A DNA stretch of 60,173 nucleotides from Cyanobacteriota bacterium SRBZ.bins.94.201705 (GTDB taxonomy: Bacteria; Cyanobacteriota; Cyanobacteriia; Cyanobacteriales; Cyanobacteriaceae). How positions within the stretch are numbered: position 1 is the stretch's first letter; each line of letters opens with the position of its first letter. A program made the position numbers and the translations under genes. Location: the NCBI GenBank assembly GCA_030549855.1, contig JAUQQP010000048.1:1-60173 (forward strand). Direction: 5' to 3'. The notes under the pieces were generated by a model. That model did no database searches, was not told where the DNA came from, and saw nothing but the letters and a program-made list of their open reading frames with translations. This document shows, one piece after another, positions 1 to 60,173 of the stretch.

Positions 1-89
1 GGTTCCTGGGCGGCTTTCGTTTACCGCACGTTATTCATTCTAACTTATCTTTTTTTTTCTGTCAAGGGGCTGGTAGAGAAAATTTGGTG

Positions 90-968
90 TTATTGTCTAT
101 CAGTGGCTATCTGGACAAAGACTACGAGGAGGGCAATAATTAGGAGGAAGGTGGTAGCGGCGGAGGCGTAGCCGAAGTTGAATTGACGGAAGGCTTGTTC
201 ATAGATATAAAAAGGAAGAATATTGGTGGAGTTGGCGGGGCCTCCATTGGTGATGATGTATACTGGTTCAAAGGACTTTAGGGTAAAGATTGTGGTGGTA
301 GTGGTGGCAAAGATAAGAGTTGGCTGAAGGAAGGGTAGGGTGATATGCCACAATTTTCCCCAAAAACCGGCGCCATCCAACTCCGCGGCTTCGTATTGAC
401 TGTGGGGGATGGTTTGGAGACAGGCGAGGAAAACAACCAGATTGAAGCCAATTTGTCGCCAGCAGCTAAACAGGATTAAGACTGGCATTGCCCAGGTGGT
501 GCTATTTAGCCAGGCTATGGGGGTTATTTTTAGTTGTAGCAGTATTTGGTTGATGGGGCCATTGTTTTGAAATAACCAACGAAATCCTAACCCCATGGCT
601 ACAAGGGAGGTGACGGAGGGGAGAAAGTAACCAGTGCGCAGTAGGGTTTTAAGGGGGATATTTTGGTTGAGCAGTATGGCCAGGATCAAGGGTATAATTA
701 TGCTGGGCACAATCGTGGTTAGGGAGAAATAGGTGGTGTTTAGGATTATCCTGGGGAAGTCTGGGTTAGCTAGTAGTCTATTGTAATTGTCCAGTCCTAC
801 CCAGTGCAGTTGGTTGAGATTGCCATCGGTAAAACTAAGGAGTAAGACTGCAATTATTGGCAGGAATAGAAAGCAGGTTAGGAGAAGGAGTGAGGGAGAG
901 AGGAATAGCCATGCCATGAGAGAGGAAGATTTTGCCGGATGCCTGTGGATGTTCATTTTGGTCGCCAT
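90..968 (-). CDS. Sugar-type ABC transporter permease (MalF/UgpA family)
   Basis: Inner-membrane permease subunit of a binding-protein-dependent ABC importer, of the family that takes up sugars or glycerol-3-phosphate. The 292-residue protein has about six hydrophobic segments (first near residues 19-45) and the cytoplasmic EAA loop that contacts the ATPase, visible at 193-201 (EAAELDGAG) followed by LPFLQP. Its start overlaps the 3' end of the amidase gene: the first ATG gives 16 bases of overlap, while Met5 gives an ATGA stop/start overlap and is an equally likely start. Neither has a clear ribosome binding site, so translation is probably coupled. No partner permease, ATPase or binding protein is in the window; the partner could lie beyond base 1. 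Family is clear; substrate is not. Confidence 0.88.
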   Translation of the reverse strand: MATKMNIHRHPAKSSSLMAWLFLSPSLLLLTCFLFLPIIAVLLLSFTDGNLNQLHWVGLDNYNRLLANPDFPRIILNTTYFSLTTIVPSIIIPLILAILLNQNIPLKTLLRTGYFLPSVTSLVAMGLGFRWLFQNNGPINQILLQLKITPIAWLNSTTWAMPVLILFSCWRQIGFNLVVFLACLQTIPHSQYEAAELDGAGFWGKLWHITLPFLQPTLIFATTTTTIFTLKSFEPVYIITNGGPANSTNILPFYIYEQAFRQFNFGYASAATTFLLIIALLVVFVQIATDRQ

Positions 969-2755
969 TCATCGTAGCGTTTTTTTTCTAGTAGCCAGTT
1001 TTCAATGGCGTCAGCGATGGTAGCCGCCAGCTTTTTTTGGGCTTGTGGGTTTACAATCCACTCGAATTCTTCAGGGTTGATTATAAAACCCAATTCTAAT
1101 AATACCGTGGGGGCTACATGAGGACGGGTAAGTGCTAAATTATTCCAGTAAACTCCATAGCTTGGGCGGTTTAGTTTTTCGGTAAGATAGTTATGGAGGT
1201 AGACTGCCAAGTCGTGGGCTTGGGGATGATACCAATAGGTACTTATTCCCTTTGTTTTCTCGGCATCGCCTCCGTCAGGTAGGGCGTTGTAGTGGAGAGA
1301 AATGGCAAGGGTAGGCCTTATTTTGGCGATTATATCTTGCCTGTTTTTTAGGGAGACGAATTCGTCTTCTTTTCTGGTAAGATAAACCAGTGCCCCTTTT
1401 TTCTCCAACTGTTGTGCTAGAAGAAGGGCTACTTTTAGGTTTATTTCTTTTTCAGCTACGCCTGTAGGACCTAATGCTCCTGACTCCTCTCCCCCGTGGC
1501 CAGGGTCTATTACAATTGTACTTCCAAATATTTTAGAGTGGAGACGAGGAGGAAGGCGAAGACTAAGAATAAGATTGCTGCCTTGGTAATGGGCATCATA
1601 ACCCCACTGTTGCGGATGTTTGAAGGTGAAGACATATTCCACCTGGGTAGGGGCTTTTTGATGCCAGTCTAGTCTTTCCACTAGGGGATTGTCGTCAAAA
1701 CGGATTATGTCTGTCTGTGCTATGGTATTATAAAGGGTTAGAGTTAGAGTTCGACTGTCCTGTCTAATAGTAATTGGCACTTGTACTTCTAGAGGGAAAA
1801 TAACATCCAGGCTATCCTGTGTAAGGCGAGAGGTGATACTGCGAATGAGAGAAACGGGTGGGGCATTTCCAGGCACAATTCTGGTTTCCCCCGCCTTTAT
1901 CCAGCCACCGTAGTCTAGTCTTAACCACTCCCCATTCCTGCCAGTGACTGTGGCTTTTACCCCCCGGGGAAGTGGCGTTAAACGAGAATAGTCTACACCT
2001 GGCCCTGTCCGTGTTATACCTTGTATAGATGTGACTTCAACCACGGGCAACTGTTGGGGGTTTAGAATATTAATCCTGCCAGTGCCTTTTCTCTCTACAG
2101 TCTTATTGTTATAATCCATAGAGAAGACGGGTTGAAGAAACTCCGCCGGAGACTCAAAAGAAACGCAACCTACAACTCTATGCCAAAGGCGGGGTTGGGG
2201 GTTTTCTCCTGTCTTTCCCACGGCGGGGGTGGTTTGATTGTCACCTACCAAAACTGCAGAGTTAGGAGGGAGGGGTTGTTTCCAGTCGGGGGTAAGGGGA
2301 ATTTTTCTCCCCCCTATGGTGACTGTGGTTTTGGCTTCAGTGGGAGTTATAGCAGTAAAACAGACATTCTCTCCCGGCAACACACTTATATCCTCCCGAG
2401 GGGTTATCAGATTACTACTTAGTGTTTCCACCTCCTCCCAAGCAGGCTGATTGTCTTTTCTGACAATGGTGCGTTTTATCTCCTCCTTGCCATAACGAAT
2501 GACTACCTCGTTTTCCCCCACCTTTAAGGGTATAGAAGGGGCAAAGTGTCCCTGAGGTGAGCGACGCACTATGTTACCATTTATGATAACATTCCCTTGT
2601 GGAGGTGCAGAGCCTATTATGAAAATAGACGCCGCCGTGGTTTCATGATTCGCTGGCGGGTATACTACCTTTAGGGATTGGGCATTGACGGGGGAGGCTG
2701 TTAATCCTATTCCTATTATTATAACGCCTGCAGTCCATTTCACTATTTTTCTCAT
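953..2755 (-). CDS. N-acetylmuramoyl-L-alanine amidase, exported (Amidase_3)
   Basis: Periplasmic zinc amidase that cleaves the bond between N-acetylmuramic acid and the stem peptide during cell separation or wall turnover. The 600-residue protein begins with a signal peptide (hydrophobic core about 8-24, ending VNAQS). A middle region near 235-295 resembles an SH3b domain, and a beta-rich AMIN-like stretch precedes the catalytic domain. Amidase_3 starts near 414, with DPGHGG at 417-422, the metal-binding Glu in AEKE at 434-437, His488 in SLHYN, and Glu554 in LELGF. All expected metal and catalytic residues are present. It is the first gene of a two-gene minus-strand unit with the ABC permease and is divergent from the ComEC-like gene; 279 AT-rich bases between them should hold both promoters. 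Confidence 0.9.
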   Translation of the reverse strand: MRKIVKWTAGVIIIGIGLTASPVNAQSLKVVYPPANHETTAASIFIIGSAPPQGNVIINGNIVRRSPQGHFAPSIPLKVGENEVVIRYGKEEIKRTIVRKDNQPAWEEVETLSSNLITPREDISVLPGENVCFTAITPTEAKTTVTIGGRKIPLTPDWKQPLPPNSAVLVGDNQTTPAVGKTGENPQPRLWHRVVGCVSFESPAEFLQPVFSMDYNNKTVERKGTGRINILNPQQLPVVEVTSIQGITRTGPGVDYSRLTPLPRGVKATVTGRNGEWLRLDYGGWIKAGETRIVPGNAPPVSLIRSITSRLTQDSLDVIFPLEVQVPITIRQDSRTLTLTLYNTIAQTDIIRFDDNPLVERLDWHQKAPTQVEYVFTFKHPQQWGYDAHYQGSNLILSLRLPPRLHSKIFGSTIVIDPGHGGEESGALGPTGVAEKEINLKVALLLAQQLEKKGALVYLTRKEDEFVSLKNRQDIIAKIRPTLAISLHYNALPDGGDAEKTKGISTYWYHPQAHDLAVYLHNYLTEKLNRPSYGVYWNNLALTRPHVAPTVLLELGFIINPEEFEWIVNPQAQKKLAATIADAIENWLLEKKRYDEWRPK

Positions 2756-3034
2756 GCCTTTTGTTTTCCTTTTTTCCGCCTCTTTGAAGGTTAATATTTT
2801 AACCTGTTGGTTGTTTTTCCTGCTAGCTGTTTATTTTTTAAACATCGAAATTTCCTTTTCTGTTTTTCATATATTCCAACTTTTCTGCGTCTTATTTAAA
2901 CATCATTATCTTACTTTTTTAAATCAAAAAGCAAGAATATATGGGGTTTTTGCGGAGATAAAAATAATACATTATTATCATTTATTAGCGTTTTTTATAA
3001 TTAGCAAAATTTTTGTTATTAGATTATAATAGTT

Positions 3035-5173
3035 ATGGACCTTACCTCAGAAAGAGTAAAAATAATCTACGGTTTGTCCGTATGCTACATAGTAGGATTG
3101 CTATTGGGCGAAGTTTGGAATTGGGAAGGGAAGGAAAAACTACTGATTGCTGTGGCTTTGTTGGTAATTTTAATCTTCTGTTTTAGCAGGTTTTTAAATT
3201 ACTATTGTTCATTTATAAAAATAGGCCATATACTGCTATTCTCCGCTTTCGTAGTTGTTGGCTTTGTCTACTACCACTGGCGTCTGCCTCACCCCGAAAG
3301 TTTGGATATAAGCAAACAAGTTGTTGGCATAAGCTATGGCAAATCCTATCCGGTTGAGGTAGAAGGAATTGTTTTAACTCAGCCTAAAATTAATCGCAAT
3401 CTAAAGGCAAAATTTATTCTACTTGCCAAGAATCTAATAGACGAAAGTGGCAAGGAAAAAAGAGTCACCGGCAAGGTGTATGTCACCTCTCCCCTATTAG
3501 AGGTAAGTGGAGTATATCCTTCAACAACTGTTAGGCTGGAAGGAAATCTGTATTTGCCTTCTCCCCCCCTAAACCCAGAGGGATTTGACTTTGCCGAATA
3601 TCTGCGGAAACAAGGAGTCTTTTCCGGTTTAGCCGCCAAGTCTGTGACTGTGATTGAAAAGGGGAATTGGTGGCAAGGCTTGTTGTATCAGACAAGAAAA
3701 AGAATTATTCAAACCCATATCCGTTTTTTGGGAATGCCTTACGGCAGTCTAGTTTCTTCTATGGTAATTGGCAGTCGTGCGGTAGATTTGGATTGGGAAA
3801 CCGAAGAGAGTTTTCGTTTGGCGGGTTTAAGTCACACTCTGGCTGCCTCTGGCTTCCATGTTTCCCTTCTGCTGGCAGTGGTGTTGAGTTTGACAGCCAG
3901 TCTCACCCCAGATAAACGTTTTTTTGTGGGAAGTCTATGTCTTTTGGGTTATGCCACCATTACTGGATTTTATCCCTCTATTTTAAGAGCAACTCTTATG
4001 GGAATGGCGGGTTTGGTGGCAATTTTACAAGAGAGACAGGTGAGGATTTCTGGCAGTCTTTTGTTGGCTGGGGTGATATTGCTGGTAATCAATCCTATGT
4101 GGATTTGGGATATTGGGTTTCAGTTGAGTTTCATGGCAGTATGGGGATTAATTACTTCTACCTCCCCCTTGGCTAGACACCTAGATTTTTTGCCTTCTAC
4201 TATTGCCAATATCGTCGCCGCCACTGTTGCGGCAACTATTTGGACATTGCCTCTACAATGGTATCATTTCCACCGTTTCCCCCTCTATGGCATTATTACT
4301 AATATTCTTGTCACCCCTCTGGTTATTGTTATCACTCTGGTGGGTATTGTCGCAGCCTTTATTGGTGTTTTTATTCCCCTCCTAGGCAGTGGCATTTCCT
4401 TTTTGTTATATCCCTTTTTATGGCTACTATTTGGTATAGTGGGAATTAGCAACAAACTGCCTTTTAGTTCGTTGGCAGTCGGTAGACTCCATGTTTTTAA
4501 TCTTATTTTAGTGTATCTCATCTTTCTGGCAATCAGCTACAAGCCAGAGTGGCGAAAGTACAGACTGAGTTTGATTTTACTGGCATTTGGCATCGTTTTG
4601 ACTCCCCTAATTCATCAAAAGTTAAGCCTAATTCAGGTAACAGCTATTGACAGTGATGAGGAGACAGTATTAGTTATTCAAAACCGCAACAAAACGGCTG
4701 TGATTAATTTGGGAGACAAGAAAACCATATACTTTGACTTGATTCCCTTTTTGGAAAATCAGGGAGTTAACCAAGTAGAGGCAGTTTTTTCCAAAACAGA
4801 TAAAACACCCCATCCCCTGATGTTTTTGAAAAAATACTTGTCTGTCAAACACGTCAATGAATATGACTCCCGAAGACTAGAATCTATTACAATTATCGAG
4901 GGAAATGACAACTATCTCCTGTTTAAGTTGGCTGACGAGAAGTGGTTGGTAATCTACGGCGAGGTAGCAAACGGGGATTTTGGCTTTAATCCCGACATAC
5001 TGGTGATTACTAACAAGGGAATATATGACAAAATGTTGATGGAGAAACTCAAACCCCAATACGCCTTGGTAAATGGCATGAAAGTAGATATGAAAGTAGA
5101 AGGGGTTACAGTTATACCAATGACAAACAGTTGGATTCGCTGGCTTCCCAAGAAGGGTTTTAGTCATCTGTAA
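3035..5173 (+). CDS. comEC: ComEC/Rec2-like DNA internalisation protein
   Basis: Polytopic membrane protein of the ComEC family, the channel that moves single-stranded DNA across the inner membrane during natural transformation. The 712 residues hold an N-terminal membrane hairpin and soluble OB-like region (about 1-230), the Competence domain with many hydrophobic helices (about 230-520; note the motif GLSHTLAASGFHVSLL near 265), and a C-terminal beta-lactamase-fold remnant (about 535-700). The remnant lacks the HxHxDH metal motif expected for the nuclease-like domain: where it should lie the sequence reads FSKTDKTPHP. The start codon sits just after an AT-rich leader. Downstream is the long repeat array. 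Family assignment is strong; whether it works in DNA uptake is inference. Confidence 0.9.
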   Translation: MDLTSERVKIIYGLSVCYIVGLLLGEVWNWEGKEKLLIAVALLVILIFCFSRFLNYYCSFIKIGHILLFSAFVVVGFVYYHWRLPHPESLDISKQVVGISYGKSYPVEVEGIVLTQPKINRNLKAKFILLAKNLIDESGKEKRVTGKVYVTSPLLEVSGVYPSTTVRLEGNLYLPSPPLNPEGFDFAEYLRKQGVFSGLAAKSVTVIEKGNWWQGLLYQTRKRIIQTHIRFLGMPYGSLVSSMVIGSRAVDLDWETEESFRLAGLSHTLAASGFHVSLLLAVVLSLTASLTPDKRFFVGSLCLLGYATITGFYPSILRATLMGMAGLVAILQERQVRISGSLLLAGVILLVINPMWIWDIGFQLSFMAVWGLITSTSPLARHLDFLPSTIANIVAATVAATIWTLPLQWYHFHRFPLYGIITNILVTPLVIVITLVGIVAAFIGVFIPLLGSGISFLLYPFLWLLFGIVGISNKLPFSSLAVGRLHVFNLILVYLIFLAISYKPEWRKYRLSLILLAFGIVLTPLIHQKLSLIQVTAIDSDEETVLVIQNRNKTAVINLGDKKTIYFDLIPFLENQGVNQVEAVFSKTDKTPHPLMFLKKYLSVKHVNEYDSRRLESITIIEGNDNYLLFKLADEKWLVIYGEVANGDFGFNPDILVITNKGIYDKMLMEKLKPQYALVNGMKVDMKVEGVTVIPMTNSWIRWLPKKGFSHL

Positions 5174-5580
5174 GAAACTCCAACAGAAAACTCCAATGGC
5201 AAGGATAACCTTCATCCCATAAGGCAGATGTAATATCCTCAAGGTGGTATATCTTTACTCGTAGCCGTATAAGAGGAGAAAATTCCCCTGAATTCCCTGT
5301 TGACTCAAAATAACATCAGAAAAGCCGCCTGCCAACTTGGATTTCACATTGAGATGAAAATCCACCTCCAGACGACTAATACTTTCTGTTTACTCTCCAA
5401 AGCTACATGTATAATCTATCCCTATAAAATGCAAGACAATTCCCCCAGACTGTCGATAAAATTCGCCTTCTTATACATTTGAAATTTAAAGTTTCCACTC
5501 AAAGATAGAAAACCTACTCTCAGACAACTGAAATATCCCTGTGAGTAATAGACATATATTTCTGACAGGTGTATCCCGTT
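5174..5580. other. Gene-free left flank of the repeat array
   Basis: No coding sequence is convincing here; all open frames are short and have no recognisable family features. The sequence is compositionally like the array that follows, and a few array-like words appear (for example GACAATTCCCCC near 5434), but the units are too eroded to delimit. No clear terminator for the upstream comEC gene was found. Confidence 0.5.
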
Positions 5581-8500
5581 TACTATAGCAAGACACAACC
5601 ATCTTTTTCAAAAAATTGAGATGTCTGGCTTATGGTTGTTTTTAAGACTTCCCTCTTCGGTGGTTGATATGCTTACCCAGGGAATTGATATATTCAATGG
5701 GGGGATTCAGATGTCTTATGCCTATCCTAAAAATTTCCTCAAGGGGTGATTAACATACTTTCCCTGCTGCCACCACAGAAGACAAGGTGAGACAACAAGA
5801 CAATTTCTCCCAAATTTATTGATTTCCTTGTTAAAGTCTTCTAGTAACTATTGCCTACCCTCTATTCTTACAATCCTCTTGTCAAGACGCCGGAATGTGT
5901 TGTTTATTCTTCACATGAGGCATTAAGTTTTAACCTTTAAACGGGTAAAAGGTGTGGTTTATTCTCGCAACCCAAGACTCTAAACCCGCAGGCAGTAATT
6001 GTGTCTCTATTACTGGGGGATGGTTTTATCTTTGGGCAACTATTGTATCCCGCCTATGCCTAGTAAAACACAAGATATTATAACCGTTGGGCAGTTGTTG
6101 GAATGTCTCTTTCGTTTGTTATTACAATTCCTTTTTTCAAGCAATTGACAAATCCTGTCGGCTTTCAACAAGAGAGGATACAAAATAATCTTCCTTTTAG
6201 TTTACTGGCAAGTTAGTGTTTGTTTTTCAAGTCTCTTTTTTGGGAAATTTTAGGAAATTTACAAGTTTGGTTTACCGGTAGACGAGGAATCAATTGAAAC
6301 ACTAATATTTTTCCCTGTTGTCGGGTAGTTAGCATTTGTTTACCAATCCCTGGGTAAGCATACTCCTTTTAGATACTCTGGATACCCTGCTTATTCACAA
6401 TGTTATTTCTACTCTTTTTTGGGAAGTTGGCATTTGTTTGCCATTTAAGAAAACATATCCCTATCGGCTAGTCTGTACAATCCGTCTATTATAGGGATAA
6501 CAAGTCTTCTGGAGACAACAAAAAAATCTGCCGGTTAGACAAGAAGGTGTCTTGTTTGTCTTATCTTTGGCGGTTTTAACCGTCAGGCAATTGGTGTTTC
6601 TTGTTTATCCCTGAAAACATGTCTAGCCAACACACCTACACAATAAACTCATACAACCATAAAGCCAAAAATTAACCTCCCAGGCGGTTGATATTTCTGG
6701 TTTACCAACAAAAGCTGTAGATAATTTTCTCTTTCAGAAGATTGGCATGTCTCGTTTGTCGTTGATACTCTCTTTTTCACACAGTAGACATCTATTGTTT
6801 GCCACCATGGGAAATAAGGCAAGACAATCCTACCCCTGGCTATTTTTCCTTCTATTTTCCCCCACTGGTCAGATAATTGAAACCCTGAGTTTACCCCTTT
6901 CACAGAGAAATCTTCCCGTAAGAAAGCCTCAGTGTCTTACTGGCTTTTTCCTCCCAAAAGAAGCAGTCTCCAGGCGGGATTAATAAATCCTTCTTCAGAT
7001 AGTCGATATATATAGTTTATCACCGGGAAACAATGCAATTCTTCTAACAGTCAAGGTATTTGGTTTATTCTGATAATCTCTCCCCGCAGACACAGTCGAC
7101 ACATCCCATTCTGCCACTATACAATAGGGAAAAAATTCTCCCGCTAGCTAATGGTTTTGGAAATCCCACCCCCCTCCCTTAAAACTAAAATGCCCTGTCT
7201 ATCCCCCCTTGGGAAACCCTTTTCAAGCAACGTAAACAATGCTTGTTTGCTGACATGTAAAGAGTCGAAGTCTATCCCTCAAGCTGTCACCGTCTCCTTT
7301 TTATTATTGAAAGCCAAAACGTGTTTGTCTAACAACAATGTACACAAATCCGCATCATCAGATAATTGGCATCTATCGCCTACCCCCGTATAGCAAGAAA
7401 AAAAGCCACACCTCTATTCTACCATTAAAACAAAAAAACCAATTTTCCGGATTTGTAATGCAGAATTTAGCCTTTAAATCCCCTAGCGTCTTTTAAATCC
7501 TCATTCAGGCAATAGATACATCCAATTCGACACCTCAGTAGACAGGGGGAAACAACTAGAAGGCAGTTTACACATATGTTTTACCATTATACGAAGAAGG
7601 AAGAAAAACTCTTTGGCAGAGGTAGCCGGGATATTTTGCAGCCTCTCATGCCTTTATTATGGGGTATTTGGTATCCCTCTATTCGGATAGGGTGACAGAA
7701 GAAAATCTATATAGCTAATTGGATTCTTTTAATTATTCTTTCACGAAACGGAAATATATTTTCCAACGGAGATATATTTCCCAGAAAAATGAGGTAAATT
7801 TTCTATTACTTACTGGGAAACATAGTCTCATTTTAGGCAGCTTCTTTCATGCTTCCGAAACCCTTTGTTTTTCTGGAGATAAAATCTAGGCGAGTATAAC
7901 TACCAGATAATTATCTCCCTTTGTTTGTTTACCATTATCTATGGCATAGCAACAGATATATGAAAATAATGATAATATAAGGTTCGCCCGTGATTTGAAA
8001 ATTATATTTTAGGCCATATGGCTGGGGTTTGAGATGTCCGGTTTATTCTTAAAATTATTCCCAGGTAATTGGAGAATATAATTGGCAGTAAACGAGATAA
8101 ATAAGGCAACTCACCTCCCGTTGGGATGCAACTTTTATTGTTGAAACTTACCTGGCGACTTGGATATATAGTCTCTACCTCTACAAGGCAGAAAAAATTC
8201 CCCCATCGAAAAGCTACTCGTATATTTTGTTGACTTGTTGACAAAAACCCCTAGGCTGAAAAGTTAGCCTCTTCCAATAAAACGAGGAAGATAGAAAAAA
8301 ATTGTTGTACCACGGAAATGCCCTATTTGTTTTCCCTGAAATTTGTTGCTTCATATCCCACACATCGGAAAAATGAAATGAGTTGTTTGTCGTAATGTAG
8401 AGACGAAATTCAACGCTTGTGCGACAGAAATACCCCTTCCTCTCCAGATGGGTAAAAAAGAAGAGTATAATCGTCAGGAGATTGGCATATACCGTCTATT

Positions 8501-9600
8501 TTTGCCTAAAAATTGCCTGTCGCTGAGACAACATAAATCTTCCATTGGTGTACAAAAAGAAAAAATGATACCGTCAAACAAAAAACTGGAATTCGGATGT
8601 ACTGTTTCTCATGGGAAAAAACCTTTCTCCTGGCAAACTGATACACCTTGTTTGTGCCACTGTAAAATGAAACAATCCTTCTGTTAAGTCACCGGAATTG
8701 CTGTAAAAAGAAACAGTATTACCACAGGAGAAATGTTTTTAAAACAAGATAGTCTTGCCGTTAGTATCCCCAGATTCTTGTAAAAGAGAGTAACTCCTTT
8801 TTTAGCAGACTGAGACATTTGTAACCCTATGAGACGAGACAATCACCCCCTCAATCCTATGGTTAGGCTGACGAGGCGTTTGTAAAACAAAACAGTGTTG
8901 CCACAGTTTGTAAAACAAAACAGTGTTGCCACAGATGGAGGTTTTAGTGAAACAAGATAACCCCCTGTTTCTATGCTAAAGGTTTGTAAAAAAAGGTAAC
9001 TTTGTTGTTACAATACTGAGAGATTTGTTGGACAAGACAATGTTGCTATCAGGCTAAAAGAATACTTGTAAGGGGAAAAAATCTCCCTATTGCCATGGGA
9101 AGACATTTGTTAGACAAGTGTTAGACAAGACAATCTTCCTGTTAGACTAGTAGGATTTTGGTAGAAAGAAATAATCTTCCCCTCTGGCGGCAAAAGAAAC
9201 AATATGAGGGGGGAAGGCAGTAAAAAAAATCCTCCGGTTAGGCTGACAAGGTATTGGCTAAACAAGACAGTCTTATGGGGGGTAAAAGTCTTGTAAATGG
9301 AAATAATTCCCCCTGTTAGCCAGCTGAGATTGTTGTAGAATAAAGCAACCGCCCTATTGTAAAACCAAGTAATCTTTCTATCAGACTGGAGAGACGTTTG
9401 TACAACAGAACAACCTTTCTGTTAGTGTACCAGAGATTTGTTAGAGGAAGCAATCTCACCACTGTTGAGATAGTTTGCCTGTCAGGCTGGGTGTAGGCGA
9501 AACAACTAAGCAAGGGGGATGCCGAGGGAGGAAATCCTGCTGTTAAACTGGTAAGACATATGGATTGTTTCTCTCCTTATGGGTAAAGACAATTCAAAAG
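5580..9600. repeat. Long degenerate tandem-repeat array, non-coding
   Basis: About 4 kb without a credible gene, built of imperfect units. In the right half units recur about every 41-43 bases: GTTAG-like unit starts at 9141, 9237, 9315, 9380, 9421, 9464 and 9541, some spacings being doubled. The unit reads roughly GTTAG-n-CTG, then GACATTTGT, three variable bases, ACAAGACAAT, CTTCC. In the left half the recognisable core is CAG-n-CA-n-TTGGCATTTGTTTACC, seen near 6317, 6421, 6580, 6681, 6735, 6995, 7046, 7357 and 8472, spaced irregularly at about 45-160 bases. Every frame on both strands is broken by stops, and the period is not a multiple of three. The right edge appears to enter the 5' end of the glycerate kinase gene. 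Function unknown. Confidence 0.75.
8879..8934 (+). repeat. Exact tandem duplication of a 28-bp array segment
   Basis: Bases 8879-8906 and 8907-8934 are identical. The 28-bp unit starts TTTGTAAAACAAAACAG and ends GTTGCCACAG. It is the only place in the array where adjacent copies are perfect, which suggests a recent expansion by slippage or unequal exchange. Confidence 0.95.
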
Positions 9601-10655
9601 TTAATATGCCAAAACATCGGCTGGTAGAAATAGTAAAGAGACTTATAAATTACACACCAATTTCCCCAGCTGATTCCGAGTTTTTGATGGGTTATAAAAT
9701 TGGGGAAAACTACGCCTTTGCCGGGAGAATTTGTCCAGAATTATCTGACTCGAAAAAACAGGTAATTAGGGGAGTTTACCACAGGATATGGCAGAGATTA
9801 GAAGATTTTGCCATAGAGAAAAATGAAACAGAATTCATCCATAGTCTCTGGGGATTATGGCTACCCCTAGCCTGGGAATTATTGGCGTTATACAGACAGA
9901 AATCCAACCCTCTATTATTAGGGATTATGGGATTGCAAGGCACAGGGAAAACCACAACGGCGGAAATTTTATCAGTGATTTTGGAATATTTGGGAGTATA
10001 TTGCGTAGCAGTTTCCCTGGATGATTTTTATAAAACTTATGGCCAGAGACAGATTTTAGCACAAATGGACCCTCGTTTGATTTGGCGTGGCCCACCGGCT
10101 ACTCATGATGTGTCTTTGGCAATAGAAGTTTTGAGTCGTCTTAAAAGGCGTCAATATCCCGTGGCAATCCCTAGATTTGATAAGTCACTTGTTGGGGGAA
10201 AGGGGGATAGGGCCTTCTTTGAGCCAATTAACAGGGCTGATATTATTATACTGGAGGGATGGTTTGTAGGGGTAAGACCAGTGCCTGAGAAGGAGTTTGA
10301 TAATCCTCCCTACCCTATTGTGACACAAGAAGACCGACAGTTTGCCCTGGACTGCAATAGAAGACTGAAAGAATATCTGCCGTTGTGGGGAATGATTGAC
10401 TATCTGGTGGTTTTTAATCCAGAAGACTACCGCTATAGCCTACAATGGCGACAAGAGGCAGAAAGAAAAATGCGGCTTGGGGGAAAGACGGGGATGACAG
10501 AAAGGGAAGTGGAGGAATTTGTTTACTATTTCTGGAAAGCTTTACATCCTCAGATATTTCTACCTCTCCTTATCAATGACCCACAATTGACACAACTAGT
10601 GGTAAACTTGGATGAATATCGCCGGGTTACCGCTGTTTACCGCCCTGGCACCTAG
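9579..10655 (+). CDS. glyK: D-glycerate 3-kinase, plant/cyanobacterial type
   Basis: Phosphorylates D-glycerate to 3-phosphoglycerate with ATP, the last step of the photorespiratory salvage pathway; soluble. The 358-residue protein is a P-loop kinase of the plant GLYK type. The Walker A motif GLQGTGKTT is at 118-126, followed by the substrate-region motif SLDDFYKTYGQR, and by IILEGWFVG, which resembles the phosphoribulokinase/uridine kinase fold. Length fits the family, including the all-alpha N-terminal extension. The start is uncertain: ATG 9579 has no ribosome binding site and the first nine codons look like array sequence (GACAATTC), so Met10 at 9606 is a good alternative. The gene stands alone, with the repeat array upstream and a 133-base gap downstream. 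Confidence 0.9.
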   Translation: MGKDNSKVNMPKHRLVEIVKRLINYTPISPADSEFLMGYKIGENYAFAGRICPELSDSKKQVIRGVYHRIWQRLEDFAIEKNETEFIHSLWGLWLPLAWELLALYRQKSNPLLLGIMGLQGTGKTTTAEILSVILEYLGVYCVAVSLDDFYKTYGQRQILAQMDPRLIWRGPPATHDVSLAIEVLSRLKRRQYPVAIPRFDKSLVGGKGDRAFFEPINRADIIILEGWFVGVRPVPEKEFDNPPYPIVTQEDRQFALDCNRRLKEYLPLWGMIDYLVVFNPEDYRYSLQWRQEAERKMRLGGKTGMTEREVEEFVYYFWKALHPQIFLPLLINDPQLTQLVVNLDEYRRVTAVYRPGT

Positions 10656-10788
10656 ATAAAAGTATTTAAGTGAGGGAAGGCCATAAAAGGGGGGGTGGTA
10701 ACTGCTATAGAAGGGATGTCAGGGGGATAATACCCCAAACGCCTGTGACAACTGTTACCATGGGGAGTAAAGCTTTTGAGGGGAAACA

Positions 10789-11061
10789 ATGGGGATTAGC
10801 ATTGAACAAATAGAAGAGTATAGCCGCAACCATCCAGAAGAGGTGTTGATAGTAAGGGCAAAAAACGGGGAGGAGGAGTTGGAGATAATGGTGTTTAAGG
10901 GGATTTCCAGCAATCTGAGTGGGGCTACATCCTTTGACCTAGACGCCCCCATTGTACCACCATCGGCGGAAATTGTGTCGGTGGATAGGCTAAAAAGTCC
11001 CTATAATCCCCACCACCCTGAATATATAGAGAGAGGGGCAGACCTGTTAAAATTACTCTAG
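10789..11061 (+). CDS. Small conserved cyanobacterial protein (DUF7734-like)
   Basis: A 90-residue acidic soluble protein with no signal peptide or membrane segment. It contains a short alpha-beta stretch with EEVLIVRAKNGEEELEIMVFKG near residues 17-38 and ends with HPEYIERGADLLKLL. I recognise it as a conserved cyanobacterial/plastid-lineage small protein (I believe DUF7734), of unknown function. A good ribosome binding site (AGGGG, about 5 bases upstream of ATG 10789) supports the start. It lies 28 bases upstream of cpcF and reads in the same direction, so it is probably cotranscribed with the lyase genes, but I would not infer a phycobilisome role from that alone. Confidence 0.75.
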   Translation: MGISIEQIEEYSRNHPEEVLIVRAKNGEEELEIMVFKGISSNLSGATSFDLDAPIVPPSAEIVSVDRLKSPYNPHHPEYIERGADLLKLL

Positions 11062-11089
11062 TTTCAGGCTGGAAAAGAGTTAGGCGGAT

Positions 11090-11752
11090 ATGTACCTCAC
11101 AGAGAATAGTACAGAAAGGTTACAAACCCTGATGGAAGCGGTGAGAAAGGCAGAATCTGCAGACGCCCTGTTGAAGGCAGTAGAGGATTTGGCGGCAGTT
11201 AAGTCTCCCCTAGCAATACCCATACTGATAGAGGTATTGGGGTGGAATAACCCTGGGGCAGCGGTAGCGGCGGTAGACGGCTTAATCGCCATTGGTGCGC
11301 CCGTGGTGGAACCCCTCCTTCAGAACATAGATGATTACAATTATGGTGCAAGAGCCTGGGCGTTGAGAGTATTGGCGGGGATAGGGGATATTAGGGCAAA
11401 GGATTTACTGGTTTCGGCAGCTACTACGGATTTTTCCCAAAGTGTTAGACGCGCGGCAACTAGAGGCTTAGGGAATCTGAAGTGGCAACAGCTACCTGCC
11501 GAGGAGAAATTGGATACCCAGCAGGAAATCTATAACACCCTCATGACTACCATTCGGGATGGGGAGTGGGTAGTGCGTTATGCCACTGTAGTAGCCTGGG
11601 AAAACTTCTATCTAGCCTTAAAAGCCGACTCTGGTAGTCTGGATTTGTTAAAGGGCATCCGGGAGGAGTTAACTACCATCTGTACTGGGGATAGTGAGAT
11701 AGCGATTCAAACCCGTGCTAAACTGGCACTAAACCGAATAGCTGGGATGTAA
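11090..11752 (+). CDS. cpcF: Phycocyanobilin lyase beta subunit, HEAT-repeat (CpcF-like)
   Basis: One half of the CpcE/CpcF lyase that attaches phycocyanobilin to Cys84 of the alpha-phycocyanin subunit (established for the family). The 220-residue protein is made of HEAT/PBS-lyase repeats; clear units contain SPLAIPILIEVLGWNNPGAA near 40-60, APVVEPLLQNIDDYNYGARAW near 75-95, and DFSQSVRRAATRGLGNLKW near 115-135. Length (about 205-220) and the motif NPGAAVAAVDGL match CpcF better than CpcE, which is longer. The partner CpcE and the phycocyanin genes are not in the window. It sits between the small conserved protein and cpcT, with only 12 bases to cpcT, so the two lyase genes are likely one transcript. 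A related HEAT-lyase with another target is possible. Confidence 0.85.
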   Translation: MYLTENSTERLQTLMEAVRKAESADALLKAVEDLAAVKSPLAIPILIEVLGWNNPGAAVAAVDGLIAIGAPVVEPLLQNIDDYNYGARAWALRVLAGIGDIRAKDLLVSAATTDFSQSVRRAATRGLGNLKWQQLPAEEKLDTQQEIYNTLMTTIRDGEWVVRYATVVAWENFYLALKADSGSLDLLKGIREELTTICTGDSEIAIQTRAKLALNRIAGM

Positions 11753-11764
11753 CCTGGTGAGAAC

Positions 11765-12352
11765 ATGAGTCACTCCACTGATGTAAAAGCCCTAGCCCGT
11801 CTGATGGCGGCAGATTTCAGCAATCAGAAACAGGCATGGGATAATCCCCCATTTTTCGCCCATGTGAGGGTTTGTATGCGGCCATTGCCAGAATCTCTAC
11901 TGGGTGGCACTAGTCTATTTTTAGAACAAGCCTATGATTTTATGTTAAATCGTCCCTATAGGGTGCGGGTGTTTAAAATCCATGTGGTAGACGATCATTT
12001 GGAATTGGAGCACTACAAATTGAAAGACGAAAGTAGGTTTTATGGGGCATCCAGAAATCCGGAATTGCTAAAACAGTTGACAGTGGAGGACTTGGAAAAA
12101 ATGCCCGGCTGTGATATGATTGCAGAATGGACTGGCACCCACTTTAAAGGCTATGTCAAACCGGGCAAGAATTGCATTGTAGTGAGGAATGGCAGGGAAT
12201 CCTATCTGGATAATAGCTTTGAGATTGACGAGGAGAAGTTAATTAGTTTTGATCGTGGGAGGGATCCGATTACAGATGAATTATTATGGGGTTCAGTAGC
12301 AGGGCCTTTTCATTTCACCCGTATTTGCAGTTTTGCCGACGAGGTGGTATAA
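11765..12352 (+). CDS. cpcT: Phycobilin:Cys155 beta-phycocyanin lyase (CpcT/CpeT family)
   Basis: Single-subunit chromophore lyase of the CpcT/CpeT family. Members attach phycocyanobilin to Cys155 of beta-phycocyanin (and of phycoerythrocyanin). The 195 residues match the full family length and beta-barrel pattern, with the conserved stretches HVRVCMRPLP near 34-43, EQAYDFMLNRPYRVRVF near 54-70, GCDMIAEW near 116-123 and SFDRGRDP near 159-166. It begins 12 bases after cpcF with ribosome binding site GGTGAG. A convergent hairpin with GTGGG/CCCAC arms at about 12363-12378 follows before the DUF2214 gene and may help end transcription. Confidence is high for family and good for the Cys155 target. 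Confidence 0.9.
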   Translation: MSHSTDVKALARLMAADFSNQKQAWDNPPFFAHVRVCMRPLPESLLGGTSLFLEQAYDFMLNRPYRVRVFKIHVVDDHLELEHYKLKDESRFYGASRNPELLKQLTVEDLEKMPGCDMIAEWTGTHFKGYVKPGKNCIVVRNGRESYLDNSFEIDEEKLISFDRGRDPITDELLWGSVAGPFHFTRICSFADEVV

Positions 12353-12401
12353 TCTGCCCCTTGTGGGACGGTACCCACCAGAAGGAGAAGAAAACCAGCT
12401 G

Positions 12402-12905
12402 CTAACCCCCAATCCCCAATCCCCCTGATAAGCCGATACCTCTTGCCATCATGGAGGCTAGAAGGGGAATGATACTAAACCCTATTAACTCAAAGACTAT
12501 TATCCCCTTTAGTCTCCTATACTGTAACACCTTAACTCTTTCTGCGGGCTTTTCACCGATTAGGGATTTTAGCCACAGGAGAAAGGAGAAGGTGGGATAC
12601 AAGGATACCATCCCCACCACCAAAAATAGTCCCACCTTCAGCCAGAATGTCGTCATGGCAGTGTAATAGGCAGTTCCCTTGCCGTAGTAAAATACTCTCA
12701 ATAGGCCAGTGACTAAAACAGTTACGGCGGCAATACCATAGACACTATCTGCCCATAAAATCCGCCATGCTTCTTTGGCTTCCAAATCCTCTTTTAGGGT
12801 GAAATACTCGATAGCTAGGGCGGCAAAAATAACCCCTAGGCTTAAATAGTGTAAATAGGCAGTAATGGCACTTGCCCACATAAAAGCCTCTTTACAAAAC
12901 TTCAA
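12402..12905 (-). CDS. DUF2214 family membrane protein
   Basis: A 167-residue integral membrane protein with four predicted hydrophobic segments (about 15-30, 48-65, 85-110 and 135-150). It matches the DUF2214 family of cyanobacterial and proteobacterial small membrane proteins by its AAITAYLHYL-like N-terminus (here ASAITAYLHYLSLG) and the GLLRVFYYGKGTAYYTAM stretch. Function unknown. The start may be Met9 (12881), which begins MWASAITAY and matches relatives better. The C-terminal GGLGIGG is encoded by a CCCCAAT heptamer repeat that ends with the stop codon. The gene converges on cpcT. Confidence 0.8.
   Translation of the reverse strand: MKFCKEAFMWASAITAYLHYLSLGVIFAALAIEYFTLKEDLEAKEAWRILWADSVYGIAAVTVLVTGLLRVFYYGKGTAYYTAMTTFWLKVGLFLVVGMVSLYPTFSFLLWLKSLIGEKPAERVKVLQYRRLKGIIVFELIGFSIIPLLASMMARGIGLSGGLGIGG
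12405..12424. repeat. Short tandem heptamer repeat (CCCCAAT)
   Basis: About two and a half copies of CCCCAAT lie at the 3' end of the DUF2214 gene. They belong to the short tandem repeat class that is common in cyanobacterial genomes, and here they encode the glycine-rich C-terminus. Confidence 0.8.
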
Positions 12906-13023
12906 ACTCCTAGCTTAACACTAATGGGATACATTGTCTCCCCCAGAAAACCACCATCAGGGTAATTTTCTTTTGGGAAAAGGTTAAGATGGTGATGAAA
13001 GGCATAGTGTTGTCTTTTGGCTA

Positions 13024-15210
13024 ATGTCACCAAAGAAGGAAAAAACAAAGGGGATGAAGACTGAATTTCTGCCTGAAGAGGAGATTAACCTCAAAAATCC
13101 AGAATATTATTTTAATCGGGAGTTAAGTTGGCTAGAATTCAACTACAGAGTCTTACAAATAGCCTTAAGTGAAAGGACACCCCTGTTGGAAAGACTGAAG
13201 TTTACCGCTATCTTCAGTTCTAACCTGGATGAGTTTTTCATGGTAAGGGTGGCGGGGTTAAAACGTCAAGTGGAGGCAGAGGTTACTAAACTAACCCCTG
13301 ACGGCAGGACTCCCCTTCAGCAAATACAGGATATTAACAAAAAACTACGCCCTCTCATTAAGCTACAAGTGGAAAACTTTGAAAAACTACGACAGGAATT
13401 GAAAAAGTTTGGAGTATACTTGTTGGATTTTGTAGAGCTGTCTTTAGAACAAAGACAATACCTCCACGAATACTTTGCCAATAATATTTTCCCTGTACTG
13501 ACGCCTCTGGCAGTAGACCCAAGTCACCCTTTCCCCCATATTTCCAACTTGAGTTTAAACCTGGCGGTGTTAGTAAAACATCCTGACACGGGAGAGGAAT
13601 TATTTGCTAGAGTAAAAGTACCTAAAACTCTTCCTCGTTTTCTGCCACTACCCCTCCATCTGGCTGAGTCTTTGGAAAATGCCATCTTTGTTGCAGTACC
13701 GTTGGAACAAGTTATAGCTCACCATTTGGATGCCCTCTTCCCAGGCATGGATGTGCAAGAGTGTCATGAGTTTCGTCTAACCCGTGATGCGGATTTGGCT
13801 GTGCAAGAAGACGAGGCGGATGATTTACTCCAAGCTATCGAACAGGAGTTACGTCGTAGACACTTTGCAGGCTCAGCCGTAAGATTAGAAATCCATCCTA
13901 ACATGCCTGATAAAATTAAGCAAATGCTAATGGAGGCACTGGACTTACAACCCATCGACGTCTACGAAATAGACGGTTTACTAGCCTTAAATGACCTATT
14001 TTCCCTTATGTCTCTACCATTACCACAATTAAAGGATCCTCCTTGGAATGGGGTTGTGCCGCCTCCCTTCGACGAGTTTCAAAATTTAGAAAATGCTAAG
14101 GCTGACAGTGATGAAGACATCAGTGAGGAATTTTTTGCCATGATCCGTAAGTCGGACCTACTGGTACACCACCCCTATCACTCTTTTGCCGCCACAGTAC
14201 AACAGTTTATCATACAAGCGGCAAGAGATCCAAAAGTCCTTGCCATCAAGATGACTCTCTACCGCACCTCTGGCGATTCGCCCATCCTACAAGCCTTAAT
14301 CGAAGCGGCAGAAAGGGGGAAACAGGTGGTAGCCTTAGTGGAATTGAAAGCCCGTTTTGACGAGGAGAATAATATAAATTGGGCGCGGCGACTAGAAAAG
14401 GCGGGTGTCCATGTGGTATATGGCATTGTGGGTTTAAAGACACATACTAAGATAGCTTTAGTAGTACGAAAAGAGAAGGATCAAATCCGTCGTTATGTCC
14501 ACATTGGCACTGGCAATTATAACCCCAAAACTGCTAAACTCTACACGGACTTGGGATTAATCAGCTGTAGGGAGGATTTAGGTGCCGATGTAACTGACTT
14601 GTTTAACTACCTTACTGGTTATTCTAGACAAAAATCCTACCGCAAGTTGCTGGTTGCCCCCGTCACCATGCGTGAGAGAATCATCGCCATGATTGATAGG
14701 GAGGCAGAAAATGTCCGGAAGGGGGGCACTGGCCGTATTGTTGCTAAAATGAATTCCCTAGTAGATGTACAAGTGATTCGCGCCTTGTATCGGGCTTCCC
14801 GCGCCGGGGTTAAAATTGATTTAATTGTCCGTGGTATCTGTTGCCTTCGTCCTGGTTTGGAGGGCATTAGTGATAACATCAAGGTTATTAGTATTGTTGG
14901 CCGTTTCCTGGAACACTCTCGTATTTTTTACTTCTACAACAATGGTAATGAAGAAGTATACATAGGTAGTGCAGACTGGATGACCCGTAATCTCTCTCGG
15001 AGAGTGGAAACTGTAACACCAGTGGAAGATCCAAGATTGATGAAACAATTACAAGAGATTCTAGGGGTAATGCTTGCCGACAACTGTCATGCTTGGGAGT
15101 TACAAAGCGATGGCAGCTATGTGCGACGGCAACCTAAACCTGGTGAAAAGGAAATTATTGCCCAGGAAACCCTTATGCAAATGGCCCTAGAAACTAGTAC
15201 TATGATCTAA
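13024..15210 (+). CDS. ppk1: Polyphosphate kinase 1
   Basis: Reversibly makes inorganic polyphosphate from ATP. The 728-residue protein has the full four-domain layout: N domain (YFNRELSWLEFNYRVL near 28-43), head domain, and the C1 and C2 phospholipase-D-like catalytic domains. The phosphorylated histidine is His474 in GLKTHTK, and the C2 motifs include GSADWMTRNLSRRVE near 655-670. The start could be Met1 (13024) or Met11 (13054); the first residues are charged and unconserved. Eleven bases after the stop a DUF3493 gene begins, and a PsiE-like gene on the other strand follows, so phosphate-related genes are grouped, although co-regulation is inference. No Pho box was identified in the 118 bases upstream. 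Confidence 0.95.
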   Translation: MSPKKEKTKGMKTEFLPEEEINLKNPEYYFNRELSWLEFNYRVLQIALSERTPLLERLKFTAIFSSNLDEFFMVRVAGLKRQVEAEVTKLTPDGRTPLQQIQDINKKLRPLIKLQVENFEKLRQELKKFGVYLLDFVELSLEQRQYLHEYFANNIFPVLTPLAVDPSHPFPHISNLSLNLAVLVKHPDTGEELFARVKVPKTLPRFLPLPLHLAESLENAIFVAVPLEQVIAHHLDALFPGMDVQECHEFRLTRDADLAVQEDEADDLLQAIEQELRRRHFAGSAVRLEIHPNMPDKIKQMLMEALDLQPIDVYEIDGLLALNDLFSLMSLPLPQLKDPPWNGVVPPPFDEFQNLENAKADSDEDISEEFFAMIRKSDLLVHHPYHSFAATVQQFIIQAARDPKVLAIKMTLYRTSGDSPILQALIEAAERGKQVVALVELKARFDEENNINWARRLEKAGVHVVYGIVGLKTHTKIALVVRKEKDQIRRYVHIGTGNYNPKTAKLYTDLGLISCREDLGADVTDLFNYLTGYSRQKSYRKLLVAPVTMRERIIAMIDREAENVRKGGTGRIVAKMNSLVDVQVIRALYRASRAGVKIDLIVRGICCLRPGLEGISDNIKVISIVGRFLEHSRIFYFYNNGNEEVYIGSADWMTRNLSRRVETVTPVEDPRLMKQLQEILGVMLADNCHAWELQSDGSYVRRQPKPGEKEIIAQETLMQMALETSTMI

Positions 15211-15220
15211 GGTCCTCTTT

Positions 15221-15493
15221 TTGGCTTTCTCCATGGAAAATCATAATCGCCCCTCTAAGTCCCAAAAATATGCTTTTCTAAAGGCAGAAATAAAGGCCCC
15301 CTATAAAGGCCTTAGGAAACTATTTTATTTTACTTTTGCTGCCTCGGGTTTTATCGGCATCTTTTTCATTCTTCCTCGGGTTATAACTGGTCAAAATCTC
15401 TCCGAAAACCTCTACAATCTCTTCGTCCAAATTGCTGTTATAATCCTGATGATTTCTCTGTATCTTTGGGAAGAAAGAGACAAGAAAAAATGA
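15221..15493 (+). CDS. DUF3493 family small membrane protein
   Basis: A 90-residue protein with two hydrophobic segments (about 34-52 and 66-82). It matches the DUF3493 family, which is found in cyanobacteria and, as a domain, in plant and algal LPA1/REP27 photosystem II assembly factors. The conserved KAEIKAPYKGLRKLFYF block at 25-41 is present. Start Met1 (15221) follows ppk1 by 11 bases; Met5 (15233) is an alternative. It probably shares the ppk1 transcript. A role in photosystem II biogenesis is inferred from the eukaryotic relatives only. It converges with the PsiE-like gene, with one base between the stop codons. Confidence 0.8.
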   Translation: MAFSMENHNRPSKSQKYAFLKAEIKAPYKGLRKLFYFTFAASGFIGIFFILPRVITGQNLSENLYNLFVQIAVIILMISLYLWEERDKKK

Positions 15494-15494
15494 T

Positions 15495-15962
15495 TCAGTC
15501 TCTCTCCTTTCTCCTGTTTGCGTAGTGGATTATTCCGTAACTACCAGCTAGACACAAAATGCCAATCCCTAGACTCACTATACTGCTTTTGTCATACTTG
15601 TCTGGGTTGAAGATTATTATTTTTCTGGCTACGGCAATCATGGCCGTTATGAGGACTAACTCCAGTTGTACTATGTGTTTCCGCAGATAAACTGTTATAT
15701 TCTCCAACAATTCTAAGGCAATTAGTACGTTGAGAAACAAGCCAAAAATGTCTATCAGGGTATTGTTCAGAAAACCGACTTTCTCGTCAAATAACAAGTC
15801 GGTTACTAAGACATATATCAAGTCAAAGATAGAAACAAATATGACTACAATTAGCGCCAATGACAGAATTTTTGATACAATATTCTCAGTGATATGAATT
15901 AGGGCCATGAAACTTTTGTCAGGCAATAAAGCTAGCAGGGAATACCAAAATTTTTTCAGCAT
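15495..15962 (-). CDS. PsiE-like (phosphate-starvation-inducible) membrane protein
   Basis: A 155-residue membrane protein with about four hydrophobic segments. The pattern matches the PsiE family: a first helix followed by FVSIFDLIYVLVTDLL, then GLFLNVLIALELLENITVY and MIAVARKIIIF. E. coli PsiE is induced by phosphate starvation, but its molecular role is unknown. The gene ends one base from the DUF3493 stop and is divergent from purL, with 100 bases between the two starts. Its closeness to ppk1 fits a phosphate link, which is suggestive only. Confidence 0.8.
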   Translation of the reverse strand: MLKKFWYSLLALLPDKSFMALIHITENIVSKILSLALIVVIFVSIFDLIYVLVTDLLFDEKVGFLNNTLIDIFGLFLNVLIALELLENITVYLRKHIVQLELVLITAMIAVARKIIIFNPDKYDKSSIVSLGIGILCLAGSYGIIHYANRRKERD

Positions 15963-16062
15963 ACAAAGAAGGAAAATATACGAGGAAATTAACGGCTAAA
16001 AAACAGAGGCCGATTACTGGTATATTGTATCTGGTATCCGTGAAACAATAGCAAGAGATTCT

Positions 16063-18375
16063 ATGGAAAAACAACCACAAAGAGCAATAGAAACAGCACC
16101 TTTCTCCCCAGAAGAAATAGCAGCAGAGGGGATTAAACCAGAAGAGTATGAGGAAATAGTCAAAAGACTGGGAAGACACCCCAATAGGGCAGAATTGGGG
16201 ATGTTTGGGGTAATGTGGTCAGAACATTGTTGTTATAAGAATTCTAAACCTTTATTGTCCCAATTTCCCACCCGAGGAGAAAGAATACTAGTGGGGCCTG
16301 GGGAAAATGCAGGAGTGGTAGACTTTGGTAATGGGCTGAAAATAGCCTTCAAAATAGAATCCCATAACCATCCTAGCGCTATTGAGCCATTCCAGGGGGC
16401 AGCCACAGGAGTAGGGGGCATCCTACGAGATATATTTACCATGGGGGCGCGCCCTATCGCCGTTTTAAACTCCCTCCGTTTTGGTAATCTGGACAACCCC
16501 CACACTAAACGTATCTTCCAAGGGGTAGTGGCTGGTATCTCCCATTATGGCAACTGTGTAGGAGTACCTACCATCGGCGGGGAGGTGTATTTTGATGCCG
16601 CCTACAAGGATAACCCTCTGGTAAATGTGATGGCTATAGGGTTGATGGAAACAGAAGAAATTGTCAAATCAGCCGCAAGAGGGGTGGGAAATCCCGTACT
16701 CTACGTCGGTTCAACTACTGGTAGGGATGGCATGGGAGGGGCTAGTTTTGCTAGTGCCGAGTTGACAGAAGACTCTATGGACGATCGTCCTGCTGTCCAA
16801 GTAGGTGACCCATTTTTGGAAAAATGCCTCATAGAAGCCTGTCTGGAGGCGTTTAAAACAGGGGCAGTAGTGGCAGCACAGGATATGGGCGCCGCCGGCA
16901 TCACCTGTTCCACCTCAGAAATGGCGGCTAAAGGGGGTGTGGGCATCGAACTGGACTTGGATAAAATCCCCGCCAGGGAGACTGGTATGACTGCCTATGA
17001 ATACCTCCTCTCCGAATCCCAAGAAAGAATGCTGTTAGTAGCCCAAAAAGGCAGAGAGGAGGAGTTGATTGCCATCTTCAAACGCTGGGGGTTACATGCA
17101 GTGGTTGCTGGCAGGGTTATAGCTGAGCCAGTAGTACGCATCTGGCACCAGGGTAACATTGCTGCTGAAATACCCGCCACTGCCCTAGCCGAAAATACCC
17201 CCGTTTACCACCATCAGGTCCTCTCTGAACCCCCCTCCTATATCCAAAAAGCATGGTCTTGGACCCCCCTACAACTGCCTCAGGCCGACGAAAAGGGCAT
17301 CGGAGGTCAAAAATGGGGTGATGTCCTCCTAAAACTCCTAGATAGCCCTTCTATTGCCTCTAAAAAATGGGTGTACCGCCAATATGACTATCAGGTACAA
17401 AACAACACAGTAGTATTACCAGGAAAGGCAGATGCGGCAGTAATCCGCTTAAGGCGTCTGGAAGAAAGCCCAGAGGGGGCTATTATTGGTTTAGCCGCTA
17501 CTACAGATTGTAATGGGAGATATGTATATTTGGATCCCTACAGAGGTGCGGTATTGGCAGTGGCAGAAGCAGCGAGAAACCTAAGTTGTGTAGGCGCAAC
17601 ACCAGTGGCTGTGACGGATAATTTGAACTTTGGCAGCCCAGAAAATCCTGTAGGCTACTGGCAATTGTACTATGCCTGTCGGGGAATAGCTGAGGCTTGT
17701 AGCCAATTTAATACCCCTGTGACTGGGGGGAATGTGTCTCTGTATAACGAAACCATTGACAAAGAGGGGAAGCCACAACCTATCTATCCTACCCCCGTCA
17801 TCGGCATGATTGGCATTATACCCGATATTAGAAGGGTAGTAGGACAATCTTGGCAGCAAGAGGGGGATTTGATATATCTTTTAGGGGAGTTTAATCCTAC
17901 CCTAGGGGCATCTGAATACCTTGCCCTTATCCACCATACTGTAGCAGGTAAACCTCCCTATCTAGACTACGATTTGGAAAAACAGGTGCAGTCTGCCTGT
18001 CGCGAGGGGATTCGTCTTGGCTATGTCAAGTCTGCCCATGATTGTGCGGAGGGGGGTATTGCCGTGGCTTTGGCAGAATGTTGTATTGCCTCCCAACTAG
18101 GTTGTCAGGTAGCTGTTTACCATCCCCACAAACGCTTTGACGAGTTGTTATTCGGAGAGATGGCAAGTGTGATTATTGTTTCTGTTTCCCCTCAACAGCA
18201 AACCGTCTGGGAAGACTTCTTGCAAGCCAATCTGGGCAGCAGTTGGCAACTGATAGGAAAGGTGGGGGGTAACTGTCTTACTATCACCGCTAATAACGTC
18301 CATCTGTTAGAATTGTCCCTGTCTGACATTACCGAAACTTGGACTACAGCCATTCCCAGACGATTGTCTTTCTAG
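16063..18375 (+). CDS. purL: Phosphoribosylformylglycinamidine synthase subunit PurL
   Basis: Catalyses the ATP-dependent conversion of formylglycinamide ribonucleotide to FGAM in purine synthesis, working with PurQ and PurS. The 770-residue length is that of the small bacterial PurL, not the large fused enzyme. Two AIRS-like halves are visible. The first has WSEHCCYKN at 52-60 (active His55) and [21 protein letters not shown] from 99; the second has [10 protein letters not shown] and the C-terminal domain with [12 protein letters not shown] near 660. The start is a clean ATG. PurS, PurQ and PurF are not nearby. The downstream aldo/keto reductase starts 35 bases later when its conserved start is used. 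Confidence 0.95.
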
Positions 18376-18410
18376 GCTACAATGGGAGGGGCTACCAATA
18401 CACCCTTCCC

Positions 18411-19541
18411 ATGAAATATCGCCGTTTCGGTAAAACTGGCCTATATCTCTCGGTTTTCTCCCTGGGGTTGATGCGTTGTTGCTACAGTGAAGAACAAATG
18501 TATGCAACTGTAGCTAAAGCCCTGGCACTGGGAATCAACCATCTGGAAATGGCTAGGGCTTATGGGGATAGTGAATTGTATCTAGGACGTGTTTTAAAAA
18601 GACTCCAATGCCCCAGAGAGAAGGTTATTATAACTACCAAGTTTATCCCAACAGACAAGCCCCAACTGTATCAACAATATCTGGATGAGTCGTTAAAAAG
18701 ACTGCAAGTAGACTATATTGACTGTGTGGCTATTCATGGGGTGAATACCTGGCAACATTTACAGTTGCTGACAAGGGAAAATAGCTGTTTAAGGGTATTG
18801 CAAAAAGCTAAGGAAGCGGGGAAAATTCGTCATATTGGCTTTTCCACCCATGGCACTTCTGATATTATCAAGGCCACTATAGAAACAGGACTGTTTGAGT
18901 TTGTCAACCTCCACTACTACTTCTTCTTCCAACGCCACAACCCCATAGTAGACTTGGCAGACAAAATGGATTTGGGGGTGTTTATCATTTCCCCGGCTGA
19001 TAAGGGAGGACGTTTGTATCAACCTTCTGCTAAACTACAACAAGTCTGTCATCCCTTCCATCCCCTCCTGTTGACTTATCGTTTCCTCCTGGCAGATAAA
19101 CGCATTACTACCTTGAGTTTAGGCGCCAGCAATCCGGGGGAATTGGATTTTCCTCTCTCGGTGGCAGATGAGGATGGACAGTTAACAGTAGAAGAGTCGG
19201 CTGCCTTAGAAAGAATTACCACTACCCTCAAACAAACCCTTGCTACCGACTACTGTGCTCAATGTTATCAGTGTTTGCCCTGTCCAGAGGGGATTAATAT
19301 TCCCGAAATTCTCCGCCTTCGCAACCTAGGGGTGGGGTTAGATATGACAGAATATGCCCAATACCGTTATCAGATGTTTGAAAATGCTGGACACTGGTTT
19401 TGGGGTAAAAAGGGTGACAAATGTACCTCTTGTGGAGATTGTCTACCCCGTTGTCCTTGTCATCTTAACATACCTGAATTGCTAAAAGATGCCCATGCCC
19501 GTTTTAATGGCAGCCCCCGTAGACGTTTATGGGAAGATTGA
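18411..19541 (+). CDS. Aldo/keto reductase with C-terminal ferredoxin-like cysteines
   Basis: NADPH-type oxidoreductase of the aldo/keto reductase fold followed by an iron-sulfur tail. The barrel shows MKYRRFGKTGLYLSVFSLG at the start, then the catalytic tetrad region (LEMARAYGDSE, with Lys in ITTKF and His in VAIHG). The C-terminal 100 residues have CAQCYQCLPCPEGINIPE and CTSCGDCLPRCPCHLNIPELL, enough cysteines for one or two [4Fe-4S] clusters. I chose Met25 of the longer frame as the start because conservation begins there; the longer frame would overlap purL. This fused type is widespread in cyanobacteria and anaerobes; its substrate is unknown. It converges with the ABC ATPase gene, three bases apart. 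Confidence 0.88.
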   Translation: MKYRRFGKTGLYLSVFSLGLMRCCYSEEQMYATVAKALALGINHLEMARAYGDSELYLGRVLKRLQCPREKVIITTKFIPTDKPQLYQQYLDESLKRLQVDYIDCVAIHGVNTWQHLQLLTRENSCLRVLQKAKEAGKIRHIGFSTHGTSDIIKATIETGLFEFVNLHYYFFFQRHNPIVDLADKMDLGVFIISPADKGGRLYQPSAKLQQVCHPFHPLLLTYRFLLADKRITTLSLGASNPGELDFPLSVADEDGQLTVEESAALERITTTLKQTLATDYCAQCYQCLPCPEGINIPEILRLRNLGVGLDMTEYAQYRYQMFENAGHWFWGKKGDKCTSCGDCLPRCPCHLNIPELLKDAHARFNGSPRRRLWED

Positions 19542-19544
19542 CTT

Positions 19545-20483
19545 CTAGGATACCTGTTTATGTCCCAGTTTGAGGAAAATGGTTTCCAAGTCTTCTTTTT
19601 GGCAATGGTAGTTGCAAACGGGAATTCCCTCGACGACTAAAACCCTTAAAAATTCGGCCATATCCTCCTCACTGCCATCAAATTGGAGTTGGTATTCTCT
19701 CCCCTGCTTCTGCCAACCTCTAACATGACGACAATTGTTTAATTGCCTTTCCAGTCTCTCCTCTTCCCCCAACACAGTGATATTTACAAATTTCCTCCCC
19801 AAACGTTGATATAATTCTGCCAAGGGGGCACTTTCCACCAAAAACCCCAATTCCATAATGCCTACTGTTGTACACAACTCGGCTAAATCCGACAATATAT
19901 GAGAGGATATCAGTATCGTCATTCCCGCTTCTTTTAGTATGTTTACAATGTTACAAAACTCTCTACGGGCAAGAGGATCTAGTCCAGATACAGGTTCGTC
20001 CAAAAGTAATACTAAAGGTTGGTGAATAATAGTCCTAGCTAGACTGAGTCGTTGTTTCATCCCCCGGGAGAGGGTAGAAATTTCCGCATTACGTTTATAT
20101 TCCAGTTGTAATAACTCCAAAACCTCCATCTGGCGACGGTGTCGTTGGGAAGGGGGGATGTTGTAAAGACGGGCAAAATAGTCTAGATAGTCGGTAACAG
20201 TTAAATCCTCGTAGAGGGGAAAGTCATCGGGGAGATAGCCGATATACTGTTTAAGGGTAGGACAGTCAACCGACAGTCTTTCGCCAAAAAGATAGATTTC
20301 CCCCCTGCTAGGGGTTTCTGCCGTAGCCAGCATGCGAATTAGGGTAGTCTTACCTGCCCCATTAGGGCCAATTAAACCATAAACCTCCCCCTTTTTCACC
20401 TCCAAATCCACGTTATTGACGGCAATATGTCTGTCAAACCTCTTAGTCAAGCCAACAGTTAAAATGGCAGTCTCTGCTGACAT
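19545..20483 (-). CDS. ABC transporter ATP-binding protein
   Basis: Cytoplasmic ATPase of an ABC exporter-type system (CcmA/NatA-like). In 312 residues it has Walker A GPNGAGKTT near 38-46, the Q-loop GYLPDDFPLYEDLTV, signature LSRGMKQRL near 137, Walker B LLLDEPVSGLDP near 156, and switch His in SSH. A C-terminal 80-residue extension is typical of this subfamily. It is the last gene of a minus-strand operon, 5 bases after queC. No cognate ABC-2 permease is adjacent; the upstream permease in the operon is a peptide-importer (DppB) type that normally uses a different ATPase class, so the partner is unclear. Confidence 0.88.
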   Translation of the reverse strand: MSAETAILTVGLTKRFDRHIAVNNVDLEVKKGEVYGLIGPNGAGKTTLIRMLATAETPSRGEIYLFGERLSVDCPTLKQYIGYLPDDFPLYEDLTVTDYLDYFARLYNIPPSQRHRRQMEVLELLQLEYKRNAEISTLSRGMKQRLSLARTIIHQPLVLLLDEPVSGLDPLARREFCNIVNILKEAGMTILISSHILSDLAELCTTVGIMELGFLVESAPLAELYQRLGRKFVNITVLGEEERLERQLNNCRHVRGWQKQGREYQLQFDGSEEDMAEFLRVLVVEGIPVCNYHCQKEDLETIFLKLGHKQVS

Positions 20484-20488
20484 GGTTT

Positions 20489-21163
20489 CTATCCCCCTCT
20501 GTTAACCAATTCCGGATAGCCAGCTTCTATCAAAGCCTGATTGCGGATACGACAAGAGTCACACACCCCACAGGGTTTTTCTCCTCCTTGATAGCAAGAC
20601 CAGGTTTCTTCTATTGGTACATTTAAACTAATGGCCTTTTTGACTATTTCCACCTTAGACAGGTGCATAAGGGGGGCAACCAATCGTGGGGCTTTCCCTT
20701 CAATGCCTGCCTTGGAAGAGAGATTGGCAAGACGTTGGAAAGCCTCCAGGTATTCTGGACGACAATCGGGGTAGCCAGAATAGTCAATGGCGTTGATGCC
20801 TAGATATATTGCCTCTGCTTCCACCGCCTCTGCCAGGGAAAGGGCAATAGCAATAAATACCGTGTTGCGTCCTGGCACATAGGTAGAGGGGATAATATTA
20901 GGATTAACACCCTCTTGGGGTATAGGCAGGCTAGTGTCAGTGAGAGACGACCCGCCCCAGAGAGAAAGATTCACTTCTACGATAAAATGTCTTTGGATAC
21001 CCAGTTTTGGTGCCAGTTTCTTTGCCGCCTCCAACTCCCTAGCATGTCTTTGGCCATAATAGAAGGATAGCCCAATGGTTTCATAGCCATCCTCCCTGGC
21101 AATTGCCGCACTGGTAGCCGAATCCAAACCCCCAGATAGTAATACTACCGCCAAATTTGCCAT
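20489..21163 (-). CDS. queC: 7-cyano-7-deazaguanine synthase
   Basis: Makes preQ0 (7-cyano-7-deazaguanine) from 7-carboxy-7-deazaguanine, ammonia and ATP, for queuosine tRNA modification or 7-deazaguanine DNA modification. The 224 residues show the PP-loop SGGLDS at 10-15, [11 protein letters not shown] near 38, the motif VPGRN near 104, and the zinc site near the C-terminus with WSCYQGG and CGVCDSC. Length and motifs are complete. It is unusual only for its place: 11 bases downstream of an HlyD-like adaptor gene and 5 bases upstream of an ABC ATPase. No queD, queE, queF or dpd genes are in the window. Confidence 0.95.
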
Positions 21164-21174
21164 TGCTTTGTGGT

Positions 21175-22917
21175 TTATCTCACCCGCTTGAGGGTGTCTA
21201 CTGTATTGGTGAACAAATCTGTAAATAAACTTAACACGGTTCTTTTTTCCCTTACCTTAATATTAACAGTAACAGACATGCCGGATTGCAATTTTTGGGG
21301 TTGACCTTTTGCCATCAGTTGTTGGGATTCCAAATCGATTTTCACAGGGAAACGATAAAAATTGTAAATTTGGTTTGGTTCCAGGGCATCAGAGCCGACA
21401 AAATATACTGTACCCTTAATATCCCCAAACTCACTATAGGGGAAAGAGTCAATTCTCACATCTGCCTTCTGTCCAACTTCCACAAAACCAATATCCCTGT
21501 TGGTTACATAGACTTCTGCTACCAAGGGATTTTCTGGGCCTGGGTCTGGTACAATCTTTAACATGGTCTCACCCTGTCCAGCCTTAGGCACAAACCCGGG
21601 ATTGGCCTTCAAATCAAATACCACCCCCGACACTGGGGCTTTTAATTCTTGATACTTGATTGTCTGTTTGGCCGCACTTATTTGTCCGTTTAATTCCGCT
21701 ATTTTCTTCTCATTTTCTAAGATTAATTTGTTGATTTGACTGTCTATATCGGCAAGGCGTTTTAAGTTTTCTGCCAGACGCTCTCTGACTTCCTTTCTGG
21801 TAACCTCAAGGGTATTTTGGTACTTCTGTTGTGCCTGACGAATGTTAGCAAGAATCCGCTCATTTTCCTCCTGCAGTTGTCCTATTTCCGCTAAGCGGTT
21901 TTGGATTTGTTGTTGCTGTTTTTTCCTCTCAATTTCTCCATCAGCCCTAATTTGTACTAATTCCTTTTGGCTACTCATTACCCGTTGTTTTTGCCTTTCC
22001 AATTGCAATTTAGCCAAGGCACCTTCTTCGGCAAGAGGAGAGAGGGTATCCAGAATATTTTGGTCTATTTTTAGTATCTCTTCTGCCTTAGCAATTGCCT
22101 GTCGATTACGTTGTTCAATTTCTCGTAGCACGCGCCTATCTTCTTCTAGTTGTTGCCGGGCATTGTCAAGTCTAACCTGATTTTGCAGAAGTTGGTGTTG
22201 CCACTGGGCAATTTCCCATTTAGCAGCCAAGGCGCGAGAATCCAATTCCCTCAGGAGAGTCTCTAGTCTTGCCCTTTCGGAAGGGGAGAGGGCGTTGGTA
22301 TTCTTATTCTCTCCCAAAAATACCTCAAAAAGTTGGTTTTCTGCTACCAAAGCTACCCTATTTAGTGCCAAAGCCGAGATTTCTGCCGGTAAATTCAGTT
22401 TGGACAATTCCCTTTCCACACTATCTGGGGCAACCTGACTACCGACGAGTTTACGGTAGAATTGATTTTCCTGTAAAAGGGTGTTTTTGATTTTCTCCAA
22501 AGATTGCAATTGGGCTTGGCTAGCCTCAGAGTCAAATACCAAAAGGGTTTGGCCTTGTTTGACATGTTGTCCATCTTTGATTTTTACCTCCCTTACCACC
22601 CCTGACAAAGGCGCCTGGATTTCCTTAACTGTGCCCTTTGGCTTCAATTGCCCTCTTGCCGTCACCACTTGCTCAATTTCGGCGGTAGCTGCCCACACGA
22701 TGCTACATACAGTTACCCCCATCAGACTCCAGGCAGTAGCCCTCGACCATACTGGTGTAGGTTTTAAAACTACGTCTTGTTCAAAGTCTGACAAGTCCAG
22801 GTTGATTTCCCTTGTATCTTCTCTCTGGTTGCTGTCATACACCACAGCTGCCCTAGACAAGTCGTCCATCCTCCCCTTGCCATTCTTCTCGTTTTGTCTG
22901 TTTTCCGTTTGCACCAT
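21175..22917 (-). CDS. HlyD-family membrane fusion protein
   Basis: Periplasmic adaptor of a type I-like secretion or efflux system, anchored by one N-terminal helix. The 580 residues comprise a cytoplasmic tail (1-65), membrane segment (about 66-82), lipoyl half-motif [20 protein letters not shown] (from about residue 98), a very long alpha-helical coiled-coil hairpin (about 125-420, rich in Q, E, R and K), the second lipoyl half ([19 protein letters not shown]) and a C-terminal beta barrel with [20 protein letters not shown]. It is longer than typical HlyD (about 480). It is 29 bases downstream of the peptide-type permease and 11 upstream of queC. No inner-membrane exporter or outer-membrane TolC partner is adjacent, so its cargo is unknown. 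Confidence 0.9.
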
Positions 22918-22946
22918 AGTCCCTCTCCTATTATCCTGGTTATAGT

Positions 22947-23924
22947 TTAGTCCATGTTATCCAAACGGATACGTGGGTCTACAAAAGTTAATAGAATATC
23001 TGCTATCAGGTTACCCAGAATTAACATGGTAGCCCCCATCATCAGACTTGCCATCACCAAATACTTATCTTGGGCTTGTAATGCCTGGAGGGTAAGTTTT
23101 CCTAAACCTGGCCAGTTGAAGAAGTATTCGGCAATAAATGAACCACTCAACAAACTTGCAAATTCAAACCCCAGAAGGGTTATAAGGGGATTGATAGCAT
23201 TGCGTAGGGCATGGACATAAATTACCCTGTTTTCTGGTAATCCCTTTGCCCTTGCAGTCCTTATGTACTCTTGTCTTAATACATCCAACATTTGTCCCCT
23301 GGTAATCCTCTGTAAGCCGGCAAAACTAGTAATAGTAAGGGCGATGGTAGGCATGATCATATGCCAGGCAATATCCATAATTTTCTCCCACCTAGACATC
23401 TCACTGTGATTGATGCTAGTCATGCCGCCTACTGGCAGAAGAGGGGAGAGATTTTGTGCTACAATCAACAGCAACAAAGCAGTGATAAAACTGGGCAGTC
23501 CTTGACCAATGTAGCTGATTACCCTTAGAATTCTATCCACAAGGCTATTTTGGTTAACTGCCCCTATAATTCCAAGGGGTATGGCTATTGACCAGGTTAG
23601 AATCAAAGAGGAAATAGCCAGCAATAGAGTAGCGGGGATTCTCTCCAGGATTAGACTAGAAACAGGGCGGAAATAGACAAAACTTTGGCCGAAGTCAAAC
23701 CTTGTCACCACCTGTTTTAACCACAGCCAGTATTGTTCAATAGCCGGTTTATCTAAGCCGAAGCGTATTCTTAATTCTTCAATTGTCTCAGGGGAAATAG
23801 TAGGATTTTGACGCAAATTATCCAGATAATCCCCCGGCGTCAGCTGACTGACGGCAAAACACAGTACTGATGCTAACCACAAGGTCAATATACCCTGTAG
23901 GAGGCGTTTAAAAATATACCACAT
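22947..23924 (-). CDS. Peptide/nickel-type ABC permease (DppB/OppB family)
   Basis: Inner-membrane permease of the dipeptide/oligopeptide/nickel importer family. In 325 residues it has the N-terminal helix typical of DppB (WYIFKRLLQGILTLWLASVL), the periplasmic loop with LTPGDYLDNLR and RFGLDKP, and the conserved loop EYIRTARAKGLPENRVIYVH near 215-234, plus a C-terminal DPRIRLD tail characteristic of the family. It is the first gene of the minus-strand operon that continues to the HlyD-like, queC and ATPase genes. The second permease (DppC) and binding protein are not beside it; in many cyanobacteria these genes are scattered. Substrate not inferred. Confidence 0.9.
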   Translation of the reverse strand: MWYIFKRLLQGILTLWLASVLCFAVSQLTPGDYLDNLRQNPTISPETIEELRIRFGLDKPAIEQYWLWLKQVVTRFDFGQSFVYFRPVSSLILERIPATLLLAISSLILTWSIAIPLGIIGAVNQNSLVDRILRVISYIGQGLPSFITALLLLIVAQNLSPLLPVGGMTSINHSEMSRWEKIMDIAWHMIMPTIALTITSFAGLQRITRGQMLDVLRQEYIRTARAKGLPENRVIYVHALRNAINPLITLLGFEFASLLSGSFIAEYFFNWPGLGKLTLQALQAQDKYLVMASLMMGATMLILGNLIADILLTFVDPRIRLDNMD

Positions 23925-23983
23925 CTTCAGTTATTTTTTGTCTACAATAGCTTTTAAATACCTCCGGCAACTGCTATAAATAT

Positions 23984-24550
23984 ATGGACTTGTTAGACAG
24001 AATAAACTGGACAATCTTAGCCGATATAAAGGAGTTAAAACCACATTTTTCCCAAGATTTCCGTGCCTTTAAACGGCTGATTATAGAGTATATCACCTTT
24101 TGGGTTACTTTGGACAAGGAAAATTTAGACAAACTAGCCATCCTCAGGGCATTAGAGGTTACCAACGGCTGCACTCAATGGGCCTATCGGCGAAGAGACA
24201 AGGACTGTCTACCGGTAGAATCTACTAGAAAATGTATGATTCTTTCCATGTCTTCTATCAAAAATAAGAGGATACCCCTAAAGGGTTATACAATCACTTT
24301 TGCCCCAGAAATAGCCAAGCTGATAGACGAAGGAAGAGATTTATATATCCAGGCATTTAAAAAAAATTTAGCGGAGAAAGAAAGAGAATTTTATGCCCTG
24401 TCTACAGCACAGTTTCTAGTATATGGTAGGGAAAGAATGGATAGAGCCTTTGATATAATCCAGGAAAATTTTGGGGAAATATTTGCCCATTTTATAGACA
24501 AAGGCAGAAAATATGTTCAACCCTATCTAGATGCCATTGGCGAGTTATAA
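23984..24550 (+). CDS. Conserved hypothetical protein, unknown function
   Basis: I do not recognise this 188-residue protein. It appears soluble and mostly alpha-helical, with a basic and tryptophan-containing middle (TQWAYRRRDKDCLPVESTRK near 63-82) and a helical C-terminal half rich in Phe, Tyr and Lys. No signal peptide, membrane segment or nucleotide motif is visible. Codon use and composition look like those of neighbours, which supports a real gene. It is divergent from the DppB-like operon (59 bases between starts) and ends 59 bases before aspS in the same direction. Confidence 0.65.
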   Translation: MDLLDRINWTILADIKELKPHFSQDFRAFKRLIIEYITFWVTLDKENLDKLAILRALEVTNGCTQWAYRRRDKDCLPVESTRKCMILSMSSIKNKRIPLKGYTITFAPEIAKLIDEGRDLYIQAFKKNLAEKEREFYALSTAQFLVYGRERMDRAFDIIQENFGEIFAHFIDKGRKYVQPYLDAIGEL

Positions 24551-24609
24551 TAGGGGGTTTGTACAGTCCGGCAATAGGAAAGTAGTCCAGGAAGACAAAT
24601 AACTCTATT

Positions 24610-26397
24610 ATGCGTACGAATTACTGTGGTGAATTGGGTTTAGAGCATCTTGACAAAATTGTAACTCTATATGGCTGGGTTGATCGCCGTAGAGACCATG
24701 GAGGTGTTATCTTTATTGATCTGCGAGATAAAACCGGTATAGTGCAAATAGTAAGTGACCCTCAGCGTACTCCTAAATCATACAAGTGTGCTGAAAGGCT
24801 GAGAAGTGAATATGTAGTAAGGGTAACAGGAAAAGTAAGCAAGAGGCCAACAGAGTCAGTAAACCCCAAGCTGGCAACGGGGGAGATAGAGGTATATGCC
24901 ACGGAGATTGAGGTGTTAAACGAGGTAAGGAAACAGTTGCCCTTTGCCATTTCCAGTGTAGACGAGGAGAATGTAAGGGAGGAGTTGCGCTTAAAATACC
25001 GTTATCTAGACTTACGACGGGAAAGAATGAGTCGCAACCTCCAACTACGACATCAAGTAGTCAAGGCTATACGTCGTTTCTTGGAGGATGAGCATCATTT
25101 CATAGAGGTAGAAACGCCCATACTAACAAAGTCTACACCAGAAGGGGCTCGCGATTATCTAGTCCCTTCCAGAGTTAATGAAGGGTTGTGGTATGCCCTA
25201 CCCCAGTCGCCTCAGTTATTCAAGCAGTTACTAATGGTAGCAGGATGTGACCGTTACTATCAGATTGCCCGTTGTTTCCGAGACGAGGATTTACGGGCAG
25301 ATAGACAACCGGAATTCACCCAATTAGACATGGAAATGAGTTTCATGAGTCTAGATGAAATTTTAGAACTCAATGAGGCATTAATTTGTCATGTTTTCAA
25401 GACGGTAAAGGATATTGACTTGCCTCGCCCCTTTCCTCGTCTTACCTATGCCGAAGCCATGAGTCGTTATGGCACTGACCGTCCCGATACCCGTTTTGGT
25501 CTAGAATTAGTAGACGTATCAGACATAGTGAGAGACTGTGGCTTTAGGGTATTTGCTGATGCCGTTAAGCATGGGGGTATAGTAAAAGTTTTACCCATAC
25601 CCCAGGGGGAGAAAATTTCCAACGTCCGAATAAAACCCGGGGGAGACTTATTCAAAGAAGCCACTATTGCTGGTGCCAAGGGAATCGCCTATATTCGTGT
25701 TAAAGAGGGTGGACAGATAGACACCATTGGTGCCATCAAAGACAACCTTTCTTCCTCCCAGAAACAGGAATTGTTAGAGAAAACTGGGGCGAAGGCGGGG
25801 TATTTGTTGTTGTTTGCCGCTGGCAGTTTCGAGATTGTTAACAAGACGCTGGATAGACTGCGTTTAGCCATTGGTAGGGAATTAGGGTTGATAGACGAAA
25901 ACAAAATCAACCTGGTGTGGATAACAGACTTTCCCATGTTTGAGTGGAATGAGGAGGAAAAAAGACTAGAGGCATTACACCATCCCTTTACCGCACCACA
26001 TCCAGACGACTTAGATGACTTGCCCAATGCCAGGGCGCTAGCCTACGATTTAGTGTTAAATGGGGTAGAAATTGGCGGTGGCAGCCTGAGAATTTATCAG
26101 AAAGAGATACAGGAAAAGGTGTTTGCCACCATCGGCTTGTCTCCAGAAGAAGCCAGAAACAAATTCGGCTTTTTGCTAGAAGCCTTTGAATATGGTGCAC
26201 CACCCCACGGCGGTATTGCCTATGGTTTAGATCGTTTAGTAATGCTGATGGCGGGGGAAAATTCTATAAGGGATGTAATCGCCTTCCCCAAAACCCAACA
26301 GGCATGCTGTCTGCTTACTGGTGCCCCCAGTGAGGTAGAAGAAAAACAACTGCAGGAATTACACATCGTCTCTACTGTTAAACCCAAACAAGAATAG
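24610..26397 (+). CDS. aspS: Aspartyl-tRNA synthetase, bacterial type
   Basis: Class II synthetase that charges tRNA-Asp, or tRNA-Asp plus tRNA-Asn in organisms lacking AsnRS. The 595-residue length is that of the bacterial enzyme with the inserted GAD domain. Visible parts are the N-terminal OB fold ([21 protein letters not shown] near 19-39), motif 1 near [20 protein letters not shown], motif 2 [19 protein letters not shown] near 220, the GAD insert, and motif 3 [13 protein letters not shown] near 538. Start ATG 24610 matches relatives. A stem with arms GGCTAC (26433-26438) and GTAGCC (26466-26471) lies just downstream, without a U-tract. Confidence 0.96.
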
Positions 26398-26610
26398 CCA
26401 GACATCAGGGGTAGGCACTAGTTTCTCATAGCGGCTACGGGTTTCAATAGTTTCCTTCCTTGCCTGTAGCCCCGCTTCATCGTCAATCCCCCCTGTCATT
26501 ACCAACCCTTTTAGCCCAATTTCATTCCACCCAGTCTGTCTGGCCACTATTAAATTACACCATAGGCACACATGTTTCACTAGAATAAGAATTATTACAA
26601 TATCTTCACA

Positions 26611-26740
26611 ATAGGCCCTAAAAATCCCCCCCGGGGGCATCTGAAAACTCATTCTTCCTGCTACCATGGACTAAAATCGCCCCTTTTCCTTGTCTAATTT
26701 TGTAACTTCATACTACAACCAGTGGGCAAGACCAGGTTTT
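26611..26740. repeat. Two-copy GC-palindromic repeat, copy A
   Basis: Shares with copy B the blocks AATCCCCCC-GGGGGCATCTGAAA, TTCCTGCTACCAT, AAAT-n-GCC and AATTTTGTAAC in the same order and spacing over about 120 bases, by eye about 70-75% identical. In this copy the central GC palindrome is slightly imperfect (seven C then five G). Confidence 0.8.
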
Positions 26741-26778
26741 GTTTCTAAAAATTAAGAGATATTAAAGTTTCTTCAAAA

Positions 26779-26910
26779 ATAGCCAGAAAATCCCCCCGGG
26801 GGGCATCTGAAACTCCAGTTTTCCTGCTACCATTGAGGAAAATGGCCTGGTTCCGTGTCCAATTTTTGTAACCTTTGTACACATCAGAGGGTGGTGGGGA
26901 AGGCTTTTAT
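26779..26910. repeat. Two-copy GC-palindromic repeat, copy B
   Basis: Second copy of the element above, in direct orientation about 165 bases downstream. It contains a perfect 12-bp palindrome CCCCCCGGGGGG at 26792-26803. No transposase or terminal inverted repeats are visible, so it looks like a dispersed or tandemly duplicated small intergenic element. Confidence 0.8.
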
Positions 26911-27593
26911 TTTTTACTGGTGGCGTTTCACCTCTCCCGTCTTGTTGCCACTGCCTCCTGGCGCCCTTTAGGCCTTTATTTGCTGGTACAAGTGGACAAG
27001 GGAGACTGGATTGGACCAAGGTTGGTGGCACTGTCCATCCGTTTTTGAAGCTGCAGTCTGAACACAAAAAAGGGAGAAGTGGGCATTTTTTCTAAAATCA
27101 TCTGGTACAATTACAAGACTTTCTGGTAGAACTAAAAGAGTCCTGGGGAAATATCTATACAGGGTAAGTCTCGTTCTGCCTGGAAATGGAAGTGCCCTTG
27201 GATAGGTACAGCAAGTTAAACAGAGGTATGGCCTTACTCTATTAACAAAGAATCAAAGCCTATTATAAAACACCCACAATAAGCCGCCCATTTTGGTCAA
27301 TGGAAAGAAAGACTGGACAGAAATGTTATAAATCCACCTTTGGGTAAAAATATCCCCGGGATAGTTGACTTACACACAGGGGAAATGTAAAAAGTTAGGC
27401 AAATTTTTAAAAACACCTCCCACAGTAACCCAGACGGGGAATTTTATCGACTAACCGGGCAGTATTAGTAGCATTAAGAGGGGGAGTGGTTGTTAGCTAT
27501 TTATTTTATTTACCTCTAGCAAAAGAGTAACACCCTACACTCTCTTTCGAGTTTTAACCCACATAATACTTGGCCTACCCCTTCGAAGCCGCC

Positions 27594-27720
27594 TGACAAT
27601 TTCTTAGAAAAGATTATACTTGATTTACTTGTCAGGTAGCTGTACACATTAGAATTTAGAGATAAAAACCCATGGCTGCGGTGGGATTTGAACTGTGAAT
27701 ATGCCGGAATCCCCACCTGT
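27594..27720 (-). pseudogene. tRNA-like remnant with duplicated tRNA flank
   Basis: Read on the minus strand, 27672-27720 contains a T-loop TTCAAAT followed by CCCACCGCAGCCA, as at the 3' end of a tRNA, but the T-stem does not pair and no matching 5' acceptor arm is present upstream. The sequence to its left (27594-27660) resembles the 3' flank of the real tRNA-Arg at 28293-28400: both have TGACAATTTCTTA and GATT-n-ACTTGTCAG-n-T-n-GCT in the same order. I read it as an eroded tRNA plus flank duplication or an attachment-site relic. Confidence 0.4.
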
Positions 27721-28292
27721 GACTATTGAAAAACTATATCTATTCTCTCCTTTACGTCGGATAGAAATGAAGAGAATAAACATGAGCAGTAGGATAAAAA
27801 GCCAGTTAGGGAAGAGACAAACAAAATATAAAAATGGGACAGGGAAGAGGATAGTACAAACATAAAAAACCAGATGAATAAAGACATAAACTCGAAACTA
27901 TGTGAAGCGGGAGGTAAGAAGATAACATTAACATCTCCACAGGGGAAAAAGTTGAGGCAAAGAATGATAACAGAGGTAGCAGTGATAGCGAGGGAGAAAA
28001 ACAAGTGCATGAGGGGGGAAATATTATTGCACAGTCCTATTTATTTCCCTCTTACTAGCCATCTATTTCCTCAGTGTTAATGTATCTAATTAATTCCCCT
28101 ATTTGTAGTAAATTTGAAGCTCAAACTGTCTAGGATTTTTTCCTGAAATGTGGACACACTATATCTACGGAGATACCCCCATATAGGGGGAAGAAATTGG
28201 CATGTCACTAGTTGGGGCTAAATGGTATCAAATATCTCCCCTAATGTATAACAATCCCAAAAACGCCCCATATAAGAAGTTAATGTGGTGCT
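27721..28292. other. Gene-free segment between the two tRNA-linked repeats
   Basis: About 570 bases with no supportable gene. A hydrophobic 95-codon frame on the minus strand (27723-28010) exists, but it begins in the tRNA-like remnant's edge, has low-complexity TTT/CTC-rich codons, and shows no family features. An inverted pair around 28150-28195 (CATATAGG-type) is weak. Nothing else is seen. Confidence 0.4.
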
Positions 28293-28411
28293 TGACAATT
28301 TCTTATACGTTGTGTTACACAAACAGGTAATGGTCGAAACTTGGTCGAAAACCTTTAGTCGATTCACTTGTCAGATGGCTAACACCATTGATTTTTGGAC
28401 AGGAAAGCCCA

Positions 28412-28484
28412 CGAGTACGGAGGGAGTCGAACCCCCGACCACCAGAACCGGAATCTGGCGCTCTATCCTCTGAGCTACGTACCC
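28412..28484 (-). tRNA. tRNA-Arg (anticodon CCG)
   Basis: The minus strand folds as a complete cloverleaf: acceptor GGGTACG pairs with CGTACTC (one G-U), D arm GCTC/GAGC, anticodon arm CCAGA-TTCCGGT-TCTGG giving anticodon CCG, short variable loop, and T arm GGGGG-TTCGACT-CCCTC. Discriminator base is G and CCA is not encoded, which is common in cyanobacteria. It decodes CGG arginine codons. Downstream on the minus strand lies the flank repeat shared with 27594-27660. Confidence 0.93.
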
Positions 28485-28579
28485 ATAATGAGGCATCGTG
28501 ATATAATAATAGCACATTTAGGCGAATATCAGCCACCCGTCCTGGAAAAAAAGGGAAATCGTGGCTGACAGGCTATCAC

Positions 28580-28798
28580 TTAGGAACCTTCCAAATTCAA
28601 GAAGGGCAACAGGGCCAAAATCCTTGCCCTCTTCACGGCGTCTGTTAATTCCCTTTGTTGACGGGCTGTCAATCCTGTAATCCTCCTCGGCAGAATCTTC
28701 CCCCTCTCTGTGATAAATTTACGCAAAAGTTCCACATCCTTGTAGTCGATTTTCTGGTTGCGGGGGATGGGGGATGTTTTCTTGCGAAAATAAGCCAT
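28580..28798 (-). CDS. rpsR: Ribosomal protein bS18
   Basis: Small-subunit ribosomal protein that binds 16S rRNA in the platform with bS6. The 72-residue protein has the conserved core [20 protein letters not shown] (residues 16-35) and [30 protein letters not shown], which is diagnostic. The N-terminus [15 protein letters not shown] is typical of cyanobacterial and chloroplast S18. It is 36 bases downstream of rpmG in the same direction, the usual rpmG-rpsR order of cyanobacteria and plastids. Confidence 0.97.
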
Positions 28799-28834
28799 AT
28801 TTTCTCCTCTCTAAACTACAAAAACCGCTTTATC

Positions 28835-29029
28835 CTACTTGATTTCCTTGTGAATAGTGTGTTTGTTGCAATAAGGGCAGTATTTCCTTAACTCCAGCCT
28901 ATTGGGGGTGTTTCTCCTATTCTTGGTGGTAGTATAACGAGATACACCATTGGAGCGCTTGTTGGGGTTAGTGCGACACTCTGTACACTCCAAGGTGATG
29001 ATTATTCGGGCACCTTTTTTGCTTGCCAT
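28835..29029 (-). CDS. rpmG: Ribosomal protein bL33
   Basis: Large-subunit protein near the E site. The annotated start is Met15 of the longer open frame (29029), giving the normal 64 residues that begin [18 protein letters not shown]; the extra upstream residues are not conserved. The cysteines of a zinc ribbon are kept (CTEC near 15-18 and CPYC near 53-56), so this is the zinc-binding form. It is followed by rpsR. Confidence 0.97.
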
Positions 29030-29235
29030 GGTCTGTCTTTGCCTATCCCCTCTTTTAGCTTTTCTAGACAATCTACTATTATCCTACAAAGCTGCCCTCT
29101 TTGACAAGTCCCCTAGCGATTTTTTTGTCGGCGGGTAGGGGGTTGGTAGGGATAGTAGGGTGTAGGGGTGGGGGATAGGATATAATAGTTACCCTACGGT
29201 AAAATTCTTTGAGCCACGATATTTTGAACTAAAAT

Positions 29236-30813
29236 ATGTTCTGGGCGGATAAAATAGCGGCAAGCTCACAACAGCCGGAATTGGTAAATGACTCGAAAAC
29301 CCCCTCTGGAAGAGTACATGTGGGCTCCCTAAGAGGTGTTATAATCCATGATGTCATCTATAGAGCGTTGAAAAGACAGGGAAAGCCGGCGCGTTTTACC
29401 TATGGGGTGGATGATTATGATCCCCTTGACACTGTACCTCGTTACCTAGATGCCGAAAAATTCTCCCCCTATCTCGGTTTTCCCCTCTGTAATGTGCCAT
29501 CCCCCGACCCCACCGTCGCCCCAGACTATGCTAAATACTATATGGGGGAGTTTCTCCAGGTATTCGACTACCTGGGAGTTAAAGCCGAAATCTACTACCT
29601 CAGGGACCTGTACCGCGAAGGTAAACTTAACTACTACATCGATTTATTTTTACGTAATGCCGCGGTAATAAGGGAAATTTATAAGGAGGTAAGTAATGCC
29701 CAACGCCCCGATGACTGGTATCCTTTTCAGGTGATTTGTGAGAATTGTGGGAGAATCGCTACTACCTATGTAAGCAAGTATGATGGGGAGAGGGTGTTTT
29801 ATACCTGTAGGGAAGATGCCACTGATTGGGTGAAGGGATGTGGGTATCAGGGATGGATTTCTCCCTTCAATGGTAATGGCAAGCTGCCTTGGAAGGTGGA
29901 ATGGGTGGCCAAGTGGGACCTGTTGGGGGTTACTATTGAAATGTCTGGAAAAGACCATTCTCAAAAAGGGGGCTCACGGGATGTGGCCAATGCCATTTGC
30001 CGCAAAATTCTCAAGAAAAAACCGCCCTTTCACTCCCCCTATGAGTTTATTCTCGTCAATGGCACTAAGATGAGTTCCTCTAAGGGGATTGGCTCCAGTG
30101 CCAAGGAAATGGCCGACCTTTTGCCCCCAGAAATTCTGCGTTTTTTGATGCTTAGAACTCAGCCCAAAACTGTTATTAATTTTGCCCCCAATTATGAGAC
30201 TATTACTCGTCTTTTTAGAGACTATGATGCTCTTCTAAATCAGTACGTCGACTTGTTAGCTAAGGGAGAAATATCGGAATTGCCTCCTACCCTTTTACCT
30301 CTCTATTACTCCCAACTAGAAGACGAAATAAAGCCTTACTACACCTTTGAACTTAGTACTATTATTTCCCTTCTACAAATACCCCATTTGGACTTAAAAG
30401 CAGAAATAGAAAAACGCTGTGACAGGCCCTTAACTGACTACGACTGGCAAAAAATAAATGAGCGAATAGATGTGGCTAAAAAATGGCTAGAATCCTATGC
30501 TGACGAAGAAGAAAAACTAGTGATATACTTTGACCAAATTCCAGAGAAAGTCTCTCTCCTTACCGACGAACAAAAACAGTATTTGCGTCGCCTAAGAGAG
30601 TATTTAGAAACTGTCAACAGATGGGAAGGGGAAGAATTGCAAACTGCTTTGTTTACCGTGACAAAAGAGATGGGAATTAGTCCTAATGTGGCTTTTCCGG
30701 CAGTTTATTATGCTTTTTTGGGCAAGGACAAAGGCCCAAAGGCTGGATACCTATTTTCCTACCTAGACAAGAATTTTGTTTTTAAACGTTTAGAGGAGGT
30801 TAGCAGTCTATAA
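29236..30813 (+). CDS. lysS: Lysyl-tRNA synthetase, class I (archaeal-type)
   Basis: Charges tRNA-Lys. This is the class I enzyme, not the class II LysRS of most bacteria. The 525 residues have a Rossmann catalytic core with the HIGH-type motif in PSGRVHVGS (23-31) and the KMSKS-type motif KMSSSKG at 278-284. A zinc-finger-like insert with CENCGR near 169 and further Cys near 193-205, EMSGKDHSQKGGS near 238-250, and an alpha-helical C-terminal anticodon domain are as expected. The start ATG 29236 lies 164 bases from divergent rpmG. Class I LysRS is patchy in bacteria, so lineage-specific acquisition is likely. I cannot tell if a class II enzyme exists elsewhere in the genome. Confidence 0.93.
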   Translation: MFWADKIAASSQQPELVNDSKTPSGRVHVGSLRGVIIHDVIYRALKRQGKPARFTYGVDDYDPLDTVPRYLDAEKFSPYLGFPLCNVPSPDPTVAPDYAKYYMGEFLQVFDYLGVKAEIYYLRDLYREGKLNYYIDLFLRNAAVIREIYKEVSNAQRPDDWYPFQVICENCGRIATTYVSKYDGERVFYTCREDATDWVKGCGYQGWISPFNGNGKLPWKVEWVAKWDLLGVTIEMSGKDHSQKGGSRDVANAICRKILKKKPPFHSPYEFILVNGTKMSSSKGIGSSAKEMADLLPPEILRFLMLRTQPKTVINFAPNYETITRLFRDYDALLNQYVDLLAKGEISELPPTLLPLYYSQLEDEIKPYYTFELSTIISLLQIPHLDLKAEIEKRCDRPLTDYDWQKINERIDVAKKWLESYADEEEKLVIYFDQIPEKVSLLTDEQKQYLRRLREYLETVNRWEGEELQTALFTVTKEMGISPNVAFPAVYYAFLGKDKGPKAGYLFSYLDKNFVFKRLEEVSSL

Positions 30814-30825
30814 ATACGGCTGTTT

Positions 30826-31638
30826 TTAGTCTTCCTCCGGCAATTGAAGTTGTGTGCTTCCATCCGGCAGGAATATAATTTTTCCTCCTACCCTTTCTAC
30901 CTCTAAACGGGCCCTTTCCCTTGTCTCCTTATCAAAAACACTCTTGAAAATCGTATACCACGCCCCTGCTCTTGCTTTTCTACTGTCTGGATTTTTGGCC
31001 AAGAATGCCGCTGTTTCTAAACTTCTTTTGGCAATTTCTTTACCTACTTCATCCCCCCTTGCCAAAGCCCATGAAGCCGCCATTTCATAGGATTGTTTAG
31101 CGGCTTTTATATCTCCTAAAAACAACATCTCGTCCACCCCTTTATAAATCCAAAGGTAGGGGGTATAAGGTGATATTTCTGGGGAAATATTTTTCAATAC
31201 TTTGTTTAACAATTCCACTGTCACCGGCGCCTGTCCAGCGTATACAGAATTCGCCGTGGAAAGTATCAGATAAGCATTCACAAAACGGGGGTCATAATCA
31301 CTTATTAATTCAAAATAGTCTGCCACCGCTGAATAACCGGTTTCTTTCCTCGCCGGACTATCTCCAAAATATTGTATAAACCTCAGATAGTACCAGTCTG
31401 CCAGAATGTTGTTATACCCAAGGGTTGGCATTTTTTTCTGTAACCTTAATGCGGTTTTTAATTTCTCTTCCTCCAGAAAATAATCTACATTTCCACGAGA
31501 GTTTTCTAAGTGTTTGGCGGCATATTGTTGTTGGGATTGGAAAATACTAGCCCCCGCCACCAACAAAACTATCCATGGCAAAAACCAACCCCATCTCATA
31601 GGCAAAAATCCCGCTAGTTTCTCCCTGGCAATCGACAC
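30826..31638 (-). CDS. Conserved membrane-anchored TPR-like protein
   Basis: A 270-residue protein with one N-terminal membrane helix (about 17-32) and a helical body. It carries TPR-like patterns such as LADWYYLRFIQYFGD, YDPRFVNAYLILSTA and AKQSYEMAASWALARG. This is the organisation of a group of conserved cyanobacterial proteins of unknown role. No catalytic motif is visible. It converges with lysS (12 bases between stops) and lies downstream of the hydrolase gene on the same strand. Confidence 0.7.
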   Translation of the reverse strand: MSIAREKLAGFLPMRWGWFLPWIVLLVAGASIFQSQQQYAAKHLENSRGNVDYFLEEEKLKTALRLQKKMPTLGYNNILADWYYLRFIQYFGDSPARKETGYSAVADYFELISDYDPRFVNAYLILSTANSVYAGQAPVTVELLNKVLKNISPEISPYTPYLWIYKGVDEMLFLGDIKAAKQSYEMAASWALARGDEVGKEIAKRSLETAAFLAKNPDSRKARAGAWYTIFKSVFDKETRERARLEVERVGGKIIFLPDGSTQLQLPEED

Positions 31639-31713
31639 TAATAATTATATGGAACAGACTGAAAAATATGACCGTCTACCCGCTATAATGCCACAACATA
31701 TCAGGGAGGAAAA

Positions 31714-31782
31714 ACAAGCTTTCACCCTATCAACCCTAGGATAGAGACAAGCCTCCACCCTGTGGGGACAAGCCTCACCCCT
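31714..31782. repeat. Three short imperfect repeats (ACAAGCCTCCACCCT type)
   Basis: Units of about 15 bases start at 31714, 31747 and 31768, each close to ACAAGC-TT/CT-CACCCT. They lie in the 163-base gap between two minus-strand genes. They may be part of a leader or terminator, but no hairpin with a U-tract was found. Confidence 0.6.
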
Positions 31783-31801
31783 GCCAACTAACCCAATTCT
31801 C

Positions 31802-32731
31802 TCAAACTGCGGTTAGATTATTCTTTCTCAGCCAAGAGAAGAGAATAGTATGAAACAACTCGGGGTTTTCATCATGAATGCAATGGCCGGCGTTGTCCAG
31901 TAGGTGTAATTCTACATTGGCATTGATGGCTGCTAAATCTGAGGCCTTTGTTGGTGGGATGAGTCTGTCCTTTTTCCCCCACATCAGGAGAATGGGGATG
32001 TTAATGTCTTCCAGAAGTTGCCTAGCAGAAATGGAAAATTTGTTGATGGATTTTGTCATAGCTATTAACGCCCTTGCTGCCCCAACATCTTTAGTGGGGG
32101 TGGTTATAATTTCCAGCAATTCTTCATCTAAATTAGCTTGATTGATATAGGCGATTTTTAAACTGCTCTTGATAACCTTTTTTTGTTTTGCTATCTGAAA
32201 AATTAGGCGAATTAATAGGGGGAAAGTCAACAATTCCTCTATTTTGTGTAATAATGGAGTTAGAATGGGGGCCTTGTCTTCTCTGTTACCCCCTAGCTGA
32301 GGAAGACTAAGCATTACCAATCCCTTGGCGGTTTGGGGGTAGGAGGCAGCAGTGTTTAAGGCTATCAACGAGCCTAAAGAATTGCCGATGAGAATACAGG
32401 GTTGAGAAATAAATTCCTGCCAAAAATCAAAAACTAGTTTTGACCACAAGGGTATACCATATTCAGTATAAGTCTTCTCAGAGGCTCCAAAGCCAAGCAA
32501 GTCTAGGGCATAAACAAAATGTTTTTGTCGAAAAACGGGGATATTATGACGCCAATGCCTAAGAGATACGCCGAAACCATGCAACAGGAGAATGGGTGGG
32601 GGAAAAAAGGGGTTATTGGCTTGTAATGGGGGGTAAAAGGTGTAGTGGATACGCCAACCATGCCATCGCCAATCCCTTTGGTAGCCGAATCTCTTCTCTC
32701 CCTCACTCTCTCCCCTCAGTCGCATCCCCAT
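31802..32731 (-). CDS. Alpha/beta hydrolase fold protein
   Basis: Soluble hydrolase-like protein of 309 residues. The lid-plus-core layout has the oxyanion region LLLHGFGVSLRHW near 48-60, nucleophile serine in GNSLGS near 116-121, the acid in WGKKDRL, and catalytic His in NAGHCIHDENPE, so the triad is complete. Substrate unknown; relatives in cyanobacteria are often annotated as esterases or haloalkane dehalogenase-like. The start overlaps the upstream glycosyltransferase stop by one base (TAATG), indicating translational coupling. Confidence 0.88.
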   Translation of the reverse strand: MGMRLRGESEGEKRFGYQRDWRWHGWRIHYTFYPPLQANNPFFPPPILLLHGFGVSLRHWRHNIPVFRQKHFVYALDLLGFGASEKTYTEYGIPLWSKLVFDFWQEFISQPCILIGNSLGSLIALNTAASYPQTAKGLVMLSLPQLGGNREDKAPILTPLLHKIEELLTFPLLIRLIFQIAKQKKVIKSSLKIAYINQANLDEELLEIITTPTKDVGAARALIAMTKSINKFSISARQLLEDINIPILLMWGKKDRLIPPTKASDLAAINANVELHLLDNAGHCIHDENPELFHTILFSWLRKNNLTAV

Positions 32732-33987
32732 TACCCCTTTTCGGGAAGAATATCAGTCTCGCCTTCAGTTTCAGCTTCTTCTAGTCGGATACCTATCAAC
32801 TTTAATTCCTCCTTCAAGTCGTCTGCTAGGGAGGGATTTTCCTGTTGATGTAAACGATAGGCAGTTTTAAACAAAGAGGCACTTTCCTCTATGTAACCCT
32901 GTTTAAATAATAACACCGCCAGGTTTTGATAGGCCCAGGGATAATTGGGGTTTAACCGGATTGCCTGGCGATAGTTTTCCATGGCAAGGGGAATATTACC
33001 CATGGCCTTATAAGTCAAACCCAGATTATAATAAGCCAGGGCATAATTAGGGGCAATTCTAATGCAGGTATTATATAGTTCTATTGCCCGCTGATACTGT
33101 CGACGTTGATAACACAAACTACCGTAGTTTAAGTATGCCCCTAGTTTCAATATTTCAGCTATAGGGATTTCTATTGCCTTTTGATAGTGTTTTTCCGCGA
33201 GGGTGAATTGGTTTTCCCTCACCATGGCATTAGCTAGGTGATAATGCAACTCGTGTAAAACCTGGGGGGTGGCAGAAGGAGAATTGTATTTCAAACCAGT
33301 TTTTAACAACTTTATCCCTTTTTTCACCTCTCCCAAAGACAAGTATAATGCCCCCAATTTGCTACACACATAGGCATCATGGGGATGACTTGCCCAATAG
33401 CTTTCCATTGCCTTTCTGGCTTTTTCCGTTTTGTTTTTTGCGGCAATGACACCCGGTTGATAACCATAGTGAAAAATTGCCACCTCTTCAGTCAAATCCA
33501 CCACCCGCCAGTGATTTTCTTTTTCCAGCAAAGCCATTACTGAATCATCTATTAAAGCATGATAGGGGCGAGAGAAATAAATTTGGGGGTGACGACGAAA
33601 CAGACGAGACACTAGGGAATAGGGGGAAGAATTGCTGCCAATTTCCTCGCGAATCAGATTAATTACTAAATTCTCCTTCTTTTCAGTCAACTGTTTCAAG
33701 AGGGGTATTACCTTCCTATTCAGCCTTTCATCCCCGTCTAATACTAACACCCAGTCTCCCGTTACGAATTGTAAAGCGAAATTGCGCGCCTGGGCAAAGT
33801 CATCCTGCCACTGATAATCATATACCTTTGCTCCCCATCTTGTGGCAATTTCCTTTGTATTATCTTCAGAACCTGTATCTACTATAACTACCTCTGTAAC
33901 TAGGGAAGAGACGGATTCCAGACACTGGGGGAGATTTTCCGCCTCATTTTTTACAATCATACACAGGGAAATGGTCATAGAGCTCAT
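32731..33987 (-). CDS. Glycosyltransferase family 2 protein with C-terminal TPR repeats
   Basis: The 418-residue protein has a GT2 domain in residues 1-200 (SLCMIVKNEAENLPQCLESV near 7-26, VIVDTGSEDNT, DWVLVLDGDER with a DxD-like metal site) followed by five or so TPR units (for example AYYNLGLTYKAMGNIPLAMENYRQAIRLNPNYPWAYQNLA). No membrane segment. This SPT/EPS-type fusion usually adds sugars to a polysaccharide or protein. Start may be Met1 or Met4 (33978). It is translationally coupled to the downstream hydrolase. Confidence 0.9.
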   Translation of the reverse strand: MSSMTISLCMIVKNEAENLPQCLESVSSLVTEVVIVDTGSEDNTKEIATRWGAKVYDYQWQDDFAQARNFALQFVTGDWVLVLDGDERLNRKVIPLLKQLTEKKENLVINLIREEIGSNSSPYSLVSRLFRRHPQIYFSRPYHALIDDSVMALLEKENHWRVVDLTEEVAIFHYGYQPGVIAAKNKTEKARKAMESYWASHPHDAYVCSKLGALYLSLGEVKKGIKLLKTGLKYNSPSATPQVLHELHYHLANAMVRENQFTLAEKHYQKAIEIPIAEILKLGAYLNYGSLCYQRRQYQRAIELYNTCIRIAPNYALAYYNLGLTYKAMGNIPLAMENYRQAIRLNPNYPWAYQNLAVLLFKQGYIEESASLFKTAYRLHQQENPSLADDLKEELKLIGIRLEEAETEGETDILPEKG

Positions 33988-34061
33988 CTAGGGGGGTATG
34001 GGTGGTGGGGTAGTAGGAAGGCTTGTCCTTCTTGCTTGGGGTGGTTTATAATCCTTTACAG

Positions 34062-34161
34062 GGGATTAGAGGCAATTGAGGATGGCATTTAAAATTAAAA
34101 ACAGAAACAGGAGGACTAATACACTTAGCATACCATGAAAAGGTTTAAATTTAAACAGACC
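34062..34161. repeat. Two-copy intergenic repeat, copy 1
   Basis: Shares GGCAATTGAGGAtGG, TTAGCATACCATGA and the palindrome TTTAAATTTAAA with copy 2 in the same order. It lies in the gap between the glycosyltransferase and the histidine kinase. No open reading frame. Confidence 0.75.
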
Positions 34162-34189
34162 CAAAAAGGGGATAGAAGGTAGACAGGAG

Positions 34190-34279
34190 AGGGATTGGAG
34201 ACAATTGAGGAGGGAATATGGTATTTAACAGGGGGGAGGTGGATTATAGCATACCATGAGGGGGTTTAAATTTAAATGG
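34190..34279. repeat. Two-copy intergenic repeat, copy 2, entering the kinase gene
   Basis: Second copy of the repeat at 34062-34161. Its terminal palindrome TTTAAATTTAAA (34265-34276) supplies the stop codon of the adjacent minus-strand histidine kinase gene, so the element reaches into the gene's 3' end. Confidence 0.75.
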
Positions 34280-35762
34280 AACTGCAGTAGGGGTAGCTAG
34301 TGTGGTTTCCCAGGGGTAGAAAAATAGTTATTATTTCCCCTCCGTTTGGTTTTTGTCGGATAGTCAATTTACCTCCCAAGGCTTGGAAGATGTTTTTAGT
34401 GACATCATCACTGAGAGAAAGACTACCAGTTTCCGGCTGAAAAAATAGCAGTCTTCCTAGGGATTTGCCTTCGCCGCCAATCCACCCCACTTCTGAGGAA
34501 AACTTTAGTTTCAATTGATTTCCCGCTGGCAATACCAACATTTTAAAACGACAGCCACTTGGCAAACCGCGGATGAATTTCTCCATCAAGCCATTTAGTA
34601 CTTGACTGAGTATGGCCGGCTCACTTATAATCTGAGGCAGTTTTTGTGGTATAAAAACTTCTAATACAATGTTTCTTCTTTCCGCTTGTCTTTGCCAGTA
34701 GGGTACAGTTTGGTTTAATATATTTTCCAATGATGTTGGTATTAGTCTGAGTCTTTCCCTTTTACTTTGCGACTCTAATTCTACCGCTTTAAATATCAAC
34801 TCCATGCGGTTTATTTGTTCCGTGCATTCTTGTTCTATCTTTTCTATGTATTTTAGCAACTCTGGTTCTTTTTGAGCCTTTTTCCCCAGCAATTTTGCCA
34901 AGGTTTTTATAGTTGTCAAAGGTGTCCTTATTTCGTGGGTTAACGCCTGCAGCAACTCCAATTCTGGGTAGGGGGTTAGGGGGGTTTTCTTCAAGGATAT
35001 ACTAGTTTTGCCCGGCTTTTCTTCTTTCGCTGTATCTACCTCCCTCGATTCTGCTAACTTTTGTCTTTTCAAACTCTCTATGAACAGCCTACTGAATTTT
35101 TCCACTATTGTGTATCCCGGCGTCACAATCTTAAATCGCTGGTTTACCTTTTCCAAAATTTCCCTTTCCGACGCCGATATAAATTCGGCCAACCTTCTCC
35201 ACAAATAACCCCAAACTCTCTCAATTATTTTGGGATTGAAGGAGAAAAAGAAAGCCGATTCCCTGTTATTTCTAATTCCCTTGATCAAAAACAGAGAAAA
35301 TGAGTCAGTAAAAACCAGACAAAACTGGTCGTGCACAAAATAATTTTCTGGTATTCTAATATTAGCGAAGGAGGATTCAAAGGCAAAATAATCAGTAGGC
35401 TGTGGTTTGCTACCACTGGGGGGGAGGGGGGTTACCGACGTCTGTGGAGACAAAACCACAGTATGTAGATGGGGGATGAGTTGCCAGTTGTTGATAACGG
35501 GGGTGGGGGAGGATATTACAAAGCCACTTAAGTCGGTGTTGAAGGCAGTATTTTTTTCCCTTTTAATTGTCAGCCATAATAGTCTTTCCAGGGAGGCGAC
35601 TGCCCCATTCCATTCATGGTATGCTTGAATAGGGCTGTCAGAAGCCTGATATGCCCCACCCTTGCCAACGCCGCTATTATTGTACTGTAAATCTTCCCAC
35701 TCCTGTTCCTCTATCAAATCCAATAGACTGATACTCCGACAGTACTCTAATTTCATCCCCAA
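34272..35762 (-). CDS. Sensor histidine kinase with degenerate ATPase domain
   Basis: Soluble kinase-like protein of 496 residues. The N-terminal half (1-230) is an unassigned sensory region without membrane helices. The HisKA domain is clear, with His276 in LTHEIRTPLTTIKTL. The following ATPase domain is poor: the N box reads LMEKFIRGLP with no Asn at the expected place, and the G1 DxGxG box is absent, though a GGEIITIFLPLG C-terminal strand is present. It may be a pseudokinase, or it may phosphotransfer by interaction with a partner. The true start may be Met3. The last codons come from a repeat element. Confidence 0.75.
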   Translation of the reverse strand: MGMKLEYCRSISLLDLIEEQEWEDLQYNNSGVGKGGAYQASDSPIQAYHEWNGAVASLERLLWLTIKREKNTAFNTDLSGFVISSPTPVINNWQLIPHLHTVVLSPQTSVTPLPPSGSKPQPTDYFAFESSFANIRIPENYFVHDQFCLVFTDSFSLFLIKGIRNNRESAFFFSFNPKIIERVWGYLWRRLAEFISASEREILEKVNQRFKIVTPGYTIVEKFSRLFIESLKRQKLAESREVDTAKEEKPGKTSISLKKTPLTPYPELELLQALTHEIRTPLTTIKTLAKLLGKKAQKEPELLKYIEKIEQECTEQINRMELIFKAVELESQSKRERLRLIPTSLENILNQTVPYWQRQAERRNIVLEVFIPQKLPQIISEPAILSQVLNGLMEKFIRGLPSGCRFKMLVLPAGNQLKLKFSSEVGWIGGEGKSLGRLLFFQPETGSLSLSDDVTKNIFQALGGKLTIRQKPNGGEIITIFLPLGNHTSYPYCSSI

Positions 35763-36106
35763 TCCACCATCTTCCTTCTACTGTCTAACCAGAGTTATAG
35801 CTCTACTGTTATACCATATCCATCCTAACTTTTTCTATCTTCCCACGGAGGGTTATAACCGAACTATACACTTACTGATTACCGTCTCTTCTTTACTTAT
35901 CACAGGGAAAGGCAAGATAAACCCCGACAGCCGCTTCCTTAACACCGCCTACAGCCCAAGAAGCCATATTAAATTTGGTATATGCCCTTGACAAGGGCGG
36001 GGGGGCCGGGCTAGAATAGGGATATAGGCGGTAGGCGGAGGGACTACCAAAACACTTGGGCAGCGCGCTTTTTAAACGAGAAAGATGCGCAACAATTTCT
36101 GACAAA
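35763..36106. other. Intergenic region with candidate small RNA promoter
   Basis: No gene is supported in these 344 bases. The right half carries a near-consensus sigma70-type promoter pointing right (see next entry) ahead of a GC-rich hairpin. An open frame on the minus strand (35893-36105) crosses it but has no family features. Confidence 0.5.
35988..36017 (+). promoter_or_regulatory. Candidate promoter with no downstream gene
   Basis: TTGACA at 35988-35993 and TAGAAT at 36012-36017 are separated by 18 bases, close to consensus on the plus strand. About 6 bases after the expected +1 (near 36024) a hairpin with arms GGTAG (36030-36034) and CTACC (36044-36048) follows, then AGCGCGCT and a T-run at 36069-36073. 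No plus-strand gene lies within reach; the next gene is on the other strand, so an antisense or small RNA is a possible product. Confidence 0.45.
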
Positions 36107-36850
36107 TCAGAGGTTAAAGAGGGTGTCGTGTGGGGGGATAGCGCGTTGGAGAATCTTTTGATATACGAGGTTTCGGAAGGTGTTTAAATCCTGTGGCCAG
36201 GAGTTGATGCATTGTTTTAAATGAGAAAGGATGTCACCTGTGTTGGGGAGAGGATAGTTGAAATTACCAACAAACAAAACGGCGGAAAGGAAGGAGTTGT
36301 CAGGTTGTTGAAGACGGGCAGGATTGATGTTGAGGGAGAAACGGCAATTGTCCAACTCGTAGAAGAGACTGAGGGCGGTTTGGGGTGTAGTATTGCCGAA
36401 GTTTTGCCAAGGACCAGTATTGAGGAAGGTTTGATTGATGAAGTCCTTACCGGCATCTTCACCACCGGAGGGGAAGGGGATAACCAGTCGAGGGCTAAAA
36501 CTAACAGTTTGATACTCAGCGTTGGGCATTTTGTTTATATATTGTAGAGCCACCTGGGCGAATTGTAGCTGGTTTAGTGGTTTATTGGCCACTGCTTCGA
36601 GGAAACTAATAGCGTTACCCTGGGCTACAATGTTAACACCATTTTTGAAACTGACTTGGGAAATCCGGGGGTTGACAACGGGTTGACTAGCTAATTCCCA
36701 GGAGGTGGGGATAATACCACTCATGGTGAGTAATTCATAACTGAGAAGGGTGGGATTGAAGTTTTTAATAGCCAGGGTGATAGTTAACTCCTCTATGTCG
36801 GGGATAGCCGCAGGAGTGGCTTGTGGAGGGGTAGAAGTGGTTTTGTCCAT
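36107..36850 (-). CDS. Conserved hypothetical protein
   Basis: I do not recognise this protein. The frame could start at TTG 36877, but ATG 36850 (Met-Asp-Lys-Thr) is chosen; neither has a good ribosome binding site. About 247 residues, soluble, no signal peptide, with an Asn- and Pro-rich alpha/beta pattern (TIALAIKNFNP-like, LNQLQFAQVALQYINKMP near 100). It lies 61 bases downstream of accD on the same strand. Composition is like the neighbours, so it is likely real and cyanobacterial. Confidence 0.6.
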   Translation of the reverse strand: MDKTTSTPPQATPAAIPDIEELTITLAIKNFNPTLLSYELLTMSGIIPTSWELASQPVVNPRISQVSFKNGVNIVAQGNAISFLEAVANKPLNQLQFAQVALQYINKMPNAEYQTVSFSPRLVIPFPSGGEDAGKDFINQTFLNTGPWQNFGNTTPQTALSLFYELDNCRFSLNINPARLQQPDNSFLSAVLFVGNFNYPLPNTGDILSHLKQCINSWPQDLNTFRNLVYQKILQRAIPPHDTLFNL

Positions 36851-36910
36851 AGGATATGGAATATAGTACTGCACCAATAGGTTAACTCAATTTTCCCCCT
36901 TTGACAAACA

Positions 36911-37843
36911 CTAATTTTCCCGGTTAGAAGGAGATAATCCCACCTCTACTGGTTGTGGCTGATGGTGGTTTTTCTCACTGAGGGGATAAAAAGGTTGGTG
37001 TAGGCTAATTAACTGTGCTAAGGTTTTCTTGAGCTGTGGGCGAGGTACAATAGCGTCTATAAAACCATGTTTTAAGAGATACTCGGAGGTTTGGAAGCCT
37101 TCTGGCAATTTTTCCCTTAGAGTTTGTTCAATCACCCTTCTGCCGGCAAAACCTATAGTAGCCTTTGGTTCGGCCAAAATCAAGTCTCCCAGCATAGCAA
37201 AACTTGCTGTTACCCCTCCGGTTGTAGGATTAGTTAATACAGATATGTATAAGAAATTTTTTTCGTGGTGTCTTTGTAGTGCACCAGAGATTTTGGCCAT
37301 TTGCATCAGACTGAGCATGCCTTCTTGCATTCTGGCGCCGCCGGAGGCACAGACAATCACCAGGGGGAGACTATTAGCAGTAGCATGTTCAATGAGACGG
37401 GTAAGTTTCTCCCCTACAACTGAACCCATGCTACCCCCCATAAACCGGAAATCCATTACCCCTAGGGCTACAGGCAACCCGTCTATCAAGCCTACGCCAG
37501 TTTGGACTGCATCTGGGAGGGAAGTTTTCGCTTGTAGTTCTCTTAGTCTTTCTGCGTAGCTCTTTCGGTCGTAAAATTTAAGAGGATCAGTGGGGAGAAT
37601 ATGCTCATTTAAAGGCTTCCATGTCTTGGCGTCTATCAGTTGGGCAATTCTCTCGTCACTTGGTACCAACAGATGATGGCCACATTCCAAGCATACCATG
37701 CAGTTGGCCTTTAGATCCTTAGTATAGGACAGGACGCCACATTCCGGACACTTAGTCCATAAGCCATCAGCAATTTCTCTGGGGGGGGGATTTATCCTCG
37801 GTTTGGATTTACGTAGATTATCAAACCAGTCCAGTAATGACAT
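36911..37843 (-). CDS. accD: Acetyl-CoA carboxylase carboxyltransferase subunit beta
   Basis: Beta subunit of the carboxyltransferase that makes malonyl-CoA, the first committed step in fatty acid synthesis; works with AccA. The 310 residues include the N-terminal zinc ribbon (Cys32, Cys35, Cys51, Cys54 in CPEC...CLEC) and the crotonase-like carboxyltransferase core with [14 protein letters not shown] near 135-148, [20 protein letters not shown] near 165 and the substrate-facing [17 protein letters not shown]. The C-terminal 20 residues are unconserved. Upstream is psbO and downstream a hypothetical gene, all minus strand. Confidence 0.97.
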
Positions 37844-37950
37844 TTGTCTAGGGTTTCCGCATAGCCACTGCTAAGTCCTCAATTCTAACACTTAATGGAC
37901 AAGTAAGAGGAGGACTGAGAGAAAATCCCCCTCCTAATCAGTCAAAAAAG

Positions 37951-38781
37951 TTAAACTTGAGGTTCTAAGCGAGCATAGAATACACCACGGATTTTAACAT
38001 CTTTTGGCTCTTCTGCTCCCAAGTCGGTGGAGGAAGGCTGTTCACTCTCAAACACGCCGGCAATTTCGCCAGTTTCCCCATCCACCTTGGTAATTTTCAT
38101 GGAAATCTGTCCTTCCCTTACCTCAGCCAGCTTGATATTGCCACGGATATACTCTTCCTTGTCGGCAGCGGCGGGCAAGCCTACAGCATTATCATAACCG
38201 CTACTGAGACCACGAGCACGAGGATCCAAAAAAGCAGCGCCTCGGTAGGGGGGTACTTTGAATTTACCGGTAAAATCGGCGGAGGTGTTGACGGCGGTAA
38301 AACCTGGTTCACTTTGGGCTACCAGTTTCTTAATGGTAAACATAAAGGGCACCTGTTCGCCACCAGGTATTTGTACAGTCACCAGTTGGAAGTCAATGCC
38401 GTCTTCCTCTGTGAGGGTTAATACCCCATTTTCATCCACTGTCAGGGTGCCCCGCATTTCTGTTAGACTGGTAGTCTGTCTGGTTAGCAGCTTACCCTTG
38501 ACAAATTCTCCTTCTTGTCTTTTTGTGCCCTCCTCCTTGACAAAAAATTCTTGGGGCTCTAAACACATATCTACTACCTGCAAAGGCTTATCTGGGGAGA
38601 TAGGTATACTCCCGCGGGTATACTCTGATATTTCTGGGCACTTGTTAGCTAATCCTGTGCCCTTTATCTCATCATAGGTCAGTTGACGGGGGTCTTTGGC
38701 TTGTACAGCTTGTTCACTACAAGCACTTACAAACCCCAGACAGAAGATGAGAAAAGCCACCAAAAGGCCACGCCACTTCAT
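37951..38781 (-). CDS. psbO: Photosystem II manganese-stabilising protein PsbO
   Basis: Lumenal extrinsic subunit that stabilises the Mn4Ca cluster of photosystem II. The 276 residues show the full beta-barrel pattern, with LTYDEIKGTGLANKCPEI near 35-52, the second disulfide cysteine in DMCLEP, KLLTRQTTSLTEMRGTL, GIDFQLVTVQIPGGEQVP, RGAAFLDPRARGLSSGYDNAV, and the GEIAGVFESEQPSSTDLG tail. The N-terminus has a hydrophobic signal ending GFVSAC, a lipobox-like cysteine that is also seen in PsbO of several filamentous cyanobacteria. A 20-bp tandem repeat lies about 145-205 bases upstream. Start ATG 38781. Confidence 0.97.
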   Translation of the reverse strand: MKWRGLLVAFLIFCLGFVSACSEQAVQAKDPRQLTYDEIKGTGLANKCPEISEYTRGSIPISPDKPLQVVDMCLEPQEFFVKEEGTKRQEGEFVKGKLLTRQTTSLTEMRGTLTVDENGVLTLTEEDGIDFQLVTVQIPGGEQVPFMFTIKKLVAQSEPGFTAVNTSADFTGKFKVPPYRGAAFLDPRARGLSSGYDNAVGLPAAADKEEYIRGNIKLAEVREGQISMKITKVDGETGEIAGVFESEQPSSTDLGAEEPKDVKIRGVFYARLEPQV

Positions 38782-38923
38782 AATTTAACCTCTCTTTTTC
38801 AATTTTCAATTTCTCAAAAGGGTTAATTATACTTTTCCCCTCTTATTAGTGAGTCGGTTTCCATTTATCGTGATCTACTTTATCAAATTGGGGGTATTTC
38901 TTTACCATTCTTCTCTTCTTTAG

Positions 38924-38985
38924 TTTGTTATCACAACCCCCCTGGTTATTGTCACAACCCCCTGGTTATTGTCACAATCCTTCTG
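38924..38985. repeat. Tandem repeat in the psbO upstream region
   Basis: Two and a half imperfect units of about 20 bases (GGTTATTGTCACAACCCCCT) occupy 38924-38985, about 145-205 bases before the psbO start. They may be regulatory or neutral short repeats; a TTGTCACAA inverted motif occurs in each unit. Confidence 0.75.
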
Positions 38986-39047
38986 GTGGAGACTAGCCCC
39001 ACCTCTTTTAATCTTTTTTACATTTTTTAACAATTTGTTATATTGTT

Positions 39048-39242
39048 TCAGATGAGATCGGCTTGGTAGATAATAACGGCCAAAAGGGCGGAGAAAATGG
39101 TAATTGCCATGGCTACTAGGGGGTGTTGCCCTTGGCTTACCGCATAGGAAGTCACAATCCCTGCACCAATGGCTGCTGTCAATCCGGCACTTACTAGGTC
39201 TTTTTCCCTATACATATTCCCTCTGTTTGCTACCTTAATCAC
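39048..39242 (-). CDS. Small membrane protein, conserved hypothetical
   Basis: A 64-residue protein (55 if Met10 at 39215, MYREKD, is used, which I prefer because it looks conserved). One hydrophobic segment near 20-30 and a second near 43-60 suggest two membrane helices: TAAIGAGIVTSYAVSQGQHP and AMAITIFSALLAVIIYQADL. I do not know its function. It lies upstream of psbO on the same strand, 266 bases from the psbO start, so cotranscription is unlikely but possible. Confidence 0.6.
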   Translation of the reverse strand: MIKVANRGNMYREKDLVSAGLTAAIGAGIVTSYAVSQGQHPLVAMAITIFSALLAVIIYQADLI

Positions 39243-39354
39243 ATTTCAAATTAACATCTTTTTTTCGGGGAAAAGGCAGTTTTTTATAATCATTAATATT
39301 TCGCCACATTTTTTAACATTCTTTCCTTTTCTCACTAACAGCCCCGGTTTTCAT

Positions 39355-40491
39355 TTAATTTCGATATAGTTGCCCTAATACTACCTCTCTTTTGGCGCCA
39401 GTCACCTGAGGCAAATTGCCAGGATAATTTTGAATATGCCAATAGGCGAGGATGGCGAAGGCAATAGCCTCCTTAAATTCACTGCTAATTCCAAAATCGT
39501 CGCTATCTAGCCAACGACACTGAGGCAGATGATGTTGTAACCTTTCCCGCAGGTATAGATTTCGAGCCCCACCACCTGCTAGAATGACATCCTGGGGTAA
39601 AGACGGTAAAAAACGACGATAACTGTCGGCAATAGAGGCTGCTGTCAATTCTGTTAGGGTAGCCAAAAAGTCTGCTGGCGATAGGTTGTATTCTTGGGCA
39701 TCCCTACGACACTGATGGAGGTATTCTACCCCAAAAAGTTCCCTACCGGTAGATTTTGGTGGCTTTTGGCGGAAAAAATCTTGTTTTAGCCATTTTCTCA
39801 CCAAGGCTTCACAAGGCTTTCCCTGACGACTCCATTCTCCGTTTAGGTCAAAATGAAGTTGATTATCAGTCAGCTGTTGTACTGCTAGGTCTATTAAAAC
39901 ATTTCCAGGGCCAGTGTCAAAACCAATAATTTTTTCTTGCCACTGAGGAAGGCTAGTAGGTGGAAGATAGGTAACATTGCCAATACCACCGATATTTTGT
40001 AGACAACGATGACGATGGGGGTGACGATACAAACAAACATCTATCTTGGAAACCAAAGGTGCCCCTTGTCCTCCCTCGGCTATATCTGCTACCCTAAAGT
40101 TACTTACTGTGTCTATCCCCGTCAGACGGGCAATCACATCCCCTCTGCCTAACTGGAGACTATACCCCAGTTGATTGCCCCGGGGTGGTTGGTGGTATAC
40201 TGTTTGTCCATGGGAGCCAATCAGGTCTACCTTTGTGTTGATTGGAATTATGTTAAGGGCAGCCTGGGCAAATTCTTCCGCTATGGTATAATCCAAACGG
40301 GCTAATTCCTCCAGGGATAGAGGTTTACCACTACAAACTGCCAAGATTTCCTGTCTTACGGCTGCCTTATAGGGAAAAGTTTGTCCAGCCAACAATTCTA
40401 CTCTTATATCCAATCCCTCTCCCTCTATCTCCACTAATGCCGCATCAATACCATCTACAGAAGTCCCACTCATTAATCCTACTACTTTCAT
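39355..40491 (-). CDS. anmK: Anhydro-N-acetylmuramic acid kinase
   Basis: Phosphorylates and opens 1,6-anhydro-N-acetylmuramic acid released during cell-wall recycling, giving MurNAc-6-phosphate. The start is Met47 of the longer frame (ATG 40491), because the family begins [16 protein letters not shown]; the upstream extension is unconserved. Motifs present are [17 protein letters not shown] at 5-21, [15 protein letters not shown] near 103-117, [12 protein letters not shown] near 205-216, and [16 protein letters not shown] near 320. Full length, about 378 residues. It is divergent from the GmrSD-like gene, with 94 bases between starts. Confidence 0.95.
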
Positions 40492-40585
40492 TTGCCCTAT
40501 TTTCGCATCATTTAGCCCCAATATTTCTATTACCACAAAAGCGTGATACAATCTTAAACTAGCAATCCCTAGAGAAGAAAATATT

Positions 40586-42262
40586 ATGCAGGCCGGTGAG
40601 GAGAAACTAAGAGAGTTTATCGAGGGCAAAAAACAATATATTGTGCCTGTTTTTCAGCGTCATTATAGTTGGCATAAGAAACAGTGGCAACAGTTGTGGT
40701 CTGATGTTATAGAGTTGGCTATTGGTGGTAATAAATATCCTCATTTTTTTGGCCCAATTGTAATAGCAGAACAGAAAGAAAAAACCTCTGACAAGCTGAG
40801 TAGATTCATATTAATAGACGGCCAACAAAGACTGATTACAGTTCAAATTTTATTGGCGGCAATCAGAGATAGGGCCAGAGAATTGAATGGTGATAGTCAA
40901 ATAGCAAAGGAAATCCATGAGGAGTATCTTATCAATCGTCATGAGGATAGCCGTGGTGATGACTATTATAAGATAAAACCATCTCGGTTGGATCGTCAGT
41001 ATTTTTATGGGATAATCGGTGGTATCAAAAAGGTTAAAAACTCTGGAAATATTCCCAAAGCATATCATTTTTTTCGGGAGAGTATTAGAGAATATGTTTC
41101 CACGGAGGAAGATATTAAAAACTTAGCTAATGCTATTCTGGGATGCTTTAAAATTATCAGTATACATCTAGGGGAACAAGATAATCCCTATTTGATATTT
41201 GAAAGTCTAAACGCCAAGGGGCAACCCCTCACTCAAGCTGATTTGATTCGCAACTATCTTTTGATGGAAATACCGGAGAAAGAGGCGGAGATAATCTATG
41301 ACAGATACTGGAGTAAAATGGAGGCTAATCTTAGAGATGAGATGACAGACTTCCTCCGTCTGCTACTTATCAAACAGGGTATAGAGGTAAGAAAAAACGA
41401 CTTTTACTTTAAGATAAAATCCCAGATAGAGTCCAGAAAACATCAAAAAACGGTGGGGGAATACGTAGAAGAAATCTGCAGGTTTGCCGACTACTATCAT
41501 AAATTCCTAGTGCCAGCTAACGAAAACAATATACAGTTAGCCCGCTGTCTGGAAAGAGTTAAAAAGTTAGGCATAAATAGTGTTTATTCCATCTTGTTAA
41601 ACTGTTATGATTATCGGGAGAGAAAACTAACTAGCCAGGAGGAATTTGTACAGATTTGTAGGCTGCTAGAAAACTTCCTCATCAGGAGATTTGTGTGCCG
41701 AATTGACACAAGAGAGTTGTCAGATTTATTCCCACAAATATGTAAAAAAATTAATAGGATGGCAGAGGAAAATCAGTTAGGAGATGGTGTAGTCTTAAAA
41801 TTTTTGAGAGATGAACTGAGTAACAGAAGATACCCCACAGATGCAGAATTCAGGGAGAGTTTACAAAAAGAAAGGATATACAAACCCAACAAGAAGGATA
41901 CTATAATCCTAATCCTGGCCTCTATAGAGGAGTACATCAACCCTGGGATAACCCTCGACTTTGATAACCTAAAATTGGAACATATAATACCAGAGAAATT
42001 GGACGAATGGTGGCGAGAATATTTGGGATGCTGGCAGGAAGATATAGCAAATTGTATTGGAAATCTTACTGTAGTAGAATACGACATAAAACCAACAATC
42101 AGTCCGTTTGCAGAGAGAAAACAAAGCATAATGGGGAGTAAAATGCAGCTGAATAAGTATCTCGAAAAATTAGAACATTGGCGAGAAGAGGAGATAAAAG
42201 AAAGGGCAGAATACCTGGCAGATATTTGTCTAGAAATATGGCCGGATTTGAGGAGAAAATGA
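40586..42262 (+). CDS. Single-chain GmrSD-type restriction protein (DUF262 + DUF1524)
   Basis: A candidate modification-dependent (type IV) restriction enzyme, known in the family to act on glucosylated or otherwise modified phage DNA. The 558 residues fuse an N-terminal DUF262 nucleotidase-like domain ([10 protein letters not shown] at 20-29, DGQQR at 78-82, [19 protein letters not shown] near 205) to a C-terminal HNH-like DUF1524 nuclease domain (LEHIIPEKL from 464 with His466, and a downstream Asn in GNLT at 493). Both catalytic signatures are intact. It starts at ATG 40586, 94 bases from anmK. It is the only recognised defence gene in the window. A pentapeptide-repeat membrane protein follows 114 bases later. 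Target specificity is unknown. Confidence 0.88.
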
Positions 42263-42376
42263 GCAAGTTAAGACAACAAGAGTGGGGGTTTTTAAGAATA
42301 TATTAGAAAGGGTGGCAGAAAGGGTGGGGAAAAGAGATAAAATAGATTAGGTATATACACCCAGAAGCCGAGAAGC

Positions 42377-43609
42377 ATGGAAGAATTGCAGGAGATAAAA
42401 ATCCCACCAAAACAATTAACCTACATTAAAAGGGAAAAAAAATCCTATTCCGGCCTCATCTTCCTCTCCCTGTTGGCAGCATTGTTTGGCGTTTTCTCTA
42501 ATGTCCATTGGTTGGGATTTGCTGGTGCAGTCTTAACCCTCTGCTTCTCCCTTATTCAAGTCATCCCCCCAGTGACGGAATGGATTAAGACTTTCCTCAC
42601 CCCTCAAGAAAGACAAACTGTCATTGGCTTTATTGGCTTATTAGGCTCTTCACTTGTGATTTTTAAGTATATAGGCGTATATGACCAAATTCACCGCTGG
42701 TTGACCCAATTTAAGTATGACGAATTTGGCTCCTGGGCGGAATGGGTGGGCGCCTTGGGACAAATTATGATCGCCATTTTAGCCGTTTATGTAGCCTGGC
42801 AACAGTATGTAATATCAAGAGATTTAACGATACAACAGAATCGCATCACCCAGCAACAAACCATTGATGCGTACTTTCAGGGTATTTCAGACTTAGTACT
42901 AGGACCAGATGGGCTATTGGAAGACTGGCCTCAGGAAAGGGCTATTGCCGAAGGCCGTACTGCCGCTATCCTCAGTAGTGTTGACGCATCAGGGAAAGCT
43001 AAAATACTACGATTTTTATCTCGCTCTCGTCTTATAACCCCCCTAAAACGAGACAGTCACCTGGGAAGACCTATTTTAGATGGCAAGGGGGGATATGAGG
43101 AGGACAGGGAAAACGGCATGCGGGTGATTAATTTGGGGGTGTCGCTGGCAGGCTGTAATTTAAGGGGGCAAGATTTACGTTGGATAGACCTGAGTGATGC
43201 TAACATGGTAAGGGCAGATTTGAGCAAGTGTGACCTAGCAAAAAGCAATCTGTCTCGTACTATTCTCTATGAAGCGAATCTTGCTGAGGCCAATTTAAAG
43301 GGGGTAAGACTATTCTATGGGGATGTGCGCACCGCTACCCCCCGCAGTCGTACAGAAAAACCCAACTACAAGACGGGGGAATATACTGGTGCCGTGGTGG
43401 AAAGGGCCAATTTTACTGGTGTTAAAAACCTGAGTGAGGAGAATCGTTACTATTGTTGCTGCTGGGGTGGGGAATATACTCGTTCTACTATACCAGGGGG
43501 GTGTGCAGGTATTCCAGACTTGTTGAAGGAATATCGTCAGAAGGAGAAGGAGAAACAGATGGAAAAACAGAAGTCGACTTCCTCTGACTTTCCCGATGGC
43601 GACAGTTAA
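42377..43609 (+). CDS. Membrane protein with pentapeptide repeats
   Basis: A 410-residue protein with two or three N-terminal hydrophobic segments (about 27-70 and 82-97) and another near 126-144, then a soluble region with a pentapeptide-repeat patch (GVSLAGCNLRGQDLRWIDLSDANMVRADLSKCDLAKSN region, near 257-310, described in parts). Repeats follow the A(D/N)LXX rule. The C-terminus carries a Cys-rich CCCWGGEY and a charged tail. The 42380s have no strong ribosome binding site. Such proteins are frequent in cyanobacteria and mostly uncharacterised. It is downstream of the GmrSD-like gene, the same direction; a shared defence role is speculative. Confidence 0.75.
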   Translation: MEELQEIKIPPKQLTYIKREKKSYSGLIFLSLLAALFGVFSNVHWLGFAGAVLTLCFSLIQVIPPVTEWIKTFLTPQERQTVIGFIGLLGSSLVIFKYIGVYDQIHRWLTQFKYDEFGSWAEWVGALGQIMIAILAVYVAWQQYVISRDLTIQQNRITQQQTIDAYFQGISDLVLGPDGLLEDWPQERAIAEGRTAAILSSVDASGKAKILRFLSRSRLITPLKRDSHLGRPILDGKGGYEEDRENGMRVINLGVSLAGCNLRGQDLRWIDLSDANMVRADLSKCDLAKSNLSRTILYEANLAEANLKGVRLFYGDVRTATPRSRTEKPNYKTGEYTGAVVERANFTGVKNLSEENRYYCCCWGGEYTRSTIPGGCAGIPDLLKEYRQKEKEKQMEKQKSTSSDFPDGDS

Positions 43610-43645
43610 ACCTAACAGACTTTTGGAGAAAAGACAGTGGTAGCC

Positions 43646-44104
43646 TCAAAAACGATTGACTATATCCCTGGCACCAGCAATGGTTTCCGGAAAAACCCCC
43701 ACCATCAAGGCGAAAACCTCGTCGGGAATCTTAGCCGCTGTCTCCCTGTCAAACCAATGCTCAAACTGATTTAGAATAATTTGTGCCCTTTGTCGGGGGA
43801 TGGGGTTGTCGGTGATTTGTTTCATCAACCTCACCCACTGTCTTCTCAACAGATAAGCCCGACGTCTTTCCTCATAATTTTTCGGCTTTAGCAACGACAG
43901 TTTTCCCAAGGCAATGGCATCACACACATCCTGGTCAAAACAGCCTCCAATGATAGCCCCCGGCCCAGCAAATTCCGCATAATACTTCTTAATGAGGATA
44001 ACCCCATTTTTCCTCTTAGGATTGACCACTAATAGACTTTTTTCTCGTAAAAATTGCTGCAAATCATATTCCTCGGAGATGGACTCCTGGGCTTCAAGAT
44101 TCAT
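43646..44104 (-). CDS. Conserved hypothetical protein
   Basis: I do not recognise this 152-residue soluble protein. It has an N-terminal SEEYDLQQFLREKSLLVVNPK, then AEFAGPGAIIGGCFDQDVCDAIALG near 44-68 and an Arg-rich helical part. No transmembrane segment. Its start overlaps the stop of the upstream acetyltransferase by four bases (ATGA), so the two are coupled and possibly functionally related. Confidence 0.65.
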   Translation of the reverse strand: MNLEAQESISEEYDLQQFLREKSLLVVNPKRKNGVILIKKYYAEFAGPGAIIGGCFDQDVCDAIALGKLSLLKPKNYEERRRAYLLRRQWVRLMKQITDNPIPRQRAQIILNQFEHWFDRETAAKIPDEVFALMVGVFPETIAGARDIVNRF

Positions 44105-44739
44105 AGGGGTTTTGTCAGCAATAAACGTCTTTTACTAGGAATAAATAAACTGAATAAATCTTTTTCTATCCGATGAATAGTATAGCCGTTGCCCAGGTAC
44201 AATTTCTGCGCCTCCTGATTGCTGGCTAAAACATGGAGAAAAATATGTTTGTAGTTGTTTATCCTAGCAATTTCCTCACATTTTGACAACAAAAAGGTGG
44301 CAATGCCCCGACGACGGTATTTCCTCTTTACTGCCAAATTAGCCACATAGGCATAACGATTGGGTTTTAACCAAGGGAAACTCCTACGAAAAGATAATTC
44401 TACAGTACCGACTATTTCCTCATGTCCCTCTTGTTTATTCACAGCCACTAGACAGAAATAATCTGACTCTTCCTCTTGTAGGCGTTGGCGCAAATCCTGG
44501 GCTACCCCCATTTTCATCAGGGGATATATCCAAAAGGTGAATTCATTAAACTGGTTGAAACAAAGAGTCAAAACCTCTGCTATCTCATTTACATCATCCA
44601 ACACTGCCCTCCGACAGCTAATATGGGCAAGAGAAGGACTAGACAGTGGGAGGTTGTAGGATTGCAAGGTTGGCTGACAGTTATCACCCATGGAGGAAAA
44701 ACACATAATACCCCCTATTGTCTTCCATTCTACAATCAA
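44101..44739 (-). CDS. GNAT-family N-acetyltransferase
   Basis: Acetyl-CoA-dependent acetyltransferase of the GNAT fold. In 212 residues the acetyl-CoA binding motif is visible as VKRKYRRRGIATFLLSKCEE near 140-160 with the following LHVLASNQEAQKLYLGNGY. The substrate could be a protein N-terminus, polyamine or small molecule. The start may be Met12 (44706), which begins MCFSSMGDN, as the first residues look unconserved. The 3' end overlaps the next gene. Confidence 0.85.
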   Translation of the reverse strand: MIVEWKTIGGIMCFSSMGDNCQPTLQSYNLPLSSPSLAHISCRRAVLDDVNEIAEVLTLCFNQFNEFTFWIYPLMKMGVAQDLRQRLQEEESDYFCLVAVNKQEGHEEIVGTVELSFRRSFPWLKPNRYAYVANLAVKRKYRRRGIATFLLSKCEEIARINNYKHIFLHVLASNQEAQKLYLGNGYTIHRIEKDLFSLFIPSKRRLLLTKPL

Positions 44740-44830
44740 TGGGCCCTCATCAACCCTCCTGTTTTTCTTCTTCCCTCATTAACCTCTTTCGTATTTGTTA
44801 GTTATATTTTTAAATACTAATACAGTTATA

Positions 44831-44844
44831 TTAATAAATATTAA
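44831..44844. promoter_or_regulatory. Candidate operator upstream of the quinone reductase
   Basis: TTAATA-AA-TATTAA is a perfect 14-bp inverted repeat, and GGCCAAGTGGCC at 44846-44857 is a second inverted pair. A TATAAT-like box is at 44912-44917, before the sqr start at 44978. Type II SQR genes are known to be controlled by an ArsR-type repressor in Synechocystis, so these are reasonable operator candidates; no repressor gene is in the window. Confidence 0.35.
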
Positions 44845-44977
44845 AGGCCAAGTGGCCAGAGGTAAAAGTGGGATAGAATAGGGCGAAAACCAGTAATTTG
44901 GGGCGACCTGCTATAATTGTCAGGGAGAGACAAAGGAAGAAAAAGAACATAAATTAGGAAAAAAAAGCGGGAGAAAA

Positions 44978-46237
44978 ATGAGGGAAAAAAATAAATATCA
45001 AGTGTTAATAATTGGGGGAGGGGCGGCTGGAATCACCGTGGCTGCCCAACTGAAGAAGAAAAAACCCTCTGTGGAAGTGGCCATCATCGAACCATCAGAA
45101 AAACACTACTATCAGCCAGCCTGGACACTGGTAGGGGGAGGGCAATATAAGGTGGAAAACACCGCCAAGCCCCAAGCCAGCGTAATCCCCAAGGGAGTAA
45201 CCTGGATAAAGGACTATGCAGTAAAAATTGACCCAGATAACAATCAAGTAACTGTCCAAAAAGGGGATGTATTTACCTACGACTATCTGGTAGTTTGCCC
45301 GGGTATCACTATCGACTGGGACAAAATCAAGGGGTTAAGGGAGTATTTGGGCAAAAATGGGGTCACCACCAATTATACAAAGGATACAGCCCCTTACACC
45401 TGGGAACTGATTAATAATTTCAAGGGGGGTACAGCCATCTTCACTTTTCCGGCTGGTGCTATCAAATGCCCAGGCGCCCCCCAAAAAATCATGTACATGG
45501 CAGATGACACTTTCCGGATTCATGGCGTCAGGGAGAAAACTCATATCATCTACGCCAACGCCATGGGGAAAATGTTTGGGGTACCTGCCTATAATGCTCC
45601 TCTGGAAAAGGTAGTACAACGTAAACAAATCGACGTCAGATACGGCTACAATCTGATAGAAATCCGGGGAGACAAGAAAGAAGCAGTATTCGCCACCGGT
45701 GATGGCCAAGAGGTGACCCTCAAATATGATATGATTCATGTGGCCCCTCCTATGACCACTTACGACTTTATCAAACAAAGTCCTCTGGCCAATGAACAGG
45801 GGTGGGTGGATGTGGATCAATACACCTGTCAGCACAAGAAGTATAAAAACGTGTTCTCTCTGGGAGACTCTTCCTCCCTGCCCACCTCCAAGACGGCAGC
45901 CGCCATCCGCAAAGAAGCCCCAGTGGTGGTAGCCAATATTTTAGCCCTCATGGAGAAGAAAACCCCCTCCCAAACCTATAATGGTTATGCCTGTTGCCCA
46001 CTGATTACCGGCTATGGCAAGGTTATTTTTGCAGAGTTCGACTACAACAAGCAACCTTTACCCAGTTTCCCCCTAGATCCTACCAAGGAAAGATATAGCA
46101 TGTGGCTGGTGAAAAAATATGTCCTTCCTTGGTTATACTGGAACAGGATGCTAAAAGGGGAACCCTTTGAGCCAGACATGTGGCGTTTCCTCTTGCCCAA
46201 AAATCCGGCGGTTTCCGCGCCCCAAGTCACCCAGTAG
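44978..46237 (+). CDS. Sulfide:quinone reductase, type II-like
   Basis: FAD flavoprotein of the SQR/disulfide-reductase family that oxidises sulfide (or persulfide) and passes electrons to the quinone pool at the membrane. The 419 residues have the FAD motif GGGAAG at 13-18, a second nucleotide region near 150-160 ([11 protein letters not shown]), [18 protein letters not shown] near 294-311, and cysteine Cys164 in KCPGAP plus Cys339/Cys340 near the C-terminus. The first cysteine of type I SQR is absent, which fits type II. The C-terminal region is amphipathic rather than a helix anchor. Its 3' end overlaps copA by 11 bases. Quinone reductase activity is inferred. Confidence 0.85.
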
Positions 46238-48446
46238 TAGGGATACGGGCAGCAACCCGGCGTAGGCGTAGGGCATTAGTCACCACCGAGAGGGAAGATA
46301 GTGCCATAGCCGCGCCGGCTATCATTGGGTTTAACAGAATGCCCCAGGCGGGATACAAGACCCCCGCAGCCACGGGGATAGCAATCAGGTTGTAAATATA
46401 GGCAAAAAAGAGGTTTTGACGGATATTATTCATGGTGGCTTGACTCAGTTTAATGGCAAACACCACGCCAGTTAAGTCACCGGAAATAAGGGTAATGTCA
46501 CTGGCAGCCATTGCTACCTCTGTGCCGGTGGCTAGGGCGATTCCCACATCTGCCAAGGCGAGGGAAGGGGCATCGTTAATTCCATCCCCCACCATAGCTA
46601 CCTTTCTCCCTCGCGGTTGACTTTGCTGAATTTCCCGCAGTTTGGTTATTTTCCCCTGGGGCGATAGGGAGGCAAAATACTTTCTAATCCCAAGAGACTG
46701 GGCAATCCTGGCAGTGGTGTTTTCATTATCCCCTGAGAGGATAACTAAATCTAGTCCCATTTGTCGCAACTGGTTAACTGCCAAAAAGGTAGAGGGTTTC
46801 AGGGCATCGGCAAAAGCCATTACTGCCTGTATTTGTTTATCTACGGCAATCCAGACAGTGGTTTTATCCAAAAGATGGGGGTTAGAAGAGGAAGTACATA
46901 ATTGTAGCAGGGGGGAGGTATCCACGCCCAGACTCTCTAACCACTCCCTGTTGCCCACCTGTACCAGTTTTCCTCCCACCACAGCTTGGATGCCCCCACC
47001 CGGGATAACCTGAATTTGAGACACGTCATCGTCTAAAAAGTTAATATCCACCCCTTGTTGTTGGGCATATTCCCTGATAGCCTTAGCAAGGGGATGTTCA
47101 GAGAAAGACTCCACTGCCGCCGCCTTTTGTAGGATGTCTTTTTCTGTTTCTGTTCCTCCCAGGGTGATAAAATCAGTACATACCGGCTTGCCTACAGTAA
47201 GAGTGCCCGTTTTGTCAAAGACAACTGTTTTCACCATCCTTGCGGTTTCCAGCGTCTCGGCTTCTTTGAATAAAACCCCATGAGAGGCGGCCAAAGAAGT
47301 AGCCACCATGAGGGAAGTGGGTGTAGCCAATCCCAGGGCACAAGGACAGGAGATAATTAAAACAGTGATAGCAGTAGTCAAAGCCATGTGGAAATCTTTT
47401 CCCCACAGCCACCATACTAGAAAGCTGAGGAGAGAAATGGCAATCACCACAGGCACAAAATAACCGGTAACCCTATCGGCAAACCTCTCAATAGGGGCTT
47501 TGCTAGCCGCAGCCAGTCTTACTAACTCGATAATTTGGGCCAAAACCGTATCCCTGCCAATTCGGCGGCAACGAAAACGAAAACTGCCGGTTTGATTAAT
47601 AGTGCCACCAATTACCTCATCTCCCACTTTCTTGTATACCGGGAAAGACTCGCCAGTAAGCATACTCTCATCTACCGTAGACTCTCCCAGGATAATCTCC
47701 CCATCCGCTGGTATTCTTTCCCCAGGTAGTACTACTACTATATCATCCACCTGAAGAAGCTCAAGGGGAATCTCCATCTCCTTGCCTTCTCTGATAACCC
47801 TGGTGGTTGGAGGCACCAGTTGCATTAACTTTTTGATGGCAGAGGCGGCTTGTTGTTTAACGCGAGACTCCAAAAACTTGCCCAACAACACCAGGGTAAT
47901 AATAACCGCCGCTGACTCGTAATATACATCCCCTCCCCACTGGGGGTAAACTGTTACTATCAGGGAATACACATATGCTGCAGATGTACCCAGGGCAATG
48001 AGGGTATTCATGTTGAAATTCCTATGTTTTAGCCCACTTATTGCCCCCACAAAGAAGGAATGACCACACCAAAACATTACCGGGGTAGTCAAAAGCAGTT
48101 GCCACCAGTGTAGGGCAGCAGAAGTATGTCCCAAGCCAAGCATCATCGGCAGGGAGGTGACAAGTAAAATAACACTAACCACGCCACCCACTATTAGTTT
48201 GCCTATTGTCTTTTTGTCTACTCCCGTTTCCTCCTCCGTCACCACCTCATACCCCAACCTGGTTACCACCCGCTGAATAGTACTTAAATCCACTACCAAG
48301 GCATCATAGGTAACAAAGACTGTCTCCCAGGCATAATTCACCACACACTCTCTCACCCCCTCTAGTCTACTTATTGCCCTCCTGATACTTTCCCCACAAG
48401 AGGCACAGGCCATTCCCTTTATCTTGAAACTGTCTGTTGCTATCAT
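46227..48446 (-). CDS. copA: Copper-exporting P-type ATPase
   Basis: Pumps Cu(I) out of the cytoplasm or into the thylakoid. The start is Met36 of the longer frame (ATG 48446), since the metal-binding domain begins there: GMACASC with Cys14 and Cys17 near the N-terminus. The 739-residue protein has one heavy-metal-associated domain, then a P1B-ATPase core with the CPC motif ([11 protein letters not shown]), phosphorylation site DKTGTLT, the actuator TGES, and GDGINDAP. In cyanobacteria CtaA and PacS are the two homologues, so it could be either. It is convergent with the SQR gene and divergent from fusA. Confidence 0.93.
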
Positions 48447-48661
48447 TTTCCCTCTAAGAATAAGTTTTACATATTGTCTATTTTGATTAGTTAGAGAAAG
48501 TAGAGGTAGAGGACTTTTACAATTTGTTAAGATGGCGTATAATCCGTACAAGGTGTAAAGGGGGGAAAAAGGAATAGTCCTGTTGTGAAGAAGATGCCCT
48601 CTTCTTGGACAAACCGCCCCTCAAAGCTGTGTCAATTACGTTTGTCAAGAAAATTACTATC

Positions 48662-50755
48662 ATGGGTAAGGACTTAAGCAAGTATAGGAACATAGGCATA
48701 TTTGCCCACGTGGATGCAGGAAAGACCACTACCACAGAGAGAATCCTGAAGCTGACAGGGAAAATCCACAAAATGGGAGAAGTCCACGAAGGGGCGGCTA
48801 CTACTGATTTTATGGAACAAGAGAGAGAAAGGGGGATTACTATTCAGTCGGCGGCTACCACCTGTTACTGGAAAGGCCATCAGCTGAATATCATCGACAC
48901 CCCCGGACACGTGGATTTTACCATTGAAGTATACCGCTCTCTCAAAGTCCTAGACGGTGGCATTGGTGTTTTCTGTGGTTCAGGGGGGGTGGAACCTCAG
49001 TCTGAAACCAACTGGCGTTATGCCAACGATTCTAGGGTAGCTCGTATTATCTATGTAAACAAGCTAGATAGAACAGGGGCGGACTTCTTCCGGGTAGTAA
49101 AGCAAATCGAGGACATTTTGGGGGCTAAACCCCTGGTGATGGTATTGCCTATTGGGGTGGAAAATGACTTCAAGGGGGTAGTGGAATTGTTAACCCGGAA
49201 AGCCTGGATTTGGGACGATTCCGGCGATCCCATGAACTACCGCATCGAAGAGGTGCCCGCATATATGAAAGACCAGGTGGAGGAGTATCGGGAGCGTCTG
49301 GTAGAAACGGCGGTAGAACAAGATGACGAGATTCTGGAAAAATACCTAGAAGGGGAAGAGCCTACCATAGAGGAACTAAAAAAATGCATCCGCAAGGGGA
49401 CTATTAACATGTCCTTCTTCCCCACCTTCTGTGGTTCCTCCTTCAAAAACAAGGGGGTACAGTTGGTGTTAGATGGGGTAGTAGACTATCTTCCCGCACC
49501 CAACGAGGTAAAACCACAGCCTATTATCGACCTGGAGGGCAATGAAACAGGAGAATATGCCATAGTAGATCCTAACCTGCCATTGAGGGCTTTAGCCTTT
49601 AAGGTAATGGACGATCGCTATGGGGCCCTCACTTTCATCCGTATCTATTCCGGCCGCATCGAAAAGGGCATGACTGTCCTCAACACCGCCACTGGCAAAA
49701 CTGAACGCATTGGCCGGATTGTGGAAATGCACGCCAATGAACGTCAGGAAATAGAATCAGCCCAGGCAGGAGATATAGTAGCCTTGGTGGGTCTGAAAAA
49801 CGTCCAAACCGGCCACACCCTTTGTGATCCGGAGTCCCCGGCCACCCTCGAACCCATGATTTTCCCAGATCCAGTCATCTCCGTGGCCATCAAACCCAAA
49901 CAAAAAGGCGCCAACGAGAAGATGCTCGCCGCCCTTACAAGGATGGTACAAGAAGATCCCTCCTTCCACGTGGAAACCGACCAGGAAAGCGGCGAGACCA
50001 TCATCAAGGGTATGGGCGAGTTGCACCTAGAAATCAAAGTGGACATCCTCAAACGCACCTATGGCGTCGAGGTGGAGGTAGGTAAACCCCAAGTGGCCTA
50101 TCGCGAAACTATTACAAGAGCAGTACAAGATAGCTATACCCACAAGAAACAAACGGGAGGGGCTGGCCAATTCGCCCGTATTGACTATATCATTGAACCT
50201 GGGGAGCCTGGGTCTGGATTCCAGTTTGAGTCTCGTGTTACAGGCGGTAATATACCCCGAGAATTCTGGCCGGCAGTACAAAAAGGCTTTGAGGCTAGTA
50301 AGGAAAAAGGTGTATTGGCAGGCTATCCCTGTGTGGACTTCAAGGTAATCCTCACCGATGGTGCCTATCACCCCGTAGATTCTAGTTCCATCGCCTATGA
50401 AATCGCCGCCCGTGCCGCCTATCGTCAATCCATCCCCAAAGCCGCACCCCAACTGTTGGAACCAATTATGAAAGTAGACGTCTTTACCCCAGAGGCTCAT
50501 GTAGGGGATGTCATTGGCGACTTAAACCGTCGTCGCGGCATGATCAAATCCCAGATGTCCACCCCCACCGGCGTGAGAATCAAAGCCGAGGCACCCCTCA
50601 GTGAGATGTTTGGCTATATCGGCGACTTACGCACCATGACTTCTGGCAGAGGCCAATTCTCTATGGAATTCTCCCATTATGCCCCCTGTCCTAAAAATGT
50701 AGCCGAAGAGGTCATCCGTGAGGCCAAAGAAAGAGAACTAGCCCTCGCCAAGTAG
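48662..50755 (+). CDS. fusA: Elongation factor G (stand-alone paralogue)
   Basis: GTPase that moves the ribosome along mRNA and helps split ribosomes. Met20 of the longer frame (ATG 48662) is chosen because the family starts there; the longer start is TTG 48605. The 696-residue factor has G1 HVDAGKTT, G2 RERGIT, G3 DTPGHVD, G4 NKLD, and full domains II-V ending in ELALAK. Unlike the str operon copy, no rpsL, rpsG or tuf is near. Cys105 (in VFCGSGG) and Cys242 (KKCIRK) are both present; I recall these positions as the redox pair in Synechocystis Slr1463, so this looks like its orthologue. A rho-independent terminator follows. Confidence 0.95.
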
Positions 50756-50791
50756 AATAGATAGACTCCCCCTTTTCCCCTTTCCCTTTGT

Positions 50792-50816
50792 CTCCCCCAG
50801 TGGGAGGCTTTTTTTT
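50792..50816 (+). terminator. Rho-independent terminator of fusA
   Basis: Hairpin with arms CTCCC (50792-50796) and GGGAG (50802-50806) around loop CCAGT, then a run of eight T bases (50809-50816). It lies 37 bases after the fusA stop codon. Confidence 0.85.
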
Positions 50817-51173
50817 GTCCTACAACCCCTAAATTTGTAAAATAATTGTACAGTCCTTTTATTCCTAGAAAAATTGCCTCCACAACGCCACAAAATAGCA
50901 CAAAAAATGGAAGCCCAGACCTATGAGTTACTGGGATTTTTGACAGAAATGGCCATGGTTAATCAATTCCTTAAGCTGAATTTTAACACTCCCCATGGTA
51001 GTACTGTCCCAAATGTATTTTAAAAAAATAAAACCTGGACAAAATCAACAAGGGTAAGGCACATTTTTGCAATAGCGTATCTATTTATTGAAAATTTTTC
51101 TTACACTTGCGTCATACATCTCCGAAGAAATCGCTACTATTGATATAATCTCTCAACAGCTTATTGCATATAT

Positions 51174-51192
51174 GTCAACGATTATCATTATT
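51174..51192 (-). promoter_or_regulatory. Fur-box-like site
   Basis: On the minus strand the 19 bases read AATAATGATAATCGTTGAC and match the classical Fur consensus GATAATGATAATCATTATC at 15 of 19 positions by my count. It lies about 317 bases before the next gene start and just after a TATAAT, so any Fur-regulated transcript would start within the region. Confidence 0.4.
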
Positions 51193-51264
51193 AAAGTGTG
51201 ATTTTACCCTTTTGGTTTAGCTAAGGAAAAAATGATGATTATCCCCGGCCTTGGAGAAGACAGT

Positions 51265-51337
51265 AGTGGAAGTAAAAATCTATATGCCTGAAAATAGCAA
51301 AAAGTCAAGGCAATTTAAAAAACACCGTACTTCCACT
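51265..51337. ncRNA. Candidate structured RNA or long-stem element
   Basis: AGTGGAAGTA at 51265-51274 is exactly complementary to TACTTCCACT at 51328-51337, enclosing 53 bases. Inside the loop TGCCTGA and TCAAGGCA form a second, one-bulge stem. A further hairpin with arms CGGGA (51401-51405) and TCCCG (51422-51426), itself containing CTAAAATTTAG, follows 64 bases later. No open frame crosses all of it. Class unknown; a leader or small RNA is possible. Confidence 0.35.
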
Positions 51338-51508
51338 CAGAAAAATTGGTACCTCGAGAAAAACAATCTTAATCACATAGTAGTGCAAGAAAGAAAAGCC
51401 CGGGACTAAAATTTAGCAGCATCCCGAGACTGGTCAAATTTTGTTCTTAAAATATGTTAAAATTACAGAATATATCTGCCGTGAACTTGAGATACCAACC
51501 AGGCTATA

Positions 51509-52483
51509 ATGGCTGAAATTGAAGACAGGGCTGAAAACATCCAGATAAAAATAGCAGGGGAGACTATTCCACCAGGAGTAGTAAAACAACTAGAAATACC
51601 AGTAGCCAGACTGCCAACCCAAACACTAATTTGTCTGCCGGTAACAGTAATAAACGGCCTAGAAAGCGGCGCCAGACTGTGGCTAAGTGCTGCTATTCAC
51701 GGGGATGAAATTAACGGTGTGGAAATCATCCGGCAAGTGGTAAATCAGGTAAACCCCCGTTGTCTCAAAGGCACCCTTATTGCTGTGCCCATAGTCAACG
51801 TCTTTGGCTTTATTGAACAATCTCGCTACCTGCCCGATAGACGAGACTTAAACCGTTGTTTCCCTGGCTCTGAAAATGGTTCCCTTGCCTCCCGCCTGGC
51901 CCACCTCTTCATGCGGGAAATTGTTTACAAGTGTACTCATGGTATAGATATACATACAGCGGCAATACATCGTATTAATTTACCCCAAATAAGGGCAAAT
52001 CTAGAGGATCCAGAAACCCTAAAAATAGCCGAGGCCTTTAATTGCCCCGTGATGATTCATGCCAATACCAGGGATGGTTCGTTGCGACAGGCAGCTAGTA
52101 GTCGTGGTATCCCTATCCTCCTCTACGAAGGTGGCGAAGCCCTCCGTTTTGACGACTATGCCATTGACGTGGGCATAAGAGGAATTTTCCGGGTGATGAA
52201 AGTACTAGGCATGTACGAACACCCCTGCTGTTACGAGGAGTTGCCCCCCTCTATCCGCATCCAACAGTCCAAATGGTTAAGGGCGCCCCACAGTGGCATG
52301 TTTCAGTTTAGAAGCCATCTGGGGGCAGTGGTGGAAAAAAAACAAGTCATCGGCACCATTACCGACGCCTTCGGCAATAGGACTGTGGCTGTCAAGTCCA
52401 ACGTCCGGGGTATAATTATAGGACATGTGCAAAACCCCCTTGTAAACCAAGGAGATGCCCTAGTGCACATTGCCCTCCTCTAA
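51509..52483 (+). CDS. M14-family succinylglutamate desuccinylase/aspartoacylase-like hydrolase
   Basis: Zinc amidohydrolase of 324 residues that removes an acyl group from an N-acylated amino acid or related compound. The zinc site is visible: His64 and Glu67 in HGDE, and His149 in DIHTA. Catalytic Glu207 in YEGGE is also present. The pattern RRDLNRCFPG near 111-120 is typical of the aspartoacylase group. No arginine succinyltransferase genes are near, so the substrate is unknown. Its 3' end overlaps the convergent PEP-CTERM pseudogene by 24 bases. Confidence 0.88.
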   Translation: MAEIEDRAENIQIKIAGETIPPGVVKQLEIPVARLPTQTLICLPVTVINGLESGARLWLSAAIHGDEINGVEIIRQVVNQVNPRCLKGTLIAVPIVNVFGFIEQSRYLPDRRDLNRCFPGSENGSLASRLAHLFMREIVYKCTHGIDIHTAAIHRINLPQIRANLEDPETLKIAEAFNCPVMIHANTRDGSLRQAASSRGIPILLYEGGEALRFDDYAIDVGIRGIFRVMKVLGMYEHPCCYEELPPSIRIQQSKWLRAPHSGMFQFRSHLGAVVEKKQVIGTITDAFGNRTVAVKSNVRGIIIGHVQNPLVNQGDALVHIALL

Positions 52484-53122
52484 CAACACTCTAGACTGCC
52501 GTTGTTTGAACAATATCCCTAACCCCAAGGCTAAACCTGTGCCTGAAATTGTAACAGGCTCGGGGGTATTTTCCACGGGATGTACACGAGGCACTGAGTC
52601 TGTCGGACTATTGGAGTCAGGCAATTGTAATTCCCCTAAAGGGGTGCTTATGCTTCCCTGGATACTGCCACCCCCTCCCTCCACCATCGTTAAAGAATCG
52701 AGTAAACCCCCCCTTCCCGTTTCCCTCAACCCTAGGGCATTGGTATCATCACCAAAGATAAAGGTGGGCACCCCAGTAATTCCATTATCCCCTGTACTGG
52801 GCAACTCTGCTGTGACTCTTGCATTGCCAAAATCCCCCACAAACACCCCCTCTTCTACCGCCACATCAGGGAGAAAGTCATAATCCTCCGCCTCCTCCAC
52901 CAAGATGGGCAAATTCCCCCGTGGGCTTTTTTTATCTTTCTCTTGTTTACTGCTTTGAGCGTCTGAGAAGGAAGAGAAACCCTCTCCTGCGCCTTAGCAA
53001 TCCCCTTTATGGTAACTGCCTCAGCCGTCTCCGTAGCTACAAAACCAATAGTTGGTTATTGCCACCATCCCTGTAAGGCCAACCCCAAAGAGGAGTGATT
53101 TTTGGCAGCCCATTGTTGCCAT
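52460..53122 (-). pseudogene. PEP-CTERM protein gene, two frameshifts
   Basis: From ATG 53122 the minus strand reads a signal peptide (MATMGCQKSLLFGVGLTGMV); removing one base at the ATAACC near 53057 restores PTIGFVATETAEAVTIKG, which matches the signal-cleavage region of the neighbouring PEP-CTERM protein. A second shift lies in the run of seven A bases (52928-52934): adding one A continues into NLPILVEEAEDYDFLPDVAV and the frame that ends in ENTPEPVTISGTGLALGLGI, a PEP-CTERM sorting tail. Read this way the protein would be about 220 residues, exported. Either it is decayed, phase-variable at the A-run, or these are assembly errors. Confidence 0.75.
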
Positions 53123-53385
53123 TTTTTATCCCCCCTTCTGCCGCTACAGTTCTAAATCCCCTATTTAGATTATAGATAAATGCCAACAAAAATTCGATTA
53201 TTTGTCGGGGGGAAAACAATATTCTTTCGTTAATTATCCTGGATTGTCCTTAAATTTACCCATTCCCCTCCCCTTTTACCTGGTAAATACCTAATACTTA
53301 AAAAGATTTAAAAAAAAAGAGAATAAGACCCAAACAACCTCCCCCCTGGCCCAAAATTAGGTTAGTTGTTTCTTCGACTTCAAGA

Positions 53386-54090
53386 CTAGGCTAGTTGTTT
53401 TTTTGACTGATGCCGCTTAAACAATATCCCCAAGCCTAGGGCTAAACCTGTGCCTAAAATTGTAACAGGCTCGGGCACCTCTTCTATCTCTAGGGTTAAA
53501 GTATAACTGGAAGTGTCCCCAGAACGACTAGAAGTAAGGGTGCCTGTGGCGGGAATGAGTCGGCCACCAAAGTTCAAAAAGCCTGTAAACTCGGGATAGG
53601 AAGAAACTACCGCCGGCCTTCCCCTGGAAGCTAACACCGTATAAGCCGCTGGCGACAGGTCAAAATTCAGGTTGCCAGTGACACTGCCCCATGTCCTGGT
53701 ACCAAAATTTATAAAGGAAGTCATGCCAGAATTAGTATAGAAAGGACTCCCTGCCACCCCCGGCGCCGTAAAGGTCAAATCACGGATTGCAAAACCACTT
53801 TGGCCGTCGTTTGTGCCTATTAGGTTGCTCAAACTAGGTACCAGACTATTAAAACGCCCTGTGGCACTTATCCCATCTATTGTCCTGAAATCCAGAATTA
53901 CGTTAGCCCTGCCCAAGCCGCTATTGCTTTGGAAGGAGAGATTACTCAGTCCGTTGATAGTAAGACTGCTTGTAGGACGACTCCCAGTCACACTTACTGC
54001 TTGGGCTGTCTCCGCATTAACACTTAACCCAGCCACTGCCGCCAGAGCCGCCACTGGTAGTATACTGAGGTACAGTTTTAAGTTTCTCAT
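53386..54090 (-). CDS. PEP-CTERM domain secreted protein
   Basis: Start is Met11 of the longer frame (ATG 54090), at the signal peptide MRNLKLYLSILPVAALAAV. The mature part is a beta-rich, Ser/Thr/Gly-rich region (SLVPSLSNLIGTNDGQ, GRPAVVSSYPEFTGFLNFGG). The C-terminal sorting signal is complete: VPEPVTILGTGLALGLGILF followed by KRHQSKK. Such proteins are processed by an exosortase and anchored or released at the cell surface in biofilm-forming bacteria. The DNA of its tail (about 53401-53470) is nearly identical to that of the neighbouring pseudogene, so the two arose by duplication or conversion. Confidence 0.85.
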   Translation of the reverse strand: MRNLKLYLSILPVAALAAVAGLSVNAETAQAVSVTGSRPTSSLTINGLSNLSFQSNSGLGRANVILDFRTIDGISATGRFNSLVPSLSNLIGTNDGQSGFAIRDLTFTAPGVAGSPFYTNSGMTSFINFGTRTWGSVTGNLNFDLSPAAYTVLASRGRPAVVSSYPEFTGFLNFGGRLIPATGTLTSSRSGDTSSYTLTLEIEEVPEPVTILGTGLALGLGILFKRHQSKKQLA

Positions 54091-54416
54091 TCTCTCTTTT
54101 CCTGTTAGAATTACTACCATCTCCTATGATATGATTATACGGGAAAAAGCCCAAAAGATCAATAGTTTTTGTCCTAAAAATCCCATTTTTCTCTTCATAT
54201 TATCTTTATCGAATTGCGTCTTAACTCGCCCCTAATTTCACTGCTACTTTAATAAAAAATCAAAAAATACAGGGTTTTCACGGATTCCTCTCCTGGAAGA
54301 TTTTTGAGTAAAAATACTGAAGTAATAATAGGGAGAGGTGAAGGGGAAAAATAAATGGGCCGAAAGGGCAGAGTAATCTAAAATAGAAATAACCTGAATT
54401 TAACCTAGGGACGGAC

Positions 54417-54773
54417 ATGACACAAACAGCTACCCCAAAGAAGGGAATTATCATTACTGAAAAAGCCCTTAAACATCTCTTAACCTTGAGAGAGAAACAG
54501 GGGAACAATGAACTATGCCTGAGAGTGGGTGTAAGACAAGGAGGATGTTCGGGGATGTCCTACATGATGGACTTTGAAACCCCTGATAATATTACCGAAC
54601 AGGATGAGGTTTTCGACTACGATGGTTTTAAAATAGTATGTGATCGCAAAAGTCTTTTGTACTTATACGGGCTACAACTAGACTATAGCGACGCCCTTAT
54701 CGGTGGAGGCTTCCAATTCACTAACCCCAATGCCACCCAAACTTGTGGTTGTGGCAAATCCTTCGCCGCCTAG
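54417..54773 (+). CDS. IscA/SufA-like iron-sulfur carrier
   Basis: A-type carrier that holds or delivers iron-sulfur clusters or iron. The 118 residues have the HesB family core with Cys44 in GGCSG and Cys110, Cys112 in the C-terminal CGCG motif, so all three ligand cysteines are present. The N-terminal extension is short. It is probably a housekeeping copy. It lies 644 bases from the suf-less neighbours and no other suf or isc gene is in the window. Confidence 0.93.
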
Positions 54774-54831
54774 TCTCTGTACAATAGGCTAAAAGAATAT
54801 TCCCTTGACCATCCTCCAGTCTCTTGTGGGC

Positions 54832-54852
54832 ATTAGGTATTAGGTATTAACT
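54832..54852. repeat. Short tandem heptamer repeat (ATTAGGT)
   Basis: Two full and one partial copy of ATTAGGT just before the next start codon. A common cyanobacterial short-repeat type. It sits within the possible leader of the following gene. Confidence 0.8.
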
Positions 54853-54864
54853 GATTTGACGTCC

Positions 54865-55224
54865 ATGTGGCCTTTTTTCCCCCGCAAACCCCACAAAAAT
54901 CCTCCTCCCGCCTCCCCTCCTCCCCCAACTCTCCCTACGTCTATCAAACCACGTCGGCAAGTAAGAATACCCCCCCATTTTCAAAAACACCCTGTGGTTA
55001 CCTACTCCCAAGCCGAAATCCAAAGGGAGTTGAGAAAATACCCAAGATTGTTACGTATCCTCGGCTATGCCTATCAATATCAAATCACCTTTGCCGCCGA
55101 GGGGAAAGAAACACAATACTGGTTTTGTCGTAATCTCAGAGTTGCCACTATCCTTATTAAATACCTCCACGACAAACAATGGCCAGTCCACTGGCAGGAA
55201 AAACCCTTTAAACTAAAGTCATAA
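54865..55224 (+). CDS. Small conserved hypothetical protein
   Basis: A 119-residue protein from ATG 54865; an upstream TTG at 54856 would add three residues. The N-terminus is proline-rich (PPPASPPPPTLP), then a basic region and a compact C-terminal domain with YSQAEIQRELRKYPRLLRIL near 49-67 and FCRNLRVATILIKYLHDKQWP. I do not know its function. Its last codons and stop lie in a tandem 18-bp repeat. Confidence 0.65.
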   Translation: MWPFFPRKPHKNPPPASPPPPTLPTSIKPRRQVRIPPHFQKHPVVTYSQAEIQRELRKYPRLLRILGYAYQYQITFAAEGKETQYWFCRNLRVATILIKYLHDKQWPVHWQEKPFKLKS

Positions 55225-55258
55225 CTTAAACTAAAATCACAACTTAAACTAAAATAAC
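55205..55258. repeat. Three tandem 18-bp repeats across a stop codon
   Basis: Units at 55205-55222, 55223-55240 and 55241-55258 are close copies of AACTTAAACTAAAATCAC (the first diverges at three to four positions). The stop codon of the preceding gene sits at the junction of the first two. Because the unit is a multiple of three, changes in copy number would keep the reading frame. Confidence 0.8.
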
Positions 55259-55394
55259 AAATGACAACACCTCCCCCATCCCACTATTATAATTGCCAGT
55301 GTAGGTTTAAAAATAACCTGCAAAAAAAAACACCACTCAGGTCAGGGTTTTCCTTCTCCCATCTAACTTCCTCAAAACTATAGTCAGCTGACTA

Positions 55395-58229
55395 ATGGTA
55401 GCCTTCAACCTCACCCAGGAAAAAATTGCCCGTCATCCCTTCTGGGATATTCTGTGTTTCGGGGGGGATGCACAACTGTTTCGGAAACTAAAACAATACT
55501 GCGACAACATCTACTTTCTGGATAAACCCTGTCGTCTGATAAATAATCTACAGGCTATTTCCCCTGAGGAATTGAATCTTTCCCTTCTCTTCGTCATCAT
55601 CTCAAAAGCTACAAATATATCCGGTTATTTTTTTAGAAGAATCAGGGCTAAAATTAATAACTTTCTCCCCAAGATTCTGGTAATCTCCGCCGACAAAATA
55701 GATGGAAACACCAGAAAGTTACTCCTGGAAAACGAAGAGGTATTAGACTACTTAGAGGCCTACAATCTAAAATTTGATATTCTGGAACAAAAGGTAGTCA
55801 GTGCCCTAAAAGTTTACCACGAACAATGCATCTGTTTGGAAGCGGGAAAGAGAGAAGAAATTAGTCTCTGGGGAGGTAACAGTCAAATACAACAAATTGC
55901 CACTTTCATCCCCGGCATGGTATTCCAACTAAAATATGATTCCCCCCAGGATTGTTTCTTTACCTTTGTAAGTCGGGCAGTAGAAGATATTTTTGAGTGT
56001 ACCCCAGAAGAGGCCATTCAGGACATAAACAAAATAATATCCTGCATTAATGAGGAGCAAAACCTACAACTACAAAGAGTCATCCAGCTGTCAAAACAGT
56101 ATTTTACCCCCTTTAATTTCGACTGTCAAATTCTCACCCCCAGTGGCAAAACCAAATATATACGCATCCACTCCTCCCCCCAAAAAATATCAAAGGAAAG
56201 TCTGGTTTACAATGGCATCGTAATTGATATCACCGTGGAAAAGCAAAGGGAAATCGCCTTAAGAGAAAATGCCCTCCTCCAAAAAACAATCAATACTATC
56301 GTAGCCAAAATGAGGGAGACATTGGATTTTCAATCAGTCTGCAATACCGCCACCGCCGAAGTAAGAAATCTCCTAAATTGTGATCAAGTGGCAGTATATA
56401 AATTTCGGGAAGATTGGGGAGGAAGTTTTGTTGCAGAAAGTTGTCGTCATGACTCTGTCTCCCTTCTCCGTCACAACCAGGGGGTTTGGGATGATTCTTA
56501 CCTACAATCCCTACAAGGAGGTAGATACCGTTACGGCGATATTCTCACTGTTGATGATTTAGATGACTGTGAATTATCTCCTTGTCATCGTCAAAAATAT
56601 CGGGAATATAACATTAAATCCCTCTGTACAGTGCCAATTTTTTGTGGTAACAAATTGTGGGGATTATTGGCATGTTATTACCGTCACCGCTATCACTGGC
56701 AACCTCGTCATGTTAACATACTAAAACAAATAGCTAGTCAGTTAGGTATTGCCATCGAACAGGCTAATTTATTCCATGAAATTAAAAGACAATCGGAGGA
56801 GTTAAAACAAGCCAAGGAAAAGGCAGAAATTGCCTGTAAAGCCAAGAGTGAATTCATCGCCAACATCAGTCACGAAATTCGTACCCCCCTCAATGCTATT
56901 TTAGGTTTTGCCGATTTACTCCGAGATATAATTACCGACGAAAAAGGCAAAGACTATCTGGAAGCTATTATCACCAGTAGCAATAGTCTTTTATCCCTCC
57001 TCAATGACATTCTGGAATTGTCTAAGATTGAAGCGGGGAAAATGCCCATTACCTACAAGCCAATGCAACTCACATCTCTGTTGGAGGATATCATGGGTGT
57101 TTTCTCCCTCAAAGCCAAGGAAAAAAACTTAGACTTTCAGCTAATAATAGAAGAGAATTGCCCAGATAATATCCTTTTTGATGGTGCCAGATTAAGACAG
57201 ATACTGTTTAACCTAATCGGCAATGCTATTAAATTCACCCACCGAGGATACGTGAAAGTATTTGCCAGGGGAATTGATAATAATGATGGCCATTGTTGTG
57301 GATTTAAAATAACCGTGGAAGATACGGGAGTTGGTATTAAAGAAGACCAATTAGAGCGAATTTTTGAGGCATTTGCCCAAGAATGCGAACCAACTATCCG
57401 CCAATATGAGGGCATAGGTTTGGGTTTGACCATCACTAAAAGACTAGTATCCCTTCTCCAGGGAAATATTTATGTAGAAAGCCAGGTAGGTGTGGGAAGT
57501 AAATTCACTGTAGAATTTCCCCATGTAGCCTTAACTTCTTCTCCCGAAACACCTAACCCCGAAGAGAAATTACAACCTACTATACCCTATGTATTAGCCA
57601 TCAATCAAGCCGAATCAGATTTGGTGACAATCAGAGAGTATTTTCAGAAGAATAACCACCATGTGATTTGTGCTGAATCCGAAGAGGAAGCTATTGTTTT
57701 AATGGCAGAATACCGCCCAGAATTGATATTCTTAGGGGTAAATAATTCATCAGAAAGAGAGGAAGCATTTTTAAAAATGACTCAGGAATTATGTAGGAAT
57801 AGAAACGTACCTCTCATCCTTGTAGCCAACCCCGAAAAATCCCAAAATTTGCTCCAGAAAAATAGCAGCGAATGCTTGTTATTAAAACCAGTAAAAGAGG
57901 AAGATTTATTGGCAGTAATTCAAAGATTAGGTAGCCTGGAGCCTAAAGGAAAGGAAACCAGGTATTCAAAAACGAAAATGTCCCTTTGCCATCCTGAACT
58001 AAGGCAAAAGATGGAAGAAGTGTATAGGAAACAATGGCAGGAGATTAAGGAGACGAAAATTATATCCAGGATAAAAAAATTTGCGGAGAAATTAAAGGAA
58101 GAAGCCACCAAATATAATGATAATATCCTGCTAAATTACGCAGCAAAAATAAAGGAGGACATTGAAAACCTAGACTTGGAATCCCTGGATAAAACCCTAA
58201 ATAGGTTTCCAGAGTTACTAACAGGATAA
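55395..58229 (+). CDS. Hybrid histidine kinase with PAS and cyanobacteriochrome-like GAF
   Basis: A 944-residue soluble signalling protein. Order by eye: a degenerate receiver-like N-terminal region (1-140), PAS (165-285), GAF (308-456), HisKA with His493 in [10 protein letters not shown], a full ATPase with N-box [11 protein letters not shown]1 DTGVGI and G2 GIGLGLTI, and a C-terminal receiver whose phospho-Asp is replaced (LIFLGVNN), though LLKPV is kept. The GAF shows the cyanobacteriochrome pattern [21 protein letters not shown] and SPCHRQ with candidate bilin-attachment Cys397 followed by His398. There is no PHY domain. A light-sensing role is likely but not proven; it could also sense another ligand. 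Confidence 0.85.
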
Positions 58230-58275
58230 ACTAACCCAAATAAGTCAGCTTCACGTAAGGACAAGTAGTGATAGT

Positions 58276-59169
58276 ATGTTGTCACCCCGAATCCGGCAAA
58301 AGGCGAAAGAGTTAAAGGAAACTACATCCCGTGAGATATTCAATCGAATTAGATTTATCCCCCTAAAAACAAGTCTTTGCCAAAATCCCATCCTCACTAG
58401 TTACATCCATCAGGGAAATGAAAAAGAGGATAAGCCCATATTATTATTGCACGGTTTTGACAGTTCCCTATTAGAATTCCGACGTTTAATACCCAAATTA
58501 AGTAACCACTGTCAGGTGTGGGCATTGGATTTATTGGGTTTCGGTTTCACCCAAAGACCTTCAAATTTGAATTACTCTCCCGCTACCATAAAAACACATC
58601 TATACCACTTTTGGGCAGAAACCATAAAACAGCCAATGGTATTAATAGGGGCATCTATGGGAGGCGCCGCTGCCATTGACTTTTGTCTTAGCTACCCCCA
58701 AGTGGTGGAAAAACTCATCCTCATAGACAGTGTAGGGTTGACAAAACCCCCCCTTATTAGCAGAATTGCCATTTTTCCCCTGGGATATTTAGCTACTGAA
58801 TTTTTACGTAATCCATTAGTAAGACAAAAAATAAGCGAGAATGCCTACTACAATACCAGTCTTGCTAATGAAGATGCCAGGTGTTGTGCTTCCCTACATA
58901 CTCTGTGTGACAACTGGAGTCGGGCATTAATCTCCTTTACCAGGAGTGGGGGTTATGGGGACTTCAGTGCACAACTGGGGAGAATACAGTGTGATAGTTT
59001 AATAATATGGGGGAGACAAGACAAAATCTTAGGCACAACTCCGGCTACTCGTTTTCAACAGCTGCTACCTCACAGCCAGTTAATTTGGATTGAAGAATGT
59101 GGGCATGTGCCTCATCTGGAAAAAGCAGACGCCGTATCACATTATATCTTAGACTTTCTTAAGGACTAG
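58276..59169 (+). CDS. Alpha/beta hydrolase fold protein
   Basis: Second alpha/beta hydrolase of the window, 297 residues. Oxyanion motif LLLHGFDSS near 57, nucleophile Ser in GASMGG near 131-136, acid in WGRQDKI, and catalytic His in CGHVPHLE; the triad is complete. Weakly similar in layout to the hydrolase at 31802. Substrate unknown. It is 46 bases downstream of the hybrid kinase and may share its transcript. Its 3' end overlaps the convergent PD-(D/E)XK gene by 11 bases. Confidence 0.88.
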   Translation: MLSPRIRQKAKELKETTSREIFNRIRFIPLKTSLCQNPILTSYIHQGNEKEDKPILLLHGFDSSLLEFRRLIPKLSNHCQVWALDLLGFGFTQRPSNLNYSPATIKTHLYHFWAETIKQPMVLIGASMGGAAAIDFCLSYPQVVEKLILIDSVGLTKPPLISRIAIFPLGYLATEFLRNPLVRQKISENAYYNTSLANEDARCCASLHTLCDNWSRALISFTRSGGYGDFSAQLGRIQCDSLIIWGRQDKILGTTPATRFQQLLPHSQLIWIEECGHVPHLEKADAVSHYILDFLKD

Positions 59170-60031
59170 TGTTGACATTATCCAGTCTTGCCGCCAGCCA
59201 TCTTTGCAAATCCGCCTCCGTCTGAAAATCCAACAACTCTTCCCCCAAATCCTCCAACTGTTGCAGGGATAATTCCTCTAGACAGGCAAGCAGTTTCGGG
59301 TTTACCTGCCCCAGTTTTTTGCGTAAAAGCCTTGTCACCACCAGTTGAATTTCCCTTTTTTTACCTTCATCAATCCCCTCTCTAAAACCCTCTTGTCTTC
59401 CTCTTTCTAGGATATACTGGTAAACCACAGACTCTTGCATGATGTCCTCCCTAAAGTACATTTGGATAACAGACAAATCAAACCGCAAACCAGCCAACAA
59501 CTGTACACAGGCAGAAATGTTGCTTCTTTGCCTTCTGTCTTCGATTGTAGCAACCCTGTGGGCTACCGTTGCCAGTATTGATTGAGGGTTAGTGGTTTTT
59601 GCCAAAGGCGCCAGGGGATATAATGCTGGTGACTGTAAAAAGACAGAAGGATTCTCCTCCCAGATACGTATCACCCGCCAGCTATGACTAGTATTGCCCT
59701 TTTGCCAGCGGTTAGTCCATACTTGGGGAGAGTCAGTCTGTTTTAGGTATATTACTACTTGTTCTATGTCTGTGTCATACTGCCTCACCAGTCTCACCCA
59801 GTAGTCTAGCATCCTTAAACCCATAGGGGGGGAAGACTGGGGGGTGGTTTGGAATTCTAAGTGTAGTATCTTATCCTCTGCCCGGAGGAAAAACAAACCA
59901 TCCGCCCTGATAGGCTCTAGATTTAATTCTACATTCAACAGCTCCACCTGGGAAGACTTGTTTAACAACCAGGCAGTAAAGGCTTGGGGGTTGGCTTCAA
60001 TGAGGAATTTCAGGATGCTATCGTAACTCAT
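59159..60031 (-). CDS. PD-(D/E)XK family protein (Rpn / DUF4351-like)
   Basis: A 290-residue nuclease-fold protein of the Rpn or transposase_31-related group, common in multiple copies in cyanobacteria. The nuclease core is near 40-60 (ADGLFFLRAEDKILHLEFQT), giving a D-x-E-x-Q pattern. A DUF4351-like C-terminal helix domain ends LEELSLQQLEDLGEELLDF (near 255-273). The start ATG immediately follows the stop of an upstream paralogue (TAAATG), so the two are tandem and coupled. Roles proposed for such proteins include RecA-independent recombination; I do not assign one. Confidence 0.82.
   Translation of the reverse strand: MSYDSILKFLIEANPQAFTAWLLNKSSQVELLNVELNLEPIRADGLFFLRAEDKILHLEFQTTPQSSPPMGLRMLDYWVRLVRQYDTDIEQVVIYLKQTDSPQVWTNRWQKGNTSHSWRVIRIWEENPSVFLQSPALYPLAPLAKTTNPQSILATVAHRVATIEDRRQRSNISACVQLLAGLRFDLSVIQMYFREDIMQESVVYQYILERGRQEGFREGIDEGKKREIQLVVTRLLRKKLGQVNPKLLACLEELSLQQLEDLGEELLDFQTEADLQRWLAARLDNVNTSP
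59186..59312. repeat. Direct repeat within the tandem PD-(D/E)XK genes, copy 1
   Basis: Identical over 127 bases to 60047-60173, an 861-base offset; it is the 3' end of the gene. The second copy runs to the edge of the window and may continue. Confidence 0.95.
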
Positions 60032-60173
60032 TTACTGGTTTATCCCTCTTGCCGCCAGCCATCTTTGCAAATCCGCCTCCGTCTGAAAATCCAACAACTC
60101 TTCCCCCAAATCCTCCAACTGTTGCAGGGATAATTCCTCTAGACAGGCAAGCAGTTTCGGGTTTACCTGCCCC
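60032..60173 (-). CDS. PD-(D/E)XK family protein, tandem paralogue, partial at window end
   Basis: Only the 3' 142 bases are in view. They encode the DUF4351-like C-terminus, ending with the sequence RWLAARGINQ, and are followed immediately by the start of the paralogue at 59159-60031. Bases 60047-60173 are identical to 59186-59312, so the two copies are a recent tandem duplication or are kept alike by gene conversion. The true 5' end lies outside. Confidence 0.85.
   Translation of the reverse strand, partial: GQVNPKLLACLEELSLQQLEDLGEELLDFQTEADLQRWLAARGINQ
60047..60173. repeat. Direct repeat within the tandem PD-(D/E)XK genes, copy 2
   Basis: Copy of 59186-59312, complete to the window edge, so its full length is unknown. 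Confidence 0.95.

Follow-up and report, generated by a model that had tools for sequence, protein, structure and literature searches.

An extended red/green cyanobacteriochrome histidine kinase with a decayed C-terminal receiver in a genome of the Cyanobacteriaceae

The DNA analysed here, which we call the window, comprises positions 1 to 60,173 (60,173 nucleotides) of contig JAUQQP010000048.1 from Cyanobacteriota bacterium SRBZ.bins.94.201705, and it encodes a new, ordinary cyanobacteriochrome kinase of the extended red/green (XRG) lineage, a type already known. Its C-terminal receiver has decayed, a mildly unusual feature that is worth a second look. With a probability of roughly 0.78, we read the protein as a light sensor kinase of the hybrid type, containing one XRG GAF, which would carry phycocyanobilin on Cys397, follow a red/green cycle and, given its decayed receiver, work with a separate response regulator. 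The frame is a real gene rather than a chance one, since matches to cyanobacteriochromes in the PDB reach 2e-40 and dN/dS over the whole gene is 0.127 against the ortholog of a congener. The coordinates and the PAS-GAF-HisKA layout given in the original prediction agree with the list of open reading frames and with Pfam, whereas an N-terminal domain (residues ~16-145) and a C-terminal helical stretch (~865-942) were absent from it (Table 1).

Table 1. Coordinates of the kinase gene, its predicted domains and motifs, and its two upstream neighbours in the window.
Feature	Position	Strand	Basis
Fe-S assembly protein (IscA/ErpA-like), upstream	54417..54773	+	neighbour in 3/7 other genomes (L073, L074, L075)
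Small upstream gene	54856..55224	+	adjoins ortholog in 4/7 other genomes (L073, L074, L075, L079)
Whole gene, XRG-type cyanobacteriochrome histidine kinase, 944 aa	55395..58229	+	ATG, stop included; Pfam domains; family orthologs
N-terminal domain, residues ~16-145, probably receiver-like	55440..55829	+	predicted model and weak Foldseek match
PAS domain, residues ~170-285	55902..56249	+	Pfam PAS_3 190-263, E 1.4e-5
Cyanobacteriochrome GAF, residues 296-465, XRG lineage	56280..56789	+	Pfam GAF 311-454 (2e-21), PDB matches, tree
WXDXXL motif, W365-L370, WDDSYL	56487..56504	+	motif definition (PMC11284453, in part)
GGRYR, residues 375-379, holding the Arg equivalent to AnPixJg2 R301	56517..56531	+	alignment
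Cys397-His398, predicted bilin attachment site and neighbour	56583..56588	+	12/12 orthologs
Tyr405 at the 'helix Phe' position	56607..56609	+	Phe in 10/12 orthologs
HisKA, residues 483-548, phospho-acceptor His493	56841..57038	+	Pfam 5.5e-23
HATPase_c catalytic domain (Pfam 596-710)	57180..57524	+	Pfam 1.1e-24
C-terminal pseudo-receiver, residues 733-850: DD, D, T lost; K831 kept	57591..57944	+	Pfam, alignment, dN/dS
C-terminal helical stretch, residues 865-942	57987..58220	+	helices in model; present in 12/12 orthologs

When residues 296-476 were compared with the PDB by phmmer, 104 distinct sequences matched at 0.001 or below, headed by 6BHN (2e-40) and 5DFX (1.7e-38), which we take to be NpR6012g4 and Slr1393g3, and including 6XHG (7e-30), that is JSC1_58120g3, presumably a far-red-type XRG GAF. 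Among the best matches were also 5ZOH (1.7e-36), a biliverdin-accepting mutant of AnPixJg2 (PMC8156171, in part), and 3W2Z (1.6e-35), AnPixJg2 itself (PMC11284453, in part). The WXDXXL motif, which according to the cited part of PMC11284453 defines the XRG lineage, occurs as W365-D-D-S-Y-L370, its Trp and Asp being present in all 12 orthologs, as is the canonical Cys followed by His. The segments LQGGRYR and SPCHRQ (the latter starting at residue 395) that were singled out beforehand, together with Cys397-His398, are all there. No D.CF is found within the GAF, which lacks the second Cys of the DXCF group in the way XRG members do; a blue/green DXCF type was thus discarded. The window's genome yields 12 GAF matches, and this kinase alone among them combines WXDXXL with Cys-His.

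A cyanobacteriochrome phylogeny had been proposed as a check, with a grouping among non-bilin GAFs as the outcome that would speak against the idea. From 72 GAF domains cut, the 65 of at least 150 residues were kept (seven shorter ones were dropped) and joined by six PDB references to give 71 rows. All 12 orthologs group together (100/100), nested in a 37-row XRG clade (97/97) together with the three red/green references and JSC1_58120g3, the last being no closer than other subgroups; the branching order of the XRG subgroups, the place of the ortholog group included, is not settled by tree support. Since the 37-row clade also includes GAFs of the insert type, which have Cys-Tyr, and a row that lacks the Cys (the second GAF of L037), clade position alone does not prove bilin binding. 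On the other hand, 18 GAFs chosen by eye as lacking the canonical Cys all fall outside the 97/97 clade, 17 of them in a 100/100 clade of their own and L004 on a very long branch, so a grouping with non-bilin GAFs is ruled out by the tree.

The chromophore pocket tells a similar story. Five contacts described as crucial in AnPixJg2, W289, D291, R301, H322 and Y352 (PMC8156171, in part), are all present as W365, D367, R377, H398 and Y428, with an offset of 76 and a PDB alignment that is gap-free between these residues. The Trp, Asp, Cys, His, beta2 Phe and Tyr378 are identical in the 12 orthologs, Arg377 is found in 11 of them and Y428 is invariant among the 11 proteins aligned. For a wider comparison we took other GAFs in which the key places are occupied by Trp, Asp, Cys and His (76 rows, or 71 after merging those 99% identical). 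All four residues were required for inclusion, out of a total of 153 non-ortholog GAF rows, of which three have Trp and Asp but not Cys-His; the set leans towards relatives of the query because its rows come from matches within the order. The five contacts occur together in 64 of these 71 other XRG GAFs. The idea that the sequence around the chromophore site differs from the common families therefore has to be given up, as the pocket is of the extended red/green type (WXDXXL, Arg377, Tyr378, Cys397-His398, Tyr428 and beta2 Phe345), and colour type, held at first to be beyond guessing, can be predicted in outline, the GAF lying in the same clade as AnPixJg2, NpR6012g4 and Slr1393g3. The Arg that follows Cys-His was read correctly (Arg399), but it is nothing special: it varies among the orthologs (5/12) and occurs in five of the 71 other XRG GAFs, for which reason it was rejected as the mark of a new class.

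What sets the group apart from NpR6012g4, AnPixJg2 and Slr1393g3, which share with it WXDXXL, Cys-His, the beta2 Phe, the five contacts, the clade and the PDB match, is rather its own sub-clade, a Tyr at Cys+5 (12/12 orthologs versus 2/71 other XRG GAFs) and a loop before Trp435 that is one residue shorter (12/12 versus 0/71). Within the pocket, Tyr405, Leu384, Leu394 and Thr412 are departures from AnPixJg2, and in the predicted model the loop 339-375 is of low confidence (pLDDT < 50).

The pair of Phe residues of the red/green trapped-twist (PMC5240096, in part) is half present. The beta2 and helix Phe of Slr1393g3, F474 and F536 (PMC11733413, in part), correspond to F345 and Y405, so the helix Phe is replaced by Tyr in the window's genus. 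This Tyr is found in both genus members, while the other 10 of the 12 orthologs have Phe, as do 59 of the 71 other XRG GAFs; Arg399 and Tyr405 occur together in none of 74 other rows (identical rows only merged). As loss of the helix Phe has been linked to red-shifted photoproducts (PMC6121604, in part), colour has to be worded with care at this point, and Tyr405 would be the likeliest pocket change to shift the photoproduct. Taken further, the same residue could give an atypical photocycle, red/orange instead of red/green or with fast dark reversion, by which the protein would measure light intensity. Tyr is a mild change already present in six of the 71 other XRG GAFs, and the residues at the beta2 Phe and Leu370 positions are the usual ones, which leaves this alternative worth keeping in mind and unlikely. 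The position of AnPixJg2 Leu294 and AnPixJg4 Ile660 is reported to affect dark reversion strongly (PMC6121604, in part), and two orthologs (L010 and L011, in G013 and G014) carry Ile for the Leu of WXDXXL.

Under the preferred red/green reading, the expected properties are covalent phycocyanobilin, a red-absorbing dark state and a green-absorbing photoproduct. Phycocyanobilin attached to Cys397 would be kept in the red-absorbing dark state by Trp365, Asp367, Arg377, His398 and Tyr428. Light would then flip the D ring, and the photoproduct would be blue-shifted and absorb green, though Tyr405 may move it redwards, towards orange. This change would travel down the post-GAF helix (~437-474) into the HisKA dimer and set the autophosphorylation of His493, in whichever direction light may act.

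Two other chromophore arrangements have to be weighed here. The natural chromophore might be biliverdin, making the protein a far-red/orange sensor: biliverdin entry in AnPixJg2 is controlled by H293, F308, H318 and I336 (PMC8156171, in part), and these positions read Tyr, Leu, Leu and Thr, which are partly smaller residues. Yet the red/green Slr1393g3 reads Tyr, Leu, Phe and Thr, Tyr is what other XRG GAFs most often have at 293 (53/71), only one of the four positions agrees with AnPixJg2_BV4 (Y293, T308, Y318, V336), and bilin reductases are encoded in the genome, so that we regard biliverdin as very unlikely. Alternatively, an extra Cys could support a dual-cysteine photocycle. Cys392 and Cys427 are both specific to the genus (2/2 members, 0/10 other orthologs), and no Cys occurs at 392 in the 71 other XRG GAFs; but one of those GAFs does have Cys at 427, neither residue lies at the DXCF or insert position, and neither is placed near C10 by any structural evidence, all of which makes such a cycle decidedly improbable. 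As a separate observation, ortholog L019 (in G004) reads Tyr, Thr, Leu and Val across the biliverdin positions, a native match at three of four, and its GAF is a candidate natural biliverdin binder on these residues.

The supply of bilins was looked at in the window's genome, where three members of the bilin reductase family score above the curated cut-off. Two of the corresponding genes are adjacent (G000:C6:29365-30797) and resemble a pebA-pebB pair, so the organism may make phycoerythrobilin. Other GAF proteins are encoded in the same genome at G000:C9:11804-12919 and G000:C4:129908-134382, namely a protein of 1404 residues whose GAF is of DXCF type (Cys-Tyr) and a pair of ~1120 residues having two DPC(F/I)-type GAFs each, with Cys-His in one of the pair; these DXCF and DPC(F/I) proteins are possibly phototaxis receptors.

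HisKA and HATPase_c are intact by Pfam, both above their cut-offs like the GAF, and H493 is invariant among the 11 proteins aligned; the PAS_3 match ahead of the GAF barely passes (25.7 versus 25.6 bits). The full-length model (pLDDT 69, pTM 0.29) retrieved the ETR1 catalytic domain (Z 22.6, 149 residues, rmsd 1.5) and ShkA (Z 21.6, 216 residues, rmsd 6.2), in a search whose matches were filled by kinase domains and which hardly probed the other parts. A separate model of residues 1-160, built with seven sequences (pLDDT 80, pTM 0.77), shows alternating strands and helices, and this domain likely has a receiver-like fold according to the model; Pfam gave no receiver match in it. Foldseek support is weak, as no match lies at or below 1e-3: 6OAP_B comes first (E 1.3e-3), and the matches after it are for the most part receivers, along with some unrelated proteins such as small GTPases. 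The 6OAP chain, from a dual sensor histidine kinase (REC-GAF), also has a cyanobacteriochrome GAF, although one outside the XRG clade. The N-terminal domain is variable within the family: orthologs L017-L019 start near the PAS and do without it, while L012-L015 (L013 being cut) have an extra stretch ahead of the shared PAS, which in L012, the only one scanned, is another PAS.

As for the C-terminal receiver, the original prediction of a cyanobacteriochrome kinase whose receiver lacks its Asp is borne out. The expected Asp is Gly781 (LGVNN), the acidic pair (DD) reads N737 and Q738, the Thr is an Ala and K831 is kept, so the set of a working receiver (DD, D, T, K) is broken. Pfam places Response_reg at 744-842 below its threshold (E 0.09). 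In the cited part of PMC12632262, a receiver domain counts as a pseudo-receiver once one or more of its five active-site residues are missing; with four of five lost, and with strands and helices predicted to alternate at 732-847, the domain qualifies as one. DD and D are lost in both genus members (N-Q or N-E, and Gly), and the Thr, lost in the window protein, is kept in the congener. The ten orthologs of other genera retain the phospho-Asp, and nine of them both DD acids (L016 has D-Y), which makes the loss of the Asp look recent. By Pfam, the receiver scores 76.7, 65.3 and 61.7 bits in the three orthologs scanned from other genera, and falls to 27.3 bits in the congener and to 13.4 in the window protein.

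Between the two genus members the receiver is 51% identical, against 71-86% for the other domains, and its dN/dS is 0.265, compared with 0.164 for the C-terminal stretch, 0.106 for the GAF (a 2.5-fold difference) and 0.043 for HisKA, values that are rough because they come from one sequence pair with dS of 0.8-1.7. The receiver is therefore relaxed but not free, and a non-catalytic role would fit; in the genus it has probably been retained for regulation or docking without catalysis. In related genera, phosphate could go to the built-in C-terminal receiver. With the receiver active site lost in the genus, it would have to go to a separate response regulator.

Known precedents are CikA and ShkA, in both of which the pseudo-receiver inhibits autophosphorylation (PMC12632262, in part). 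The likeness is that of a pseudo-receiver within a histidine kinase and we claim no membership for the window protein, whose orthologs from other genera, unlike CikA and ShkA, keep the phospho-Asp. A bolder, rather doubtful proposal would be that a red/green hybrid kinase was converted in this genus, the C-terminal pseudo-receiver gating the kinase directly in the manner of CikA and ShkA and Tyr405 retuning the photoproduct. If true, the conversion, starting from a kinase with an internal phospho-receiver, would amount to the recent birth of a pseudo-receiver, one that could be compared with working-type members of the same family. Working-type receivers in orthologs that are 42-51% identical offer in any event a natural experiment on receivers unable to take phosphate.

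Orthologs occur in 12 of the 15 family genomes searched, the window's included, the other eleven being 42-76% identical to the window protein (L013 is cut by a contig end); most of the family genomes searched thus share one conserved red/green-type kinase. In the remaining three, G012 (67% complete) has a relative at 32% only, G010 gave no match at 1e-60 and G001 holds an ortholog remnant only. This remnant (L078, ~7327-8037, minus strand) comprises the PAS and the beginning of the GAF, interrupted by stops, and a short piece lies ~1.1 kb away; the rest was not found nearby. Such losses, together with the decayed receiver, could be taken to mean that bilin binding by the GAF has been lost in a gene under decay. 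The low dN/dS of GAF and HisKA between the two genus members and the retention of the five contacts, the Cys and the beta2 Phe make this barely credible. A supposed pseudogene in G005, with eight stops counted over query residues 78-942, was also rejected, since an intact frame of 830 residues spans 162-942 and the stops sit upstream.

Outside the family, the best whole-protein match is L053 (38%), whose GAF has Phe for the Trp and Cys-Tyr for Cys-His. A scan of named genomes gave 13 loci at no more than 38% identity, mostly Cys-Tyr insert-type GAFs; as its patterns were fixed query peptides, it is a poor guide to distribution. In plasmid records there were 18 relatives, at 42% identity or less. 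Among the titles listed in literature searches under presumed genus names, none names the ortholog group.

Around the gene, seven surroundings of orthologs were examined, and neither upstream neighbour was matched in L076, L078 and L080, so synteny supports orthology in the nearer genera only. The small upstream gene has no Pfam or NCBIfam match, and a Pfam scan of 10 neighbours found no response regulator. Elsewhere in the window, at 34272-35762, lies another histidine kinase with weak matches (minus strand; best NCBIfam match 2e-13, all below curated cut-offs). Moreover, the protein encoded at 53386-54120 (minus strand), with no Pfam match, ends in VPEPVTILGTGLALGLGILFKRH, a C-terminus that looks like a PEP-CTERM sorting signal.
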